A stretch of 64,000 nt of DNA. It comes from Halocatena salina (lineage in GTDB: Archaea > Halobacteriota > Halobacteria > Halobacteriales > Haloarculaceae). The notes under the pieces are model-generated. The model was not told the origin of the DNA. It did not search any database and was given only the letters and a program-made list of their open reading frames with translations. Of this stretch, positions 1 through 64,000 are shown in pieces. The translations under genes were made by a program, and so were the position numbers. Where the stretch lies: contig NZ_CP096020.1 in the NCBI RefSeq assembly GCF_023115355.1, positions 434,001-498,000 on the forward strand, read 5' to 3'. Position 1 is the stretch's first letter, and each line of letters begins with the position of its first letter.

Positions 1-832
1 GTTCGTCCCAGCCGGGCGAGAGCTGTCGTCCATCGATGATTTCGACCGGCTCGGCGATCTCCTCATTGCGAAGCGGCGCGTCGACCCACGGCCCAGCGGT
101 CGTTTCCCAGCTGTCATCGGTCACCACGGTCGTCGATCGTCCGTCCTCGAAGTCGATGCGAAGCTGAAGGAGCAGCCCCGGCTCGCTTGCGGGCCGGCCC
201 TGTCCCGCGCCGTGATAGGCGTGTACGATTCCCAAAACGTTTTCACCGGAACCGAGATGCTCCGTCACGTCGAGGGCTTTGTAGTATTGAAAATCGGGAT
301 ATGCGAACGCCTGTCCCCGGTCGACCGAGTCGCCGTTGATCGACAGCACATACTGGTGACTGGCAGAGACGTACACCCGGGCACGCTCAACCACACCAGT
401 TACCGCGACCGACCGCCTGAAACAGGAAAACGGGCTGCTCTGGTCAGTTCCAGCCCGTCGTATCCATGACGCCTCCCAGTCCTCCGCAGAGAGTCCCATC
501 TCCCACGTTGCTGGCTGGCTCCACTCGCTGGGTCGATCGGCTTCATCCCACACCCGGACGATCCAGTAGTACCGGCAGCCAGCGGCAAGCGGTGGACCGT
601 CGTACTCGATGGCGGGGCGCTCCGAGCGTCGTTTGCCCGAATCCCAGACGTCTGCTGCTCTGGGGGTGAGCCGGTCGGGAGCGGACGCGACGAGGACGCG
701 AACAGCCGACTGGCGAGCATCCCGCCGATCGGTTGCCACACGCCACCGGAGAGTCGGGGTCGGTTCGTCGATGCCGATCGGATCCTGTGCGTACTCCGTT
801 CTGAGGTCGATCGGCCGGTCTCGATCGCTCAT
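1..832 (-). CDS. GH78 alpha-L-rhamnosidase, N-terminal part (gene cut by window edge)
   Basis: The reverse strand reads open from an ATG at 832 to the window edge, giving about 277 residues. The start reads MSDRDRPIDLRTEYAQDPIG, followed by TPTLRWRVATDRRDARQSA and later VWDSGKR and YYWIVRVWDE. This is the characteristic N-terminal beta-sandwich of bacterial-type GH78 alpha-L-rhamnosidases, which release terminal rhamnose from rhamnogalacturonan or related glycans. No signal peptide is visible, so a cytoplasmic enzyme acting on imported oligosaccharides is likely. The catalytic (alpha/alpha)6 barrel lies outside the window and cannot be checked. It is divergent from the GH42 gene at 935. Confidence 0.85.
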   Translation of the reverse strand, partial: MSDRDRPIDLRTEYAQDPIGIDEPTPTLRWRVATDRRDARQSAVRVLVASAPDRLTPRAADVWDSGKRRSERPAIEYDGPPLAAGCRYYWIVRVWDEADRPSEWSQPATWEMGLSAEDWEASWIRRAGTDQSSPFSCFRRSVAVTGVVERARVYVSASHQYVLSINGDSVDRGQAFAYPDFQYYKALDVTEHLGSGENVLGIVHAYHGAGQGRPASEPGLLLQLRIDFEDGRSTTVVTDDSWETTAGPWVDAPLRNEEIAEPVEIIDGRQLSPGWDE

Positions 833-910
833 CGGTGTCTCGTTGGATGGGGGGCGATAAAACCGTTCTCCGTTGGTGCGAATCGATGACCACACTACGA
901 CAACGCTTAT

Positions 911-927
911 TGTTCCCGCAGCGAACA
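911..927. promoter_or_regulatory. Palindrome TGTTC-N7-GAACA between TATA box and GH42 start
   Basis: TGTTCCCGCAGCGAACA lies directly after a TATA-like element (about 905-911) and just before the ATG at 935, so a bound protein would cover the transcription start. The half-sites resemble the 17-bp GTTC-N9-GAAC family found elsewhere in the window, but the spacer is two bases shorter, so membership is uncertain. Confidence 0.35.
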
Positions 928-934
928 CGAAGCC

Positions 935-2926
935 ATGTCGATCGGTGTGTGTTACTATCCGGAACATTGGTCCCGGGAGCGATGGGAGACGGACGTTCAG
1001 GAGATGGCCGATGCGGGGTTCGAATACGTCCGGCTGGCCGAGTTTTCGTGGGGACGACTCGAACCCGAGCGCAACGCGTTCGATTTCGAGTGGCTGGACG
1101 AGATCGTTGCACTCGTCGGCGACCACGGGATGAACGTCGTCCTCTGTACGCCGACTGCAGGACCGCCTCGGTGGCTCCTCGAAGAGCATCCCGAAATTCG
1201 ACAGTCAGACCGCGACGGAACGGTCAGAGAGGTCGGAAGCCGTCGAGAGTACTGCGTCAACTCTCCGAGATACCGCTCGGAAACCGAGCGCGTCGTCCGC
1301 GAAATGGCGAGTCGATACGCCGACGTTCCCCACGTCGTGGGCTGGCAGACCGACAACGAATACGGCTGTCATGATACCGCTCGCTGTTACTGTGGGGACT
1401 GCACCGCGGCGTTCCGTGACTGGCTAGCAGAGCGCTACGGCGACGCCGAAGGGCTCAACGACGCGTGGGGAACGACGTTCTGGAGCCAACAGTACGACAG
1501 CATCGAGCAAGCGTCGGTGCCCGCTCCGACGCCGGCACAGGACCACCCATCGATGGTGCTCGACTACCGCCGGTTTTGTTCGGACAGCATCGTCGCGTAC
1601 AACCGACTACAAGCGGAACTGCTCCGTGAGTACGACGACTGGTTCGTCACGCACAATTTCATGGATCGGTTTCCGGCGATCGATCTGTACGACATCGCCG
1701 ATGATCTCGATCTGCTCTCGTGGGACTCCTACCCCACCGGACACGTCCAGGCGACCGAGGGGCAAACCCCGCCGGATCAGCTCAAGGCCGGCGATCCGGA
1801 TCTGATCTCGTTCAACCACGATCTGCACCGGGGCGTTCTGGGACGACCGTTCTGGGTGATGGAACAACAGCCGGGAGACATCAACTGGCCACCACACTCC
1901 GCCCAACCCGCGGAGGGCGCGATGCGGCTGTGGGCACACCATGCCGTCGCTCACGGTGCCGACACCGTCGTCTACTTCCGGTGGCGGCGGTGTCTCGAAG
2001 GCCAAGAGCAGTACCACGCCGGACTCCGACGGCGCGATGGGTCGCCCGACCGCGGATATCACGATGCCGCCCGGGCTGCCGAGGAGCTGTTCGATGTCGG
2101 GAACGTCGACGCGCCAGTCGCGCTGTTACACGATTATGAGAACGTGTGGGCGCTCTCCGAGCAGCCCCACGCGCCTGACTTCGACTACTGGGCGCTCGTC
2201 CAATCGTTCTACCGGGCGCTTCGGGCACGGGGGGTACAAGTCGACGTCGTTCATCCAACCGCGGAGCTTTCGGGATACGGCGCTGTCGTCGCACCGACGC
2301 TTCACATCGCAACCGAGGATCTTGCCGACCACCTGACCGAGTACGTCGCTGGGGGTGGGGAGTTGCTCCTCGGTCCCCGAACGGGCGTCAAAGACGAGGG
2401 GAACAATCTCCGGCCAGTGGCCCCCCCGGGACCCCTGACAGCACTCGTCGGCGCGACGGTCGAACGCTACGAGACGGTCCCCGACCAGTTCGAACGAACC
2501 GTGGTCGACGACGACGGAACCGAACACGCCGTTCGGACGTGGGCCGAACGGATCGAGACCGACACTGCCGATCCAGTCGTGGAGTACGCCGGCAGCGAAC
2601 GCGAGGGCTCCACGGCGAGCGTTCGCAACGCCGTCGGCGACGGACACGTCGTCTACTGTGGCGTCTGGCCCGGACAGGATCTTGCGGACGAACTGGTGGC
2701 GTCGCTGCTCACGCGCAGCGGAATCGATCACACGACCCGGATGCCCGACGGTGTCCGCGCTGCCGTGCGCGATGGCCACACGTGGGTGCTGAACTTCACG
2801 AGCGATCACGTCGACATCGAAACCGACAGCGAATGGGCCGTCGGGAACGCGACGCTCGAACCGTTCGATCTCGCCGTGGCCGACCGAGATCTGATCGGCG
2901 GACTCGCAGTCAGCAAGCAGACATAA
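935..2926 (+). CDS. GH42 beta-galactosidase (or alpha-L-arabinopyranosidase)
   Basis: The 663-residue protein opens MSIGVCYYPEHWSRERW, the signature start of GH42. The TIM barrel carries the acid/base Glu142 in WQTDNEYG and the nucleophile Glu310 in WVMEQQPGDINW. Cys107, Cys151, Cys153 and Cys156 match the zinc-binding cysteines of the Thermus A4 enzyme. A trimerisation domain (about 390-590) and a small C-terminal beta domain follow. There is no signal peptide, so it is cytoplasmic. It probably removes galactose (or arabinopyranose) from pectin side-chain oligosaccharides. It is divergent from the GH78 gene. A short promoter with a TATA-like element near 905 supports the ATG at 935. Confidence 0.92.
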   Translation: MSIGVCYYPEHWSRERWETDVQEMADAGFEYVRLAEFSWGRLEPERNAFDFEWLDEIVALVGDHGMNVVLCTPTAGPPRWLLEEHPEIRQSDRDGTVREVGSRREYCVNSPRYRSETERVVREMASRYADVPHVVGWQTDNEYGCHDTARCYCGDCTAAFRDWLAERYGDAEGLNDAWGTTFWSQQYDSIEQASVPAPTPAQDHPSMVLDYRRFCSDSIVAYNRLQAELLREYDDWFVTHNFMDRFPAIDLYDIADDLDLLSWDSYPTGHVQATEGQTPPDQLKAGDPDLISFNHDLHRGVLGRPFWVMEQQPGDINWPPHSAQPAEGAMRLWAHHAVAHGADTVVYFRWRRCLEGQEQYHAGLRRRDGSPDRGYHDAARAAEELFDVGNVDAPVALLHDYENVWALSEQPHAPDFDYWALVQSFYRALRARGVQVDVVHPTAELSGYGAVVAPTLHIATEDLADHLTEYVAGGGELLLGPRTGVKDEGNNLRPVAPPGPLTALVGATVERYETVPDQFERTVVDDDGTEHAVRTWAERIETDTADPVVEYAGSEREGSTASVRNAVGDGHVVYCGVWPGQDLADELVASLLTRSGIDHTTRMPDGVRAAVRDGHTWVLNFTSDHVDIETDSEWAVGNATLEPFDLAVADRDLIGGLAVSKQT

Positions 2927-2944
2927 GCACGCCGAGAGAACGGG

Positions 2945-4116
2945 TTATGCCTCGAAAGCCGGCAGTTCCGTGAGATCGTCGGGAACCGCGACGAGATACA
3001 CGTCGCTAGTTCCGCTGCGGGAGCTGTCGAACACTACCCGCTCGTCAGTAGGATCCAGACGGGAGTGAGGATGGACGTCGTCGTCGCCGCTCCAGCCGTG
3101 GGTAGCGAGCTTTCGCGGCGTCTCGTACGCAGCGGCGTTCGGATTCCACTCCCAGAGCAGATCGTATGGCGCACCACGGTACGTTCCGTCGCCGACGACG
3201 AGTTCTCGGCTGTTGCTGTGAAAGTGGGTGTAAATGTCGGGCGCAGGATTCTCCCGGACGTCCGTCCCATCGTACCGAACTTGACCGAAAAACGCGTCGG
3301 GATTCTCGCGCGTCCCGCGCCAGCCGTGATACCCGACGTGCTCGCCGTCGGCCAGCCAGTATTCGTGACCGACAGCTTCCTCCGGTCCGGTCGGTCGGAT
3401 CTGCCACGTTTCGTTCGTCGCCAGATCCAGCCCCCAGATCCGATCAACGTCCTCCCACAGCCCTTCCTCGCAGTAGGTGACCAGCTCCGGTTTGGTCGGT
3501 GAGGCATTGACGTGGCCGAGCCAGCGGTTCGCGTCGACGTGGACGGTCGTATCGCCGCCGGACAGCGGGATCGAAAGCACCTGTGAGTGTGGCTCGGCAG
3601 CACTCCGGGCAGCGATCCACGCTTCTCGATCGTCTCCGTGATCGACGTCGACGAGCTCCGAAATCGCCACCACTACACGCTCCCCGTCGGCCGTGCGGCC
3701 GCGATGCTCCCTTCATATCCCGCTGGACAGTCGTACAGCGCGGTCACCGCGAGCGATCCGAGATCGAGCGCGAAGAGGCTGTTGTCGTGCCAGAACACGG
3801 CCGTCTCCGTTCGATCGACTCTCGTGACGCCGCTGATAGCTCTTGGCAGGTCGGTCAGCTGCGTGATCGTTCCGTCGTCGAGATCGACGGCGTACAGATC
3901 GTCGTTTCCGTCCCGATTCGAACGAACGAGGAGCTGGTCGTCGTACCAGCCGTTTTCGGTGAAATAGAGGTGGCGACTGTCGGCCTCGGGATCGCTGGTC
4001 AGTCGCGTTACACGGGCGTTCGTTCGTGGATCGCGGTAGGTCTCCCGTTCCGGAGCCAGCACACGGCCAGCATCGGGACCTTGCTGTCGATCGGTTCCCA
4101 TCGGGGTGAAGCTCAC
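2945..4116 (-). pseudogene. PL22 oligogalacturonate lyase, split by a single frameshift
   Basis: Two adjacent minus-strand frames together make one oligogalacturonide lyase of about 389 residues, the usual family length. The first frame (4116 to a TAG at 3673) holds the beta-propeller start with RLTSDPEADSRHLYFTENGWYDD. The second (2945 to 3673) begins VVAISELVDVD and contains the histidine motifs THFHSN and DVHPHSRLDP, as expected of the metal site. Shifting frame near 3690 would restore ADGERVVVAISEL across the junction, equivalent to one missing base. PL22 enzymes act in the cytoplasm on unsaturated di- and trigalacturonate, giving 5-keto-4-deoxyuronate. The break may be a true mutation, a sequencing error in the GC-rich run, or recoding. 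Family assignment is firm; functionality is not. Confidence 0.85.
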
Positions 4117-4152
4117 GACGAAACCACAAAAAGCTAGCCACCGAACGGCGGT

Positions 4153-4374
4153 CTAGCTCCAGCGGACACAGATCGTTAACGCGGCTCCCGTGATAGCGAA
4201 CAGCCCCACGAACGTAATCAGTTGGACCATCGTAATGACGTACGTCGCCGAGCCGGGATCCACGACGCGGAGCGAGGCGAGCAACACAGCGATCGAAACG
4301 AGAGAAACGACTAACACGAACTGTAATCCGCGTGCGGATCGACAGAGCGCCGTAACTGCCCGGTCGCGGTCCAT
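4153..4374 (-). CDS. Small two-helix membrane protein (73 aa), paralogue of 35179-35373
   Basis: The protein is 73 residues with a short charged N-terminus (MDRDRAVTALCRSARG) and two predicted membrane helices, about 17-35 and 46-68, joined by VVDPGSATYVITM. The linker and second helix resemble the small protein at 35179-35373 (YVEPGTGSYVVAL). Both lie immediately upstream of a peptide/oligosaccharide-type ABC importer, here divergent from the binding-protein gene at 4494. I do not recognise a named family. A role as an accessory to the importer is only an inference from position. Confidence 0.6.
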   Translation of the reverse strand: MDRDRAVTALCRSARGLQFVLVVSLVSIAVLLASLRVVDPGSATYVITMVQLITFVGLFAITGAALTICVRWS

Positions 4375-4493
4375 ACCCCTGTGTTCATCGCCGTGGTTGC
4401 AAACTTTTCGATCTCTCGATCGAGATTGGGAGAGATGTGTTCAATGAAAGGATTTATGGTGGCATCAACATGAGCATTGATGGACGATAGTCT

Positions 4494-6311
4494 ATGACAT
4501 TCCAACACCGGAACGCAGGGGGCGGAGAGAGGCTTCATCGAAGAGAGTTCATGGCTGCGGCGGGCGCAGTCGGGATCGCGGGGATTGCGGGCTGTCTGGG
4601 TGGCAGCGGAAGCGATAGCGAGGCGTTCGTGTACGCCTTCGGTCGGTCACCGACTGAGGTGCAATTCAACATCTTCAGACAGTCGAACTTCGCCCACAGT
4701 CTCCAAGACCAAACTCATCATTACATCGCCAAAGGGGACATCACGGGAAACGTCTGGCCGGATCTACCCACCTCGCTTTCGACAGACGGGAACACGCTCG
4801 TGATCGAGTTCCCCGAAGACTACTCGTGGTGGAGCGGTGATGATCTCACGGCCGAGGACTACTGGACGTATCTAGAGATCAGACGGTTACAAGATCCCGA
4901 AGCGTCGCACATCAAGGATAACGTTCTGGTCGACGACTACACGATCGAACGGACGTTCAAAGGAAACGTCTCCTCGGATCTGATGCGGGCGGATCTCACG
5001 GATCAGACCTTCGGGAAGCTGACCACCCCGCGTTGGATCTACAAGGAATACCTCGAACGACTTCAAGACGCCACGACCCAAAAGGAACGCGACGGTGTCC
5101 TCGACGATCTCCGGAACATGCAGATCCCGATCGACCAGCTCTCCGAGGAGGGGCTCGGGAACGGTCCGTACAAGGTGGTCGATTGGAGCGACAACGACAC
5201 TGCTTTTGAGCTGTATGAGGATCATCCGCTCGCAGAGCAAACGAACGTCAAACAAGTGCGTCTCGTCTCGGAACTGGCGACGGAGAACATCCGCGCCATG
5301 GAAGTCAACAACGAACTCGACATGTATCCGGAAGGGCTGATCGGTGAGGTCGACCGGGACGACTACCCGGACAACCTCCAGAACTGGAAGGAGATAGACT
5401 GGTTCAGAATGCAAAAAATAACGTTCAATTGGGAGAACGAGCATCTGGCCAAGCGTCCGGTTCGACGGGCGATCACCCACGCGCTGGATCTACATCCGAT
5501 GGTTGATGCCGCAGTAGAGGCTGGACTCGTGGGCAAGCCTCCGGCGTTACAGACTGGCATCCGGTCGTCGATCCATGAGAAGTATCTCGGCAAGGGATGG
5601 GTCGACCAGTTGATCGAGTATCCCATCGAAGCCGACGAGGCGGGCGCTGTGGAGCAACTAGAAAAGGCCGGGTACACCCGCGAAAACGGGACGGTGCTCG
5701 ACGAGAACGGCAATCCCGTCGAGTTCACCTTCCTGACCAACGACGGTCAGTTCCAGTCGTCGACAGGCGTCGTAGTCAGCGATCAACTCGAATCGTTCGG
5801 CTTCGGAATGGACGTGACGACCGTCGGATCGACTGACTACTACCAGAGATTGGAGCAGTACGACCACGATATGTGGTGGATCTGGCACGTCGCGGCCGCC
5901 CTGTGGCATCCGACGTCGTACTTCTCGAACGACTTCTACGGTGTTGAGGTCGGTGATCCGAACAGTGACTCGGAAACGGGGGTGACCGGTATCCCCTTCG
6001 AACTCGAAATTCCTTCGGAGGTGGGTGCCGAGACGACCGACGGCGATAGCGTCACTATCGAGCCGGCTCAGCTCATGACTGATCTCCCGGTAGCGAGCTC
6101 CCAGAAAGAAGTCAAAGAGATAACCCGGACGCTCGTCCAGTGGTTTAACTTCGATCTGCCCAACTTGACGTGGATCGAGGAACGCAACGGTTCGTGGGGC
6201 GACGTCAAGGCGTATGATTTTCCCTCGGGGGACGAAGAGAACGTCAAACTCGATATGGATCGACCCGGTGAAACTGCACTCATGCACTGTTGGATCGACC
6301 GCGCCAAGTAA
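4494..6311 (+). CDS. ABC importer solute-binding lipoprotein, family 5 (oligosaccharide/peptide class)
   Basis: The 605-residue protein has a Tat lipoprotein signal: HRREFMAAAG at residues 15-24 and a lipobox IAGC with Cys34, then a Gly/Ser linker. The body is a family 5 extracellular binding protein (DppA/OppA fold), with typical segments such as WWSGDDLTAEDYW and GNGPYKVVDW. It would sit outside the membrane, anchored by lipid, delivering ligand to the permeases at 6317 and 7329. The surrounding pectin genes suggest that oligogalacturonides or rhamnogalacturonan fragments, not peptides, are the ligand. A TATA-like element (GGATTTATGG, about 4449-4458) precedes the ATG. Confidence 0.88.
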   Translation: MTFQHRNAGGGERLHRREFMAAAGAVGIAGIAGCLGGSGSDSEAFVYAFGRSPTEVQFNIFRQSNFAHSLQDQTHHYIAKGDITGNVWPDLPTSLSTDGNTLVIEFPEDYSWWSGDDLTAEDYWTYLEIRRLQDPEASHIKDNVLVDDYTIERTFKGNVSSDLMRADLTDQTFGKLTTPRWIYKEYLERLQDATTQKERDGVLDDLRNMQIPIDQLSEEGLGNGPYKVVDWSDNDTAFELYEDHPLAEQTNVKQVRLVSELATENIRAMEVNNELDMYPEGLIGEVDRDDYPDNLQNWKEIDWFRMQKITFNWENEHLAKRPVRRAITHALDLHPMVDAAVEAGLVGKPPALQTGIRSSIHEKYLGKGWVDQLIEYPIEADEAGAVEQLEKAGYTRENGTVLDENGNPVEFTFLTNDGQFQSSTGVVVSDQLESFGFGMDVTTVGSTDYYQRLEQYDHDMWWIWHVAAALWHPTSYFSNDFYGVEVGDPNSDSETGVTGIPFELEIPSEVGAETTDGDSVTIEPAQLMTDLPVASSQKEVKEITRTLVQWFNFDLPNLTWIEERNGSWGDVKAYDFPSGDEENVKLDMDRPGETALMHCWIDRAK

Positions 6312-6316
6312 TAGCC

Positions 6317-7336
6317 ATGCATCCACGATACGTTTTAAAACGTACGGGCCAGATGATCCTCACGTTCTTCGTGACGGTGACGTTCACGTTCGTACTGTAC
6401 CAATCGATGCCGGGTGGACCGGCCGAGGCGATGCGCGCGATGATCCTCGCCGAGTCAGGACAGGTTGGGGGATCCGTGGATCTCAATCTCCTCAATCAGA
6501 TGGTCGAACATTACGCCAACGTCAACCCGGACAAACCGCTTCACGTCCAGTACTACGACTATCTCCACTCACTGATCGTCCAGGGGGACATGGGAACCTC
6601 GATCTACCAGGGCGAACCGGTGTTGGACCTGATACTCCAGAGCGTTCCCTGGACCATGTTCATCGGCGTGTACGCGCTCGCGCTGGGCTATACGGTGAGT
6701 CTGTTTCTCGGCGCAGCGATGGCCTACAAGGAACGTTCGCTGTTCGATTCGGTTTCTTCGATCGGCGTGATCTTCCTCAATTCGGTCCCATACTACATCT
6801 TTGCGATCGTCCTCGTGTACGTGTTGGGCATCGAATACTCCCTTTTTCCGATCGACGGTCGGTATGGGACGTTCGTCGATCCCGGCTTTACGCTGGAGTT
6901 CATGGGAAGCGTCGTCTGGCACGCCACGCTTCCGGTAGTATCGATGGGAATTCTTGCGACGGGGGGTGCGCTCACCATGCGGGGCAACGCGATCCGAGTG
7001 CTCGGCGACGACTACGTTCGAGTCGCGGAGCTTCGCGGACTGCGGCGCTCTCGCGTCGCGATGCAGTACGTCGGACGGAACTCGGTCCTACCGTTGTACA
7101 CCCAGTTCATGATCGGGATCGCCGGTGTGCTGTCGAGCACGGTCGTCGTCGAAGAGATCTTCGCGTACAACGGGATGGGCAAGCTGCTGTACGACGCTGT
7201 GCTCTTACACGATTACCCCGTGTTGATGGGGACGCTGCTCGTGTTCACGACGATCACGCTGCTCGCCATCTACATCGCCGATCTCACCTACGGTTACATC
7301 GACCCACGCATCTCGACGGGTGACTCGAATGACTGA
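6317..7336 (+). CDS. ABC importer permease, DppB type
   Basis: The protein has about 339 residues when started at ATG 6317, five bases after the binding-protein stop; an upstream in-frame start would overlap that gene. It is a DppB/OppB-type permease: an N-terminal helix (MILTFFVTVTFTFVLY), a periplasmic-type loop containing the NPDKPLHVQYYDYL segment, then five more helices. The ATPase-coupling loop reads RGNAIRVLGDDYVRVAELRGLRRSRVAMQYVGRN. It forms the membrane channel with the next gene, within a five-gene import operon. Confidence 0.9.
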   Translation: MHPRYVLKRTGQMILTFFVTVTFTFVLYQSMPGGPAEAMRAMILAESGQVGGSVDLNLLNQMVEHYANVNPDKPLHVQYYDYLHSLIVQGDMGTSIYQGEPVLDLILQSVPWTMFIGVYALALGYTVSLFLGAAMAYKERSLFDSVSSIGVIFLNSVPYYIFAIVLVYVLGIEYSLFPIDGRYGTFVDPGFTLEFMGSVVWHATLPVVSMGILATGGALTMRGNAIRVLGDDYVRVAELRGLRRSRVAMQYVGRNSVLPLYTQFMIGIAGVLSSTVVVEEIFAYNGMGKLLYDAVLLHDYPVLMGTLLVFTTITLLAIYIADLTYGYIDPRISTGDSND

Positions 7337-8318
7337 GACTGACGAACTCGATTTCGAAGAACTGTTCGACGACGACACCGAGCGGGAGCCACCGTCTCGG
7401 TCGGCGCGACTGAAACGAACGCTTGATCTGACGGTGCTCGCCCCGCTCCGGATCGCTCTCCACGACTGGCGCGCTGTCGTGGCAGGGACGATCCTCCTGT
7501 TGTACGGTCTCATGGGGACGGTCGGCGTCTGGCTGGCCACGAAACCGTCATCGGGCGACTACCCTAAACTGCAAGGACCGTTTCAGGAGCTGGCGTATCC
7601 CTTGGGGACTGACCTCTACGGACGATCGATCCTCGATCAGATCATCTACGCGACGCCGGACATGTTCAGGATGATCTTCGCAGGGGCCGTCGTCGCCGTC
7701 GGCGTGGCGGCAGTCGTCGGTCTGCTTTCGGGGTTCATGCGAGGAACCGCGATCGATGCGGTGCTCATGATGCTGGCGGACATCATCATCACGATTCCGG
7801 GGTTACCGCTCATCATCGTTATCACGGCGATCTTTCAACCGACGAATCCCTACGTCGTCGGCGTCTTCCTCGGCGTCGACATGTGGCCCGGTCTCGCCCG
7901 GACGGTCCGATCGCAAGTGCTCAGTATCCGCGAAGAGAGCTACGTCGAGGCGTCACAGATCATGGGACTCCCGACGCCGTCGATACTCCGCCGGGACGTG
8001 GCTGGCCAACTCATGCCGTTTATCCTCGTCAACGCGTCACTGACGTCCCGACGCGTCATCTTCGAGTCGGTGTCGCTGTACTTTCTGGGCATTCTCCCGT
8101 TCACGACGTACAACTGGGGTGTGCTCATGAATCTCGCCTATCAGGAAAACGCACTGACCAGGTCAGAGCTGCTTCCGTGGCTCGTGTTTCCGATGATTAC
8201 CATCATATTGATGTCGTTCGCGTTCGTTCTGCTTTCACAAGCGATGGACGCTATCTTCAACGTGCGACTCCAGGCACGCCACGCGGAGACGATCGACGAA
8301 GAAGAGGTGACGGGATGA
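7329..8318 (+). CDS. ABC importer permease, DppC type
   Basis: The protein has about 329 residues from ATG 7329; this overlaps the previous stop by eight bases, typical of a translationally coupled operon. An in-frame GTG at 7320 is a less likely start. It has a hydrophilic N-terminus, a first helix (AVVAGTILLLYGLMGTVGVWL), the PLGTDLYGRSILDQIIYATP motif of DppC proteins, and the coupling loop REESYVEASQIMGLPTPSILRRDVAGQL. It pairs with the DppB-type permease. Confidence 0.9.
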   Translation: MTETDELDFEELFDDDTEREPPSRSARLKRTLDLTVLAPLRIALHDWRAVVAGTILLLYGLMGTVGVWLATKPSSGDYPKLQGPFQELAYPLGTDLYGRSILDQIIYATPDMFRMIFAGAVVAVGVAAVVGLLSGFMRGTAIDAVLMMLADIIITIPGLPLIIVITAIFQPTNPYVVGVFLGVDMWPGLARTVRSQVLSIREESYVEASQIMGLPTPSILRRDVAGQLMPFILVNASLTSRRVIFESVSLYFLGILPFTTYNWGVLMNLAYQENALTRSELLPWLVFPMITIILMSFAFVLLSQAMDAIFNVRLQARHAETIDEEEVTG

Positions 8319-8340
8319 ACACTGAACAGGAGGGGCGACG

Positions 8341-9369
8341 ATGACCGACGACGTCGCCATCGAGATCCGTGATCTCGACGTGACGTTTGGCGTCGAGCGC
8401 GGAGAATCGAACGTCGTCAGAAGCGTCGATTTCGACGTGTATCGAGAAGAGACGCTGGGAATCGTCGGGGAAAGCGGCAGCGGCAAATCGATGGTTGCGC
8501 TGTCGTTGCTCGATGCGATTCCCGAACCCGGAACAGTGTCCGGAGAGGTGACGTACTACCCCGAAACCGGCGATCCGGTCTCGGTGCTTGACCTCGATCC
8601 CGAGGAGCTGCGACGGTTCCGTTGGGAGCAGGTCGCGATGGTGTTCCAAGGGGCGATGACTTCGTTCAACCCCGTGTTGTCGATACGAGAACACTTCCGA
8701 GAGACGCTTCAAGATCACGGGTACGACGTTCCGGAAGGTATGGAACGAGGCAGGGAGATCCTCGAACAGTTGTATCTGGATCCCGATCGGGTGTTGGATT
8801 CGCATCCACACGAGCTGTCCGGTGGGATGCAACAGCGCACGCTCATCGCGCTGAGTCTCCTCCTCGAACCGGAGGTGTTGCTGCTCGACGAGCCGACGGC
8901 GGCACTGGACTTGCTCATGCAGCGGTCGATCATCGATCTCCTCCGAGAGATCCGAGCGACGTTCGACCTCACGCTGGTGTTCATCACCCACGACTTACCG
9001 CTATTGACGAAGATCGCGGACAGGATGGCAGTGATGTACGCTTTCGACTTCGTGGAGGTCGCCGAAACCGACCAGCTGTTGTACCACAGCGCCCACCCCT
9101 ACACGCGGGCGCTCCTATCGACGACGCCGGATCTCACGACGCCGCCCGGGGAGATACGAACGATCGAGGGGAACAAGCCCGATCCGGTGGAGTACATCTC
9201 GGGCTGCTCGTACCATCCGCGCTGTCCGATGGACGAAGAGAAATGTCACTCGGTCGAACCAGGACTGACGACCGTCGGACCCGAACACGAAGCGTCCTGT
9301 CATTACCATGGGGACGTCGCCGATAACGTTCCGATTCGGAACAAACCACGGGGTGGGGTCGATGAGTAA
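8341..9369 (+). CDS. ABC importer ATPase, DppD type
   Basis: The 342-residue cytoplasmic ATPase has Walker A GESGSGKS (43-50), signature LSGGMQQR (159-166), Walker B LLLDEPTAALD (180-190) and the switch histidine in FITHD. The C-terminal extension has the oligopeptide-transporter cysteine pattern SGCSYHPRCPMDEEKC. A strong ribosome-binding sequence (AGGAGGGG, about 8330-8337) precedes the ATG, which is notable because many genes here look leaderless; this fits an internal operon gene. Confidence 0.9.
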   Translation: MTDDVAIEIRDLDVTFGVERGESNVVRSVDFDVYREETLGIVGESGSGKSMVALSLLDAIPEPGTVSGEVTYYPETGDPVSVLDLDPEELRRFRWEQVAMVFQGAMTSFNPVLSIREHFRETLQDHGYDVPEGMERGREILEQLYLDPDRVLDSHPHELSGGMQQRTLIALSLLLEPEVLLLDEPTAALDLLMQRSIIDLLREIRATFDLTLVFITHDLPLLTKIADRMAVMYAFDFVEVAETDQLLYHSAHPYTRALLSTTPDLTTPPGEIRTIEGNKPDPVEYISGCSYHPRCPMDEEKCHSVEPGLTTVGPEHEASCHYHGDVADNVPIRNKPRGGVDE

Positions 9370-10414
9370 GCCACTCCTTTCCATGGAGGATGTGACCGTC
9401 GAGTTCAACAGCCATGACGGACTGCTCGATGCTTTCTCGGACGAGGATCCCGTTCGGGCCGTCGACGACGTCTCGCTCGACATCGAGGAGAACGACGTCG
9501 TGGCACTGATCGGGGAAAGCGGCTGTGGGAAATCGACACTCGGAAAGACCGCTATCGGGGCCCAGCGTCCGACCAGTGGCTCGGTGTCCTACCGTGGACA
9601 GGATATTTGGGACGCCCGCGAAGGCCGTGGAGAGGTCCGAGTGCCGTTCGAGGAGATCCGCCGCTCGCTTCAGATCATCCATCAAGACCCGGGCAGCGCG
9701 CTCAACCCGAATCAGCGCGTGCTCACGTCATTGATGTTGCCGCTCAAGCGGTGGCAGCCGGAGCTGAGCTACGAGGAACGCCAAGAGCGCATCCTCACCC
9801 TGCTCGAACACGTCGGGATGTCGCCGGCCGAGGACTTCGTCAACCGGTACCCCCACCAGCTATCGGGTGGCGAACAACAGCGCGTCGTGCTTGTCAGATC
9901 GCTTCTGGTGAATCCCGACGTCATCCTCGCCGACGAGGCGATCAGTGCACTCGACGTATCGTTGCGCGTCGAGATGATGGACATCATGTTGGAACTACAG
10001 TCCGTGTTCGACACGTCGTATCTGTTCATCTCACACGATCTCTCGAACGCCCGGTACATCGCACAGCAAGCCGACGGCCGGATCGCCGTGATGTATCTCG
10101 GTCGGATCGTCGAGGCGGGACCGGTCGACGAGATCCTCGAAAATCCACAGCATCCGTACACGAAAGTGTTGAAGTGGGCGACACCGGAACTGTATGAAGA
10201 CGTCGAAGCGGACATCCCCATCAGGGAGATCGACGTTCCCGATCCGACAGATCCACCATCCGGCTGTCGGTTCCACACGCGGTGTCCGAAAGCACGGGCA
10301 GCGTGCCGGGAGTCACACCCCGAATCGTACGGGGTCGGACCCGACCACGACAGTCACTGCTTTCGGAGCGATGAGACCCACGACTACTGGGAGAGTGAAC
10401 CTTTGCATGACTGA
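9362..10414 (+). CDS. ABC importer ATPase, DppF type
   Basis: The protein has 350 residues from ATG 9362, overlapping the DppD-type stop by eight bases; the in-frame start further upstream lies deep inside that gene and is rejected. Walker A is GESGCGKS (51-58); LSGGEQQR and ADEAISALD follow. The Walker B region has ADEAIS where DEPVS is usual, a mild deviation that keeps the catalytic Asp-Glu pair. The C-terminal SGCRFHTRCPKARAAC cysteine motif is present. It forms a heterodimer with the DppD-type ATPase to power import. Confidence 0.9.
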   Translation: MSKPLLSMEDVTVEFNSHDGLLDAFSDEDPVRAVDDVSLDIEENDVVALIGESGCGKSTLGKTAIGAQRPTSGSVSYRGQDIWDAREGRGEVRVPFEEIRRSLQIIHQDPGSALNPNQRVLTSLMLPLKRWQPELSYEERQERILTLLEHVGMSPAEDFVNRYPHQLSGGEQQRVVLVRSLLVNPDVILADEAISALDVSLRVEMMDIMLELQSVFDTSYLFISHDLSNARYIAQQADGRIAVMYLGRIVEAGPVDEILENPQHPYTKVLKWATPELYEDVEADIPIREIDVPDPTDPPSGCRFHTRCPKARAACRESHPESYGVGPDHDSHCFRSDETHDYWESEPLHD

Positions 10415-10479
10415 AAAACACGGACAGAGACGACGCAAAAGCGCCACACAGACGCGTTCACCCACGGAGGTAGCAATCG

Positions 10480-10704
10480 ATGGGTGAGACAAACGAACGC
10501 GACGCTCACGCGGGACTGACAGCGTCGATTCCGGGCCGGCCGCTGTCGTGGACCATACTCGGGATCGCCACGGTGCTGATCGCCCTCGGTGCGTTCGTCA
10601 CGACGGGGGAAATCAGTGGGCTTCTCGGTCTGTGGGGATTCTCGATGATCGCCATTACGCTTGTGGTGTACGCCGTCGCCGCGCTCTGGTCCGCGCTCGG
10701 ATAG
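10480..10704 (+). CDS. Small two-helix membrane protein (74 aa) at end of the import operon
   Basis: The 74-residue protein starts MGETNERDAHAGLTASIPG, followed by two predicted helices (about 22-41 and 47-70). A clear GGAGGT sequence sits 10 bases before the ATG, so translation as the last gene of the preceding ABC operon (66 bases upstream) is credible. No family recognised. It is one of four such microproteins in the window. Confidence 0.65.
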   Translation: MGETNERDAHAGLTASIPGRPLSWTILGIATVLIALGAFVTTGEISGLLGLWGFSMIAITLVVYAVAALWSALG

Positions 10705-10856
10705 CAAATGACGTACCGAGCACGGCTTGAATCCGATATGACCGGATGAACGACGTCGTACGTTCGTTGTACGATGTGCCCAGATACACCGGTCGAATCG
10801 GTCGTTGCTCCTATCCGGTATTAGCGGACAGTTATGCTATGATGTGGAACCATCGG

Positions 10857-12122
10857 TTAGGGCGGGGTGGCGTTGGGATCTTCGACCGCTTGTGCCCATG
10901 CTTGGAGCCACCCACGAAGCCCGCTGTCGGGTACCGAGAGTGAGTGGGTGTTTTCCGAAAGCGAGGGATAGCCGCCAACCTCGTCAGGGTGACCGACCCA
11001 GTAATCGTACGGCGAGTCGAGGCGGTCGTTGCCCGCTCGGTCAGTGATCTCACTAACGATCCGCTGGTCGTTGGCGGTTCGGTCAGCTGGCCGTGCGCCA
11101 GCGGTTCCGAGGTTGTGGCTCTCGACCGCATCGGACGAAAGCGCAGTCAACCCGTCTGGCCAGAGTGGTTTTGAGCCGGTGGTTTCGCCCTCGACAAACG
11201 AAACATCCGAATCGATGGGCGGATCAGCCGTGATGTTGTCTTCGCTGTACACTGTGCCACTACCTTCGACGATCGATTCACCTGTAGCCGTCACACCGGT
11301 GTATTTGTTCCCGACCCACGTCGTTTCGGCCGAGCTGTCAGTGTTAGACGCCTCATCGAAGAAATAACAGAAATTGTTGACGACGACGGTCCGTGTGTCG
11401 CTTTTGAGCCGTGGAATCCGATTGCGGGCTTTCGCCCACACGTTGCCGAGCAAGGTGACGTGGTCGGCTCCATCACCGATCAGCGTACAGTAATTGTGGT
11501 CGGAGCCGTCTCCGTACGGATCATACAACCCCTCGTAGATCAGGTTGTTCGAATACGTCGTTCTGTCAGTATCGTAGCCGACAGACATGCATTCGTCGAC
11601 CCCCCACGAGGCCGTGCAGTGATCGATGACGTTGTTTTGGGTGTCGTCTTGGGTGTTGATCGCGTCGTTACCCTGAATATTTCCGTCTGAGCCTGGCCCG
11701 ATCCGCGAGCGAACGTGTTGGACGACGCAGTTGTTGGCGTCGATCTGCACCATCCCTTTGATGAACGTGATGCCCGGCGAGGGTGCGGTCTGGCCCGCCA
11801 CCCAACAGTTGTCTTCCGTGATCGCCAACGATTCCCCCCCAAGATCGATCGTCCCACTGGTCTCGAAGACGACTACTCGCGATCCGCTCGCCGTGAACGC
11901 CGCTTCGACGGCCTCCCGCGTCGGCTCGGTGATCGTGTACACGTCCACACCATCCTCAAGCCACGGTCCCATCGTGGCAAAGCCGTCTCCCCCCTGAAAG
12001 GACGACTGACTGAACGGTTCATACCCACGGTTCTCTGTCGCCGTGGCTGTCCCACCGAGAACGGTGGCTCCGATACTCCCAACCGCGACCGCACGTAAAA
12101 ACGTGCGTCTGTTATGTGCCAT
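10857..12122 (-). CDS. Tat-exported pectate lyase, PL1 family
   Basis: The 421-residue protein starts with a Tat signal (NRRTFLRAVAVGSIGATVLGG, residues 4-24). The right-handed beta-helix carries PL1 hallmarks: NVIDHCTASWGVDE (164-177) and RIPRLK (235-240), whose first Arg matches the catalytic Arg of PL1. A conserved tail, EVGGYPSLSENTHSLSVPDSGLRGWLQAW, recurs in all five lyases of the window. It cleaves polygalacturonate outside the cell by beta-elimination. The 5' half is almost identical in DNA sequence to the gene at 24054, but the rest differs. An AT-rich promoter lies at about 12123-12180. Confidence 0.9.
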   Translation of the reverse strand: MAHNRRTFLRAVAVGSIGATVLGGTATATENRGYEPFSQSSFQGGDGFATMGPWLEDGVDVYTITEPTREAVEAAFTASGSRVVVFETSGTIDLGGESLAITEDNCWVAGQTAPSPGITFIKGMVQIDANNCVVQHVRSRIGPGSDGNIQGNDAINTQDDTQNNVIDHCTASWGVDECMSVGYDTDRTTYSNNLIYEGLYDPYGDGSDHNYCTLIGDGADHVTLLGNVWAKARNRIPRLKSDTRTVVVNNFCYFFDEASNTDSSAETTWVGNKYTGVTATGESIVEGSGTVYSEDNITADPPIDSDVSFVEGETTGSKPLWPDGLTALSSDAVESHNLGTAGARPADRTANDQRIVSEITDRAGNDRLDSPYDYWVGHPDEVGGYPSLSENTHSLSVPDSGLRGWLQAWAQAVEDPNATPP

Positions 12123-12238
12123 TAATAGACACCAGTATAGTAATATACGACATGTATAATAAATTTATCTCAATAAGAAATACCATTGTATAGTTAGAAA
12201 AAGCATACGCCGTCGGACATCCCGGCAGGTGCAGTCGG

Positions 12239-12255
12239 GTTCCCATCTACCGAAC
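12239..12255. promoter_or_regulatory. 17-bp palindrome, GTTC-N9-GAAC class
   Basis: GTTCCCATCTACCGAAC. It is two bases before the 20-bp palindrome at 12258, so proteins bound to the two sites could contact each other. Matches the class defined by the exact copy at 22621. Confidence 0.55.
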
Positions 12256-12257
12256 GA

Positions 12258-12277
12258 TTACAGACGTACTATTGTAA
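12258..12277. promoter_or_regulatory. 20-bp palindrome TTACA-N3-GTAC-N3-TGTAA
   Basis: TTACAGACGTACTATTGTAA. One of four exact matches to a 14-position consensus in the window, all in intergenic DNA (others at 22575, 40628, 61095). Looks like a dimeric-regulator operator; the protein is unknown. Confidence 0.75.
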
Positions 12278-12475
12278 CGATCTGACGATCACCGCCTATT
12301 GTCCGCTTCATATTTACGGAATTTTTTATTACACAGGGTGAAGCGCGGGGTACAGCCGGGCTATAGCTGCATACCGACTGATTCGCTACGGACAAACGGG
12401 AATCACATCCGAATCGTCGTTTCCGTCCGGAGATCAGGGGTATGGAGCTTCATACCGGGCGATTACGGTACGATC

Positions 12476-12492
12476 GTTCCCACACTAGGAAC
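12476..12492. promoter_or_regulatory. 17-bp palindrome, GTTCCC-N5-(G)GGAAC class
   Basis: GTTCCCACACTAGGAAC, 42 bases downstream of the 3' end side of the flavin-dependent oxidoreductase gene (its stop is at 12534). Position after a gene end makes a simple promoter role unlikely. Confidence 0.55.
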
Positions 12493-12533
12493 GGTCGGCT
12501 GAGAATGCCACTGCTCGCATGGGAGAGCGCGGA

Positions 12534-13520
12534 TCAGTCGAACGCGGGGATGACCTCCTCACCGAATAGCCGGAGTTGGTCTTCGACCAGTTCGGGCGGC
12601 ATCCCGGAATGATGGAAGCGAAGCGCGAGCTGGTTCAACGAGAATCGGTTTTGCATCGCCTCGATCTGCTCGATGATCTGCTCGGGTGTGCCGTAGATGA
12701 ATCGATCGTCCGCGAGCTGGGAGAAGTCCGCGACGGAATCGGCAGTCATCAGCGGGTGAGAGAATTCACCGCCGTACTCGTCGCGGTAGGTGCGGTGAAG
12801 ATACTCCTTTCGTTCCATCACCTCAGCTTCGGTCTCACCGATGACGGCCTCACGCATCAGGGGATGGTCCATCGAGGACCACTCCTGATCGGTCGATTCG
12901 ATGTGCTCGCGCTGTTTGTCCTTGCGTTGCTCGACCGCATCGAGGTCCGCGACCACACCGGGCACCCACGCATCGCTGAACGAGACCGAACGAGCGAGCT
13001 GCTTGTCGCCCCAGCCACCGACCCACAACGAAGGCCGAGGCTCTTGAACGGTCCGGGGGAGTGGCTGCCAGTCTTCGACCTCGAAGAACGGACACGAAAA
13101 GGAGATCGGTTCCTCGGAGGTGAGGAACTCGTCCAGGAACTGTAATCCCTCTATCATCCGTCCGGCACGATCGGACATCGGAACTCCGAACGCCTCGAAC
13201 TCCTTTTCCACGTAACCAAGTCCCACGCCGAGCGTGAGTCGACCATTCGAGATATTGTCCACCATCGCCGCTCGTTGGGCGACGTGCAACGGATGGTACA
13301 GCGGCAAGATGAGCACTGACGTGACGAGTTCGAGCGATTCGGTGCCCTCGGCGATGCTCGTCAGCCGTACCAGCGGAGACGGCCAGTAGTTGTCACCCTC
13401 CGTCGCTTGGTGGTCGTTGACCCAGCACGTTTGGAAACCGAGATCCTCGGCTAACTGACACTGCTCGACGACACCGTCCCAGGTGTCGCCACCCTCGATC
13501 GGGAAAAAGCCGAACTTCAT
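12534..13520 (-). CDS. LLM-class flavin-dependent oxidoreductase (luciferase-like)
   Basis: The 328-residue protein opens MKFGFFPIEGGDTWDGVVEQCQLAEDLGF and continues with SLELVTSVLILPLYHPLHVAQRAAMVDNISNGRLTLGVGLGY, the classic start of luciferase-like F420- or FMN-dependent TIM-barrel oxidoreductases. No signal peptide; cytoplasmic. Haloarchaea use F420, so F420 is a plausible cofactor, but the substrate is unknown. It is divergent from the IclR gene at 13654 and shares its promoter region, so it is a candidate target of that regulator. Confidence 0.85.
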   Translation of the reverse strand: MKFGFFPIEGGDTWDGVVEQCQLAEDLGFQTCWVNDHQATEGDNYWPSPLVRLTSIAEGTESLELVTSVLILPLYHPLHVAQRAAMVDNISNGRLTLGVGLGYVEKEFEAFGVPMSDRAGRMIEGLQFLDEFLTSEEPISFSCPFFEVEDWQPLPRTVQEPRPSLWVGGWGDKQLARSVSFSDAWVPGVVADLDAVEQRKDKQREHIESTDQEWSSMDHPLMREAVIGETEAEVMERKEYLHRTYRDEYGGEFSHPLMTADSVADFSQLADDRFIYGTPEQIIEQIEAMQNRFSLNQLALRFHHSGMPPELVEDQLRLFGEEVIPAFD

Positions 13521-13603
13521 AGCGATCGATGTGATCTCCGTGTGACGTCTACTTACGTCTTATGTTCACAGGCCCGAAAGAACAACGACCGAACGGGCTC
13601 GAT

Positions 13604-13620
13604 CTTCCCAACAGGGGAAC
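13604..13620. promoter_or_regulatory. 17-bp palindrome just upstream of the IclR gene TATA box
   Basis: CTTCCCAACAGGGGAAC: arms TTCCC and GGGAA around AACAG. It ends three bases before the TATA box ATTATATA (13624-13631) of the IclR gene at 13654, overlapping the position of the archaeal BRE. This is the best-placed copy of the 17-bp class and suggests autoregulation, and possibly control of the divergent oxidoreductase gene. Confidence 0.7.
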
Positions 13621-13623
13621 AGC

Positions 13624-13631
13624 ATTATATA
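13624..13631 (+). promoter_or_regulatory. TATA box of the IclR gene
   Basis: ATTATATA lies 30 bases before the ATG at 13654, the spacing expected for a nearly leaderless archaeal transcript. Confidence 0.7.
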
Positions 13632-13653
13632 GATAGAGTACATGTGAGATATT

Positions 13654-14427
13654 ATGACGGTACGGAAAGACGATTATTCGGGACGAACGATCCGATCGGT
13701 GACGATCGCGTTCAACATCATCGAAGTGCTGCAAGAGCGAAATCACGTCGGTGTGACGGCGTTGGCCGATGAACTCGGCCATTCGAAAAGCACGATTTAC
13801 AGCCATCTGCAGACGCTCTGTGAGCGTAACATCCTCGTCCAAGAGGACGACGGCTACCGGTTGAGCCTCCGACTCCTCGATATGGCAAACAGCGTTCGAG
13901 AACAGATCGGCAACTACGAGGTCATCACGAGTGAAGTCGATAAGCTCGCCGAGGAGACCGGTGAGATCGCTCAGTTCGGGATCGAAGAACACGGGATGAC
14001 CAGTTATCTCTACAAGGCAACTGGGGAGCAGGCAGTTGAGACGCGCTCACGGGTCGGTATTCAACAACCGATGTATTCGACATCGCTGGGCAAGACGATT
14101 CTGGCGTTCATGCCCGCGTCTCGGACGGAAGAGATCGTCGAATCGACGGAGTATACGAGCTTCACATCTCGGACCGTCACGGGACCCAAGGAGTTGTACG
14201 AGCAACTCGACGTGATCGCAAAGCGGGGCTATGGGATCGACGACGAGGAGAATATCGAGGGGCTACGGTGTGTGGCCGCACCGGTCAAACGGGGAGATAC
14301 CGTGTTGGGAGCCATCAGCACCACTGGACCGTCAAGCCGGTTTACCGACGAACGCATCCACGAGGAGTTGGCCGAGCACGTCAAACGAGCCGCAAACGTC
14401 ATCGAACTCAACACCAAGTTCTCGTGA
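13654..14427 (+). CDS. IclR-family transcriptional regulator
   Basis: The 257-residue protein has a winged helix-turn-helix at about 33-60 (VGVTALADELGHSKSTIYSHLQTLCERNILV) and a C-terminal IclR effector-binding domain (about 85-255) with EHGMTSYLYKATGEQAVET and SLGKTILAFMP. IclR proteins bind short palindromes as dimers or tetramers, and several haloarchaeal members control sugar-acid and sugar catabolism. A palindrome lies directly upstream of its own TATA box. It precedes the uronate dehydrogenase-like gene, so galacturonate or a derivative is a candidate effector. The recognition helix resembles that of the second IclR protein (61247). Confidence 0.9.
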   Translation: MTVRKDDYSGRTIRSVTIAFNIIEVLQERNHVGVTALADELGHSKSTIYSHLQTLCERNILVQEDDGYRLSLRLLDMANSVREQIGNYEVITSEVDKLAEETGEIAQFGIEEHGMTSYLYKATGEQAVETRSRVGIQQPMYSTSLGKTILAFMPASRTEEIVESTEYTSFTSRTVTGPKELYEQLDVIAKRGYGIDDEENIEGLRCVAAPVKRGDTVLGAISTTGPSSRFTDERIHEELAEHVKRAANVIELNTKFS

Positions 14428-14496
14428 ACCGCGCGGCCGTCGGGATATGGATTGCACCACCCATTGATTTAATAGCTGAACCGTATAGAAATCGGT

Positions 14497-15336
14497 ATGG
14501 ACGTATTGATGACCGGAGCGTACGGTCGGTGTGGAACCGCCGTTATCGATCACCTTCACGACGGAGCGGGGTACGACTTCACGTATCTCAACCGATCGGA
14601 TCGGCCCGACGGCCATCCGTACGGGGATTACGAGACGATCGTTGCTGACGTGGCCGACCGTGACGCGCTCGTATCGGCCGCGGACGGACGGGACGCGATG
14701 GTCCACATGGCGGCCTACCCGTTTACTGACGGTGGCTGGGATGAGGTGTTCGAACCGAACATCATCGGCATGTACAACGCGCTAGAGGCAGCCAGAACAC
14801 GGCAGCTCGAGTCGTTCGTGTTCATCTCCTCGAACCACGCTGTCGGCATGTACGAACAGGAGTTCGCGCCGGAGATTTACGCTACCGAATTCGATCTCAC
14901 CGTCGATCATACTGATCCGGTTAGACCGGATTCGTTCTACGGCGTCTCGAAATGTTTCGGCGAGGCGCTCGGGCGCTACTACGTCGAAAATTACGAGTAT
15001 CCCCGACGGTTCTACGCGCTTCGTGTCGGAACCGTCAACATGCCGCCGTACGACCATCCGTACGGGGATGCCGAGCAAGGCGTCGCCGACGGAGCGTTCG
15101 AACGTGACAGTGCCGAGTACGATCGGGCGGTCACCCGGATGAAAGCGCTCTGGCAGTCAAGGCGGGATTTCGCCCATCAGGTGGACTGCTGCCTCCAGAA
15201 CGAGACGGTCGAATACGGGACCTTCTACGGTGTCAGCGACAACCGGCGTCGATGGTTCGATATCGAACACGCACGGGACCAGATCGGGTATGATCCACAG
15301 GACGACGGCGAACGGTGGAACGGTCCCCCTGAGTGA
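14497..15336 (+). CDS. Uronate dehydrogenase-like SDR (NAD-dependent epimerase/dehydratase family)
   Basis: The 279-residue extended SDR has the nucleotide-binding TGAYGRCG (6-13), SSNHAVG (111-117) and RPDSFYGVSKCFGE with Tyr148 and Lys152 as the catalytic pair. The SSNH and RPDS-YGVSK-FGE blocks are distinctive of uronate dehydrogenases, which oxidise D-galacturonate or D-glucuronate to the aldaro-lactone. This would be the entry step of oxidative galacturonate degradation. It is cytoplasmic. A TATA-like element (TGATTTAATAG, about 14465-14475) precedes the ATG. The gene follows the IclR regulator by 69 bases. Confidence 0.85.
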   Translation: MDVLMTGAYGRCGTAVIDHLHDGAGYDFTYLNRSDRPDGHPYGDYETIVADVADRDALVSAADGRDAMVHMAAYPFTDGGWDEVFEPNIIGMYNALEAARTRQLESFVFISSNHAVGMYEQEFAPEIYATEFDLTVDHTDPVRPDSFYGVSKCFGEALGRYYVENYEYPRRFYALRVGTVNMPPYDHPYGDAEQGVADGAFERDSAEYDRAVTRMKALWQSRRDFAHQVDCCLQNETVEYGTFYGVSDNRRRWFDIEHARDQIGYDPQDDGERWNGPPE

Positions 15337-15343
15337 GAGCTGA

Positions 15344-17431
15344 TCACTCGACGGCGCGAGCTTTCGCGCGCAGCCAGGCCCGGGTGCCACCTTGAGGAAT
15401 CGTCAGGCGGTGTGTGACGACCTCGAGCTCGGGATAGCCACCGACCTCCGTCTGGCTATCGATGTACGATCCTCCTTCCGTTCGGAGCTGTTCGAGCACG
15501 CGCTCATCGGCAGCGGTCCGGTCGGCTGGCCGGGCACCGGCATTTGTGAGGTTGTGCTCGACAACGTTCTCTGACCCGACGGTTTCGAGCGCCGTCGGCC
15601 ACAAGGGCCGAGTATCGAGCTGTGTGATTCCCTCGCTGGTTGTGGGGGTGGTGGCGACGTTGTCATCAAGTGCGGCCGCTCCCTCACCGAAGACGGCCAG
15701 CTGGTCGCTGACCGGTCGCCGGAAGACGTTGCTCTCGATGCTCGCCTCGGTGTCCGGATCCATCCAGACGCCGTCGTTGTAGTGATAGATCACGTTGTTC
15801 GCCACGACGGTTCGGGTGCCTTGCTTGAGCCGCGGATTGCGGTCGTAGTTGTGCGCCCAGACGTTCCCGGCGAGCGTGACGTTCGACGCGCCGTTACCGA
15901 TCAACGATCCGTATCCGTGGTCGCCCTTGTGGTGGGTGGCGTCCTGAAGTGGTTCGGCAATCAGGCAGTTCGACACCGTCGTGTTCACCGTGTCATACCC
16001 CACCGAGAGGTTCTCATCGACTGCCCACGTCGTCGTACAGTGATCGATGACGTTGTTCTGGGTACCGTCACCGGTTCTGATTCCGTCGGGTTCCCAATCG
16101 CTTTCCTCCGTCAGGTTCGCGTCGCCCGGTCGAACGCGGAGATGTTGGATCACACAGTCGTCCGCGTCGATCCAGAGATCTCCCTGAACGAGTGTAATTC
16201 CCGGTGACGGTGCCGTCTGTCCGGCGAGATACAGCTCGTCGCTGGAGACGGTCAGGCGTTGTTTCCCGAGATCGACGGTCCCACTGGTTTCGAACACGAC
16301 CAGCCGTGGCCCGTCGATCCCGACGGCGGCCGCCAGTTGTCGTCGATTGGGTTCAGTTACCGGGATAATGGGCGTGTCGTCATCCAACCACGGGGCTGGG
16401 ACGGCAAACCCATCGGCAAAGTCGACTCGAGAAGCGCTGTCCGGGCCGCCACCGTTCGATCCGCCGTTCGACTGACTTGGCGTGCCGACCGTTTCCGAGG
16501 ATCCGACCGTGCGGTCGCCGTTCTCGGTTTCGACGACCGCACGATACTCGTAGTACCGTCTGCTCGTGAGGTCCGTGAGACGGACGTCAAACGTTCCTGG
16601 CTCCGTGCGCGTTTGGGCGGCTGTCGCCGTCCACGCCGCGCTTGGTACCTCACGGTATTCGACGTAACAGCTCGCCGCGTCGGCTCCCCCCAAATCGGTC
16701 AGTTCGCCGCGGAGCGTGGCCTTCCTGGCCGTGACATCGGTCGCATCGCCCGTCGTGACGAACGGAACGCCCTCCTCAGTTTCGACGCTGCCGGTCACTG
16801 AAACGTCACCGACGTCCCGGTTGGTGTCGGGATCGATACCCGAGAGATCCCGCAGTCGGGCCGTACAGCGCACGCCGACGTTGTGGCTCGTGACCGGTAA
16901 TCCGACGAGCGCGCTGTCGCTCAGTTCGACGCCGTCGAGGCGCGCGATCGTCGTCCAGTCCGTCCCGTCGTCAGAGCCGTACGCCTCGAAAACGTCACCC
17001 TGTCGACGCAGGCGCAGCCACTCCGCCTGAAGGCTTCCTCCGTCGAGTTCGCTCTCGTCTTCTCCACCCGACGTGGTGCTGATCGTCTCGCTACCGGATT
17101 CGGAGCGCCACTGGAGTGACGCTGCACCACTTGGCGTTCGTCTGAGCAGCACGTTCGGCGCTCCGGGATCCTCTGAGTTCCGGGCCATGATGCCGGTCTT
17201 GGCGTTCGGATCCGTGTTTTCGAGGGCCGTGTTGCGCACCTGGACGTCGAAATCCCCGTCTACCGTCTCGTAGTAGAAGTGAAACGCGTCTTCCGTGTTC
17301 CAGATGTCGGCCCCACCGCCACGGATCGTGATTACCGTCGCTGCCGTAGCCGTTCTGTCGAACAGCCCAACCGCTGGAGCGACAGCGCCTGCCCCGATCG
17401 ATCGAAGGAACGTCCGTCTATCAAATCTCAT
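15344..17431 (-). CDS. Tat-exported multidomain pectate lyase (lectin-like + FnIII-like + PL1)
   Basis: The 695-residue protein has a Tat signal (DRRTFLRSIGAGAVAPAVG). Residues about 33-210 resemble the DUF1349/concanavalin-A-like fold (GIMARNS, WLRLRRQGDVFEAYGSDDGTDW). About 225-315 is a fibronectin-III-like module, followed by a Gly/Ser linker and a PL1 catalytic domain (about 335-690) with NVIDHCTTTWAVDENLSVGY and RNPRLK. The EVGGYPELEVVTHRLTIPQGGTRAWLRA tail is shared with the other lyases. The front domains probably bind polysaccharide. It is divergent from the GH28 gene across a 120-base promoter region. Confidence 0.9.
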   Translation of the reverse strand: MRFDRRTFLRSIGAGAVAPAVGLFDRTATAATVITIRGGGADIWNTEDAFHFYYETVDGDFDVQVRNTALENTDPNAKTGIMARNSEDPGAPNVLLRRTPSGAASLQWRSESGSETISTTSGGEDESELDGGSLQAEWLRLRRQGDVFEAYGSDDGTDWTTIARLDGVELSDSALVGLPVTSHNVGVRCTARLRDLSGIDPDTNRDVGDVSVTGSVETEEGVPFVTTGDATDVTARKATLRGELTDLGGADAASCYVEYREVPSAAWTATAAQTRTEPGTFDVRLTDLTSRRYYEYRAVVETENGDRTVGSSETVGTPSQSNGGSNGGGPDSASRVDFADGFAVPAPWLDDDTPIIPVTEPNRRQLAAAVGIDGPRLVVFETSGTVDLGKQRLTVSSDELYLAGQTAPSPGITLVQGDLWIDADDCVIQHLRVRPGDANLTEESDWEPDGIRTGDGTQNNVIDHCTTTWAVDENLSVGYDTVNTTVSNCLIAEPLQDATHHKGDHGYGSLIGNGASNVTLAGNVWAHNYDRNPRLKQGTRTVVANNVIYHYNDGVWMDPDTEASIESNVFRRPVSDQLAVFGEGAAALDDNVATTPTTSEGITQLDTRPLWPTALETVGSENVVEHNLTNAGARPADRTAADERVLEQLRTEGGSYIDSQTEVGGYPELEVVTHRLTIPQGGTRAWLRAKARAVE

Positions 17432-17473
17432 CGTTGCGTACCGTCCGCGATATTAGGACGTTCGTTGATAAGT

Positions 17474-17492
17474 GTTTCTCCGACACAGAAAC
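17474..17492. promoter_or_regulatory. 19-bp inverted repeat GTTTCT-N7-AGAAAC in PL1/GH28 divergent promoter
   Basis: Perfect six-base arms around CCGACAC, between the divergent starts at 17431 and 17552. The arms resemble the GTTTCC/GGAAAC sites near the second IclR gene, but the spacer is two bases longer. Confidence 0.4.
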
Positions 17493-17518
17493 ATCCGCCG
17501 GACGGCGCGGGGGGCACA

Positions 17519-17527
17519 ACGTTTATC
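17519..17527 (+). promoter_or_regulatory. TATA box of the GH28 gene
   Basis: ACGTTTATC lies about 26-33 bases before the ATG at 17552. This supports a leaderless transcript and decides that start over the longer in-frame extension that would run through the promoter. Confidence 0.6.
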
Positions 17528-17551
17528 TCCCTGCCCCGGAATACCCGGACG

Positions 17552-19099
17552 ATGACAGTACCTGACGCAGATCGGTTCGACATCCGCGAGTACGGCGCGA
17601 CGGGCAACGGAGACGATCCCGAGACGGACGCGATCCAGACGGCGCTCGACGCGTGTGCCGAGGCAGGCGGGACAGTGTACGTTCCATCAGAGACGTACGT
17701 GACCGGCCCGCTTCGAGTCGGTGACGACACGACGCTGTATCTGTCACCGGGGGCGACGCTGCGCTTTGTCGGCGACTACGACACGTTTCCGACCATCGAA
17801 AGCCGCTGGGAAGGCTGGGACCAGGTCGGCTTTCATCCCTGCCTGTTCGTTGAGGACGCCCAGAACGTTTCGATCACCGGACGCGGCACGATCGACGGCA
17901 ACGGCGCGTACTGGTGGTCATTTTATGAGACACCGATGTCGGAACGGCCTGAGGGACTACAGGAACGGTTGGCCGAATTCGAGCGTCGAAACGAGAAGGG
18001 AGACGACGTCAGCAGTTTTACCCACCGGCCGCCGTTGTGCCAGATCGCACACTCGGAAAACGTCACAGTGTCCGGGGTTACGCTGTGTAACTCGCCGTTC
18101 TGGAACACCCACGTTGTCTACTCCGAGAACGTGACGCTCCACGACGTCACCGTCAAGAACCCGGCAGACGCACCCAACGGCGATGGGATCGACATCGATT
18201 CCTCGCAGTGCGTGCGGATCAGCGACACGTACATCAACGCGGGCGACGACGCGATCTGCATCAAATCCGGGAAAAACGCCGAAGGACGTGCGGTCGGAGA
18301 GCCGGCTTCGGAGATCACCGTCACGAACTGCACTGTCGAATCCGGTCACGGCGGCGTCGTTATCGGTAGCGAGATGTCCGGCGACGTTCGAGATGTCGTG
18401 GTTTCGAACTGTACGTTCACGGACACCGATCGTGGCGTGCGAATCAAGACCCAACGGGACCGTGGCGGCGTCGTCGAGGATCTCCGATTCGACACCATTC
18501 TCATGCGACGGGTCGCGTGTCCGTTCGTCATCAACGGCTACTACTTCACCCCGCTGGACAGCGATCCACAGCCGATCACCGAGGGAACGCCGATGGTTCG
18601 GAACGTCTCGTTTCGATCGATCACCGCGCGCAACGTCGAAACAGCCGGCTTTCTTGCCGGGCTTCCCGAACAGCATTTCGAGGGTATCTCCTTTGCCGAC
18701 GTTCGGATCGACGCCACCCGCGATCTCGACGCAACGGAACTCGATCCAGCGATGGCCGACGGCTACGAGCAACGCCACGGGCTGTTTTGTACGTCGATCG
18801 AAGATGTCGCCTTTCGGGACGTACAGATCCAGACGGCGGACGGTCCCGCAATGCGGTTCGAAGAAACCGACGACGTGCGGATCGACGGGCTCGTGGCCGA
18901 AACGGAGGGCGCGCCCGCCGTCTCGTTGCACGACGTCACGAGGACTCGGCTCCGTGGCTGTTGTGCTCCCTCGGACGGGGCGTTTTTGCGAGCGAACGGA
19001 TCGGACACACGGACGATCTCGATGACAGGATGTCACGGCTCGATGGCCGACGCCGTCGTGGTAGACCCCGACAGCGATGCGACGGTCGAACGCTCCTGA
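17552..19099 (+). CDS. GH28 polygalacturonase, cytoplasmic (probably exo-acting)
   Basis: The 515-residue protein opens MTVPDADRFDIREYGATGNGDDPETDAIQTALDAC, the usual GH28 start. All GH28 hallmarks are present in the beta-helix: NGDGID (209-214), GDD (231-233), GHGG (265-268) and RIK (297-299), so the three catalytic aspartates and the binding His/Arg/Lys are intact. There is no Tat or Sec signal, unlike the PL1 lyases, so it likely trims imported oligogalacturonides in the cytoplasm. The start is set by a TATA box at 17519-17527. Confidence 0.92.
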   Translation: MTVPDADRFDIREYGATGNGDDPETDAIQTALDACAEAGGTVYVPSETYVTGPLRVGDDTTLYLSPGATLRFVGDYDTFPTIESRWEGWDQVGFHPCLFVEDAQNVSITGRGTIDGNGAYWWSFYETPMSERPEGLQERLAEFERRNEKGDDVSSFTHRPPLCQIAHSENVTVSGVTLCNSPFWNTHVVYSENVTLHDVTVKNPADAPNGDGIDIDSSQCVRISDTYINAGDDAICIKSGKNAEGRAVGEPASEITVTNCTVESGHGGVVIGSEMSGDVRDVVVSNCTFTDTDRGVRIKTQRDRGGVVEDLRFDTILMRRVACPFVINGYYFTPLDSDPQPITEGTPMVRNVSFRSITARNVETAGFLAGLPEQHFEGISFADVRIDATRDLDATELDPAMADGYEQRHGLFCTSIEDVAFRDVQIQTADGPAMRFEETDDVRIDGLVAETEGAPAVSLHDVTRTRLRGCCAPSDGAFLRANGSDTRTISMTGCHGSMADAVVVDPDSDATVERS

Positions 19100-19162
19100 C
19101 GAAGACCGGAGCTGTTCGAGCAAAACAATTATAGGTGATTTGCATGTATGCGTGACTACGAC

Positions 19163-20200
19163 ATGGACGACTCAGCCAACGATCTGCGCGTCGGACTCGT
19201 CGGACTCGGAAGTCTCGGCATCCGGCTCGGACGTCAGTTCGAGGACGTATCGGATGCCGAGCTGGTCGCAGTAGCCGACGTCGACGAGGAGAACCTCGCC
19301 GAGGCAGCCGCCGAATTCGACGCGGTGACCGGTCAGTACACTCGTTACGAGACGATGATCGAGGAAGCGTCGCTCGACGCGGTGGCGATCGCCACGCCCA
19401 ACGGACTTCACTACGAGCAGACGGTCGCCGCACTGGAGCACGATCTCCACGTGCTGTGTGAAAAGCCCCTTGCGACGACCGTCGAGGACGCCCGGGATCT
19501 CTACCAGCGCGATCAACAGACCGACCGAGTGGTGATGCTCGGCTACCAGCGGCATCTGAATCCCGCGTTCATTCGAGCACACGAGCGGTGGGCAGCCGGT
19601 GACGCTGAACCGACGTTCATCACCGGAGAGATCACCCACGACTGGCGTTCCTACTACGAAACCATGGATGACTGGCGGATGGATCCGAAACTGAGTGGCG
19701 GCGGCCACCTCCTGAACGTCGGTTCGCACATTATCGACGCGATCCTCTGGGTGACTGGTCTCGAACCGACGCGCGTCGACGCCACCGTCGTGTTCCACGA
19801 TGATGATCAGGTGTTTGACACCCAGTCATCGATCACCATCGAGTTCGACAACGGCGCGGTCGCCAACGTCTCCGATACGGGTATCGTGGCGTGCACCCGT
19901 GAACACATCCATATCTGGGATGACGATGGAGCCGTGTATCTCGAAGGCCGGGATTGGAACGAACGCACTGGCTACACGATCGACGCCGAGGGCACCGAGC
20001 ACGACCGCTCACTGGACTACCACGGCCGACAGACCAAAGCCGACGCGTTCGCCGAGGCAATCCACGACGGGACGACACCTCCCATCACGGTTCGGGACGC
20101 CTTCGAGACGACAGTCGTCACGATGGCAGCCTACGAATCGGGCCGCACCGGCGAACGGATCGATCTCACCGGTCGGTTTTCGCTGGCCGAGGAACGCTGA
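19163..20200 (+). CDS. Gfo/Idh/MocA-family oxidoreductase
   Basis: The protein has about 345 residues from ATG 19163; an in-frame ATG at 19148 is possible but lies only about 20 bases after the TATA-like AATTATA (19127-19133). The N-terminal Rossmann fold reads RVGLVGLGSLGIRLGRQF, and the family motif LCEKPLATT follows. The C-terminal half has GGGHLLNVGSHIIDAILW with the catalytic His region. Such enzymes oxidise or reduce sugars, sugar acids or inositols with NAD(P). The substrate is unknown; pectin sugars are likely from context. Confidence 0.88.
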   Translation: MDDSANDLRVGLVGLGSLGIRLGRQFEDVSDAELVAVADVDEENLAEAAAEFDAVTGQYTRYETMIEEASLDAVAIATPNGLHYEQTVAALEHDLHVLCEKPLATTVEDARDLYQRDQQTDRVVMLGYQRHLNPAFIRAHERWAAGDAEPTFITGEITHDWRSYYETMDDWRMDPKLSGGGHLLNVGSHIIDAILWVTGLEPTRVDATVVFHDDDQVFDTQSSITIEFDNGAVANVSDTGIVACTREHIHIWDDDGAVYLEGRDWNERTGYTIDAEGTEHDRSLDYHGRQTKADAFAEAIHDGTTPPITVRDAFETTVVTMAAYESGRTGERIDLTGRFSLAEER

Positions 20201-20221
20201 TCAGTCCGGCTGAACCACCAA

Positions 20222-20229
20222 CGTTTATT
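20222..20229 (+). promoter_or_regulatory. TATA box of the PPC/DUF296 gene
   Basis: CGTTTATT lies 26-33 bases before the ATG at 20255, in the position expected for a leaderless transcript. Confidence 0.55.
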
Positions 20230-20254
20230 CCGATCGCCAGCCACCGTCTAACGG

Positions 20255-20689
20255 ATGGAATCGTTCGAATCCGACGACGGACACGTGATCGTCCGTCTCG
20301 ACCGCGGTGACAAGGCGCTCGAATCGATCGAGCGCGCCTGCACGGAACACGACATCGACACCGGTGCCGTCGTCACCGGTATCGGAACGTTCAGCACGTT
20401 ACACATCCATTACGTCGACCGAACGGAACTGCCTGACGATCAGGCGGACCGCAACGTCGATCTCGAACTACAGGGTGCGTGGGAAGTCACTGACATCAAC
20501 GGCATCATCGCGGACGGCGAGCCACACCTCCACGTAACTGCCTTCGACGGCGAACGAACCGTCGGTGGACACCTCGAAGCGGGCTGTGAGATCAACGTAC
20601 TCGGCGAGGTGACGATCCGGAAGTTACCCGGACTGTCGCTCGAACGGCAGCCCGATGAGCGCGATGTGTCGCGGCTCACACGACGATAA
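20255..20689 (+). CDS. PPC-domain (DUF296) protein
   Basis: The 144-residue protein matches the PPC/DUF296 fold: GAVVTGIGTFSTLHIHYVD, then ADGEPHLHVTAFDGERTVGGHLEAGCEINVLGEVTI, including the conserved GEPHLH and GGHL motifs whose histidines can bind metal. In plants this domain accompanies AT-hook DNA-binding motifs; prokaryotic stand-alone members have no settled function. Here it follows the Gfo/Idh/MocA gene by 54 bases but has its own TATA box. Confidence 0.85.
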   Translation: MESFESDDGHVIVRLDRGDKALESIERACTEHDIDTGAVVTGIGTFSTLHIHYVDRTELPDDQADRNVDLELQGAWEVTDINGIIADGEPHLHVTAFDGERTVGGHLEAGCEINVLGEVTIRKLPGLSLERQPDERDVSRLTRR

Positions 20690-20692
20690 CGG

Positions 20693-20932
20693 TTATCGTC
20701 GCCACCAGATGACGCCATAACAGCTCAGTCCGACGAGCACCAGCCCACTCCCCCAGGCACCGAAGATCGCTGCCCAGACGCCCTCGTTGGCTCCCACATC
20801 GAGGAGCCACCCGGAGACAAACAACAACACGCCCGCTATCGCGACTTTCAACAGAACGGAGTCATCGATGGAGTTGATCACCGTCTGAAGCAGAGACGCC
20901 GGTTCCTGGCCTACATCTTGTGTGGAACTCAT
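20693..20932 (-). CDS. Small two-helix membrane protein (79 aa)
   Basis: The protein has about 79 residues from ATG 20932; a GTG six bases upstream is in frame but less likely, as a TATA-like TTTATACG lies about 32 bases before 20932. Two helices are visible (about 29-46 and 53-74), ending WWRR. No family recognised. It converges on the PPC-domain gene, three bases from its end. Confidence 0.55.
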   Translation of the reverse strand: MSSTQDVGQEPASLLQTVINSIDDSVLLKVAIAGVLLFVSGWLLDVGANEGVWAAIFGAWGSGLVLVGLSCYGVIWWRR

Positions 20933-21064
20933 TACCACATTTATTTCGTTTCATCGTATAAATCTATTGGGGTTCTCCGATCGACTTCGGTGCTCGCATC
21001 GGAGCCCGTACACAGTCAGTGACGAGCGACTACCGTCGAAGGTGAACGAGACCAACCAGTCGAT

Positions 21065-22297
21065 TCAATAGTGAAACTCGGTCCACGGACCGTCGATGAA
21101 CGGGTACGATTCGAGGACACTGAGGTCGACATCGACACCGAGTCCCGGAGCATCCGGAACGGTCATGCGCCCGTTCTCGATGACTGGCTGCCCCTCGATG
21201 ATGTCGAACGCGAGTTCGAACGGATACATACCGGGGTCGGTCTCCGTTTCGGCCAACGCTGGGTCGTCCTCGAACACCGGATATTCGAGCAGTTGTGCCT
21301 CGGGCGCGGCAGCGACGAGGTGGGCGTTGGCCTGCAATCCGAGCCACGTACCGAAGTTGTGAGGGACGAACTCGATATTCCGATCCACACAGAACTCGAT
21401 GGCCGCCTGACAGCCGGTAAAGCCCTCGTGGTGACGAACGTCGCCTTGCAGGAAGTCGACTCCGGTTCGGCCGAGGGTGATCAGATCTGAAGGTGATTTT
21501 TCACTTTCTCCACCAGCCAGCGGCGCGCCGGTGTCGGCCAGCTCGACGTACCCCTCGTGGTCGTCGGGTTCGACCGGTTCCTCGATCCAGTAAACGCCCC
21601 GGTCGGCAGCATGTTCGACCAGCGCCCGAACGGTATCGCGCCCGTAGGAGTCCCGGAGCTTCCACCACGTGTGGACGTCGAGCATGAGTTCGATGTCGTC
21701 GACCGCTGTGGCCAGTAGCTCGACCGTCCGGCGGTCGGCATCGGGACCGATTCCGGGCCGGTACTTGTAACCGAAAAATCCGAGTTCTTCGAGCACAGTA
21801 GCTTGTTCGACGTATCCCTCCGGTTCCATATACATCCCGGCGCTCGCGTACAACGGCAGTTCGGTCGTCGGCTCGGTGTCCCACGCCGTGGCCAGTAGCT
21901 CGTAAATCGGCGCGCCGACTTCCTTCCCACGCAGATCGTACAGCGCAACGTCGATGGCCGAAATCGCTTCCGTCCGAAGACGACTGGGCAGGTCGGTTGC
22001 CCTGAGCAACTCGTGGGCGTCAGTGATCTCTTCGATCGATCGTCCTTCGAGCGCATCGGCAACAGTCGTCTCGACGACATCGGCGAACGTCCCGTGGGAA
22101 TCACCCTCGAAATACTCACGCATCGCAGAACTCGAAGCTCCCGCCGTCGAAACCCCGCGACGACCGTCGCTCGTTTCGACGACGACGAGCACGACGTCCC
22201 GCTTGTGGAGCCGTCGCACACCACCGAAGAACGGCCGCTCCTGCACTGGATCGATCGGAGAGGACAACGCGTATCCGCTCACACTAACAATGTCCAT
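21065..22297 (-). CDS. Enolase-superfamily (mandelate racemase/muconate lactonising subgroup) enzyme
   Basis: The protein has about 410 residues from ATG 22297, chosen because a TATA-like TTTTATAC lies about 28 bases upstream and would give a leaderless transcript. The barrel has the Lys178-x-Arg180 pair (YKYRPG), metal ligands Asp207 (MLDVHTWW), Glu239/240 (WIEEPVEP) and Glu264 (GGESEKSP), Asp286 and His313 (VPHNFGTW). K-x-R/K with the late His is typical of acid-sugar dehydratases, racemases and cycloisomerases. In the galacturonate pathway it could act on galactarolactone or an aldonate. The exact reaction cannot be read from sequence. Confidence 0.85.
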   Translation of the reverse strand: MDIVSVSGYALSSPIDPVQERPFFGGVRRLHKRDVVLVVVETSDGRRGVSTAGASSSAMREYFEGDSHGTFADVVETTVADALEGRSIEEITDAHELLRATDLPSRLRTEAISAIDVALYDLRGKEVGAPIYELLATAWDTEPTTELPLYASAGMYMEPEGYVEQATVLEELGFFGYKYRPGIGPDADRRTVELLATAVDDIELMLDVHTWWKLRDSYGRDTVRALVEHAADRGVYWIEEPVEPDDHEGYVELADTGAPLAGGESEKSPSDLITLGRTGVDFLQGDVRHHEGFTGCQAAIEFCVDRNIEFVPHNFGTWLGLQANAHLVAAAPEAQLLEYPVFEDDPALAETETDPGMYPFELAFDIIEGQPVIENGRMTVPDAPGLGVDVDLSVLESYPFIDGPWTEFHY

Positions 22298-22376
22298 ACA
22301 CAGGCTGTTTGTACTCAAGCGTATAAAACTTCAAGTGATCACGGTTAGAACGCCATGCGCACTCCGCCCCGGATCC

Positions 22377-22393
22377 GTTCCTGTGAGGCGAAC
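22377..22393. promoter_or_regulatory. 17-bp palindrome, GTTC-N9-GAAC class
   Basis: GTTCCTGTGAGGCGAAC, about 46 bases upstream of the TATA-like element of the minus-strand enolase-superfamily gene. Confidence 0.5.
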
Positions 22394-22459
22394 ACTGTTG
22401 GCACCTCAGTAGGGAGAGACGACTGTTGGGTGGGTGTGCAGGCCGGTGTCATATGGGGC

Positions 22460-22476
22460 GTTCTCAGAACGGGAAC
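22460..22476. promoter_or_regulatory. 17-bp palindrome, GTTC-N9-GAAC class
   Basis: GTTCTCAGAACGGGAAC. On the other strand it reads GTTCCCG-N5-GAGAAC-like, close to the copies at 60730 and 60852. Confidence 0.55.
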
Positions 22477-22574
22477 GAACTGTTCGGAATCTATCCGTTG
22501 TGTCGAACACAGACCATCTACGTTGCTTCATCGTCGTTCGGGTGAGCAGAGACAGCGCGTTTCTATCAAATCAT

Positions 22575-22594
22575 TACATCAGTACGATTGTAAT
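22575..22594. promoter_or_regulatory. 20-bp palindrome TTACA-N3-GTAC-N3-TGTAA
   Basis: TTACATCAGTACGATTGTAA. Exact consensus match, 118 bases before the DapA-family gene at 22712 and 27 bases before the 17-bp site at 22621. Confidence 0.75.
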
Positions 22595-22620
22595 GCATTA
22601 GCCGTTCGTGCCGTTCGCCG

Positions 22621-22637
22621 TTCCCACGAAGGGAACA
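22621..22637. promoter_or_regulatory. 17-bp palindrome GTTCCC-N5-GGGAAC (perfect arms)
   Basis: GTTCCCACGAAGGGAAC, the only copy with perfect six-base GTTCCC/GGGAAC arms. It lies about 42 bases upstream of a TATA-like element for the gene at 22712. Confidence 0.7.
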
Positions 22638-22711
22638 TCATCGAGCCTGGTGCGATGGATTTGGGGCGAACCGAACGCTTTTACTGGCTGGTCGTGTCCT
22701 TTCGATAGAGT

Positions 22712-23647
22712 ATGCTGAAAGAGGAGTTCAGAGGACTCAAAGAACAGATAGCAGGTGGAATCATTCCCGCGACAGCGAACCCGTGGACGCCCGAATACGA
22801 ACTCGTCGTGGACGATCTCACTCGCCACGTCGAGCAGCTCGTCTCCGTTGACGGCATCAAAGCGGTCATCGCCAACGCCCACACCGGCGAAACGAAGATG
22901 CAAGACGAGGAGACCTACCGACAAGTCGTCAAAACCCATGTCGAAGCGGCAGGCGACACGCCCGTGTTCGCCGGCGTATACGGGGAAAGCTCCATCGAGG
23001 CCGCCAAACTGGCCCAGACGGCGAAAGAGGCCGGTGCTGACGGCGTCATGTTGCTCCCGCTCGACGTGTATTCACACCAGATCCCACAAGAGGCGATCAA
23101 TCACTTCGAACACGTCGGTGAAACCGTCGACATGCCGCTGATCAACTTCCAGTTCCCGACGTGGGGGAGTTCAGGGCTACCAATCAGCGCACACGTCGAA
23201 ATCTGTAAACTTCCGCACGTCATCGGGTTCAAGGAAGCCTCGTTCGACCCGATCCGCTACGACCGGACTATCCGCGCAGTCGATCACCTTCGGGACGACT
23301 GTACGATCATGACGGGAAACGACACGTTCCTCATGCACGCTTACCAGCTCGGGGCTGAAACCGGTCTCATCGGCTACGCGAACCTCGTTCCCGATCTCCA
23401 CGTCGAGAAGATTCGGGCCGTCCACGACGACGACATGGAGCGTGCCCGCGAAATCCGACAGCAGTTGCTCCCTCTCACCAACCACATCTTTGGCGAACCG
23501 GAGGGACGCTACCGCGCCCGAACGAAAGCAGCGCTGAAGATGCAAGGGGTATTCGAGCACGACACCGTGTTACCTCCCCAAGAGCAGATCGATCCCGACG
23601 AACGCGAGCAGCTCCGGCAGATCCTCGACGATCTCGGTCGGTTGTAG
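22712..23647 (+). CDS. DapA/dihydrodipicolinate-synthase family lyase with altered Tyr motif
   Basis: The 311-residue TIM barrel has the Schiff-base lysine Lys174 in VIGFKEAS and a family-like AHTGE segment at 56-60. The usual YN motif (P-x-x-x-Y-N-x-P), whose Tyr takes part in proton transfer, reads P-LIN-F-Q-F-P here: Phe146 replaces Tyr. Members act on 2-keto acids such as 2-keto-3-deoxy-gluconate or deoxy-oxo-glucarate. Placement opposite an enolase-superfamily gene suggests a consecutive step in galacturonate or another acid-sugar pathway. The Phe makes the reaction type uncertain. Confidence 0.83.
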   Translation: MLKEEFRGLKEQIAGGIIPATANPWTPEYELVVDDLTRHVEQLVSVDGIKAVIANAHTGETKMQDEETYRQVVKTHVEAAGDTPVFAGVYGESSIEAAKLAQTAKEAGADGVMLLPLDVYSHQIPQEAINHFEHVGETVDMPLINFQFPTWGSSGLPISAHVEICKLPHVIGFKEASFDPIRYDRTIRAVDHLRDDCTIMTGNDTFLMHAYQLGAETGLIGYANLVPDLHVEKIRAVHDDDMERAREIRQQLLPLTNHIFGEPEGRYRARTKAALKMQGVFEHDTVLPPQEQIDPDEREQLRQILDDLGRL

Positions 23648-24053
23648 GTCAAAACACCGACTCGTCCCGTCTACTGACTGTGGGGTATGATTCGCAAACG
23701 TATAGCCGTCCATGACTTCTCGGAGGTGACCGGAGTGCTTTAGTTCAGGTGGCGCTCTGAAACGAGAACGTGAATCGGACGTGGCAGTTGCTGAGTGCTA
23801 CTTGGACGGAATCCACTACACGATCGCGGATGTGCTCGACGCCGACGGCCGCGCGGCTCCCACCGAAGGAAGTGACGCGATCTAGAGCGAAGCGAAGCCG
23901 ACGGAACCACCGGACCGCAACCAACCGACGGTCGAGAACGATTATCTCATAGAGCATCCGACACGGTCATATTACCACATCATAATCAAATAGAAAATAA
24001 CTTATTGATAGAAAATAATTTATGTCTGCCTATCATTGACACGGTGTGGTAGT
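23648..24053 (+). other. Intergenic region; short open stretch and AT-rich promoter with direct repeat
   Basis: This 406-base gap has no supported gene. Around 23766-23885 a plus frame reads LKRERESDVAVAECYLDGIHYTIADVLDADGRAAPTEGSDAI then stop, protein-like but without a proper start; it may be a decayed gene end. The right side (23985-24030) is AT-rich and contains ATAGAAAATAA twice, 20 bases apart, in the promoter of the lyase at 24054. Confidence 0.45.
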
Positions 24054-25760
24054 ATGAGACAAACACGACGGAGCTATCTGAAGGGAACAGCAGCATCGGT
24101 ACTGATCGGCATGGGAATACTCGGTGGGGTTTCGGGATCAGCCACTGCGCAGGTCCGATCAGCGAGCAGTTCGCAGTTCGGTCTCGACGACGGGTTCGCG
24201 AACACATCGTGGCTTGAGGATGGTGTGGACGTGTACACGATCACCGAGCCGACGCGGGAGGCCGTCGAAGCGGCGTTCACGGCGAGCGGATCGCGAGTAG
24301 TCGTCTTCGAGACCAGCGGGACGATCGATCTTGGTGGCGAGACGTTGGCGATCACGGAAGACAACTGTTGGGTGGCGGGCCAGACCGCACCCTCGCCGGG
24401 GATTACCTTCACCCAGGGAATGGTGCAGATCGACGCCAACAACTGCGTCGTCCAACACGTTCGCTCGCGGATCGGACCGGGTGACGACGGGTCGATCCAA
24501 GGTAACGACGCGATCAACACCCAAGACGACACTCAAAACAACGTTATCGATCACTGCACGGCCTCGTGGGGGGTCGATGAGTGTCTCTCGGTGGGCTACG
24601 ACACACAAGACACGACCGTTACCAACTGTTTGATTTATGAAGGGCTCTGGGACCCCTACGGCGACGGAGCCGACCACAACTACGGCACACTCATCGGTGA
24701 CGGTGCCTCGAACGTCACGTTCGCCGGCAACGTCTGGGCCAAAATCCGCGGGCGAGTCCCACGGCTCAAAAGCGACACCGAGACGGTCATCGTCAACAAC
24801 CTTGCGTACTTCTTCGATTATGCGGCCACCGCCGACAGCTCTGCTGTGACGAGTTTCGTCGGCAACGCCTACACCGGGCCCCTCGACACCGGCAACCCCG
24901 TCTTCGAGGGCAGCCCCACGGCTTACCACACCGACAACTACGCCGCCGACCCGTCGCTCGACGATGATACCGACTTCGCCGAACCCGACAGCGAGGGCGC
25001 GCCACCACTGTGGCCCAGCGGTCTCAGCGAAATCCCTGCCGCTGATGTCGAGAGCCACAACCTCGGAACGGCTGGCGCACGACCGGCCGACCGGACCGCC
25101 AACGACCAGCGTATCATTCAGGAAATCACCGACCGAGCGGGCAACGATCGTCTTGACAGTCCCTACGACTACTGGGTCGGCCATCACGACGAAGTTGGTG
25201 GCTACCCCGACCTGCCGGTGAACACTCATTCGCTCGACGTCCCCGACAGCGGCCTGCGCGACTGGCTCGGCGGATGGGCACAAGCCGTCGAAGAGGGTGG
25301 TTCCCCGCCCGACAACGGTGGCGGCGGTGGTCCGATCTCGACGGGGACCTACGAGATCACGAACGCCAACAGCGGTCAGTTGCTTGAGGTTGCCAACGCT
25401 TCGACTGAAGACGGCGCGAACGTCCAGCAGTGGCCCGCGAACGGACACTCGACACAGCAGTGGTACGTCGAGGAGGTCACGAACGGCGAGTACCGACTGG
25501 TGAACGAAAACAGCGGTCAGTTGCTCGAGGTTGCCACCGCGTCGACCGAAGACGGCGCGAACGTTCGCCAATACTCGGACACCGGCTGCGCCTGTCAGCG
25601 ATGGTATATAAACGACGAGGGCGGCGTGTACACGCTTGAGGCCGTTCACAGCAACAAGCTCGCCGACGTCGATGGCGCTTCGACCAGCAACGGCGCGAAC
25701 GTCCTCCAGTGGCCGGACAACGGCAGTGAAAACCAGCGTTGGACGTTCGAGTCGATATAA
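24054..25760 (+). CDS. Tat-exported pectate lyase, PL1, with C-terminal ricin-type CBM13 domain
   Basis: The protein has about 568 residues from ATG 24054 (MRQTRRSYLKGTAASVLIGMG, a Tat signal; the longer in-frame start adds only an unlikely leader). The PL1 beta-helix holds NVIDHCTASWGVDECLSVGY and RVPRLK, then the shared EVGGYPDLPVNTHSLDVPDSGLRDWLGG tail. A Gly-rich linker leads to three ricin-B repeats (NANSGQLLEVANASTEDGANV, NENSGQLLEVATASTEDGANV, then a third ending QRWTFESI), a carbohydrate-binding CBM13. The 5' half is nearly identical in DNA to the lyase at 10857. It is the only one of the five with this binding module. Confidence 0.92.
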   Translation: MRQTRRSYLKGTAASVLIGMGILGGVSGSATAQVRSASSSQFGLDDGFANTSWLEDGVDVYTITEPTREAVEAAFTASGSRVVVFETSGTIDLGGETLAITEDNCWVAGQTAPSPGITFTQGMVQIDANNCVVQHVRSRIGPGDDGSIQGNDAINTQDDTQNNVIDHCTASWGVDECLSVGYDTQDTTVTNCLIYEGLWDPYGDGADHNYGTLIGDGASNVTFAGNVWAKIRGRVPRLKSDTETVIVNNLAYFFDYAATADSSAVTSFVGNAYTGPLDTGNPVFEGSPTAYHTDNYAADPSLDDDTDFAEPDSEGAPPLWPSGLSEIPAADVESHNLGTAGARPADRTANDQRIIQEITDRAGNDRLDSPYDYWVGHHDEVGGYPDLPVNTHSLDVPDSGLRDWLGGWAQAVEEGGSPPDNGGGGGPISTGTYEITNANSGQLLEVANASTEDGANVQQWPANGHSTQQWYVEEVTNGEYRLVNENSGQLLEVATASTEDGANVRQYSDTGCACQRWYINDEGGVYTLEAVHSNKLADVDGASTSNGANVLQWPDNGSENQRWTFESI

Positions 25761-26072
25761 TAGAAGAGAACTGATATAGACGGCAAATCAGGACTGAAGA
25801 ACCCACAGCACAGTCACGGTTTCGCGGACGATCACCGACGTTCCCGTCCGCACAGGGGCCGGGCGACCGGAAGGCAAGTGAACGGCAAGGCTTTCGGCGC
25901 GTATCATCCGCGCCGTTATCGCAACGAAAACCGTACCATGATCTCGTCATCCCAGTATCCGAAATTCGTTCGGGTCGGGCGTCTATCGGATCAATGATCA
26001 CTAGCCGACCGAGAGCGACGAGCATCGGTACAGCCAGCTCCCACCACATCGATTGGAGGGGTCGATGCCGAC
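25761..26072. other. Convergent intergenic region, nothing recognised
   Basis: The 312 bases lie between the 3' ends of two pectate lyase genes. I see no start codon with a promoter, no copy of either palindrome family and no clear terminator hairpin. Confidence 0.4.
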
Positions 26073-27335
26073 TCAGTCCGATCTTGCACGCCGTTTGGCC
26101 CGGGGTTGTTCGACCGTGACGGCGTGAGCTCGAAGCCAACTTCGTAAGGTATCCGTCGGTACGTGCAGTTCTCGGGTGTTCACATCGAGAGCAGGATAGC
26201 CGCCGACTTCCGCTTGACTGTCGATGATGCTCCCGGTGCTGGCGCGTACGTCCTCGACGATGCGCCGGTCGTGGTACGTTCGGTCGGCAGGACGCGCACC
26301 CACGTACGCCGACTGGTGGTCGACGACTGCTCCAGAGGGGAGTAACTCCAGTCCCGCCGGCCACAACGGTCGCTCATCGAGACGTTTGTCGACCGCCGCC
26401 GGCGTCCCCGGTGCCATGTAGTTGCCGTCGTAGTGGACGTGGCCGAACTGGATGAAGTGAGAGCCGATTCTAAGATACGCGTTATTTTCAACCACAGAGC
26501 GCGCAGGTACATCGCTCCCAGGACCCGGCCCACCGAAGCTCGTAATCCAGTCCGTCGCGTGATAGATGACGTTGTTCGCGATGACGCTCGTCGTCCCACC
26601 CTTGGGCGCGGGATTTCGTCCTGTGTTGTGTGCCCAGACGTTCCCAACCAACGTGACGTTCGTGGCCAGATCGCCGACGAGCGTCCCGTATCCGTGTTCG
26701 CCCTTGGTATGGGTCGCGTCGTTGAGCCCTTCGGCAATGATACAGTTCGACACCGTCGTATCCTCCGTCCGGTAGCCGACCGAGAGCGTCTCGTCGACAG
26801 CCCAACTGGTCGAACAGTGATCGATGACGTTGTTTTTCGTATCATCACCAGTGTGCATCGCGTCCGGCTCCCAGCCGCTTCCCGGTTCCGCATCGGCATC
26901 ACCCGGCCTGACGCGGAGATGCTGAACGACGCAGTCGTCGGCTTCAACGTAGAGACCGCCCCGAACGAGTGTGATACCCGGCGTCGGAGCCGTCTGTCCG
27001 GCGATCCAGCACTTGTTGTTGCTGATCTCCAGCGACTTCATCTCGAGGTCGATCGTCCCACTCGTTTCGAAAACGATCACGCGAGGACCGTCCCGGTCGA
27101 TGGCGGCTGCCAACGGCTCACGCGCTGGCTCGGATACTTTGAGCACCTCGACATCATCATCTTCGAGCCACGGAGCCGGATCCGCGAACCCGACAGTAGG
27201 ATCGAAATGTGATCCTGCCCCGGATTCATCGTTTGTCACTGTCGTTTCTGCCGCCGTTCTGCCCGCGAATATCCCGGCCACGCCACTACCACCCACTCCA
27301 ATCGTACGAAGGAACGTGCGTCTATCGAATAACAT
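26073..27335 (-). CDS. Tat-exported pectate lyase, PL1 family
   Basis: The 420-residue protein has a Tat signal (DRRTFLRTIGVGGSGVAGIFAG). The PL1 domain carries NVIDHCSTSWAVDETLSVGY (169-188) and HGYGTLVGDLATNVTLVGNVWAHNTGRNPAPK. The first Arg of the R-x-P motif (Arg240) is kept, but the next Arg of RNPR, present in three paralogues, is Ala here. The GGYPALDVNTRELHVPTDTLRSWLRA tail is shared. It converges on the CBM13 lyase and is divergent from the hydrolase at 27653. Confidence 0.88.
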   Translation of the reverse strand: MLFDRRTFLRTIGVGGSGVAGIFAGRTAAETTVTNDESGAGSHFDPTVGFADPAPWLEDDDVEVLKVSEPAREPLAAAIDRDGPRVIVFETSGTIDLEMKSLEISNNKCWIAGQTAPTPGITLVRGGLYVEADDCVVQHLRVRPGDADAEPGSGWEPDAMHTGDDTKNNVIDHCSTSWAVDETLSVGYRTEDTTVSNCIIAEGLNDATHTKGEHGYGTLVGDLATNVTLVGNVWAHNTGRNPAPKGGTTSVIANNVIYHATDWITSFGGPGPGSDVPARSVVENNAYLRIGSHFIQFGHVHYDGNYMAPGTPAAVDKRLDERPLWPAGLELLPSGAVVDHQSAYVGARPADRTYHDRRIVEDVRASTGSIIDSQAEVGGYPALDVNTRELHVPTDTLRSWLRAHAVTVEQPRAKRRARSD

Positions 27336-27652
27336 GCAATTATGATATTATAAATCATATTCTATAATATAATAGTTTCGGTTAAATAGTACTATAAGAC
27401 GTCTAGTTACAATCCGTTACTACATCCATCGTACTGTAGCCATCGAACGCTTGGTACAGTACTCAGTACAGTAGTGGGCAAACAGCGGGCAGTGTTAGCA
27501 GTACTGCCGAATCACGCGCCGTGAAACCGACCGACTGTATCGTCAGCGTTTGGAGCGAAACGGTGGGGTTGGGATCACACATGGGTGGCGATTTCGTTCG
27601 ATACCGCGGATAGCCACTGCCGGCGGGGACAACGGGTAAGTCGGTCGGACGG
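27336..27652. other. Intergenic block D, divergent promoters with variant palindrome
   Basis: The left third (27336-27400) is AT-rich and holds the lyase promoter. At 27420-27439 is a 20-bp inverted repeat CTACA-N10-TGTAG with the same arm spacing as the TTACA/TGTAA family. A GTACAGTACTCAGTACAG run (about 27453-27472) follows. No gene seen. Confidence 0.5.
27420..27439. promoter_or_regulatory. Variant 20-bp inverted repeat CTACA-N10-TGTAG
   Basis: Same arm length and spacing as the TTACA-N10-TGTAA sites but with outer C/G and no central GTAC. Possibly a weaker site of the same regulator. Confidence 0.4.
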
Positions 27653-28699
27653 ATGTATGGGGATAGAGTGATGACAGCACATTCGGCGTTTCAACAGCGT
27701 CTCACGCGACTCCTTCGTACCTCCTCACGCGAGTACGGATACGATGGAGAGACAGGGGAAGCGTTCACGTCTTGGCAAGACACGATCCGACAGGAACTGA
27801 CAGGAGCACTCGGGTTTCCTGCGGTTCGAGCGGGTGGAACGTGTGAACTGGACCCGGAACGCCTTGAGACCACCGAAAATGACGGCTACGAGCGCCAGTA
27901 CTGGCGCATTCGAACGGAGACTGGAGTTCGTGTTCCGTTCTATCTGCTCGTGCCCGACGACGAAGAGCCACCGTATCCCGTGGTACTCACGATCCACGGA
28001 CACTGTGAGGAGGGAAAAGCGCTGACCGTCGGTGCCATCAACGACGATCGATCGGAGATCACTGAGGAACGACGTGATTTCGCTCGTCAAGCCGTCCAAC
28101 GAGGATACGCAGCGCTTGCTCCGGACATGCGAGGGTTCGGTGAGCTGGCAGGTCCGGAACCCGATCCGGAGGGCTATCGGTCGTGTACACGGCTGCAAAA
28201 GACCGCCCAACTGTTCGATCGAACGCTGGCGGGCGAACGGACGTGGGACGTCCTACAGCTCGTCGATTTCATCGAGCACGAACCGACGCTAAACGCCGAT
28301 CGGATCGGGATCACGGGACACTCCGGTGGAGCGGCGGTATCACTGTTCGCGGCGGCCGTGGACGACCGGCTGGCTCCCGTCGTGTTGAATGCGTATTTCT
28401 GCACGTTCGAGGATTCGATCGTTGCCATCGACCATTGTGAATGCAACTACGTTCCCGGGCTGCTTCGCCTCGGTGAGATGTGGGATATCGCCGGTGCGAT
28501 CGTTCCCCGGCCGGTGGCCGTCGTCACCGGCGACGAGGATCCGATCTTTCCGGTCGATGGAACGAGACGCGCGTTCTCTCGGCTACAGGCAATCTATCGC
28601 AACGACGGCGTGGAGGACGTGTGTGAGCTGTCCGTCGGCTCCGGAACACATCGGTACTATCCGGGTCACGTGTGGCCGGTCATCGAAACGCACCTGTGA
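27653..28699 (+). CDS. Alpha/beta-hydrolase (dienelactone-hydrolase/acetyl-esterase-like)
   Basis: The 348-residue cytoplasmic hydrolase has an oxyanion region TIHGHCEEGK, nucleophile Ser224 in GHSGGA, acid Asp296 in GDEDPIFP and His333 in GTHRYYP. The sequence DMRGFGE and YFCTFEDSIVAIDHCECNYVPGLLRLGEMWDIAGAIVPRP fits the Abhydrolase_7/acetyl-xylan-esterase-like group. In this setting it may remove acetyl or methyl esters from imported pectin oligosaccharides. ATG 27671 is an alternative start six codons later. No signal peptide. Confidence 0.8.
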   Translation: MYGDRVMTAHSAFQQRLTRLLRTSSREYGYDGETGEAFTSWQDTIRQELTGALGFPAVRAGGTCELDPERLETTENDGYERQYWRIRTETGVRVPFYLLVPDDEEPPYPVVLTIHGHCEEGKALTVGAINDDRSEITEERRDFARQAVQRGYAALAPDMRGFGELAGPEPDPEGYRSCTRLQKTAQLFDRTLAGERTWDVLQLVDFIEHEPTLNADRIGITGHSGGAAVSLFAAAVDDRLAPVVLNAYFCTFEDSIVAIDHCECNYVPGLLRLGEMWDIAGAIVPRPVAVVTGDEDPIFPVDGTRRAFSRLQAIYRNDGVEDVCELSVGSGTHRYYPGHVWPVIETHL

Positions 28700-28744
28700 T
28701 CAGTGGCGTCGAGCCGGTCACGCACGATCGGATGTGACCGTCGA

Positions 28745-30565
28745 TCACCCCTTGTATCGAAGCGTACCCTCTTCGAGTTTCAACGAGATGTACATCGCGT
28801 CGTCGACCCCGGAGACGATCGTCTCCGGGACGTTTTTGAACTCGAAGTTCGCCGTGTTGAGGGCACCAGCGTCCTGTTCGTACAACGCCTCGTATTCGGG
28901 CAGCGTCTGATTCCACCACCACGTCAGCTCTTTGTGATACTGTTGGTCGTCGGTCGCCATCCACTGATTGATGTGGTCGGCGATGTTGATCGTTTTCGTG
29001 CCACTGGACCCGTCTGGATCTCCGACGGGCATCGGAATCTCGGTTTCGGGTTGGTAGTTCGTGAGCGACTGGATCCAGTCGACAACCAGTCCGGGCGACC
29101 ACATGGCGATGGCCCCGTTCGCCGAAGAGCCGTCGGGAATGATGTCGTACTCCCCGTTCTGTCGGCGAGCGTCGAGCGTCGCGTCGTCGACGTTCTCGGC
29201 GTTGACGGCGATCCCGAAGTCTTTGAGATTCTGAATGAGCACCTGAAGGTGTTGGTGTTCGGAGGGGTTCAGAATATTGATCTCGAAACGCTCGCCGTTC
29301 GGTGTCAGCCACTCGCCGTTGTCGCGCTCGTACTCCTCCCGTCGAAGCAACTCCGTCGCGCGTTCCGTGTCGTTTTGCCCGTACTGTGGAAAGTCCTTGA
29401 TCCATTCGGTGGACGGGTGCTCTCCCTCTTCGATGATCGGTGCAGGGACCCGACACGGTGGCCCATCGAACAGCTTCTTGACGCCTTGCAACAGTCCTTT
29501 CGTCTGTTGTTTATCGTATATGTGACAAATGGCCTTACGGACGTTTACGTTTTGGACCGCGGGATCGTATCCTTCGACACCGTGGCCGTTGTTGAAACAG
29601 AACAGCGAGTTCGCCGTCCGCTTTTTCCGGTACAACGAATGGGTATCCGGGAGCTTGTTCCGTTGGTTCTCTGGAATCGGGTAGTCGCCGGGAACGGCAT
29701 CGACGATCCCGTTCACGTACGGTTGGACGCGTTCGGAAACGTCGCCAGGAACCCACAGCTCGAACTCGTCGAAGTTGATATCCCCGGCACGAGGATGGTC
29801 CTCATATTTTTTCATGAGAACGGTGTCGTCGCCGACCTCCGCGACCTGGAACGGACCCTGACCGATCCCCTCGTCGATGGTCGGGTAGCTCGTGGTCGTC
29901 ACCTCCTCGATGACGCTGTCCAACTCATCACCCTCCGAGTTCAGCAATCGGTCGTGCCACTCGCTCCACTGGTCATCGTCGTGTTTGGTGAAGATCCCGC
30001 GACCGATATCCCCGTGATAGTAGGCGATCGTGTTCTGAACGGCAAATATCTCCGACAGTTCCGTGTTCAGCTGGATCCGGAGGAAGTAATCGTCGACGAC
30101 CTCGATCGATTCCATCGGGGTGGAACTGCTACCGTCGCCAGCCGACGTGATCGCCATCTCTATCTCCCACTGCATCGCCCAGTCCTGAGCAACGACGGGA
30201 TCACCGTTGTGCCACGTCCACTGATCGCTGAGTTCGGTTTCCAGCGTCGTCTTATCGGGCATCGTCCAGTTGTTAGCGATGATCGGGAACGATTCGTTGG
30301 TAGCCGGCGAGTGGACCGCAAGGCGATCGAAGACGTTCGCTCCCGGATGCCACGCGGCGGTCTGTGTGGGGTTCCACGGATTGAAGTGACGCTGTGAGGG
30401 TGGATCACCCACGGGATCGAAGTAGGTGAACCTCGATGTGTTACCACCGTTCGAGCTGTTGTCACTACTACAACCCGCGATCAAGGCTACTCCACCGGCC
30501 ACACCAGCTTTGAGAACGTCTCGTCTGGTCGGGACGCTACCGTGCCTATCGGTAGAATTCGGCAT
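28745..30565 (-). CDS. ABC importer solute-binding lipoprotein, family 5 (second system)
   Basis: The protein has about 606 residues from ATG 30565; an upstream in-frame TTG is less likely. It has a Tat lipoprotein signal: TRRDVLKAGVAGG (13-25) and lipobox IAGC with Cys32, then an Asn/Ser/Gly linker. The body is a family 5 binding protein (WTWHNGDPVVAQDWAMQWEIE, GQGPFQVAEVGDD). It is the last gene of the second importer on the minus strand. It differs clearly from the protein at 4494, so the two systems probably take different oligosaccharides. Confidence 0.88.
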   Translation of the reverse strand: MPNSTDRHGSVPTRRDVLKAGVAGGVALIAGCSSDNSSNGGNTSRFTYFDPVGDPPSQRHFNPWNPTQTAAWHPGANVFDRLAVHSPATNESFPIIANNWTMPDKTTLETELSDQWTWHNGDPVVAQDWAMQWEIEMAITSAGDGSSSTPMESIEVVDDYFLRIQLNTELSEIFAVQNTIAYYHGDIGRGIFTKHDDDQWSEWHDRLLNSEGDELDSVIEEVTTTSYPTIDEGIGQGPFQVAEVGDDTVLMKKYEDHPRAGDINFDEFELWVPGDVSERVQPYVNGIVDAVPGDYPIPENQRNKLPDTHSLYRKKRTANSLFCFNNGHGVEGYDPAVQNVNVRKAICHIYDKQQTKGLLQGVKKLFDGPPCRVPAPIIEEGEHPSTEWIKDFPQYGQNDTERATELLRREEYERDNGEWLTPNGERFEINILNPSEHQHLQVLIQNLKDFGIAVNAENVDDATLDARRQNGEYDIIPDGSSANGAIAMWSPGLVVDWIQSLTNYQPETEIPMPVGDPDGSSGTKTINIADHINQWMATDDQQYHKELTWWWNQTLPEYEALYEQDAGALNTANFEFKNVPETIVSGVDDAMYISLKLEEGTLRYKG

Positions 30566-30661
30566 ACCACTCAATTGATAATGGACCTATATATAATTAA
30601 TCATCGATTGCAAGATATAGAATGAGAAACAAACGGTAATCACGCCGGGCGGTGGACTGGA

Positions 30662-32842
30662 TCAGTCGCCGTCGGTGGCGATCGGTTCGCTGTCCCAGTA
30701 GTCGTGGTCGTCGAGGGCGCGGAAACACGTCACCTCGTGTAACTCGCCCGAGACGTGATACTCCTCTGGACGCTCGGTTCGACAGCAGTCCCGAGCCTCC
30801 GGACAGCGAGTGTGATACCGACAGCCGGTCGGTGGATTTGTCGGATCAGGGACATCGATCGTGCGAACCGGTGCCTCGTCCGCTTTCGCCTCGCTTGCGT
30901 CGAGTTCCGGCGTCGCCCAGCGTAAGGCTTCGGTGTAGGGGTGTTGGGGATCGTGGATGATCCGTTCGGCCGGGCCGATCTCGACGAGTTCACCGAGGTA
31001 GACGACGCCGATCCGGCCGCCGGTTTTCTCGGCGATGTACCGAGCGTTCGAAAGATCGTGTGAGACGAACAGATACGACGTGTCGAAGGTGTCCTGTAGC
31101 TCTATCATGAGATCCATCATTTCGACCCGAAGCGACACGTCGAGCGCGCTCACTGGCTCGTCCGCGAGGATGACCTCGGGATTCATCAACATTGCTCGAA
31201 TGAGAGCAACGCGCTGTTGCTCACCGCCCGACAACTGGTGAGGATACCGTTCGATGTAGTCTTCGGGCGGTGTCATCCCGACGTGTTCGAGGAGGCTCAG
31301 GAGACGTTGCTGTCGATCATTCCCGTCCAGATCGTCGTTCCACCGCTTGAGTGGCTCTTCGAGGGACTGACGGATCCGGCGATGAGGATTCAGGGCACTG
31401 CCGGGATCTTGATGGACGATCTGGAGTGAACGACGGATCTCCGCCCACGTCACCGCCTCGCTTCCGTTGGCTTTGACGTCCCAGATGTCGTGTCCCCGAT
31501 ACTGGACGCTACCGCCAGTCGGCTCTTGTAGCCCGACCGCAGACTTGCCGAGCGTCGTCTTGCCACAGCCGGATTCACCGACGAGAACGATCACGTCGTT
31601 CTCATACACGTCAAGGGAGATCCCATCGACCGCTTTGACGACGTCCGGTTCGGAGAAGATGTCGAAGAACCCACTTTCCTTCTCGAAGTGGATCTCGACG
31701 TCATCGAGCGAGACGACGGGCGTGTCGGATCGGTCCACCGACGTTCGACTAGATGCGTTCGTCTCTGCCATCCCGATCATATCCGCTGATCCCGCCTGAC
31801 TCTCGGTTTTCATCGGGATCGTGTCGATCGCGTCCTCCCAGTAGTGACAGTGAACGTGGTGTTCTCCGTTGACGGGGTATGGACCCGGTGCGTCGGTCTC
31901 ACACCGCTCGTCACCGACCGGACAGCGGGGATGGAACGAACAGCCCGATGGGACGCTCACCGGGTCTGGAGCACTCCCCTCGATCGGCCGCATCGATTCG
32001 ATCGGCGATGAGAGGTGGGGTGTGGATTTGAGAAGCAATCGTGTGTAGGGATGGGACGGTGCTCTGAGAACCTCGTCCGTGGGTCCGAGTTCGACGAACT
32101 CGAAGGCGTACAACACCCCGACACGGTCCGCGATGTCGGCGACCAGCGGGAGATCGTGCGTGATGAAAACGATCGTTAGATCGTACTGCGCTTTGATCTC
32201 CTGTAGCAGTCCGATGATCGAACGCTGCATCAGTAGATCCAACGCGGCAGTCGGCTCGTCCATCACCAACACCTCCGGTTCGAGGACGAGGCTCAGTGCG
32301 ATCAGTGCGCGCTGTTTCATTCCCCCTGACAGCTCGTGCGGGTACGAATCCAACACTCGATCGGGATCGAGATAGAGATCCTCGAGGACCCCTCGTGTTC
32401 GTCGCATCCCGTCTTCGATGTCGTAATCGTGTGCGTTCAGGGTTTCAACGAAATGAGTGCGGATCTTTCTGACGGGATTGAACGAACTCATCGCTCCCTG
32501 GAACACCATCGAGATTTCCGCCCAGCGAAACGCCTGCAGTTCGTTCGAATCGAGGTCGAGCACGTCGACAGGAGCACCGTCATCGGGATAGTAGGTGATC
32601 TCACCCGTGAGCAGCCCTGGATCGACGACCGCATCCAACAGTGCCGAGGCGAGCATCGATTTCCCGCTGCCGCTCTCGCCGACGATGCTCAAAACCTCGT
32701 TGCGCTTGATATCGAGATCGACATCGTCGAGGACGCGCGATTGGCCCCGATCCATGTCGAACGTGACGGACGCGTTCCGGACTTCTACGATCGTTTCGTC
32801 AGTCGTGTGGCTTCGTTCGTGGTCGGTTTCTGAGACAGTCAT
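30662..32842 (-). CDS. Fused double ABC ATPase (DppD-DppF in one chain)
   Basis: The 726-residue protein carries two full oligopeptide-type ATPases. Half one: Walker A GESGSGKS (55-62), LSGGMKQR (171-178), VMDEPTAALD, and the cysteine motif SGCSFHPRCPVGDERC. A hydrophilic linker spans about 340-376. Half two: Walker A GESGCGKT (422-429), LSGGEQQR, ADEPVSALD, and TGCRYHTRCPEARDCC. The first importer in the window keeps the two halves as separate overlapping genes. Both catalytic sites look intact, so the fused chain could act as the complete nucleotide-binding pair. Confidence 0.92.
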   Translation of the reverse strand: MTVSETDHERSHTTDETIVEVRNASVTFDMDRGQSRVLDDVDLDIKRNEVLSIVGESGSGKSMLASALLDAVVDPGLLTGEITYYPDDGAPVDVLDLDSNELQAFRWAEISMVFQGAMSSFNPVRKIRTHFVETLNAHDYDIEDGMRRTRGVLEDLYLDPDRVLDSYPHELSGGMKQRALIALSLVLEPEVLVMDEPTAALDLLMQRSIIGLLQEIKAQYDLTIVFITHDLPLVADIADRVGVLYAFEFVELGPTDEVLRAPSHPYTRLLLKSTPHLSSPIESMRPIEGSAPDPVSVPSGCSFHPRCPVGDERCETDAPGPYPVNGEHHVHCHYWEDAIDTIPMKTESQAGSADMIGMAETNASSRTSVDRSDTPVVSLDDVEIHFEKESGFFDIFSEPDVVKAVDGISLDVYENDVIVLVGESGCGKTTLGKSAVGLQEPTGGSVQYRGHDIWDVKANGSEAVTWAEIRRSLQIVHQDPGSALNPHRRIRQSLEEPLKRWNDDLDGNDRQQRLLSLLEHVGMTPPEDYIERYPHQLSGGEQQRVALIRAMLMNPEVILADEPVSALDVSLRVEMMDLMIELQDTFDTSYLFVSHDLSNARYIAEKTGGRIGVVYLGELVEIGPAERIIHDPQHPYTEALRWATPELDASEAKADEAPVRTIDVPDPTNPPTGCRYHTRCPEARDCCRTERPEEYHVSGELHEVTCFRALDDHDYWDSEPIATDGD

Positions 32843-32845
32843 GGA

Positions 32846-33910
32846 TCAGACAACGTCATTGACGTTCATGTCATCCTCGTTCTTTTTTGATTCGAGTCCA
32901 CCGTTTTCGGCCGCCGTCCGTTCGTGGCGTGCGCGGACACGGGGGTTGAACACACGGTCAAGCGACTGACCGAGTAGGATCAGACCGACCGAGATGCCCA
33001 CGATCGCAATCATCGGTACCAAAAACCAATGAAGTGCCTCAGCCGTGAGGTAGGCATTTTTCGCGTAGGCCTGATTCAGCATGACCCCCCAGTTCAAACT
33101 GGAGGACTTGAACGGGAGGATTGCGAGGAAGTACAGCGCAACCGCCTCGAAGATGACTCGCCGCGCGGCGTTCGTGAGGTTGATCACGACGTACGGCATC
33201 AGATGCGGGATGATCTCCTTGAAGACGATCCGGTGGGTCGGGATCCCCATTCCGCGGGCCGCTTCGACGAACGCCTCGTGACGGATAGTGAGCACTTGCG
33301 ATCGGATCGCCCTCGCAAGGCCTCCCCATGCGCCGACGCTCAACAGGATACCAACCATGTACGGGTTCCCACCGATCGGCAACAGTGCGGCCAGAATCAT
33401 CACAAGCGGGAAGCCGGGCAGATTGATGAACACGTCAGTGATCGAACTCAGTATCGTATCGACGATACCACCCTTGTATCCGGCCAGCGCACCGACGATC
33501 GTCCCGAAGCCGACGGTGAACAGCGCGCCCGACGTTATCATCTTGAGGATCGTGGTGGTGGAGTGGACCGTCTGTGACAGCAGATCGCGTCCCATGTTGT
33601 CGGTTCCGAGCGGATACGCCCAGTTCTCGAACGGTTGGACCAGCGCTGGCCCTTCGGTGACCTCCGTCGGTTCGATCAGCAACGGACCGACGAGTCCCAT
33701 CAGAAGATAGAACAGGACGAGCGTGAAGCCGATCCGCGCCCGCCAGTCGCGCCAGACGATGGCGACCGGTGCGTGGACGTAGGCGTCGTAGAGTTTGCGG
33801 TACCGGTCCCGGCGCGATTCCTCGTACTCCGAGACGATCTCGAACGGTGAACTCACGTTTCCGCCGTCGGTTCTCACGTCTCGATCAGTCGTCTGTGGAT
33901 CGTTCCTCAT
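32846..33910 (-). CDS. ABC importer permease, DppC type (second system)
   Basis: The 354-residue protein has a long hydrophilic N-terminus, a first helix (ARIGFTLVLFYLLMGLVGPLL), the YPLGTDNMGRDLLSQTVHS motif and the coupling loop RHEAFVEAARGMGIPTHRIVFKEIIPHL. A GGAGGGG ribosome-binding sequence precedes the ATG at 33910. The fused ATPase starts four bases after its stop, so they are co-transcribed. Confidence 0.9.
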   Translation of the reverse strand: MRNDPQTTDRDVRTDGGNVSSPFEIVSEYEESRRDRYRKLYDAYVHAPVAIVWRDWRARIGFTLVLFYLLMGLVGPLLIEPTEVTEGPALVQPFENWAYPLGTDNMGRDLLSQTVHSTTTILKMITSGALFTVGFGTIVGALAGYKGGIVDTILSSITDVFINLPGFPLVMILAALLPIGGNPYMVGILLSVGAWGGLARAIRSQVLTIRHEAFVEAARGMGIPTHRIVFKEIIPHLMPYVVINLTNAARRVIFEAVALYFLAILPFKSSSLNWGVMLNQAYAKNAYLTAEALHWFLVPMIAIVGISVGLILLGQSLDRVFNPRVRARHERTAAENGGLESKKNEDDMNVNDVV

Positions 33911-34003
33911 CGGTTCCCCTCCGATCCAGCCGAGTCGGTCGGCTGAACACGTTCCATGGTCTGGCTCATTGTCATTCGTTTTTGGTGTACGATACAGGAG
34001 TGG

Positions 34004-35008
34004 TCAGTACGTCTCATTCGTCTGCCCTCCAGCGCGTGGATCAACGAACGAATACGTTAGGTCAGCTATCAGTAAAGCAAGGACGACCGCGACAGTAAGG
34101 ATCGTGAACATCCCCATCATCAGCGGATAGTCGCGCTGATACGTCGCCGACAGCATGTACCACCCGAGCCCTCGATAGGAGAACACCTGTTCGAGGACGA
34201 CTGATCCGCCGAACATCTCGCCGAGACTGATCAGGAACGCCGTGTACATCGGGAGTACAGCGTTACGAGCGACGTACTGGGTCGAGATCGTTATGTCGGA
34301 GAGACCGCGGAGTCGTGCTACCCGAAGATAGTTCTCACCGAGAACACGAATGCTGTTTCCACGCATCCCGAGCGAGGCGACGCCGGACGCAACCAGCATG
34401 GATAGAACCGGTAACGCGGCGTGGCGAAGGATGCCACTGATGTACGCCCAACTGAATCCGGGCGCCACACCCGTGGGTTGTCGCCCGCTTGTGGGGAAGA
34501 TACCCCAGCGATAGGCGAAAAAGATCAACAACAAGAGCGCCAGTACGTAGTATGGAGTTGATCCCATCAGAATCGCCCACGAGGTGAGTCCGACGTCCAG
34601 TTTGCTTCCTTCCCAGTATGCCATCAACGCACCGATGATAACACCCATAAAGAAACTAATGAAAAGCGACCAACTCAGTACGAACAACGTCCACGGTAGG
34701 GATCGCGCGATGATATCGACGACCGGTTCGGAATAGTACATCGAGATCCCAAGGTTTCCCTGGAGCATGTTACCCATATAATCGAGGTAAGCGTACGGAA
34801 TCGGTTTGTTCGGATCGACGCTCAATCGAAGTTCGACGAGGTGTCGGGCCCGAGCTGGATTGACCCCCTGCTGGATCAGCTGTTGAACCATCGCGCCCAT
34901 CGGATTACCCGGCAACAGTCGCACCAGAGCGAACGTCAGGGTGAGAACCACCCACAATGTAAACACTGTTTGGCCGATACGTCGTGTTCGCCAGCCTATA
35001 TTCACCAT
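34004..35008 (-). CDS. ABC importer permease, DppB type (second system)
   Basis: The protein has about 334 residues from ATG 35008 (MVNIGWRTRRIGQTVFTLWVVLTLTFALVRLLPGNP); upstream in-frame sequence reads through the promoter and is not protein-like. It has the NPARARHLVELRLSVDPNKPIPYAYLDY loop, six helices, and the coupling loop RGNSIRVLGENYLRVARLRGLSDITISTQYVARN. It is the first gene of the second importer operon, ordered DppB, DppC, fused ATPase, binding protein, the reverse of the first importer, where the binding protein comes first. Confidence 0.9.
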   Translation of the reverse strand: MVNIGWRTRRIGQTVFTLWVVLTLTFALVRLLPGNPMGAMVQQLIQQGVNPARARHLVELRLSVDPNKPIPYAYLDYMGNMLQGNLGISMYYSEPVVDIIARSLPWTLFVLSWSLFISFFMGVIIGALMAYWEGSKLDVGLTSWAILMGSTPYYVLALLLLIFFAYRWGIFPTSGRQPTGVAPGFSWAYISGILRHAALPVLSMLVASGVASLGMRGNSIRVLGENYLRVARLRGLSDITISTQYVARNAVLPMYTAFLISLGEMFGGSVVLEQVFSYRGLGWYMLSATYQRDYPLMMGMFTILTVAVVLALLIADLTYSFVDPRAGGQTNETY

Positions 35009-35178
35009 AGTATCGTTACACGTATCCGTTGCGTTTCGACTACTTAAATCCAGCGGGAGTCTCGCGTACAACGTAACGATGGAACGTAGGCGCGGGTGAG
35101 TATCGAACGACCAGCGAGAATACAAAAAGGGTTATCGACCTACGAACGGTGTTCAATGCGGGCGTTTCGGTGTCGAGC

Positions 35179-35373
35179 TTACACCGGATCCCAGCCGGTG
35201 TAGAGCACCGTTACGCTCATCATGAGTGTAAGAACAGTCGGAAGAAGTGTGAGGAGTGCGACGACGTACGATCCAGTACCTGGCTCGACGTAGAGAAACG
35301 AGAATCCGAGTAACAACAAAAACAACACATCGATCCCGAGAACGACTCTCGATATGGACTGCGCCAATCCCAT
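35179..35373 (-). CDS. Small two-helix membrane protein (64 aa), paralogue of 4153-4374
   Basis: Started at ATG 35373 the protein has 64 residues: MGLAQSISRVVLGIDVLFLLLLGFSFLYVEPGTGSYVV and onwards, with two membrane helices. A longer in-frame version would overlap the lyase at 35430; a TATA-like ACACTTATTA about 28 bases before 35373 favours the short form. It resembles the protein at 4153-4374 in layout and in the V-x-PG-x-x-Y-V link. It lies just upstream of the second importer, as its relative does for the first. Confidence 0.55.
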   Translation of the reverse strand: MGLAQSISRVVLGIDVLFLLLLGFSFLYVEPGTGSYVVALLTLLPTVLTLMMSVTVLYTGWDPV

Positions 35374-35429
35374 GATTGGAGGCACGGCTATACCGTAATA
35401 AGTGTTTATCTGACGAAGGGTCTCGATGG

Positions 35430-37793
35430 CTACTGAGATCTCTCGACGCGCCGGGCCCACGAACGGAGCCACGCACGCGTCCCGCCGTTGGGAACGGTCA
35501 GCTCGTGGGTGGTAACTGCTAACTCGGGATAGCCGCCGACCTCCGTTTGGCTCTCGATGTACTCGCCATCGCGGTTACGGATCAGATCGATGACACGCTC
35601 GTCGTGGGGCGTCCGGTCAGCGGGCCGTGCTCCCGCGTTCTCTAAGTTGTGTTCGTACACGTCTGCCGACGGCATCGCTTCGAGTCCGGCAGGCCAGACC
35701 GGACGCTCACCGAGCCGTTCGTCGACGTCGATCAGCGGGTCGGTGTCTGGATCGGCGCGGTTGTCGCGGGCATAAACGTGACCGTTGCTGATCGGGGCCT
35801 GATCCGCGTCGAGTGGATCAAGAAAGCTATTCCCGACGATCGCCGAGTACGCCTCTTCGGCGGGAGTCGCTCCCGAGTTGAAGTGATACACGACGTTGTT
35901 GACGACAGCGGTTCGACCACCAAGGTTCGGGTTCCGTGCCCTGTTGAGCGCCCAGACGTTGCCTAGCCAGCATATGTTTTCCGCGTCGTCGCCGGCCCCG
36001 ATGGAGCCGTATCCGTATCTGATGTCCAAGGCCTCGGCGATCAGGCTGTTCGATACCGTCGTGTCCGTCGTCCTGTACGCGACGGAGAGGTTTTCGACCG
36101 TTCCCCACGTGGCTGTACAGTGGTCGATGACGTTGTTTCCGACGTCGTCGTCCGTCGTGAGCGAGTCGACCGCCCAGTCACGAACCGTATCGTGACCGGC
36201 GTCGCCCGCGCGGAATCGTAGGTGCTGGATCACACAGTTGTTCGCATCAAGCACGAAACTCCCGCGGACGAACGTGATGCCCGGCGAAGGCGCAGTCTGA
36301 CCGGCCAGATACAGATCGTCGTGTGAAACGACGAGACGGCGTTCATCGAGATCGATGGTACCGCTGGTTTCGAACACCACGAGGCGAGGCCCATCGATGT
36401 CGACAGCCGCTTGCAGTTGTCGCCGCGTCGGTTCGGTGATCGGAACGATCGGGGTGGTGTCATCGAGCCACGGAGCAAGGTCTGCGAATCCGTCGGCCGG
36501 ATCGAAATGGGAAACGCTGTCGGGACCGGCTCCGGTCTTGCCACTCGAAGTACGGGCAGCGGTGTTAAACAGGTAAACCGGGCTAGTGATGGGGGTGCCA
36601 TCGGCGGTCTCGACGGTCGCTCGAATCTGGTAGTAGCGCCTGCTCGTCAGTTCCGAAAGATCACGAGCGAACGATCCCCCCGCAGTGGGCGTCTGAGAAC
36701 CTGTTGCGGTCCAGGACGCGCGGGGGACCATCCGATACTCGAACACAGCCTCAACCGCTCCGGGATCGGCGATGTCCACCGACGCTTCGACCGTCGCTGA
36801 CGTCGGGGAGACGTTCGTTATGGTCTCTATGGAAACGATACTCGAGGTGGTGAATCGTCGGATTGCTCCAGTGGCGTCATCACCGTCGCTGGTTTCAATG
36901 ACCGCTCGGTACTCGTACTCTGTGACGCTCCGCGAGAGACCCGAAATTCCCCGAGTAAACGCGCTAGTCCCGTCGTGTGTCTCCGGCGGCGTCGTGGTCC
37001 ACGACGTCGCCCCCTGTTCTCGGTACTCGAAATAACACTCCGCGGTGTCGGCACCACCGAGATCCGTTAATTCCCCCCGTAGCGTAGCACTGGTCGCCGT
37101 CACGTCCGTCGGCTCGTCGGTCGAGACGAAGGGAACGCTCGTTTCGGTAGAAACGCTACCGGCCGTCCTGACGCTGCCGATATCCCGGTTCGCAGTCGGC
37201 CCAACTCCTTCGAGATCCTTGAACGTCGCTCGACAGAGGACGTTCTCGTTGTGACTGGTAACCGCCAGCCCGAGATACGCGTCGTCGCTGATGGTGATGT
37301 CATCAGCGGTGAACCGACGGATCATTGCCCAGTCGCTCTCGCCGGCCGGCTCGTCCTGTGAACCGAACGCCTCGATGACGTCACCTGCCCGTTTCAAGCG
37401 CATCCAGTCGGCGTAGATGTTCGTCGAGCTCTCCATCATCTGTGTTTGTACTCCCGTTTCGGGTCGCCACTGTACCGACTCTTCTTCCGTCGGCCGCCGC
37501 CGGAGCATCAGGTTCTTCGAATCCGCGTCGAGCGTCTCCCGTACCATGAGTCCAGCTTTCGCCCAAACGTTCGTATCCTCCACAAAGAGGTTCTGAACGA
37601 CTACGTCGAAATCACCGCTGACCGGCGCATAGTAGTAATGAAACGCGTCTTCGGTTCCCCAGATGTCGACCCCACCGCCTTGCAACGTGATGACTGTCGC
37701 CGCGTCGGCGGTATCGCTGACCAGCGCTCCGATCGAGAGACCGATACTCCCCGCTCCGATCGCACGCAAAAACGTACGCCTGTTGTGTGTCAT
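35430..37793 (-). CDS. Tat-exported multidomain pectate lyase (lectin-like + two FnIII-like + PL1)
   Basis: The 787-residue protein has a Tat signal (NRRTFLRAIGAGSIGLSIGALV). The lectin-like domain (about 33-205, WMRLKRAGDVIEAFGSQD) is followed by two fibronectin-III-like modules (about 222-320 and 320-405), then a PL1 domain (about 420-785) with NVIDHCTATWGTVENLSVAY. The usual Asp of SWxVDE is Val here, and RNPR reads RNPN, so activity may be altered. It ends with the shared GGYPELAVTTHELTVPNGGTRAWLRSWARRVE tail. It is a close relative of the 15344 lyase with one extra FnIII-like module. Confidence 0.88.
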   Translation of the reverse strand: MTHNRRTFLRAIGAGSIGLSIGALVSDTADAATVITLQGGGVDIWGTEDAFHYYYAPVSGDFDVVVQNLFVEDTNVWAKAGLMVRETLDADSKNLMLRRRPTEEESVQWRPETGVQTQMMESSTNIYADWMRLKRAGDVIEAFGSQDEPAGESDWAMIRRFTADDITISDDAYLGLAVTSHNENVLCRATFKDLEGVGPTANRDIGSVRTAGSVSTETSVPFVSTDEPTDVTATSATLRGELTDLGGADTAECYFEYREQGATSWTTTPPETHDGTSAFTRGISGLSRSVTEYEYRAVIETSDGDDATGAIRRFTTSSIVSIETITNVSPTSATVEASVDIADPGAVEAVFEYRMVPRASWTATGSQTPTAGGSFARDLSELTSRRYYQIRATVETADGTPITSPVYLFNTAARTSSGKTGAGPDSVSHFDPADGFADLAPWLDDTTPIVPITEPTRRQLQAAVDIDGPRLVVFETSGTIDLDERRLVVSHDDLYLAGQTAPSPGITFVRGSFVLDANNCVIQHLRFRAGDAGHDTVRDWAVDSLTTDDDVGNNVIDHCTATWGTVENLSVAYRTTDTTVSNSLIAEALDIRYGYGSIGAGDDAENICWLGNVWALNRARNPNLGGRTAVVNNVVYHFNSGATPAEEAYSAIVGNSFLDPLDADQAPISNGHVYARDNRADPDTDPLIDVDERLGERPVWPAGLEAMPSADVYEHNLENAGARPADRTPHDERVIDLIRNRDGEYIESQTEVGGYPELAVTTHELTVPNGGTRAWLRSWARRVERSQ

Positions 37794-38018
37794 TAGATAC
37801 CCCTGTACGAACCATACGTTTCAAATATTTAAATTTATCTTATAAAATAATATTAATAATTAGTTATAAAATTAGAGAAATTTGAACTCCGATAGAACTC
37901 ATGCAGATAGTCCTTGTCGGAAAGATCGTACGGCTAAGTCCGACATCTGCTTCTGTTGTGCTTTCGCGAGCGAGTACATCACAACCTATAAATCCATACT
38001 GATTGCACATAGAAATGA

Positions 38019-39035
38019 ATGGCAGGCAGTGATCTTCGATACGGTATCGTTGGCTGTGCCGGAATGGGGGACACTCACGCAACGGCTGTCGAAGCGATCG
38101 ATGGCGCGACGTTGGTCGCTTGTGCGGACATCAAGGCGGAAATAGCCCGATCCGTTGGGAACGACTACGGGATCGCCTGGTACACGGACCCAACTGAGAT
38201 GGTGATCGACGCGGATCTCGACCTCGTGAGTGTCTGTACACCCAACGGAACACACCTCGAAATAGTGAACGATCTCGCAACGACAGGCGTCGACATCCTC
38301 TGTGAGAAACCGCTCGAGATCACGCCCGAGCGCGTCGATCGGCTGATCGACGTCTGTGAACGCGAGAACACCACCCTCGGCTGTATTCTCCAACGGCGGA
38401 CGTTCGGTGGGCCACGGCTCGCACGTGCCGCACTCGCTGACGGTCGTCTCGGTAATCTGATCTTCGGAGACGTTCGGGTGACGTGGCACCGAAAGCAGTC
38501 TTATTATGAGGACAACGCGTGGCATGGAACGACTGACACTGATGGTGGGATCCTCTTCACTCAGGCGCTGCATGGGATCGATCTCCTTCAGTGGGTGACA
38601 GGGGGAATCGAGCGGATCTCCGCCGAACTCGGCACGCTCCACCACGATATCGAAGTCCCGGATACCGCGATCGCGAGCGTCGAATTCACCGACGGCGGTT
38701 ATGGGCAAATCACGGCCACGACAGCGGTGTTTCCACAACAGCCGATCAGCCTCCGTCTTCAGGGTACTAGGGGGACGGTTCAGTGGCACGAAGACAAATC
38801 CGACCACGAGAACGAACTCGAAGCGTTCGAGACGGTTGACAGTCCTGTCGACGCCACACCCGAACCGTTCCATCTGGGAACCGGTATCCGGGGCCAAGTG
38901 CGGGACTTCGTCGCGGCTGTTCGTGACAACCGCGATCCGATGGTTCTCCCTAAAGAGGCGCGCAAAGCACTCGAAATCACGTTTGCAGCTCGAAAAGCCG
39001 CCAACCATGGTGAATGGGTCGACGTCGGTCACTAA
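38019..39035 (+). CDS. Gfo/Idh/MocA-family oxidoreductase (second)
   Basis: The 338-residue protein has a Rossmann start YGIVGCAGMGDTHATAV, the motif LCEKPLEIT, and the C-terminal GGILFTQALHGIDLLQW with its catalytic His. A TATA-like CCTATAAAT (about 37985-37993) about 30 bases before ATG 38019 supports the start. It is followed after 71 bases by a dehydratase-like DapA-family gene with its own TATA box, so they may act in one acid-sugar pathway. Only distantly like the family member at 19163. Confidence 0.88.
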   Translation: MAGSDLRYGIVGCAGMGDTHATAVEAIDGATLVACADIKAEIARSVGNDYGIAWYTDPTEMVIDADLDLVSVCTPNGTHLEIVNDLATTGVDILCEKPLEITPERVDRLIDVCERENTTLGCILQRRTFGGPRLARAALADGRLGNLIFGDVRVTWHRKQSYYEDNAWHGTTDTDGGILFTQALHGIDLLQWVTGGIERISAELGTLHHDIEVPDTAIASVEFTDGGYGQITATTAVFPQQPISLRLQGTRGTVQWHEDKSDHENELEAFETVDSPVDATPEPFHLGTGIRGQVRDFVAAVRDNRDPMVLPKEARKALEITFAARKAANHGEWVDVGH

Positions 39036-39084
39036 CGGGGTAAAACCAGCGAGCAGCGTCGGAGCTATGCGATAGATTTATACT

Positions 39085-39097
39085 ATGTGCGACACAT
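39085..39097. promoter_or_regulatory. Inverted repeat ATGTG-CGA-CACAT after the TATA box of the gene at 39107
   Basis: Perfect five-base arms lie directly after the TATA box ATTTATAC (39075-39082) and before the ATG at 39107, so a bound repressor would block initiation. It does not belong to the two larger palindrome families. Confidence 0.35.
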
Positions 39098-39106
39098 CGG
39101 AGAGCT

Positions 39107-40045
39107 ATGTCCCTGTCAGAGCAGCAGGTACGGAGTCGTCTTCAAGGCGTAGCTGTTGGATTATTGACTCCATTCAGCGACGGACATGATATTCGACATG
39201 AGGAACTCGCAGAGAACGCTAAAGAGCTGTACGACGCGGGAATTCGAACGTTTCTAGGGGCTGCGAACATCAGCGAGTATCACTCGTTGTCCAAGAGCGA
39301 ACGAGCAGACGTGGTCGAGACGAGCGTGAAAGCGTTGCCATCGGACGCCTGCGTGCTAGCCGGCGTCGGTGGCAGCACGGCTGAGGCCACGGAGCTGATT
39401 CGCACGTACGATCGTCTCGATGCCGATGCGATGATGATCATGCCGCCCGATCACACGTATATCCACGAACAGGGGTTGTTAGAGTATTACCGCGAACTCG
39501 GTGCAGCGACAGAGACGCCACTCGTCCCGTACGTTCGAGGGTTCGATCCGTCCGTCGAGTATCTTGCCCGTCTCACTCACATCGACAGTGTCGTTGGGAT
39601 CAAATACGCGCTGAAAGATCCAGTGAAGCTGGGTGCCGGCGTCGCTGCCGGGGCCGACGAAGTCGTCTGGGTCGATGGCCTCGCTGAGCCGTTTGCCATC
39701 TCCTTTTGGGCTGAAGGCGCAGAAGGGTTCTCGGCTGGAGTCAGCAACTTCAGGCCCGAAGTCGGTCTCGAACTGTACGATGCGCTCTCCACGGGAGACT
39801 GGGAGCGAGCGTGCCAGCTCCGGAACATCTGTCTCCCATACCAGAACTTCCGGGATGAGACGGGTCAGGAAAACGAGATCGAGGGTGCGATCAGCGTTTC
39901 AGCCGTCAAAAAGGGTCTCGAACTCGCCGGACTCAACGGTGGGTCAGTCCGAGAACCGATCCGCCCGCTCGCCGACGAAGAAGAGCGCAAAGCTGAGCGT
40001 CTCTACGATCAACTCGACGACGACATCGAATCCCTCATCGGATGA
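39107..40045 (+). CDS. DapA-family protein resembling 5-dehydro-4-deoxyglucarate dehydratase
   Basis: The 312-residue TIM barrel has Schiff-base Lys166 (VVGIKYA) and Tyr142 in PYVRG. Segments WVDGLAEPFAISFWAEGAEGFSAGVSNFRPEV and LLTPFSDGHDIRHEELAENAKEL resemble dehydratases that turn 5-keto-4-deoxy-glucarate into 2-ketoglutarate semialdehyde. That would complete the oxidative galacturonate route begun by the uronate dehydrogenase-like enzyme. Unlike the relative at 22712 it keeps the Tyr. A TATA box (39075-39082) supports the start. Confidence 0.85.
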   Translation: MSLSEQQVRSRLQGVAVGLLTPFSDGHDIRHEELAENAKELYDAGIRTFLGAANISEYHSLSKSERADVVETSVKALPSDACVLAGVGGSTAEATELIRTYDRLDADAMMIMPPDHTYIHEQGLLEYYRELGAATETPLVPYVRGFDPSVEYLARLTHIDSVVGIKYALKDPVKLGAGVAAGADEVVWVDGLAEPFAISFWAEGAEGFSAGVSNFRPEVGLELYDALSTGDWERACQLRNICLPYQNFRDETGQENEIEGAISVSAVKKGLELAGLNGGSVREPIRPLADEEERKAERLYDQLDDDIESLIG

Positions 40046-40107
40046 GCGTGTCGCTGCCGGAACGGGACGAAAAGGAACCCAGGTAGCGAATCGACCAAAT
40101 CGGGTGT

Positions 40108-40124
40108 GTTCCGTCGGGGGGAAC
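40108..40124. promoter_or_regulatory. 17-bp palindrome, GTTC-N9-GAAC class
   Basis: GTTCCGTCGGGGGGAAC, about 60 bases after the stop of the dehydratase-like gene. Confidence 0.5.
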
Positions 40125-40240
40125 GAGCCCGTATAGTCACATCACTCACAGTCTCCCAACCAGCCCGGATGACATTCACCGTCTCACAGTTCACCGGTGC
40201 TCGTCTATCATCCCGAGTGATACCACGGAACACTCGCGAA

Positions 40241-40260
40241 TTACAATAGTACAGTTGTCA
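40241..40260. promoter_or_regulatory. 20-bp palindrome, one mismatch to TTACA-N3-GTAC-N3-TGTAA
   Basis: TTACAATAGTACAGTTGTCA. The centre GTAC and left arm are exact; the right arm is TGTCA. Confidence 0.55.
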
Positions 40261-40627
40261 TCGTTCGTGGTAGACGAACGCACCCCGACTTGGAGAGTCT
40301 AACGCAGAAACGTCCCGATAGAAACGTCTCACAGTCCAATCAGAGACGACAGGTGGTTTGCTACAGCGGAACGTTCTCCCGTCCACATGTATCATTTCCT
40401 ATCACACACCACGCTGTTCACGCGGTAATACCGCCGAAAAAACGGCTGTACCGAATCATCCGTTTCGGACTACGGGAAAGACAGACATCTTATTAGCTGA
40501 TAATTGAATTCATATATCATAATATTGCCAGCCGCCTGCGAGCGGGAGCGGAGTGGACCGGCGGGACACACACCTCCCCATTATATCGAGTCGTCGGGAC
40601 CCACCGCAGAACGAATCACATCCATCA

Positions 40628-40660
40628 TTACATGCGTACGACTGTAATCCAATTACAGTC
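40628..40660. promoter_or_regulatory. Overlapping palindromes: 20-bp site plus 9-base-arm repeat
   Basis: Bases 40628-40647 are an exact TTACA-N3-GTAC-N3-TGTAA site. Its right arm is reused in a second perfect inverted repeat, GACTGTAAT-CCA-ATTACAGTC (40640-40660). This gives three alternating half-sites in a row, as if two dimers could bind side by side. Confidence 0.75.
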
Positions 40661-40829
40661 ATCTTCAACGAGATGATGGCACGCCAGAACGAGTATGTAC
40701 GAAAACCACGATTCATTGAACGATCGGCCCACGCAGACAGCCCATTCTATACAAATGGTCCCCATCTACAGTTAATAGTTCATTTGATACATATAAGTAA
40801 ATTTGATGTGTATTGTCATACATCGTGGG

Positions 40830-40843
40830 GGACCGTCCGGTCC
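40830..40843 (-). terminator. Hairpin GGACCG-TC-CGGTCC after the sugar dehydrogenase gene
   Basis: A perfect six-base-pair stem lies 15 bases past the stop of the minus-strand gene ending at 40858. No U-rich tail follows, so termination is only a possibility. Confidence 0.3.
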
Positions 40844-40857
40844 GATAGGCACACTAG

Positions 40858-42753
40858 TTATCCGCTCTGCCCGTCGTGTTCGATGCGGTAGATTCCGGCA
40901 TTCGATCCTTCGTAGCCTTCTCCCCATTCTAAGAGATACAACACGCCGTTCGGACCGATTTCCAGATCCATCGGTGACAACAGTTTTGCGTTCGGCATGA
41001 ACGCCGCTATATCAGTCACGGAACCGTCTTCGGCGTACTCCACGGTTTTGAGCCAGTTCGCCCCCCACTCCGCGATGAAATGCTTGCCGTCGTACTCTTC
41101 TGGGAGGGCACCCGCGCCTGAATCGTCGCTGTACCGGTAAACAGGGCCCCCCATCGGAGCGCCGCCTTCGAGAGTTGGCCAAGGAGCTTCATCGGGGACG
41201 GCCGCGTAATCAGGTGCATCGGTGTATGCATCCCACGAGAACGGGTACCAGAGCGTCGCTGGCCGGACTGAAGGGAGTTCTTCGAGACCGTCGTTGTTCG
41301 GTGAGCCGTTAACCGGGTTTGCGGGATCGAATGGACCATCGGACTCCTCTGTCTCGAAATCGTACTCGACGTAGGGATGGTTCGGTCCCCGTACGTATGG
41401 CCACCCGGCATTCATGGGTTCGGAGACGCTGTTGATCTCGACGATGCCGATCGGACCGCGACCAGCGTCCCACTCACCGGCGTCCGGTCCGTAGTCGGCG
41501 TAGTGTAGCACGCCGGTTTTCTGGTCGACGCTCATTCGGAAAGGATTACGCACCCCCATCACGTAGATCTCCGGACGAACCAGTCCGTCCTCGATCTCTG
41601 CGGCGTACTCGTCCTGTGGAAAGAGGTTGTCGTCGGGAACCGAGTACGATCCGTCGTCCTCGGGGGAGATTCGGAGGATCTTCCCGCGTAAATCCGCCGT
41701 GTTGGCCGCTGTCCGCTGTGCGTCGTACGGTTCCCGTCCGTCACGCTCGTCGATCGGCGTGTACCCATCCGATTCGTGCGGATTGGTATCGTCACCGGTC
41801 GAGAGGTAGAGGTCACCCGACGGACCGAACTCGATGTCGCCACCCGCGTGACAACACGTTTCACGCTGGGTTGGAACCCGCAGGATCTCGACCTCACAGT
41901 CGGGATCGATCGAGTTGCCCCGGACACGGAACCGTGACAGCTGATTGTACGGTTCGTCGCCGACGACCTCGTTCGGCGGGGAGTAGAACAGATACACCCA
42001 GCCGTTCTCTTCGAAGGCAGGATCGAAAGCCAGACCCTGAAGACCGTCTTCCTGTCCGGTGTAAACGTCGATTTCGAGGGCAGTCGTGATCTCACCGCTT
42101 TCGGGATCGATCACACCCACACGTCCCGTTCCTGTGGTCTCATCCTCGGCGTCCTCGCTGAAGTTACCGCCACGAGTGGTGTAAAACACTCGACCATCAG
42201 GCGCGATCTCGATCGCCATTGGATCAGTGAGATCCGAAGCCAGCTGTCGTTTCGTAAACGGAGACGGGTCCGTTTCGTCGTCGCCATCCGTCTCCGTCTG
42301 TTCGTCATCCTCGGTACTGCCTGTGATTTCGACACTGCCCCGCATCGATTGGGGATGTGGTTGGCAGAAGTACTCCGACATTTCTTCCGTAGCGGTGAAT
42401 TCGACGGTTTGTGTCTCTCCCTGTTCTGCCATGATATCAGACGAGAGGAGTTCTTGCTCGTTTCCGTCGACGACCACGAAGTTATGCCCCATCCCGTCCC
42501 GGTTCGTCCACTCGACGGTCACCGCCTCACCAGGTTCGAAAGTGAGCGTAGGATTGGTCTCGTCCGCGATATCGTCGGGTGAAACACCCTGCCACCCAGA
42601 TATCTGACCGTCAAGCGTGATCGATGATCGGGCACTGACAGGCCAACTCATCCCTGCGGTCCCGATCACCCCGACCGCGCCGAGCGCCCGGAGAACCTGC
42701 CGTCTGCTCGTGATTCCATTCGTCAGACTCTTACCCTGATCCGAGTTACTCAC
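40858..42753 (-). CDS. Exported cupredoxin-PQQ sugar dehydrogenase fusion
   Basis: The 631-residue protein has a Tat signal (SRRQVLRALGAVGVIGTAG). Residues about 45-145 form a blue-copper domain with His90 (GHNFVV), Cys130, His133 and Met137 in CQPHPQSM, the complete type 1 copper ligand set. An acidic linker (about 146-170) leads to a six-bladed propeller of the soluble glucose/sorbosone dehydrogenase type (PMAIEIAPDGRVFYTTRGG, GLQGLAFDPAFEENGWVYLFYS, CCHAGGDIEFGPSGDLYLSTGDD). Electrons from PQQ-linked sugar oxidation could pass directly to the fused copper centre. The sugar is not determined. Confidence 0.88.
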   Translation of the reverse strand: MSNSDQGKSLTNGITSRRQVLRALGAVGVIGTAGMSWPVSARSSITLDGQISGWQGVSPDDIADETNPTLTFEPGEAVTVEWTNRDGMGHNFVVVDGNEQELLSSDIMAEQGETQTVEFTATEEMSEYFCQPHPQSMRGSVEITGSTEDDEQTETDGDDETDPSPFTKRQLASDLTDPMAIEIAPDGRVFYTTRGGNFSEDAEDETTGTGRVGVIDPESGEITTALEIDVYTGQEDGLQGLAFDPAFEENGWVYLFYSPPNEVVGDEPYNQLSRFRVRGNSIDPDCEVEILRVPTQRETCCHAGGDIEFGPSGDLYLSTGDDTNPHESDGYTPIDERDGREPYDAQRTAANTADLRGKILRISPEDDGSYSVPDDNLFPQDEYAAEIEDGLVRPEIYVMGVRNPFRMSVDQKTGVLHYADYGPDAGEWDAGRGPIGIVEINSVSEPMNAGWPYVRGPNHPYVEYDFETEESDGPFDPANPVNGSPNNDGLEELPSVRPATLWYPFSWDAYTDAPDYAAVPDEAPWPTLEGGAPMGGPVYRYSDDSGAGALPEEYDGKHFIAEWGANWLKTVEYAEDGSVTDIAAFMPNAKLLSPMDLEIGPNGVLYLLEWGEGYEGSNAGIYRIEHDGQSG

Positions 42754-42906
42754 GAAGAAAGTATTTCATTTCTACATATAAATAATTATCGGTTAATAAT
42801 ATATTATTATTTTATTAGAATAGTGATATATTATCTAATAGTTAGTATGATTGCATTATACTCGGGTCCAATAGCGGTGAGGCGAGAGGAAGCGCAGATC
42901 GGTTGT

Positions 42907-43944
42907 TCACTCTTCGCTGTCGTATGGATCACCGAGGGAAGCGGGCACGCGGGTCGAACCCCACATGGTGAGTACGACGATTACAGCAAGATACGGAAAC
43001 AGGTTGACCAACCGGTTGGGAAGATCGATTCCGATCGTTTGGAACTGGATCTGAAGCATATCCAGCCCACCGAACAACAGCGCCGCCACAGCGGCTCCGA
43101 TCGGATTGTAGTTGCCAAACAGGTACGCAACGATCCCGATCCAGCCTCGTCCATTGACCATCGTGTCGCCCGTCCCAGTGAACGAACCGGCGTGTGCGAG
43201 GAGAACAGCACCACCCAGCCCCGCCATCACACCCGAGAAGATAACGGCTGCGTACCGGACGCGCCCCACGCTGACGCCCGCCGTGTCTAGGGCCTCGGGA
43301 TTCTCACCGGCCGCCTGAATCCAATAGCCGTAGCGGGTGTGATAGAGGATTGCCCACGCGACGATCGTCACGAAAGCGGTGAGGAGCACCAACGGGGAGA
43401 TGTCAAACAGCAGTGCTCCGACGATCGGAAGCTCCGAGAGTCCCGGAACCGTGAGGTTCTCGACGCTCACGAGTCCGGGACTGTTCTGACTGTCCCAGAG
43501 GAGCACAGCTACGAAGGGGCCGAAGCCGAGACCGAGAAACCATACCGCTAGGCCCGCCACGATCTGATCCGCCTTGTACCGGATCACCAACACGGCAAAG
43601 AGAACGGCAGCGACCGAGACGATCGCTACCGATCCGAGGATGGCCATCCAGAGAGTGTTCTGTCCGGCCGTCTCACCTCCGATGAGCCACGTGAGCGCCG
43701 CCGTGGTGACCGCACCGAAGATCATGAATCCTTCGACCCCGATGTTGAACACACCGCTTTTTTCGGCGTACAGCCCACCGATCGCCGTGAGTGCGATCGG
43801 GGCCGCCGCCTGAAGCGATCGGCTGAGAAATCCCACTGTGAGCAGCTCAGCGAGCGGAAGATCCAGCCAGCCGATCAGTGCCACGCCAACAAAACCGATT
43901 GCAGCACCGATCTCAGTCCGACCCCAGTTCCTGACAGCACTCAC
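42907..43944 (-). CDS. BMP-type ABC importer permease 2
   Basis: The 345-residue permease of the branched-chain/ribose fold has about ten helices, the LTAIGGLYAEKSGVFNIGVEGFMIFGA motif and AAGENPEALDTAGVSVGRVRYAAVIFSGVMAGLGGAVL, typical of nucleoside- and simple-sugar-type permeases (YufQ/BmpC-like). Its ATG overlaps the previous gene's stop by four bases. Last gene of a four-gene operon. Confidence 0.88.
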   Translation of the reverse strand: MSAVRNWGRTEIGAAIGFVGVALIGWLDLPLAELLTVGFLSRSLQAAAPIALTAIGGLYAEKSGVFNIGVEGFMIFGAVTTAALTWLIGGETAGQNTLWMAILGSVAIVSVAAVLFAVLVIRYKADQIVAGLAVWFLGLGFGPFVAVLLWDSQNSPGLVSVENLTVPGLSELPIVGALLFDISPLVLLTAFVTIVAWAILYHTRYGYWIQAAGENPEALDTAGVSVGRVRYAAVIFSGVMAGLGGAVLLAHAGSFTGTGDTMVNGRGWIGIVAYLFGNYNPIGAAVAALLFGGLDMLQIQFQTIGIDLPNRLVNLFPYLAVIVVLTMWGSTRVPASLGDPYDSEE

Positions 43945-45074
43945 TGCTCGTCACCTCCGAGTCCGATCCGCTTTGCGGCCATTCGAAACAGCTCCGGGGC
44001 GGAGACGAACAGAACGACGAGCCCAACGACGCCATCGATCAGTTGCGCCGGAACGTTGCTACTAATACCGATATACGAGCCAGCAGAATCGAGGCTTCCG
44101 AACAACAGCCCGGCTGGGATGACTCCGAGCGGATTGTTTGCTGCTAACAGGCTGACGGCGATCGCATCGTAGCCATACGACCCGATCCCGGCCGGATCGC
44201 TGTAGTACCCCTGAATCATGACTGTGAAGACCGCGCCTGCAAGCCCTGCGACCATCCCGGAAAGGGTCATCGTCACGACGACCATCCGTTTGGCATCGAC
44301 ACCGGCATACGCCGCGGCGGAGGCCTGCTGTCCACTGGTGACCATCTCGTAACCGAAGCTCGTCCGGCGCACGAGAACGGCGATCAGTACGGTGACTGTG
44401 AGCGCAACGACGAGTCCAACGATCGAAAAGTCGGGTGAACTGTAGATGAGTTGGGGCAACTCGACGTACTCCGGGAGCCGCTCGGTGTTTGGTGCGGACT
44501 GATCGGCTCCACGAAACGGGCCCTCAACGAGCCATCCAACGATCCCGATCGCGATGAAGTTCAGCATGATCGTCGTAACGATCTCGTTTGCGCCACCGTA
44601 CGCTTTCAAGACACCGGGCACTGCTGCGTACGCACCACCGGCGACGATGGCCGCGAGAGCACCTACGAGCAAGAGCACGACACCGCCGATCGGTCCCTCC
44701 GGAAGCACTGGAGCCGTCTGGAGGATGGCGAGCACCGTCGCAAACCCGCCGACGATGAACTGACCATGGACACCGATATTGAACACGCCAGCCCGAAACG
44801 CGATCGAAACTGAAACGCCAGTCAGGACGAACAGCGTCGTGAACATGAGCGTCCGGGCAATGGCAGCTTCGCTGCCGACGGCTCCATCGAGCAGGTTTCG
44901 GCTGAATACGGCAGGATCGTAACCAGCCCCAGCGACGATAACCATCCCGATCAACAGGGCCAACACCGTCGCAACTGCCGAGATCACCACCCGTTCGAGG
45001 ACGGAGACGGTTAGTATCGTTGTGGCAGCGCGATCGAAAACGGCCCGAACGGAGTCCGAATCAGGACGGTTCAC
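43941..45074 (-). CDS. BMP-type ABC importer permease 1
   Basis: The 377-residue permease (YufP-like) has the motif GVSVSIAFRAGVFNIGVHGQFIVGG and GQQASAAAYAGVDAKRMVVVTMTLSGMVAGLAGAV. It overlaps both neighbours by four bases, so translation is coupled. It makes the membrane channel with the permease at 42907. Confidence 0.88.
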   Translation of the reverse strand: MNRPDSDSVRAVFDRAATTILTVSVLERVVISAVATVLALLIGMVIVAGAGYDPAVFSRNLLDGAVGSEAAIARTLMFTTLFVLTGVSVSIAFRAGVFNIGVHGQFIVGGFATVLAILQTAPVLPEGPIGGVVLLLVGALAAIVAGGAYAAVPGVLKAYGGANEIVTTIMLNFIAIGIVGWLVEGPFRGADQSAPNTERLPEYVELPQLIYSSPDFSIVGLVVALTVTVLIAVLVRRTSFGYEMVTSGQQASAAAYAGVDAKRMVVVTMTLSGMVAGLAGAVFTVMIQGYYSDPAGIGSYGYDAIAVSLLAANNPLGVIPAGLLFGSLDSAGSYIGISSNVPAQLIDGVVGLVVLFVSAPELFRMAAKRIGLGGDEQ

Positions 45075-46732
45075 GTCCGATCACCGTTGTTATCACCGGT
45101 ATCCGATCGATCACTGTCGTTCCGACCGGACGTTCCACGCTCAGCGCCCACTAAGTCTGGGGTGCTCTCGGCCCCCTGCCGTTCTGTTTCGTCGTGGTAG
45201 CCGGGATCATGACCAGCCATCAAGAGACCGAGCTGCGCTTCGGTGATGGTGTCCGGATCGACGATATCGATGAACGCACCGTCGTACATCACCGCGATAC
45301 GATCGGCGAGCTGTTGGATCTCTTCGAGCTTCGAGGAAACCACCACGATCCCGAGTCCCTCGTTACGCAACCGTATCAGTCGGTTGTGAATGAATTCGGT
45401 CGACCCGATGTCGACCCCCCGCGTCGGATGCATGGCGATCACGAGGGCCGGATCGCGCTCGATCTCTCGTCCAACGATGAACTTCTGTTGGTTGCCTCCG
45501 GACAGAGACGCCGCATCGATGTCGACATTCGACGGCTGAACGTCGTACTCTGCGACGATCTCCTCGGCGTGGTCCCGAACGGTTCCCCAATCGATGACCC
45601 CGTTGGTAACGTAGTTATCGTTCGTCTGATTGCCGAGTAACGCGTTGCGAACCAAGCTGTCGGCTTGGACTAAGCCCACAGAGTGGCGATCTTCGGGAAT
45701 GTAGGCGATTCCGGATTCGATACGCCGACGCCGGCTCATACCAGTGATCTCTTCGCCCTCGAAACGGACAGAGCCCGCCGTCACGGCGCGTAACCCAACG
45801 ATCCCCTCGATCAGCTCGGACTGTCCGTTACCTTGGACACCCGCAATACCGAAGATCTCACCCGCTCGAACGGTGAGATCCACTCCATGGACCCGCTCGC
45901 GGTCTCGATCACCGTCGACTCGTACGTCCTTGATTTCGAGGAGGGCGTCACCGGGAGAGGTTTCACGGGACGTCCGGTCGAACAACACGTCTCGTCCGAC
46001 CATCATGCGCGCGAGCTCCTGCTCGGTGGTCCGGGCGGCGGCAACGGTGCCGACGCTGGTCCCATCCCGAAGGACGGTGATCCGATCGGCGACCGAGAGC
46101 GCCTCGTCGAGTTTGTGCGTGATAAAGACCAGTGAACAGCCGGAGTCAGTCAGTTCGGTCATCATATCGAGGAGCTGGTCGACCTCCGGTGGTGTTAGGA
46201 CCGCTGTCGGTTCATCGAAAACGAGGACGGTCGCGCCTCGATAGAGGGTCTTGATGATCTCGACTCGCTGGCGGACACCCAGACCGAGAGCACGGATCGG
46301 AGTGTCGAGGTGCTGATCGATATCGAGTCCGTAGCGCGAACAGATCGCTTCGATGTCCTCGCGGGCGGTCGATTCGTCGACAAGTCCATTCGATGTCGGT
46401 TCGTGGCCCAAAATGATGTTTTGGAGGACAGTCATCGGTTCGACCAGCTGGAAGTGCTGGTGGATCATCCCGATGCCAGCGTCCATCGCATCCCGTGGGG
46501 CACCGAAATCACGAACATCACCGTCGACGTAGATCGTTCCCTCGTTTTGGTCGTACAGTCCGTACAGTACATTCATGAGCGTCGTCTTCCCCGATCCGTT
46601 TTCCCCCAGTAAGGCGTGAACCGTGCCCTTCCGGAGCGTGAAATCGACGTCGTCGTTGGCGACGACGTCACCGAAGCGTTTGGTGATCCCAGCAAGACGG
46701 ACCACTGGGGTGGACGGACGATCCTTATTCAT
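45071..46732 (-). CDS. BMP-type ABC importer ATPase with two nucleotide-binding domains
   Basis: The 553-residue protein has two ABC domains in the RbsA/YufO style. Domain one has Walker A GENGSGKT, signature [11 protein letters not shown] and [10 protein letters not shown]. Domain two has the degenerate Walker A region GVQGNGQSE, as normal for this class, then [16 protein letters not shown] and the [12 protein letters not shown] Walker B region. It energises uptake by the two permeases; nucleosides or a simple sugar are the usual cargo. Confidence 0.9.
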
Positions 46733-46761
46733 GATGTATACGGTGTTCCATATCTATCGGA

Positions 46762-47892
46762 TCAGTCACACCCGGTTGCACCACAAGGAACGGTGATATC
46801 GCCGTCGAGGATTCCCTGTTTGGCTCGTTGCATGTTTTGGTCGACGGCGGCCGGGAGAGACCCTTCGAACGCTTGGCCGATCACACAGTCGATGGCTTCC
46901 TCCGCGAGCGACAAGGTGTTGTTACCGGCGATGCTTTCGAAGTCGTCTTCCGCAACTGCCGTCGCGGCCGTTTGTGTCCCCTCATCGATGTATTTGACGG
47001 CGGATCCGAGAACAACGTCCTGGAAGTCGGGAAGCGCCACGGACTGATCGGAGTCGACGCCGATGGCGTACCGACCATCGGCTTGCGCGGCCTCGAAGAC
47101 GCCACGACCCGCAGCTGCAGCAGCGTGATACACGATATCGGCACCAGCATCGTACTGTGAGCTGGCGATATCGGCCGCCGTATCCGTGTCGGTGTAGTTG
47201 CCGATGTAACCGACATTGACCTCCACGTCGTTGGTGACCCACTCGGCTCCGGCGACGTAGGACCGCTCGTACGCGTTGATAAGCGATTCATCGACGCCAC
47301 CGACGAACCCGATTTGTGCGCTTTCGGGAACCGTTTCGCCACCGCCGTCGGAGAAGCCCTCTGTCGTCATCGTGCCCGCGAGAACGCCCGCGAGATAGGA
47401 CATCTGATGATTGGCCCAGATGTAGCCCGCAACGTTTGCCTCGTCGACGTGGTCATTGATGAGCATCCAATACTGATCGGGATAGTCCGTGGCGTTTTGG
47501 GTCAGTGCCTCGGTGTGATTGTACGAAACCAGTACGATGAGATCGTACTCACCGCTTTGAGCCAGTTCCGATTGGGTCGACTGGTATTGAGCCTGTTGGG
47601 TTTCTTCGACCCGGTTGAGTTCGATGTCGTGCTCCTCTTGAGCGTTCTCGATCCCCTTGAGCGCGAGATCGTTGAACGCGTTGTCGTCGAAACCAGCAGG
47701 ACTCGATACGATCGCAACGTTCGTCGTCTCGTCTCCACCACCGTTATCATCCGAGCTGCCGCCGAGACACCCAGCAAGCCCTAGGCCCCCGACGAGAGCG
47801 GCTCCCGTCGTGAGAAACCGACGTCGATCAACACTGCCCGCTCGGTGAGATACGTGCTCACGCTTCGTATCCGAATTCGAGTGGCCATTCAT
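46762..47892 (-). CDS. BMP-family substrate-binding lipoprotein
   Basis: The protein has about 376 residues from ATG 47892; the longer in-frame start overlaps the TATA-like TTTATATG and is rejected. It has a Tat lipoprotein signal (DRRRFLTTGAALVGG) and lipobox LAGC with Cys42. The body is of the Bmp/PnrA type: SPAGFDDNAFNDLALKGIENAQEEHDIE, DLIVLVSYNHTEAL, NVAGYIWANHQMSYLAGVLAG, and YAIGVDSDQS. PnrA-like proteins bind purine nucleosides, but related transporters take sugars. Confidence 0.88.
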   Translation of the reverse strand: MNGHSNSDTKREHVSHRAGSVDRRRFLTTGAALVGGLGLAGCLGGSSDDNGGGDETTNVAIVSSPAGFDDNAFNDLALKGIENAQEEHDIELNRVEETQQAQYQSTQSELAQSGEYDLIVLVSYNHTEALTQNATDYPDQYWMLINDHVDEANVAGYIWANHQMSYLAGVLAGTMTTEGFSDGGGETVPESAQIGFVGGVDESLINAYERSYVAGAEWVTNDVEVNVGYIGNYTDTDTAADIASSQYDAGADIVYHAAAAAGRGVFEAAQADGRYAIGVDSDQSVALPDFQDVVLGSAVKYIDEGTQTAATAVAEDDFESIAGNNTLSLAEEAIDCVIGQAFEGSLPAAVDQNMQRAKQGILDGDITVPCGATGCD

Positions 47893-48007
47893 ATCATTCG
47901 AACAATTGTTATTGGCCCACATATAAATATTTCATGGAGGGATATATGACACACCTCCCGTTCGGCGCGCCCTGCGTAGTGGCGCATGTTCCGAGACCGG
48001 CCCACAC

Positions 48008-49063
48008 TCAGCAGTTCCCACCGCCCGTTCGGTCAGTGCCGTCGAGAGTAGGATCGTACGCTGGCGGACCCATTTCCGAGAGCTCGATTCGGCCCGGTTT
48101 TTTCGTTCCATCCAGAAGCGAGAGAACGCCCGCACCGGTTGCCACGGAACCCGCTGGATCGGTCGGCTCGTCGTGTTCGTAGATCAGATACTCGACGTTC
48201 GCCTTTGTGCGAGCGACAGCCGAGACGGCCCGCATGTCGACAGCTCCCTCACCGATCTCGGCGAACTCCCCGTCGACCATATCCTTCATGTGGACGAGAT
48301 GAGTTCGGTCGCTGTACGTCTCGATGACTTCGACAGGATCGAACCCGGCAGTATGAACCCATCCGACATCGATTTCGAAGCCGATACCGTCGTTCAGCGA
48401 CTCATCGAGCACCGCAAGCGGCGTTCTATCGTCGGCAAGACGCTGGAATTCGCCGTCGTGGTTGTGATAACTCAACTGCACGTCCGATCCGAGCTGCTCG
48501 TCGACCGCATTCATCCGCTCTGCAAGCGTCTCGGTCTTTTCGATCGTATCGATCCGAGAAGGATCGATGTACGGAACCACGAGATTATCGACGCCGATCT
48601 GTGTGTACGTCTCGACGGTCGTCTCCAACTCCGTCTCCAATGCCTCGAGACCAACGTGGGCACTGCCCCCCACCAGTCCCGTCCGTTCGAGTGTATCGAC
48701 GATCTCATCCGCGCTCGCCTCACCGAGACCGGCAAATTCGACGGCGTCATAGCCGGGCCCACCGTTGTTGTCGACGGCACCGACGCGTCGAATGAGGTCG
48801 AGTACCGTGTCAGGGAGGTTCCGAAGCGTGTAAAACTGGATCGCAGTCGAAACACCCCGTCTGGGAGGCGTGTCGGCGTCGGGAGTCCTTTCCGTATCGT
48901 TCGTTCGTGCCGCTGTGGTTCCAACGACGCTGCTCGAAAGCCCAAGCGCGGCGATTCCCTGAAGTACCGTCCGTCGCTTCGTCGAGAAATGACGACTGAC
49001 TGTGCTACTGACGCCATCTGCGGAACTGTCTTCGTTCATGGCTGTTTCGACGTCGTGCGCCAT
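48008..49063 (-). CDS. Tat-exported sugar-phosphate-isomerase-like TIM barrel
   Basis: The protein has about 351 residues from ATG 49063 (ATG 49039 is an alternative; longer forms read an AT-rich promoter). The Tat signal is KRRTVLQGIAALGLSSSVVGTTAAR, without a lipobox Cys. The rest is an AP-endonuclease-2/xylose-isomerase-type barrel: AIQFYTLRNLPDTVLDLIRRV, YHNHDGEFQ, GFEIDVGWVHTAG, HLVHMKDM. Export of such a barrel is seen in some haloarchaeal and bacterial carbohydrate loci; the reaction is unknown. It lies downstream of the ebo-like genes. Confidence 0.83.
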   Translation of the reverse strand: MAHDVETAMNEDSSADGVSSTVSRHFSTKRRTVLQGIAALGLSSSVVGTTAARTNDTERTPDADTPPRRGVSTAIQFYTLRNLPDTVLDLIRRVGAVDNNGGPGYDAVEFAGLGEASADEIVDTLERTGLVGGSAHVGLEALETELETTVETYTQIGVDNLVVPYIDPSRIDTIEKTETLAERMNAVDEQLGSDVQLSYHNHDGEFQRLADDRTPLAVLDESLNDGIGFEIDVGWVHTAGFDPVEVIETYSDRTHLVHMKDMVDGEFAEIGEGAVDMRAVSAVARTKANVEYLIYEHDEPTDPAGSVATGAGVLSLLDGTKKPGRIELSEMGPPAYDPTLDGTDRTGGGNC

Positions 49064-49173
49064 CGGACCGACCCGATGGAACAGTCCACCCCAAACCACA
49101 CTGTATATTCTAATAAATTTTTTCACTCATATAAAGTTTATGTAGAGTTGATTTCGTTGCGTAACGTCTCTGA

Positions 49174-50025
49174 TCAGGCCGTGTATCGTTCGAGCGCGTC
49201 GAGCGCTCGTCGGGCTGCCCGATCGGGGGCATCGGGGTACGTATACAACTCCAGCGTCGCAAAACCGTCGTAACCGATGTCATCGAGTGCTCGGAAGATC
49301 GCTTCGAAGTTCAGATCGCCGTCGCCAGGGATGCGATGGTAGTGTTTGCCCCTGCGACCACCAACGATGTCTTCGATGTGGACGCCCGTGATGTGTCCGG
49401 CACACTGACGGATGCTCTCGGCAGGGTCCTCACCGTAGACGGCCGCGTGGCCGACATCGAGATTCACACCCAGCGCGTCACGGTTAACCACATCGAGGAG
49501 CTCCAGAACCTCCTCAGTACACTCGATGAGCAACTCCGGTTCGAACTCGATTCCAACGTCGACTCCCACGGAGTCGGCGTGATCGAGAATATCGTGCAGC
49601 GAGTTCATTAACTGTTCTCGCGCTTGCTCGGGGGGATTCCCCGGTTCGGGACGGCCCGTAGCGACACAGACGGCAGGGGCACCGACCGCCCCTGCCAGAT
49701 CGATCGCTCGTTTCGTGTAGGTGACTCGCCGCGATCGTTCCGTTTCGCTATCAGAGATGATCGTCGGTGCGAAAAACGAGGTATCCGGCGCGTCGTCGTA
49801 GTACCCCATGGCGGTGTTGGCGTTGACGTTCGAAACCGAGAGACCGGTCGTTTCGATCGTTTCCTGAAGTCGTGTCCGATCGTCCTCGTCGAACTCTGGC
49901 AGGAACGCATGAGGCGAATCGGCCAACAGCTCGACGCCGTCGTATCCATGGTCTGCTATGCGTCGAACGGCGTCCGTGAGTGTAAAGCGGGTGTAGGCGT
50001 TCGTCGAGAACGCAAGTCGAACCAT
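49174..50025 (-). CDS. Sugar phosphate isomerase/epimerase-type TIM barrel (ebo-like cluster)
   Basis: The 283-residue cytoplasmic barrel opens MVRLAFSTNAYTRFTLTDAVRRIADHGYDGVELLADSPH, with metal-ligand-like residues in GIEFEPELLIE, GVNLDVGHAAVYG, GVHIEDIVGGRRGKHYHRIPGDGDLNF and FATLELYTYPD. It parallels the relative at 51004 (about 30-40% alike by eye) and sits directly after the UbiA gene in the same direction, so it is probably in the same operon. Ebo clusters carry such a barrel (EboE). Confidence 0.85.
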   Translation of the reverse strand: MVRLAFSTNAYTRFTLTDAVRRIADHGYDGVELLADSPHAFLPEFDEDDRTRLQETIETTGLSVSNVNANTAMGYYDDAPDTSFFAPTIISDSETERSRRVTYTKRAIDLAGAVGAPAVCVATGRPEPGNPPEQAREQLMNSLHDILDHADSVGVDVGIEFEPELLIECTEEVLELLDVVNRDALGVNLDVGHAAVYGEDPAESIRQCAGHITGVHIEDIVGGRRGKHYHRIPGDGDLNFEAIFRALDDIGYDGFATLELYTYPDAPDRAARRALDALERYTA

Positions 50026-50067
50026 ACTGGTATGTATTTCTCACATACCAAGAATCTTACCCTGGTC

Positions 50068-50979
50068 TTAGCTGACACTGAAGACGCGGGCGAACCCCAT
50101 CGCAGGAACGACGAACGCCGCTGCCAGGAGTGCTAACACGGGATCGATCGTTGCAGCGAACGCACTCTCCAGTACGGGCAGTCCGAGTACACACGCACCG
50201 ACAGCTGCTCCGATGGTTTCCGGTGTCGGTGTCTCGACGGCTGATCGGAGCGCTCGCCCCGTCCAGCCCAGAAAGCAAGCGAGCAGGATCACTGCCAGGA
50301 GGACCTTGCCGGCTCGTGGCGATCGAACGAGGAGGAGACCACCGGTCCCGAGCACAGCGACGACGACACCGCCGATCGCAGGGACGACGGCGGTTCGGTC
50401 GCTCGTTCCGGTCTCATGTGCCGCGGTCCACGTGACGCCTGTGATGAAGGCAGTGACGATGATCGGGACAGCGAGGGCCCATCTGGGGAGTAAAACGGGC
50501 GAAAGCGCGGCCGTTACCCCGAGACAAACGTTGAGTCCCCTCATCGCTCCCATGGCGAGACACCCGACAGCCGACCCCGTCAGTACACCATCGTAGAGCA
50601 AAACGGTGAGTGCGAGTAGCCCCGAGATCACCCCAGCCGCCGTTCCGGCGGCGACGACGGCGGTCACCACGCCAGCAGCGAGGAATCCGAGACCCAACGC
50701 GAGCGCCCGAGGACGGGCCACCTCGCCCGAGGGAATGGGCCGTTCGGGTCGCTCGTGAGCGTCGTCGCTCGCGTCGAAGTAGTCGTTCAGCGTTGTTCCA
50801 GCGGCGTACAACAGCATAGACGCGACAGCGAGTCCGAACACGGTGCTACTCGTAACGGTCCCACCGACACCGACTGCAAGTGCCACACCAGCCACGACAT
50901 CCGGCGGAGCCGTAAAGAGGTTGGGCAGCCGAACCAGCGTCGCATACGCCCGTGTGCGTCGGATCGCGGTCCCGATCAT
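50068..50979 (-). CDS. UbiA-family prenyltransferase (EboC-like)
   Basis: The 303-residue integral membrane protein has eight to nine helices. The first aspartate-rich prenyl-diphosphate motif is NDYFDASDD, followed by HERPERPIPSGEV, the classic UbiA loop. The second motif region is less clear (LLYDGVLTGSAVG). UbiA enzymes attach an isoprenoid chain to an acceptor in the membrane. Helix pattern and gene neighbours match EboC of the ebo cluster. In haloarchaea, quinone and lipid UbiA enzymes are also common, but those genes have other neighbours. Confidence 0.85.
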   Translation of the reverse strand: MIGTAIRRTRAYATLVRLPNLFTAPPDVVAGVALAVGVGGTVTSSTVFGLAVASMLLYAAGTTLNDYFDASDDAHERPERPIPSGEVARPRALALGLGFLAAGVVTAVVAAGTAAGVISGLLALTVLLYDGVLTGSAVGCLAMGAMRGLNVCLGVTAALSPVLLPRWALAVPIIVTAFITGVTWTAAHETGTSDRTAVVPAIGGVVVAVLGTGGLLLVRSPRAGKVLLAVILLACFLGWTGRALRSAVETPTPETIGAAVGACVLGLPVLESAFAATIDPVLALLAAAFVVPAMGFARVFSVS

Positions 50980-51003
50980 TCACCTTCGAATCGTGTAGGC
51001 ACG

Positions 51004-51879
51004 TCAGACCCACCCGTGGTCTTCGAGATACTCCATCGCACCGCGTGCGGTCTCGGGGGCTGTCGCCTCGTACGGATACAGTTCGACGGTGACGAACCCA
51101 TCGTACCCGCTGTCGGAGAGGGCACCGAGAAAGCCATCGATGTCCATCGCACCCTCCCCGAGCTGGGTGTGGTCGTGCGTCCGATCGGCCGGGATGTCTT
51201 CGAGATGGTAGTGACAGGTGTACTCGGCGAGCACGTCGATCAACGCAACGGGATCCTCTCCCGAGGCGTAAAAGTGTCCGGCGTCGAAGTTACAGCCGAC
51301 GCGCGGTGAATCGATCCGGTCAACGAGATCGAGAAACTGTTCTGACGTTTCGACGAGAAGCTCCGGCTCCGGTTCGATCAGGACATCGATACCGACGGTT
51401 TCGGCCGTCGCTGCGACGGTCTGTAGCCCGTCGACGAACTCTTCGACCGCCCGTTCGTCGGACTTGTCTACGGGTACCGGTCCACCGGGCTGGATCGAGA
51501 TCCGGGAAGCACCGAGGGCGGCCGCCGTCTCCAGGGCGGCTTGGGTGTGTTCGATGCGGGCACGGCGGTCCGTCGCGTCGGGTTCGATGAACGAAGGATG
51601 GTGAAACGCCGCCGTCTCATGGGGATAATCGGCCTGATGGCTCGTCTCGCTGCGCTCGATAGCACTGAGCATGAACGCGTTGCAGTTGCTGATGGCGAGA
51701 TCGTGCGCATCGAGTAGCTTCCGGACCTGACGAACGTCCGCTCGGTCCGCGTCACCGGGGTACAGGTGTGGCGTGTCGAGAAGGATCTCGATCCCGTCGT
51801 AGCCAGCGTCCGCGAGCGTTTCGATGGTTGCTTCGAGGCTGTGCCCTCGGAATGCGTTCGTCGAAAATCCAAATTGCAT
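51004..51879 (-). CDS. Sugar phosphate isomerase/epimerase-type TIM barrel (ebo-like cluster)
   Basis: The 291-residue barrel opens MQFGFSTNAFRGHSLEATIETLADAGYDGIEILLDTPH, with DVLIEPEPELLVE, GCNFDAGHFYASG, YHLEDIPADRTHDHTQLGEGAMD and FVTVELYPYE. The Glu/Asp/His/Glu pattern fits a metal site. It begins two bases after the TatD-type stop, so the two are one transcript. It is a paralogue of the gene at 49174. Confidence 0.87.
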   Translation of the reverse strand: MQFGFSTNAFRGHSLEATIETLADAGYDGIEILLDTPHLYPGDADRADVRQVRKLLDAHDLAISNCNAFMLSAIERSETSHQADYPHETAAFHHPSFIEPDATDRRARIEHTQAALETAAALGASRISIQPGGPVPVDKSDERAVEEFVDGLQTVAATAETVGIDVLIEPEPELLVETSEQFLDLVDRIDSPRVGCNFDAGHFYASGEDPVALIDVLAEYTCHYHLEDIPADRTHDHTQLGEGAMDIDGFLGALSDSGYDGFVTVELYPYEATAPETARGAMEYLEDHGWV

Positions 51880-51881
51880 GG

Positions 51882-52682
51882 TTATCGTTCGTACTCGAAG
51901 TTCGGGGATTGATCGAAGAACTCGTAGGGATTGTCGAAAACGACCGTCCGAACCGCTTCGCGGTTCCAGCCCCGATCAAGCATCGCATCACGAGCGTTCG
52001 GAACGGCCAGCGGATCCGACGGATCCCAGTCGGCGGCGCTGTTGAGGAGCATACGGTCGGTGCCGTACTCCTCCAGAAGGTCGATAGCGAGATCGGTTTC
52101 GATCTTGCCTGGATAGAGCGTAAAGCCCAACCAGCAGTCGGTTCGGGCGGAGATGTCGACCGTTTCTTCGGTGTTATGGTCGATGACGATGCGCTCTTGA
52201 GTGACGCCTTCATCCTCGATCACCTCCACGATGCGCTCGGTCCCCGATGGCTTGTTCTCGTGGGGTGTGTGAACGATAACTGGGAGTTCGTGCGCTTCAG
52301 CGATTCGCAACTGTTTCCGAAAGGCGTACTCTTCGGCGTCGGTCTGTTGATCGTAGCCGATTTCACCGACGCCGACGACGGGATCCCGGTCCAGATAGTC
52401 AGGGAGCCGCTCGAGTACCGTCTCGGCCATCTCACGGTAGTTCGCTTCCTTTGGTTCGAGACCGATGGTAACGTAGTGGTCCATCCCGGCCGTTCGCTCG
52501 GCCCGAGCGGTCTCGTGTTCGATGATCTGTTCGAAGTAGTCGAAAAACGAACCCGCGTTGTGTTTGTCCTGACCGCTCCAAAAGGCCGGTTCGATGCAGC
52601 ATTCGATCCCAGCCCGTCGCGCTCGTTTGTAATCGTCACTCGATCGAGAAACCATATGCATATGTGGGTCGATGACTCGCAT
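51882..52682 (-). CDS. TatD-family metal-dependent hydrolase (EboB-like)
   Basis: The 266-residue amidohydrolase-fold protein has His7 and His9 in IDPHMHM, Glu in VGVGEIGYD, His in VIVHTPHEN, His in IVIDHNTEE and a late Asp region LLNSAADWDPSDP, the full metal set of TatD/PHP-like hydrolases. It is the first gene of the minus-strand half of the ebo-like cluster. The corresponding bacterial gene is eboB. The substrate is unknown. Confidence 0.87.
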   Translation of the reverse strand: MRVIDPHMHMVSRSSDDYKRARRAGIECCIEPAFWSGQDKHNAGSFFDYFEQIIEHETARAERTAGMDHYVTIGLEPKEANYREMAETVLERLPDYLDRDPVVGVGEIGYDQQTDAEEYAFRKQLRIAEAHELPVIVHTPHENKPSGTERIVEVIEDEGVTQERIVIDHNTEETVDISARTDCWLGFTLYPGKIETDLAIDLLEEYGTDRMLLNSAADWDPSDPLAVPNARDAMLDRGWNREAVRTVVFDNPYEFFDQSPNFEYER

Positions 52683-52930
52683 GGCCTGTTCATGACCTTT
52701 GATTCCATGATAATATATGTTTTGATAATTATTGATTATTATATATTTATGATTTCTATAATAATTTTATCTATATTCCAATGACTAATTTCTTTAATAA
52801 TAGAAAAACTTAATAGGCAACAGTATATCTTTTGTATCAAAATGGACAGTCGGTTTTGGTTTAGAGGCAGGGAACGAAACACGAATCGGTCCCGATTCGT
52901 GCTGGTCCCAAAACACCGCTGGAGGAACGA
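52683..52930. other. AT-rich divergent promoter region of the ebo-like cluster
   Basis: Bases 52710-52835 are strikingly AT-rich and contain TATA-like elements for both directions. The right end carries a 22-bp inverted repeat (52880-52901) before the gene at 52931. No gene seen. Confidence 0.6.
52880..52901. promoter_or_regulatory. Perfect 10-base-arm inverted repeat upstream of the Ino1-like gene
   Basis: CACGAATCGG then TC then CCGATTCGTG, 29 bases before the ATG at 52931 and about 60 bases after the TATA-like elements. It could be an operator or a hairpin in the mRNA leader. A GGAGG sequence follows it, directly before the start codon. Confidence 0.6.
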
Positions 52931-54127
52931 ATGAGGCGGACGGGCGTTTGGCTTCTCGGAGCGCACGGGAACGTTGCGACGACAGCGATGGTGGGTGCGC
53001 GCGCGATCGCTGCTGAGGAGGTGGGAACGGGGGGATTGGTTACGGCTCAGGACCCGTGTCATCGCCTGGATCTTCCCCCGATCGAGGGGTTCGTTTTCGG
53101 TGGCCACGACGTTTCCGCGACGACCGTTAGCTCGACAGCGCGTATGCTCTCGGAACGAGCCACTATTCCGCCGGAGATCGTCAAAGCGGTGGACGAAGAT
53201 CTCGAACGGATCGAGGAGCGTATCGAGACTGGAACGGCGATCAACTGTGGGCGAGCGATCGAAGATCGCGTGGAAAGAGCATTCTCCGAACGGAACGTTT
53301 CTGACACCGTCGCCCGCCTTCGAGAGGAATATCGCGCGTTCGTCACCGAACAGAACGTGGATCGACTCGTCGTGGTAAACGTTTCCTCGACCGAGCCGCC
53401 GCTGTCCGATCCGGGACGGTACGACACCGTGAGTAGCGTAGAACGGGCCGTCGCTGACGACGATAGAGATCTTCCCGCGAGTAGTTTGTACGCGTACGCT
53501 GCCCTCCTCGATGGCTATCCGTACATCAACTTCACGCCGAGCACGGGGGCTTCCCTCGGTGGACTCAAAGCGTTGGCTCGCCGAAAAAACGTTCCTCACA
53601 TGGGACGAGACGGCAAAACAGGTGAAACGCTCCTGAAATCCGCACTCGCACCGATGTTTGCCCGACGAAATCTTCGCGTTCGGTCGTGGGAAGGCCACAA
53701 TATCCTCGGCAACGCAGACGGTCGCGTGCTCGAAGACGAGGCGAACGAGGCTGGGAAGTTGGCTAGTAAAAGCGGGGTGCTCGACGGCATTCTCGACGAG
53801 GAGTTTCACAATCGTGTGCGGATCGACTACACGCCGCCACTCGGCGACTGGAAAACCGCGTGGGACGACATCCGATTCAGTGGGTTCCTCGATACCCCGA
53901 TGAAGATGCAGTTCACATGGGAAGGGTCGGATTCCATTCTCGCCGCACCGCTCGTCCTCGATCTCATCAGATTGATCGTACACGCCGACGAACACGGGGA
54001 AGGGGGTCTCCAACCACAGTTGGCGTCCTTCTTCAAATCCCCGCTTGGCGTCGACGAACATGACCTTTCACGACAGTTCGGCATGCTCACTAACTACGTA
54101 AACCGCTATGAGGGAATCGATGACTGA
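52931..54127 (+). CDS. Myo-inositol-1-phosphate-synthase-like protein (Ino1 family)
   Basis: The 398-residue protein has a Rossmann start GVWLLGAHGNVATTAMVGA, and Ino1 motifs NVSSTEPP (150-157), YINFTPS (198-204), GRDGKTGET (225-233) with the catalytic lysine, NILGNADG (257-264) and the C-terminal core LDTPMKMQFTWEG. Ino1 converts glucose-6-phosphate to inositol-1-phosphate using NAD; this copy may act on another hexose phosphate. Its position matches the dehydroquinate-synthase-like eboD of bacterial clusters, another cyclising enzyme. The start has a GGAGG sequence nearby. Confidence 0.87.
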   Translation: MRRTGVWLLGAHGNVATTAMVGARAIAAEEVGTGGLVTAQDPCHRLDLPPIEGFVFGGHDVSATTVSSTARMLSERATIPPEIVKAVDEDLERIEERIETGTAINCGRAIEDRVERAFSERNVSDTVARLREEYRAFVTEQNVDRLVVVNVSSTEPPLSDPGRYDTVSSVERAVADDDRDLPASSLYAYAALLDGYPYINFTPSTGASLGGLKALARRKNVPHMGRDGKTGETLLKSALAPMFARRNLRVRSWEGHNILGNADGRVLEDEANEAGKLASKSGVLDGILDEEFHNRVRIDYTPPLGDWKTAWDDIRFSGFLDTPMKMQFTWEGSDSILAAPLVLDLIRLIVHADEHGEGGLQPQLASFFKSPLGVDEHDLSRQFGMLTNYVNRYEGIDD

Positions 54128-55475
54128 TCACGCCACGCGGGTTATCGTCCTCGACGTCGTCGGTCTTCAGCCCGATCACGTGACGGAGGCGACCGCACCA
54201 AACCTCACAGGCGTTCTCGAAGGCGTAAACGCGTTGAAACCTCCGTTTCCAGCGCTGACCGTTCCCGTCCAAACGACGCTTACGACGGGACAGTCTCCCG
54301 GCGAGCACGGCGACGTCTCGAGCGGTGAATACGACCGAGAGACCGACGAAGCGGCGTTCTGGGAGCGTGACCGAGCAGATCGACACCGCCTGTGGGAGAC
54401 GGCACGGACAGCCGGGACGACGACGGGAGCACTGTTTTTCCAACACCTCATCGGGACGGATGCGGACATCGCAGTCACGCCGTCGCCGATCGAGGACGAG
54501 GACAACAACCTTTTAGAGATGGATTGTTGGACGAATCCCGACGATTTGTATGAGACGTTGCGAGCGGAGTACGGACATTTCCCCTTGCATCGATACTGGG
54601 GTCCCGCGGCGGACGAACACAGCAGCAGATGGATCCTCGACGCCGCGAGCGAAGCGATCGACCGCGTCGATCCGGATCTGCTATGGGTGTACGTTCCACA
54701 CCTCGACTACGCGGGACTCCGACACGGCCCGGGAGAGGAGTTGCAAGCGGCGGTCAGCACGATCGACGACTGCCTTGGGGAGTTTCTCGACGTGCTTCGG
54801 GCGAGCAAGCGATGGAACGAAACGGTCGTGAATGTCGTGAGCGAGTACGGATTTCACGACGTCGATACTCCCGTATTCCCGAACCGTGCACTCCGTGAGA
54901 ACGGGCTGTTGGCCGTCACGGACGATGGGAAGGGGACCGCAGTAGATGTTCCCAACTCGGCGGCGTTTGCGATGGTCGACCATCAAGTGGCGCACGTCTA
55001 CGTCGATGACCGTTCCCCCGCCGTCCGCCGAACGCTCGAATCGCTTGACGGCGTCGAGACAGTGCTCGGCAAGGTGGGACAGGCCGAACGAAACATCGAT
55101 CATCCAAACACGGGCGATTTCGTTCTCGTCGCAGAGCCAGATGCGTGGTTTCAGTACTACTGGTGGGACGACCCCGAGGACGCACCCCCGTATGCGACTG
55201 ATATGGACATCCACGCGAAGCCGGGGTTCGATCCGTGTGAGCTGTTCGGGGGCACGGAAGGACTCGTCTCGCTCGATCCGACGAAGGTCGGTGGCTCTCA
55301 CGGTCGAAGCGACGTGTACGGCGTGTACGGTCTCGGAGGACCCATGGCACCCGAAACGTCCGCCGACGGAGTCGTGGACGCACGAGCCGTCGCGCCGACG
55401 ATCACGGAACTGTTGGGCATCACCGACTCCATACCGATGTCGTTCAGCCACCCTCCAGTGACAGAATGTGAGTGA
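54120..55475 (+). CDS. Nucleotide-pyrophosphatase/phosphodiesterase, alkaline phosphatase superfamily (EboF-like)
   Basis: The protein has about 451 residues from ATG 54120, overlapping the Ino1-like stop by eight bases. It has the metal Asp12 in VIVLDVVGL, the nucleophile-region FPALTVPVQTTLTTGQSPGEHG (Thr47 likely), the LDYAGLRHGPG metal site, the SEYGFHD site and the final His in GGSHGRSD. This is the NPP/type I phosphodiesterase pattern. No signal peptide, so cytoplasmic. The corresponding bacterial gene is eboF. The substrate is unknown. Confidence 0.85.
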   Translation: MTDHATRVIVLDVVGLQPDHVTEATAPNLTGVLEGVNALKPPFPALTVPVQTTLTTGQSPGEHGDVSSGEYDRETDEAAFWERDRADRHRLWETARTAGTTTGALFFQHLIGTDADIAVTPSPIEDEDNNLLEMDCWTNPDDLYETLRAEYGHFPLHRYWGPAADEHSSRWILDAASEAIDRVDPDLLWVYVPHLDYAGLRHGPGEELQAAVSTIDDCLGEFLDVLRASKRWNETVVNVVSEYGFHDVDTPVFPNRALRENGLLAVTDDGKGTAVDVPNSAAFAMVDHQVAHVYVDDRSPAVRRTLESLDGVETVLGKVGQAERNIDHPNTGDFVLVAEPDAWFQYYWWDDPEDAPPYATDMDIHAKPGFDPCELFGGTEGLVSLDPTKVGGSHGRSDVYGVYGLGGPMAPETSADGVVDARAVAPTITELLGITDSIPMSFSHPPVTECE

Positions 55476-55657
55476 CGACAGGCAGATCGACGGCCGTCAT
55501 CGATACACCGCAGTGGCACACAGGACGACGAGTCGGATACCAGTAAGATGGAGAGCTCACTGTCGGAAGGCAGTCGCCGGCGATCCGCCATGACAGACGT
55601 ACTGTTGTTATCCGCCGACCGATGGCAGCGTTTTCGGTCCGATCCCCGCACAGAGGG

Positions 55658-56629
55658 TCAGACGACCTGATTGTCGAGATCCTCATACTCGCCGGTTTCG
55701 ACCACGCGGTCGACGTTTCGAGCGACGATATCGGCGACGCGGGCGTAGTAGTTGGGGGTGTAACCGGCGTTGTGCGGCGTGATGTGGACGTTCGGAAACT
55801 GCCAGAGGTCGTGATCGGATGGGAGGGGTTCGGGATCGGTCACATCTAGCGCTGCCCCACGGATCGCGTTGCGCTGTACCGCAGCGGTGAGCGCGTCCGT
55901 ATCAACGATCGGACCGCGGCCGACGTTGACCACCACCGACTCGGGTGAGAGCGTCTCGAACGCCGCGTGATCGACCAGCCCACGTGTCGTTTCCGTCAGC
56001 GGACAGGCCAAAACGAGGTAGTCCGTACGTGCGAGCGCATCGTGGAAATCGGTTGCGTCGAAGCCGATGACGTCGTCCGTGGGACCCCCCTTCGAAGGCG
56101 TGTAGCGAACACCGATGGTGTGGGGTCCAAACGGTTCGAGACGTTCGACGATCGCCTGTCCGATCGCGCCGAGACCGACGACGGTGACAGTGCTGTCCCC
56201 GAGTTCCTTTTTGAATCCTTGATAATGACGCCACTCGCCCTTTCGCCCGCGCTCCCAGCCGAGGTGGAGATTGCGTACGAAAACCAGAACGTTGCCGATG
56301 ACCTGCTCTGCGATCGGTGGACCGTGGACGCCGGAGGCGTTCGTGACGGCTATCCCACGGGTTTGCAGTTCATCAAGGGGCAGATGGCCGACGCCCGCCG
56401 CAGCACAGGCGAACCACCGAACTCCCTCGGCGTGGTCGAGCAACTCCTCGCGTAACCGGTGGCCGACCACGACTGAGCTGCCACCAAGGAGGTCGCGCTC
56501 GGCACTGGGCGTCTCGGCACGGACGACACCACAGTCCGGGAGTCGGTCTCGGAGTTGCTGTGCCAGGACTTCGGTAGACTGCCCGTGAGCACCACACCGA
56601 AGCACGCCCACATCCGGTCTCTCAGTCAT
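55658..56629 (-). CDS. D-2-hydroxyacid dehydrogenase (NAD-dependent)
   Basis: The protein has about 323 residues from ATG 56629 (MTERPDVGVLRCGAHG; longer in-frame sequence is not protein-like). The NAD-binding fold has VVGLGAIGQAIVERL. The catalytic triad is Arg in NVGRGPIVD, Glu in DVTDPEPLP and His in ITPHNAGY. It reduces 2-keto acids or oxidises 2-hydroxyacids. It may belong to acid-sugar metabolism (for example glyoxylate/hydroxypyruvate or a keto-deoxy acid), which is not shown. Confidence 0.88.
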   Translation of the reverse strand: MTERPDVGVLRCGAHGQSTEVLAQQLRDRLPDCGVVRAETPSAERDLLGGSSVVVGHRLREELLDHAEGVRWFACAAAGVGHLPLDELQTRGIAVTNASGVHGPPIAEQVIGNVLVFVRNLHLGWERGRKGEWRHYQGFKKELGDSTVTVVGLGAIGQAIVERLEPFGPHTIGVRYTPSKGGPTDDVIGFDATDFHDALARTDYLVLACPLTETTRGLVDHAAFETLSPESVVVNVGRGPIVDTDALTAAVQRNAIRGAALDVTDPEPLPSDHDLWQFPNVHITPHNAGYTPNYYARVADIVARNVDRVVETGEYEDLDNQVV

Positions 56630-56785
56630 CGATACCACCTGACACCAGTGTTCTGATCGACATTCAGTTCTCGATAGGCACGCGAATCCCTTAATTCGTG
56701 GCTTCCCGGTCGATCGTGCAGTTGAAACCGTTGGAGCACCCGTGTTCTGTCGTTCGTGACGACGGAACACCTGAGCTGTACCGTA

Positions 56786-58678
56786 TCAGACTCGATCGAC
56801 GGGGATCTCGTACGTCGGATCGTGCACGAATCGATCGAGTTCGGCTTCGAGAGACAGCTTCGTGGCGCTTGGAAGGACGATCCGAACGGTGTTCGAGTCG
56901 GGGGCGACCGTCGCCTCACTGTGTTCGACACGCGCGAACCGGTGCTCCCCGTAGGCACCAGCCTGTACGACCAACTCCCGTGGCGTGGCACCGCTGTTGA
57001 GCAGCGTGAAACCGACGCCGCTGTCGTTCACGTCGGTGACGAGTGCGGCCACGCCCGGCGGAAGTCCTGGTCTGCCACGTTCGGCGTCAAAATGACGGAT
57101 CTGTGCCATCAACAGCCCGCCGTAGTAGACGGGTTGGGGCGCGCCCATGGTAAGCTGGAGCAATCCTCGGTGAAACACGGGATTCCGGTCCCGGAGGTAA
57201 TCCTCGTCGATTTCGGTCGGTTCGTCTTCCTCGCGCAGCCGAGAGAGGCGTCGGTAGACGCGGGCGTGGGTAGCCGCCAGCAGTCGTTCTGGATACCGGG
57301 GAAACTCGTCGTCGAGATACGCGAGCCACGCGTACTCCTCTCCAGCGCCGTGTTTCGTCGATGGCGTCCGGTCGACCGATGTCCACGGCTGTGAGCCCCA
57401 ATCCCGGAGCCGTCGCACCCGCTCTCGGTCTTCCGGTGTCATCGACATGTACCAGAGATGGACGGTGTACGGATCGTCGCGGTGGGGACGGAACTCATAC
57501 CAGCCGTCGCGCCACATCACTTCGCCGTCGTCATCGGTGAGCACGCCCGAGGCGTCGTAATGATAGTCACCGGGATCGCCGTACTTGTGTGGGATGTACA
57601 ACGTTTCGTGACCTTCTCCATCGCTCACTGGAACGCCTTCATTCAGCAGAACGTCTAGCTGCGAACGAGGAAACGAGAGGTACTCCCGATCGCCGGTGAG
57701 TAACACGGCGTTCTCGGCACTGATGATCGGTCCGATCCCGACGTAGTGCCAGCCACCCCATGACCAACCGTAGTAGCCACCGTACCACGAGCCGTCGGTG
57801 TACTCACCGATCGCTCCCGATCGACCGACGTTGTCCGGGATGAGTCCACCGTTGGCATCGGTCCGTTCGCGCCACGCCGCGAGATACGAAAGCACCCAGT
57901 CGCGGTACCTGTCGTCACCAGTGTGGAGATACGCGTTGGTCATCAGGCTCGTTATATTGAGATTGAGCGGGATGTCGCCCTTCGAGCACCGTTCGTCGAG
58001 CACCTCGAACAGGCGAGCTTCGTTGTCGGGATCGAGCAGGTCGGCCGCGCTATCGAACTCCAGATCGCGCCACGGCAGTCCGTGGCGTGCCCACCGGTAG
58101 TCAGCGCCGTAGGGATGATGTTCGTACGCCGAGAAATCGCAGTATTCCGGTCCCATCGAGCCGTTCATCGGTCCTCGGACGAGGCACTGCTCGGCGTCGT
58201 AGTTGCCGGTGTCGCTCTCACCGAAATACAGCTGTGCGAACCGCTCTGCTCGCTCGACGACCGCGTCATCATCGGGGGCTGCAAGGCCCATGTTGTACGT
58301 GTACTGGTTTCCTTCACCCAGATGGAACCAGTCACGGCAGTGTTCGAACTCTTCGACCACCATCGGGTGACCGAACGGCGTTTCCGTTCGTCGCCCTCGT
58401 CGGAGCGCTCCCTCATAGACGGTGCGGGCGTGGGTGAGCACGCGCTCGTGGCCCCCCATCGCGTACACCAGCGGCCAGTTGTAAAACCCCTCAACCACGT
58501 CGTCGAACCCATCACACCCGACGTGGTCCGTCGGTGGCCAGAACGGCTCACCGTCCGCCTCGAAGTACTGCTCGACGAACCGGTCAACGGCGTCCGCGAG
58601 CAGATCGAAGAGGTTGCGCTGGAGCACTGCCCACTGGGGTGGCTGCTCGATCGACGTTTGGGCCGTTATCTCGACCAT
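56786..58678 (-). CDS. Large unrecognised enzyme, probable (alpha/alpha)-toroid carbohydrate-active protein
   Basis: The protein has about 630 residues from ATG 58678 (MVEITAQTSIEQPPQWAVLQRNLFDLL). It is rich in Trp and Tyr, with repeated helix-loop segments such as FFEADGEPFWPPTDH-like, GFYNWPLVYAMGGHERVL, FHLGEGNQYTYNMGL, SYLAAWRERTDANGGLIPDNVG and GSWYGGYYGWSWGGWHYVG. This layout suggests a helical toroid glycoside hydrolase or lyase, but I cannot name a family or catalytic residues. The C-terminal 80 residues are beta-rich. No signal peptide. It is 43 bases after the ThuA-like gene in the same direction, so they are likely co-transcribed. Confidence 0.65.
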   Translation of the reverse strand: MVEITAQTSIEQPPQWAVLQRNLFDLLADAVDRFVEQYFEADGEPFWPPTDHVGCDGFDDVVEGFYNWPLVYAMGGHERVLTHARTVYEGALRRGRRTETPFGHPMVVEEFEHCRDWFHLGEGNQYTYNMGLAAPDDDAVVERAERFAQLYFGESDTGNYDAEQCLVRGPMNGSMGPEYCDFSAYEHHPYGADYRWARHGLPWRDLEFDSAADLLDPDNEARLFEVLDERCSKGDIPLNLNITSLMTNAYLHTGDDRYRDWVLSYLAAWRERTDANGGLIPDNVGRSGAIGEYTDGSWYGGYYGWSWGGWHYVGIGPIISAENAVLLTGDREYLSFPRSQLDVLLNEGVPVSDGEGHETLYIPHKYGDPGDYHYDASGVLTDDDGEVMWRDGWYEFRPHRDDPYTVHLWYMSMTPEDRERVRRLRDWGSQPWTSVDRTPSTKHGAGEEYAWLAYLDDEFPRYPERLLAATHARVYRRLSRLREEDEPTEIDEDYLRDRNPVFHRGLLQLTMGAPQPVYYGGLLMAQIRHFDAERGRPGLPPGVAALVTDVNDSGVGFTLLNSGATPRELVVQAGAYGEHRFARVEHSEATVAPDSNTVRIVLPSATKLSLEAELDRFVHDPTYEIPVDRV

Positions 58679-58721
58679 GTATCGTTCCGATCGCCCGCCA
58701 CAATCAAGCTTCGGGTCGCCG

Positions 58722-59447
58722 TTATGTTTCCTCGATCGACTCGATGGGATCGACAGAACCCTCTCTCGTGGTGGCCCCCTCGGTAGGTGTTGCCCACGCC
58801 ACGGCATTGCTCACCACTCGTTTGACTTCCGGCTGGTGGAAGATCGGATACGCCTCGTGACCCGGCCGAAACGCGAAGATCCGTCCCCGTCCACGCCGGT
58901 AGCAGACGCCCGAACGGAACACCTCACCACCCTCGAACCACGACGTGAAGACGGTCCGGTCGGGTTCGGGCACGTCGTACGGTTCGCCGTACATCTCCGT
59001 GGCGGGGATCTCGAAATACTCGTCCAATCCATCCGTGATCGGATGTCCGGGATCGACGACCCAGACGCGTTCTAACTCCCCGCCGTGGCGGTATTTGATG
59101 CCACACGACGTTCCCATTAGCTGTTTGAATGGTTTGGAGTTTTTCCCAGAATGCAACGCGATAAACCCCATTCCGTTCTGCACGCGCTCGACGACTCGGT
59201 CGGCTACGGCGTCACTAACGTCGTCGTTGGCACAGTGTGACCACCACACCAACACGTCGGTCTCCGCGAGCGTCGACCGATCGAGCCCGTGCTCGGGATC
59301 GTGAAGCGTTGCCGTGCGGACGGCTACGCCGTCGTCCGCGAGTCCGTCCGCGAGCGCGCCGTGGATGCCCTCCGGGTAGATCTCGGCGACCGCCTCGTCT
59401 TCCTGTTCGTGAACGTGTTCGTTCCAGACGGTGACCTGTGTGGTCAT
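58722..59447 (-). CDS. ThuA-like domain protein
   Basis: The protein has about 241 residues from ATG 59447 (MTTQVTVWNEHVHEQE); the longer frame reads through the divergent promoter. The class-I-glutamine-amidotransferase-like fold of ThuA proteins is clear: DVLVWWSHCANDDV, GMGFIALHSGKNSKPFKQLMG, ELERVWVVDPGHPITDGL and GRGRIFAFRPGHEAYPIFHQPEVKRVVSNAVAWA. ThuA proteins occur in trehalose and other sugar loci; some are linked to 3-keto-glycoside metabolism. It heads an operon with the unrecognised enzyme at 56786. Confidence 0.87.
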   Translation of the reverse strand: MTTQVTVWNEHVHEQEDEAVAEIYPEGIHGALADGLADDGVAVRTATLHDPEHGLDRSTLAETDVLVWWSHCANDDVSDAVADRVVERVQNGMGFIALHSGKNSKPFKQLMGTSCGIKYRHGGELERVWVVDPGHPITDGLDEYFEIPATEMYGEPYDVPEPDRTVFTSWFEGGEVFRSGVCYRRGRGRIFAFRPGHEAYPIFHQPEVKRVVSNAVAWATPTEGATTREGSVDPIESIEET

Positions 59448-59558
59448 ACACGTGTACCTGACGGCGATCGTGATAAGTCCTCCGTCCACGGCGTTTTTGG
59501 AGAACCGACCGATCAGTGAAGCGAAACGTATATGCGGTGTCCCGCCGCCCGTTCGTTC

Positions 59559-60695
59559 GTGAACGTAACTGACATACGAGTGATCGGACTTTCTCACTCG
59601 TTACCCGAAGGGAAAGGCTTGGGTGATGCACGCGGGATCGGCCGAACGCGATCGACGACGCTGCTTCGACTGACGACGTCGGACGGCACCGTCGGCTGGG
59701 GTGAGGCGTTCGCTCCCGGATCGATCGCCCAGTCCACCCTCGACGAACTGTTTCGGGACGACGTGATCGGCATGGACCCGTTCACTGTCGAATCGCTGGC
59801 GGAGAGTACCTACACGGATCCGTACCACTTCGGTGGGAGCGTATTCGTCCAGAGCGTCCTCAGCGCGATCGACACCGCCTGTTGGGACATCATCGGGAAG
59901 ACTGTCGGGCAGCCGATCCATCGTCTACTCGGCGGTACCGAACGCACGGCGCTTACTCCCTATGCATCTACGATGTATTTCGCCGAAGAAGACCGACCGA
60001 TCGAGCAGCCGATCGAGACCGCCCGCAAAGAGGGGTTTACCGCCGCGAAGATCAAGATCGGAAGCGGCGTCAGTGCCGATGTTGAGCGGGTACGTACTGC
60101 GCGATCGATCCTCGGTGAAGACGCGCATCTCATGGCAGACATGAACGGAAACTACCGGCCCGATCAGGCGATCCAAAGCGCCCGCGCGCTCTCGGAGTTC
60201 GATCTTACGTGGATCGAAGAGCCGGTGCCACCGGAAAACTACTCCGGGTACCGGGAGATCGGCCGGGCGATCGACACGCCGATCGCAGCCGGTGAGGCCC
60301 ATTACGGACGGTTCGCGTTCAAGCGACTCCTCGACGATCGGCTTGTCGACATCGTCCAGCCGAACCTCGCCCGGTGTGGGGGTCTCTCGGAGGCCCGGCG
60401 TATCGCCGATCTGGCCACGACCGAAAACGTCGGCATCACCCCCCACGTCTGGAACAGCGCGGTCGGACTCGCTGCTGCCGTCCAGTTCGCCGCAAGCCTG
60501 CCGGCGTATCCCCACAGCCGAACCGAACCCGAGCCGGCGTTTCTCGAGTTCGATCGCAGCCACAATCCTCTCCGCTCCGAAATCCTCCGAACTCCCTTCG
60601 ATCCAACTGATGGGGTTCTCGATGTGCCACAGGAGCCGGGACTCGGGATCACTGTCGACACGACGGCGCTCGAACAGTACCGAATTGACAGCTGA
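59559..60695 (+). CDS. Enolase-superfamily (mandelate racemase subgroup) enzyme, second
   Basis: The protein has about 378 residues from GTG 59559. A TATA-like ACGTATATG (59526-59534) overlaps an upstream in-frame ATG at 59532, so the GTG about 28 bases after it is the better start. The barrel has Lys164-x-Lys166 (AAKIKIGSG), Asp194 (MADMNGNY), Glu220 (WIEEPVPP), Glu246 (AAGEAHYG) and His296 (TPHVWNS). K-x-K with late His fits racemases, dehydratases and cycloisomerases of acid sugars, such as galactarolactone cycloisomerase, the step after a uronate dehydrogenase. It is only distantly related to the enzyme at 21065, which has K-x-R. Confidence 0.87.
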   Translation: MNVTDIRVIGLSHSLPEGKGLGDARGIGRTRSTTLLRLTTSDGTVGWGEAFAPGSIAQSTLDELFRDDVIGMDPFTVESLAESTYTDPYHFGGSVFVQSVLSAIDTACWDIIGKTVGQPIHRLLGGTERTALTPYASTMYFAEEDRPIEQPIETARKEGFTAAKIKIGSGVSADVERVRTARSILGEDAHLMADMNGNYRPDQAIQSARALSEFDLTWIEEPVPPENYSGYREIGRAIDTPIAAGEAHYGRFAFKRLLDDRLVDIVQPNLARCGGLSEARRIADLATTENVGITPHVWNSAVGLAAAVQFAASLPAYPHSRTEPEPAFLEFDRSHNPLRSEILRTPFDPTDGVLDVPQEPGLGITVDTTALEQYRIDS

Positions 60696-60729
60696 AGAGG
60701 GATCCAGCCATCGGAACTGATATCAGCAC

Positions 60730-60746
60730 GTTCCCGGTATCAGAAC
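60730..60746. promoter_or_regulatory. 17-bp palindrome, GTTC-N9-GAAC class
   Basis: GTTCCCGGTATCAGAAC. Shares GTTCCCG and AGAAC with the copy at 60852. Confidence 0.55.
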
Positions 60747-60851
60747 GATCTAATAGATACATGACGTTCCACGTTCCTCTCTCTGATGGATGTTACCGCC
60801 GGTAGACGAACGCATTGAGAAGGAAAAGTGTACTGCCGTCGTTCTGATCTC

Positions 60852-60868
60852 GTTCCCGGGAGAAGAAC
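60852..60868. promoter_or_regulatory. 17-bp palindrome, GTTC-N9-GAAC class
   Basis: GTTCCCGGGAGAAGAAC, 122 bases after the copy at 60730. Confidence 0.55.
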
Positions 60869-61094
60869 GGAGTGGTGTCGATGCCCGTCCCCCGTGCGAA
60901 GCGCCTGCTACAGCGTAACCGCAAACAGTGAGGATGAGACAACCGTCGTTCGGCTATCTACTCGCCCATCTGTATTCTCATCTTGGGAACAGCGGGTGCG
61001 TACACGATTCCACCAGTGCGGTGAAACGACGAAGAACCATCACGACTGCTCGCTCGTTGTCAGCCAATGAATCATCTTGGTTCCGAATCGGGGA

Positions 61095-61114
61095 TTACAC
61101 CAGTACGACTGTAA
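61095..61114. promoter_or_regulatory. 20-bp palindrome TTACA-N3-GTAC-N3-TGTAA
   Basis: TTACACCAGTACGACTGTAA. Exact match; the right half and flank are the same as in the copy at 40628 (GTACGACTGTAATCC). Confidence 0.75.
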
Positions 61115-61166
61115 TCCATCGTAGTGACTCGGAACGATAACGAGGACAGTGAAACCCATCCCGGTG

Positions 61167-61186
61167 TTACAGCACTACGTCTGTAA
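61167..61186. promoter_or_regulatory. 20-bp palindrome with CTAC centre
   Basis: TTACAGCACTACGTCTGTAA: both arms exact, centre CTAC instead of GTAC; 72 bases (centre to centre) from the copy at 61095. Confidence 0.65.
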
Positions 61187-61195
61187 CGTCTTGCG

Positions 61196-61212
61196 TCTCG
61201 TTCGTGACGAGA
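61196..61212. promoter_or_regulatory. 17-bp inverted repeat TCTCGT-N5-ACGAGA
   Basis: Same 6-5-6 layout as the GTTCCC sites but with different arms; it lies between the 20-bp site at 61167 and the GTTTCC site at 61219. Confidence 0.45.
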
Positions 61213-61218
61213 AACCTC

Positions 61219-61235
61219 GTTTCCGAACGGGAAAC
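61219..61235. promoter_or_regulatory. 17-bp palindrome GTTTCC-N5-GGAAAC
   Basis: GTTTCCGAACGGGAAAC, 12 bases past the stop of the IclR gene at 61247. It has the same arms as the site in that gene's own promoter (62045). Confidence 0.65.
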
Positions 61236-61246
61236 ATCCGGCAGCG

Positions 61247-62014
61247 TTAGGAGTATCTGATGTTCAGTTCGAGTTCATTGACGACACCGAGAAGGAAATC
61301 AGCGAGTTCGTTCTCGCGTGAGGACGACTGTAGCCGGTGTTGGGGGGTTGCAACACTGATAGCGCCGAGAACGGTTTCGGATTCGTCCTCGATAGAGACA
61401 CCGAGCGCGTTCAGTCCTCGAATGTGTTCGTCCTTGTCGAATGCGTAACCGCGTGAGCGGATCGATCGCAGTTCTTCAAAGAGGTCTTCGCGGGTACTCA
61501 CGGTGTGCTCGGTCTTACCGGGAAGTCCACGGCGCTCGATGATCGTTTCGATACGCTCGTCTGGCAACGCCGCAAGGATGGCCTTGCCAGCGGTCGTGTG
61601 ATGAAGCGGTACGCGAGAGCCGGCTCGCGTCTGGGTGTTAACTGCTTGTGTGCCCTGCTCTCGGAACACGAAGACACACGTTCCGTGTTCTTCAGTGACA
61701 AACTGGCACAGTTCGTCGGTTTCCGCGGCCACGTATTTGACTTTCTGGCGGATCAAGTCGAACCGCTCATCACGATACTGCACGTAGCCTCCGTGGTCGA
61801 GGAATTTCAGGCTCAACCGGTACTCATTCCCGTTTCTAGTCACGTACTGGTGGTGTTCGAGCGTCCGAAGGTGGTTGTGAACGGTGCTTTTTGCGAGATC
61901 AAGTCGCGTTGCAAGCTCAGTAACGCCGGCACCATCGAGCGATTGCAATGCCTCGATGATTCGGACTGCCACGGTAAGCGTCCGGAGCGGCCATTTCGTA
62001 TCGTTCGACGCCAT
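61247..62014 (-). CDS. IclR-family transcriptional regulator (second)
   Basis: The 255-residue protein has a winged helix-turn-helix at about 29-58 (AGVTELATRLDLAKSTVHNHLRTLEHHQYV) and an IclR ligand domain with EHGTCVFVFREQGTQAVNTQT and TTAGKAILAALP. It is clearly related to the regulator at 13654; the recognition helices share KST-x-x-x-HL-x-TL. Palindromes GTTTCC-N5-GGAAAC lie at both ends of the gene (62045 upstream, 61219 downstream). The effector is unknown; acid sugars are likely. Confidence 0.9.
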   Translation of the reverse strand: MASNDTKWPLRTLTVAVRIIEALQSLDGAGVTELATRLDLAKSTVHNHLRTLEHHQYVTRNGNEYRLSLKFLDHGGYVQYRDERFDLIRQKVKYVAAETDELCQFVTEEHGTCVFVFREQGTQAVNTQTRAGSRVPLHHTTAGKAILAALPDERIETIIERRGLPGKTEHTVSTREDLFEELRSIRSRGYAFDKDEHIRGLNALGVSIEDESETVLGAISVATPQHRLQSSSRENELADFLLGVVNELELNIRYS

Positions 62015-62044
62015 GGAACTCCTATCGCCCCACCATATTTCTGT

Positions 62045-62061
62045 GTTTCCCTATAGGAAAC
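62045..62061. promoter_or_regulatory. 17-bp palindrome GTTTCC-N5-GGAAAC in the second IclR promoter
   Basis: GTTTCCCTATAGGAAAC, 31 bases upstream of the ATG at 62014. The central CTATAG sits at TATA-box distance, so the palindrome may cover the promoter itself, as in negative autoregulation. Confidence 0.7.
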
Positions 62062-62163
62062 CACCTCGGCTGTCGTTCCAGTCAGTGATCGATTCTGAGG
62101 GGGCAGCTACTCCCACTCGAAATGTAGGTAAAGATTTATTGTGGCACGCTATTTCTACCCACT

Positions 62164-62475
62164 ATGCCTTGGCGCGAGAAGTGGCGGCATCAGGATCGGC
62201 CGGATGCTGACCAGATACCGGAGGAGTACGGTTTACTGGGTGATCGGTCGAATAGCCTCGTTTTCGGGTATTTCATAGGAGTCATCGGAGTGGGGTACGT
62301 GTCCCTCGCCACGGTCGGAACGCGGCCGGTGTTGATCGGTGGATTACCCGTATTACAGGTGCTGTTAGTCGCCATCGCGGTGCTCATCGTGTTCGGATTG
62401 TATCTCGTGGTACATCGTCCGGACAGCACAGGAAACGTGGAGATCACCTCGACGAGGAGTGAAGAGGGCGACTGA
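62164..62475 (+). CDS. Small membrane partner of a sodium/solute symporter
   Basis: The 103-residue protein has a charged N-terminus (MPWREKWRHQDRPDADQIPEEYG), two membrane helices (about 32-52 and 60-82) and a polar tail. Its TGA overlaps the ATG of the symporter by one base, so translation is coupled. Several symporters of this superfamily have such small partner proteins. A TATA-like GATTTATT (about 62133-62140) lies upstream. Confidence 0.7.
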   Translation: MPWREKWRHQDRPDADQIPEEYGLLGDRSNSLVFGYFIGVIGVGYVSLATVGTRPVLIGGLPVLQVLLVAIAVLIVFGLYLVVHRPDSTGNVEITSTRSEEGD

Positions 62476-64000
62476 TGGGGACCTTCATTCAGCTCATTCC
62501 ACCAGATCTGTCGGAGGTTATTTCGACTCGGCTGCCGACTGCACTGGCCGCATTGGGTGCGTACATTCTGGTGTTTCTCGTCATTACATACGTTTCGCGG
62601 CGTGATTACGACAGTAGTCTGGGTGATTACGTGGTTGCATCCAGGGGCTTGGGGTGGGTCGTCGCCTCACTCACGCTCGTCGCAACGGTTCTGAGCGGCG
62701 TCGGGATGGCTGGGTTCCCCGGAACGGTGTACTCCGTCGGGATTCCGTTCATCGCGCTCATCATCATCGGGTACGCCGTCACAGCACCGTCGATCTGGTA
62801 TTTCGGACGCCGAATGTGGGTGCTCGGGGAGGCACACGGGTTCAACACGCCGGGGGACCTGCTTGGGGAGTATTATGGAAGCGACACTGTCCGTCTGTAC
62901 ACCGTGATCGCAAGCGTCGCGTTCAACACGACGTACATCGTCGCGCAACTCCTCGCCGGCGGTATCGTTCTCACCGTTCTGAGCGGGGGATACCTTCCGT
63001 TCGATCTCAGCATGGTGATCGTCGCGTGTGTCGTGACGCTTCACGTCACGGGAACCGGGATGAAAGGGATCGCCTACCTCGACGCGTTCAATGGGGCGTT
63101 GATCGCCGTTCTCATGGGTGTGTTTGCGTTTTTCATCACCCAAAGCGCGGGTAGCGTCTCATCGATCTTCACCGCACTCGGTACGGAACAAGCGGCGTAC
63201 ACGACTGTACCCGGTGTGACGGGAGAGTTCACTCCCGCAGTGATCATCCTGTTCGGAATCCTCGTCACGCTGGGCAATTCGCTAGTCGCACCAGCGGCGT
63301 GGGTCCGGATGTACGCGCTCGACAGCGAGCGAAATTTCGCCCGGGTGGCGGGGACGATGATCGTCGTCTTTACCCTCATCTACGTTTTCGGAACGGTCAT
63401 CATCGGGATCTACGGACGGAGCGCGCTTCCCTCGGGGATCAACCCCGACACCGTCTCCTCATTGCTCGCGTTCGAAGTCATGCCATTCGCGCTCGCCGCG
63501 CTGTTTCTCGTCGGGATTCTCGCCGCTGTCATATCCACGACGGATTCCTATACCCACGTGCTGGCGGCGACGATCAGCCGTGATCTCGTCAAGGAGATCG
63601 TCGTTACCGACCTCGACGAAACGACCGAGTTGCGGGTGAACAAGGCGGTGATGGTTCTCGCGATGCTCGTCAGTCTCAGCGGGGCGCTGTACTACCCCGG
63701 ACTGATCACGCCGCTCGCGCTCATCGTCGGCGGCGTTGCCGTACAGTTGCTTTCACCGCTCATCGGTGCCGTCGCGTGGCCCCGCGCCTCGACGGAGGCC
63801 GCCATCGTCGCGCCAGCACTCGGAGCCGTGCTGTTGGTGTTGTTCCAGCTACAACTCGTGCCGAATCCGTTTCCGACTCCGATGGTTCCGGGACTCGTGA
63901 CGGCGTCGATCGCCAATCTCCTCTCGTTCGTGGGGATCAGTTATCTCACCAAGCCACAGCCGTTGTCCACGATCGAACGGTATCACGGCCTGATCCACGA
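62475..64000 (+). CDS. Sodium/solute symporter (SSS family), cut by window edge
   Basis: The reading frame is open from ATG 62475 to the window end (about 508 residues). It begins MGTFIQLIPPDLSEVISTRLPTALAALGAYILVFLVITYVSRRD and shows SSS hallmarks: LSGVGMAGFPGTVYSVGIPF, the GFNTPGDLLGEYYGSDTVR loop and STTDSYTHVLAATISRDLVKE, the conserved sodium-site helix. About twelve helices are present. It may import a monomeric sugar or uronate under control of the adjacent IclR. The C-terminus is outside the window. Confidence 0.88.
   Translation, partial: MGTFIQLIPPDLSEVISTRLPTALAALGAYILVFLVITYVSRRDYDSSLGDYVVASRGLGWVVASLTLVATVLSGVGMAGFPGTVYSVGIPFIALIIIGYAVTAPSIWYFGRRMWVLGEAHGFNTPGDLLGEYYGSDTVRLYTVIASVAFNTTYIVAQLLAGGIVLTVLSGGYLPFDLSMVIVACVVTLHVTGTGMKGIAYLDAFNGALIAVLMGVFAFFITQSAGSVSSIFTALGTEQAAYTTVPGVTGEFTPAVIILFGILVTLGNSLVAPAAWVRMYALDSERNFARVAGTMIVVFTLIYVFGTVIIGIYGRSALPSGINPDTVSSLLAFEVMPFALAALFLVGILAAVISTTDSYTHVLAATISRDLVKEIVVTDLDETTELRVNKAVMVLAMLVSLSGALYYPGLITPLALIVGGVAVQLLSPLIGAVAWPRASTEAAIVAPALGAVLLVLFQLQLVPNPFPTPMVPGLVTASIANLLSFVGISYLTKPQPLSTIERYHGLIH

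Follow-up and report, generated by a model that had tools for sequence, protein, structure and literature searches.

An ebo-type gene cluster of haloarchaea with a myo-inositol-1-phosphate synthase homologue in the EboD position

Many phyla of bacteria harbour ebo genes, as do some algal plastids. The canonical operon, comprising EboA to EboF, occurs in cyanobacteria, Bacteroidota, Proteobacteria and eustigmatophyte plastids, and an EboG-type operon is present in Deinococcus and Herpetosiphon (PMC5133447). The product of the pathway has been suggested to be an isoprenoid-cyclitol, mainly from the likeness of EboD to sugar phosphate cyclases (PMC5133447, PMC6282210), with sedoheptulose 7-phosphate as the proposed EboD substrate (PMC5133447). 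Nostoc ebo mutants all still make the scytonemin monomer, but it does not reach the periplasm (PMC6282210). To date, assays of EboC-type enzymes have shown in-vitro prenylation of quinolines, and cyclitols have not been reported among the substrates (PMC9235831). Here, we describe a related cluster in the window, that is, the whole 64,000-nucleotide stretch of Halocatena salina DNA analysed. Relatives of EboB, EboC and EboF are common to the window and the canonical operon; unlike the latter, the window lacks EboD (the sugar phosphate cyclase), EboA and EboE, and carries an Ino1 protein and two TIM-barrel proteins instead. The EboG-type operon likewise lacks EboA, but has EboD and EboE and no Ino1. 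We read the locus as a haloarchaeal ebo-type cluster of an Ino1 class, whose pathway would lead to a cyclitol of the inositol type carrying a prenyl chain (probability roughly 0.6).

The conserved unit spans positions 49174-55475 of the window. Its minus-strand arm encodes TIM2 (49174-50025; PF01261, 160.6 bits), the UbiA-superfamily membrane protein EboC (50068-50979; UbiA family, Pfam 59.2 bits), TIM1 (51004-51879; PF01261, 154.8 bits) and the TatD-family hydrolase EboB (51882-52682; TatD family, Pfam 65.8 bits), both TIM proteins being xylose-isomerase-like barrels. Divergently, on the plus strand, Ino1 of the myo-inositol-1-phosphate synthase family (52931-54127; Pfam 152.4 and 114.7 bits) occupies the EboD position, and the start of the gene for an EboF-like NPP-type phosphodiesterase (54108-55475; PF01663, 166.2 bits) overlaps its end by 20 bases. 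The AT-rich intergenic region between EboB and Ino1 (52683-52930) presumably holds the promoters. Within it lies a perfect 10+2+10 palindrome (52880-52901), which was rejected as a conserved operator because other loci do not conserve it.

All genes named in the preliminary description of this DNA were located where it had placed them, with family scores well above the Pfam cut-offs. The genes proved genuine, but the unit is narrower than the description had proposed: the minus-strand gene at 48008-49126, encoding a Tat-signal TIM-barrel protein, falls outside the core, as its family was found near the cluster in only 4 loci. A BMP-type ABC importer (two permeases, an ATPase and a Tat-signal binding protein; 42910-47922, minus strand; PF02608, 151 bits) was also rejected as a core component, being present in few loci; its genes adjoin Ino1 in two other genomes as well. 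Further neighbours in the window encode a 2-hydroxyacid dehydrogenase, a ThuA protein and an enolase/mandelate-racemase-like protein. This neighbourhood, together with the resemblance of TIM1 and TIM2 to IolE, IolI and epimerases, would suit an operon for sugar or inositol catabolism. However, conservation with the block does not extend to the importer, the dehydrogenase, the ThuA gene or the racemase-like gene, Ino1 acts in biosynthesis, and we know of no catabolic role for any UbiA protein; we give a catabolic reading hardly any credence. A search for a seventh conserved gene returned none, the next families occurring in 14 of 46 and 11 of 46 compared sequences.

The six genes are inherited together as a unit. 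Identical order and orientation recur in many haloarchaeal genomes from at least six families, and all six genes stand together in 29 of 54 haloarchaeal loci, which argues against a chance arrangement. About one-eighth of the sampled salt-loving archaea carry the conserved ebo-related set. Across 293 genomes of the order, Ino1 was found in 40 and EboB in 39, with both in 37 and one of them in five (Fisher p 5.6e-41, a value that ignores relatedness). The distribution of EboC follows that of EboB almost perfectly: it was found in 38 of 42 genomes checked, and the absences correspond to three Ino1-alone genomes and one incomplete genome. Within the phylum sample, true EboB is confined to the window's order. 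The preliminary description had staked its proposal on the genes being co-conserved elsewhere, and across haloarchaeal genomes they are.

Some genomes depart from this pattern. The EboB-EboC-TIM and Ino1-NPP modules lie apart in five genomes; two others (G078 and G194) carry EboB, EboC, EboF and both TIM genes, with Ino1 nowhere in the genome; three hold Ino1 without other cluster genes, and others hold a second Ino1 copy. Lone Ino1 genes adjoin glycosyltransferase genes. These cases would fit two separate, co-travelling functions, with the Ino1-NPP module supplying inositol (phosphate) for glycoconjugates or osmolytes. Yet unlinked modules still share a genome, as reflected in the 37 genomes with both markers as opposed to five with one, and the same combination recurs in Streptomyces, where Ino1 comes first in the operon, and in Gemmatirosa. 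We regard two independent functions as rather unlikely.

The TatD and UbiA proteins of the window are EboB and EboC. The former has the EboB signature and the invariant metal-site residues, is 47% identical to Streptomyces EboB (41-47% to EboB of both cluster types), and against the EboB model the score stands far above that of ordinary archaeal TatD proteins (E 1e-134 as compared to 4e-54 at best). For the UbiA protein, the NCBIfam EboC model was the best match, yet at 178 bits below its cut-off of 250, followed by the SCO3242 family (164 bits; cut-off 260); both scored far ahead of other UbiA models, and the tree does not order the EboC subgroups. In that tree, a split at 97/98 sets the EboC clade apart from the other UbiA proteins of the host, and the haloarchaeal members come together at 100/99. 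Since the clade is separate and the host has six other UbiA proteins, including haem O, DGGGP and menaquinone enzymes, we reject a role in quinone, haem O, carotenoid or lipid synthesis. The NPP protein is 44% identical to that of the Streptomyces cluster over 385 residues, the EboF family model matches NPP in haloarchaeal loci, and the window sequence has no evident signal peptide. The EboB-, EboC- and EboF-like assignments of the preliminary description are hence borne out, including its stipulation that the UbiA protein not group with quinone or lipid enzymes.

Its reading of the TIM-barrel proteins as EboE-like did not hold. TIM2 and TIM1 reached 27 and 20.6 bits, respectively, against the NCBIfam EboE model (cut-off 250), and EboE, at about 380 aa, forms a clade separate from both in the tree; scores and tree together rule out an EboE identity. 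TIM2 is 62-76% identical between haloarchaeal loci, retains the E/D/H/E metal-ligand pattern in the alignment and groups with a gammaproteobacterial ebo TIM protein, while the placement of TIM1 beside the sugar phosphate isomerase (SPI) of actinobacterial clusters has weak support (SH-aLRT 80). No EboE was detected in the 54 haloarchaeal loci, nor was EboA, with a model that does detect EboA in bacterial loci; a search of 29 genomes, run without a positive control, also returned no EboA. The absence of EboA had gone unmentioned in the initial account.

Ino1 aligns over its full length to Archaeoglobus fulgidus Ino1 (1u1i; E 1.5e-79). Alignment to this structure and to the point mutants 3qvw, 3qvx and 3qw2 revealed the window protein to possess the NAD fold and to retain every residue checked, namely those aligned to K274, K278, K306, K367, N255, D225 and D332 of 1u1i. 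It therefore has the catalytic lysines, aspartates and asparagine of a working inositol-phosphate synthase and is predicted to act on glucose 6-phosphate. This conservation, and the scarcity of other Ino1 genes in the genomes searched, would be in line with a role in making inositol phospholipid (archaetidylinositol), the pathway of Archaeoglobus and methanogens. In the tree, however, haloarchaeal Ino1 falls outside the Archaeoglobus/methanogen clade, which rules out an Ino1 of the archaeal phospholipid type; it is instead sister to the Ino1 of ebo clusters in actinobacteria (96/91 for the two together), and Gemmatirosa Ino1 lies outside this group. In addition, the block holds no conserved candidate for the CDP-alcohol transferase of that pathway, which moreover has no place for EboB, EboC and the TIM proteins. 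A phospholipid pathway is thus very improbable.

With respect to EboD, the haloarchaeal cluster has replaced it rather than added to it. EboD was found in none of the 54 haloarchaeal loci, and the DHQ-synthase family PF01761 in none of 42 haloarchaeal genomes that carry either the cluster or its Ino1 (controls positive in 11 of 14). Among 49 loci with EboB and EboC, 30 had EboD only, seven had Ino1 only and none had both, which argues that the substitution proposed in the preliminary description is real. The swap is not peculiar to archaea: it also occurs in clusters of Streptomyces, Nonomuraea, Embleya and Gemmatirosa, the bacterial Ino1-type clusters being known here from plasmid-collection records only. 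That one slot is filled by two unrelated families of ring-forming enzymes points to a cyclitol intermediate. Transaldolase is missing from 28 of 29 of these cluster genomes, and the non-oxidative pentose phosphate route is generally absent from haloarchaea (PMC3102087), so that sedoheptulose 7-phosphate is probably scarce in them.

In the pathway we propose, Ino1 with NAD would cyclise glucose 6-phosphate to an inositol phosphate, and TIM1 and TIM2, as putative metal enzymes of the IolE/IolI/epimerase kind, may alter the stereochemistry of the ring or dehydrate it. EboC would then attach a prenyl chain to the cyclitol within the membrane, a role suggested by its nearest solved relative in sequence and fold, the DGGGP synthase 6m31, which prenylates a polyol phosphate. 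Either before prenylation or after it, EboB and the NPP-type EboF would hydrolyse a phosphate ester or diester, giving an isoprenoid-cyclitol. Prenylation of a cyclitol, or its passage across the membrane, agrees with published ebo hypotheses (PMC5133447, PMC6282210), and by analogy with scytonemin-monomer transport in Nostoc the product may be a membrane carrier or lipid rather than a free metabolite.

Several observations run counter to this scheme. The haloarchaeal block has no EboA or EboE, and the Nostoc phenotype depends on both; G078 and G194 lack Ino1, and other genomes carry Ino1 alone; and the in-vitro substrates shown to date for EboC-type enzymes are quinolines (PMC9235831). Besides, the first Asp motif, NDxxDxxxD, is kept in 77 of 77 EboC sequences, whereas the second Asp-rich motif is, in the alignment, lost family-wide (VTWTAAHET in the window versus KDVEDIDGD in the host's DGGGP synthase), so prenyl transfer is not assured. 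The missing motif, as well as the failure of Nostoc ebo mutants to transfer the scytonemin monomer (PMC6282210), would be compatible with export of a secondary or other metabolite by a transport complex of EboC and its partners, with Ino1 making a soluble ligand and no prenylation by EboC. Yet the haloarchaeal block includes no conserved transporter or biosynthetic partner gene, EboA, the proposed organiser of such a complex, was not found in the 54 loci and 29 genomes, and the first Asp motif is intact; export without prenylation seems unlikely to us.

That a cyclitol-phosphate synthase unrelated to EboD takes its place, and that no sampled locus holds both, provides independent support for the cyclitol half of the published product guess and, at the level of gene content, supports the hypothesis of an isoprenoid-linked cyclitol as the product of ebo genes. 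Ino1 also narrows down the substrate, as it uses glucose 6-phosphate in a well-understood reaction. Since haloarchaea are genetically tractable, the six-gene version free of EboA and EboE offers a reduced system for a direct product search. A more tentative suggestion, somewhat doubtful at present, is that haloarchaea make a hitherto undescribed prenylated compound of the inositol type (a membrane lipid or carrier derived from inositol) and that both ebo types arrive at the same compound class via two unrelated ring-forming enzymes.

In the literature outside subscription journals, we came across no account of ebo clusters in archaea or of Ino1 as a member of an ebo cluster. A. fulgidus myo-inositol-1-phosphate synthase (1u1i) is a full-length homologue of the window protein with the same catalytic residues, but belongs to a separate clade and serves in phospholipid or osmolyte synthesis, whereas the window Ino1 sits in an ebo-type cluster. 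Similarly, the archaeal lipid prenyltransferase DGGGP synthase is the nearest solved relative of EboC, which lacks its second Asp-rich motif. Close counterparts are the actinobacterial SCO3242-type ebo clusters, as on the Streptomyces camelliae plasmid NZ_CP115301 and in Streptomyces sp. NBC_01362, which combine Ino1, an EboC-type UbiA protein, an SPI-type TIM barrel, an EboB TatD protein and NPP and, like the window, are missing EboD; identities to the window proteins amount to 45% for Ino1, 47% for TatD and 44% for NPP. The actinobacterial clusters differ in having EboA, EboE and a single SPI; in the haloarchaeal block EboA and EboE are lacking, there is a pair of SPI-like TIM proteins, and the genes form two divergent transcription units. 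The archaeal cluster has a new architecture, but its kind is already known.

The gene block lies on a 532-kb contig of a 4.01-Mb haloarchaeal genome comprising five contigs. All genes named in the preliminary description were found where it had placed them, with clear family matches. Four genes run along the minus strand away from position 52682. They encode a TatD-type hydrolase (51882-52682), the xylose-isomerase-like TIM barrel TIM1 (51004-51879), a member of the UbiA superfamily (50068-50979) and another TIM barrel, TIM2 (49174-50025), with spacers of 2, 24 and 42 bases. Across a gap of 248 bases, and pointing the opposite way, lie the genes for Ino1 (52931-54127) and an NPP-type phosphodiesterase (54108-55475), which overlap by 20 bases. 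A perfect palindrome, CACGAATCGG-TC-CCGATTCGTG, occupies 52880-52901, ~30 bases before Ino1 begins, and had no counterpart in the other loci.

Among 293 genomes of the order, Ino1 was present in 40 (59-68% identity over almost the entire protein, and no second tier of weaker hits), TatD in 39 and both in 37 (Fisher p 5.6e-41, for genomes that are related and hence not independent). Presence is patchy: within the window's own genus, one member carries both genes and another neither. UbiA was detected in 38 of 42 genomes checked; three of the remaining four had Ino1 only, and the fourth, 72% complete, has a contig ending at the TatD gene. In the retrieved neighbourhoods, the order TIM2-UbiA-TIM1-TatD/Ino1-NPP recurred across at least six families, bearing out co-conservation of the proposed cluster, with the full six-gene set in 29 of 54 haloarchaeal loci. 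The unit is modular, the TatD-TIM1-UbiA-TIM2 part being separate from Ino1 or Ino1-NPP in some genomes. Copies reside on plasmids in Halobaculum salinum, Natronococcus sp. CG52 and Haladaptatus pallidirubidus, which fits horizontal spread.

No seventh family was as widespread as the six core genes, the next most frequent occurring in 14 and 11 loci. Because no further family recurs as widely, we regard as accessory both the Tat-signal TIM protein at 48008, originally counted as part of the cluster, and a BMP-type ABC importer (42910-47922). Importer genes next to Ino1 or the ebo block are shared by the window's genome and two others (loci L053 and L062, where the neighbour is Ino1), each of the three belonging to a different family. 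Exported PQQ-dependent sugar dehydrogenase-like proteins are encoded near the cluster in 14 loci from several genera (L039, L042, L050, L054, L055, L058, L059 and others).

The TatD protein shares 41-47% identity with EboB of bacterial clusters and has the EboB signature and the invariant metal-site residues, while the NPP protein is 44% identical to that of Streptomyces clusters, in line with the EboB and EboF relationships claimed earlier. The arrangement of metal ligands seen in epimerase-type TIM barrels is retained in both TIM1 and TIM2, and neither is EboE, contrary to the initial label; TIM1 leans weakly (SH-aLRT 80) to the sugar phosphate isomerase (SPI) of actinobacterial clusters, TIM2 to a TIM protein of a gammaproteobacterial ebo cluster.

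For the UbiA protein, two NCBIfam models scored best, EboC with 178 bits and the SCO3242 family with 164 bits, both below their own cut-offs; others, including DGGGP synthase (61 bits), scored far lower. Maximum-likelihood analysis separated every EboC protein (97/98) from the host's six other UbiA proteins, among them haem O synthase, DGGGP synthase, MenA, a PRK12875-type prenyltransferase and one resembling DPPR synthase. The haloarchaeal sequences form a single clade (100/99) inside EboC diversity, so the protein is EboC-like, as proposed, and does not group with quinone or archaeal-lipid enzymes. The closest match to its predicted fold (mean pLDDT 89) was DGGGP synthase 6m31. The first Asp-rich motif is kept in all 77 aligned EboC proteins; the second, standard in prenyltransferases, is lost family-wide, VTxxAxxE replacing KDxEDxxGD. 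Since this motif is absent from the family, the prenyl donor may be unusual; a prenyl-phosphate substrate has been raised (PMC5133447).

Ino1 matches the A. fulgidus enzyme over its full length. It retains all residues aligned to K274, K306, D225 and D332, which we take to be catalytic, and to K278, K367 and N255, positions fixed by mutant entries 3qvw, 3qvx and 3qw2. The haloarchaeal proteins fall into a single clade of the Ino1 tree (100/100). Its sister group is the Ino1 of actinobacterial ebo clusters (96/91), the Archaeoglobus and methanogen enzymes lying outside this pair; the Gemmatirosa protein, on a long branch, is placed elsewhere. This grouping makes it probable that the haloarchaeal and actinobacterial types share an origin, with either direction of transfer possible. 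Lone or paralogous Ino1 of the same family also occur beside glycosyltransferase-like genes, without ebo neighbours (L038, L041, L046, L047, L061), possibly supplying inositol for surface glycans. Plasmids of Methylobacterium bullatum (L085, 9001-15927) and Hymenobacter volaticus (L086, 8932-15558) carry Ino1 with an SPI-type TIM protein and no other ebo genes, the latter pair accompanied by YcaO, two Gfo/Idh and PIG-L genes; these may represent another pathway with the same first two steps.

The claim that Ino1 stands in the place of EboD was upheld by the distribution of the two cyclases. Among 49 loci with EboB and EboC, 30 had EboD only, seven Ino1 only, 12 neither within the stretch read, and none both. 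As loci were read for ~10 kb on each side and bacterial sampling was uneven, this exclusivity is a finding of this sample. A DHQ-synthase-family protein was found in none of 42 haloarchaeal genomes, with controls positive in 11 of 14 genomes. Ordinary clusters, with DHQ-synthase-like EboD and without Ino1, occur in Deinococcus, Gloeothece, Mycetohabitans, Azospirillum, Roseivivax, Aureibacter, Ketogulonicigenium and Salipiger. Streptomyces plasmids carry, in annotated order, Ino1, an SCO3242-family prenyltransferase, sugar phosphate isomerase, EboA, TatD, EboE and NPP; this set is wholly or mostly present in Nonomuraea, Embleya and Gemmatirosa (Gemmatimonadota), and EboD was found in none of these Ino1-type clusters. 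In Streptomyces camelliae (L080), a ScyD/ScyE-family gene precedes Ino1. A gammaproteobacterial cluster (L151, ~6.7-13 kb) has EboA, B, C, E and F and a TIM2-like gene, with neither cyclase within the stretch read, and is either a third architecture or a loss. Two haloarchaeal genomes, G078 (L249) and G194 (L250/L095), encode EboB, EboC, EboF and both TIM proteins, with no Ino1 anywhere in the genome and no remnant at the locus.

An isoprenoid-cyclitol has been proposed as the product of EboD and EboC, the former probably acting on sedoheptulose 7-phosphate (PMC5133447); transaldolase was present in one of 29 cluster-bearing genomes. The Ino1 substitution bears on this proposal, as the enzyme standing in for EboD is a cyclitol-phosphate synthase in its own right. 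In such a pathway, Ino1 would provide an inositol phosphate, TIM1 and TIM2 would modify the ring, EboC would attach a prenyl chain, and EboB and EboF would work on phosphate esters. Reservations are the missing second Asp motif in EboC, the two genomes with the rest of the unit but without Ino1, and the farnesylation of quinolines by assayed EboC relatives (PMC9235831). In Nostoc, ebo mutants build up the scytonemin monomer, which they do not export to the periplasm; on this ground, ebo products have been proposed to assist the passage of small molecules through the membrane (PMC6282210).

Our literature search found no description of an archaeal ebo version or of an Ino1 class of ebo cluster; the NCBI SCO3242 family model shows that annotators had already noticed the actinobacterial UbiA protein. 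EboA, EboD and EboE were looked for and not found in the haloarchaeal cluster, which, compared with the canonical ebo operon, falls outside the strict definition and, unlike the actinobacterial type, has neither EboA nor EboE. In all likelihood, it works as a reduced Ino1-type ebo cluster.
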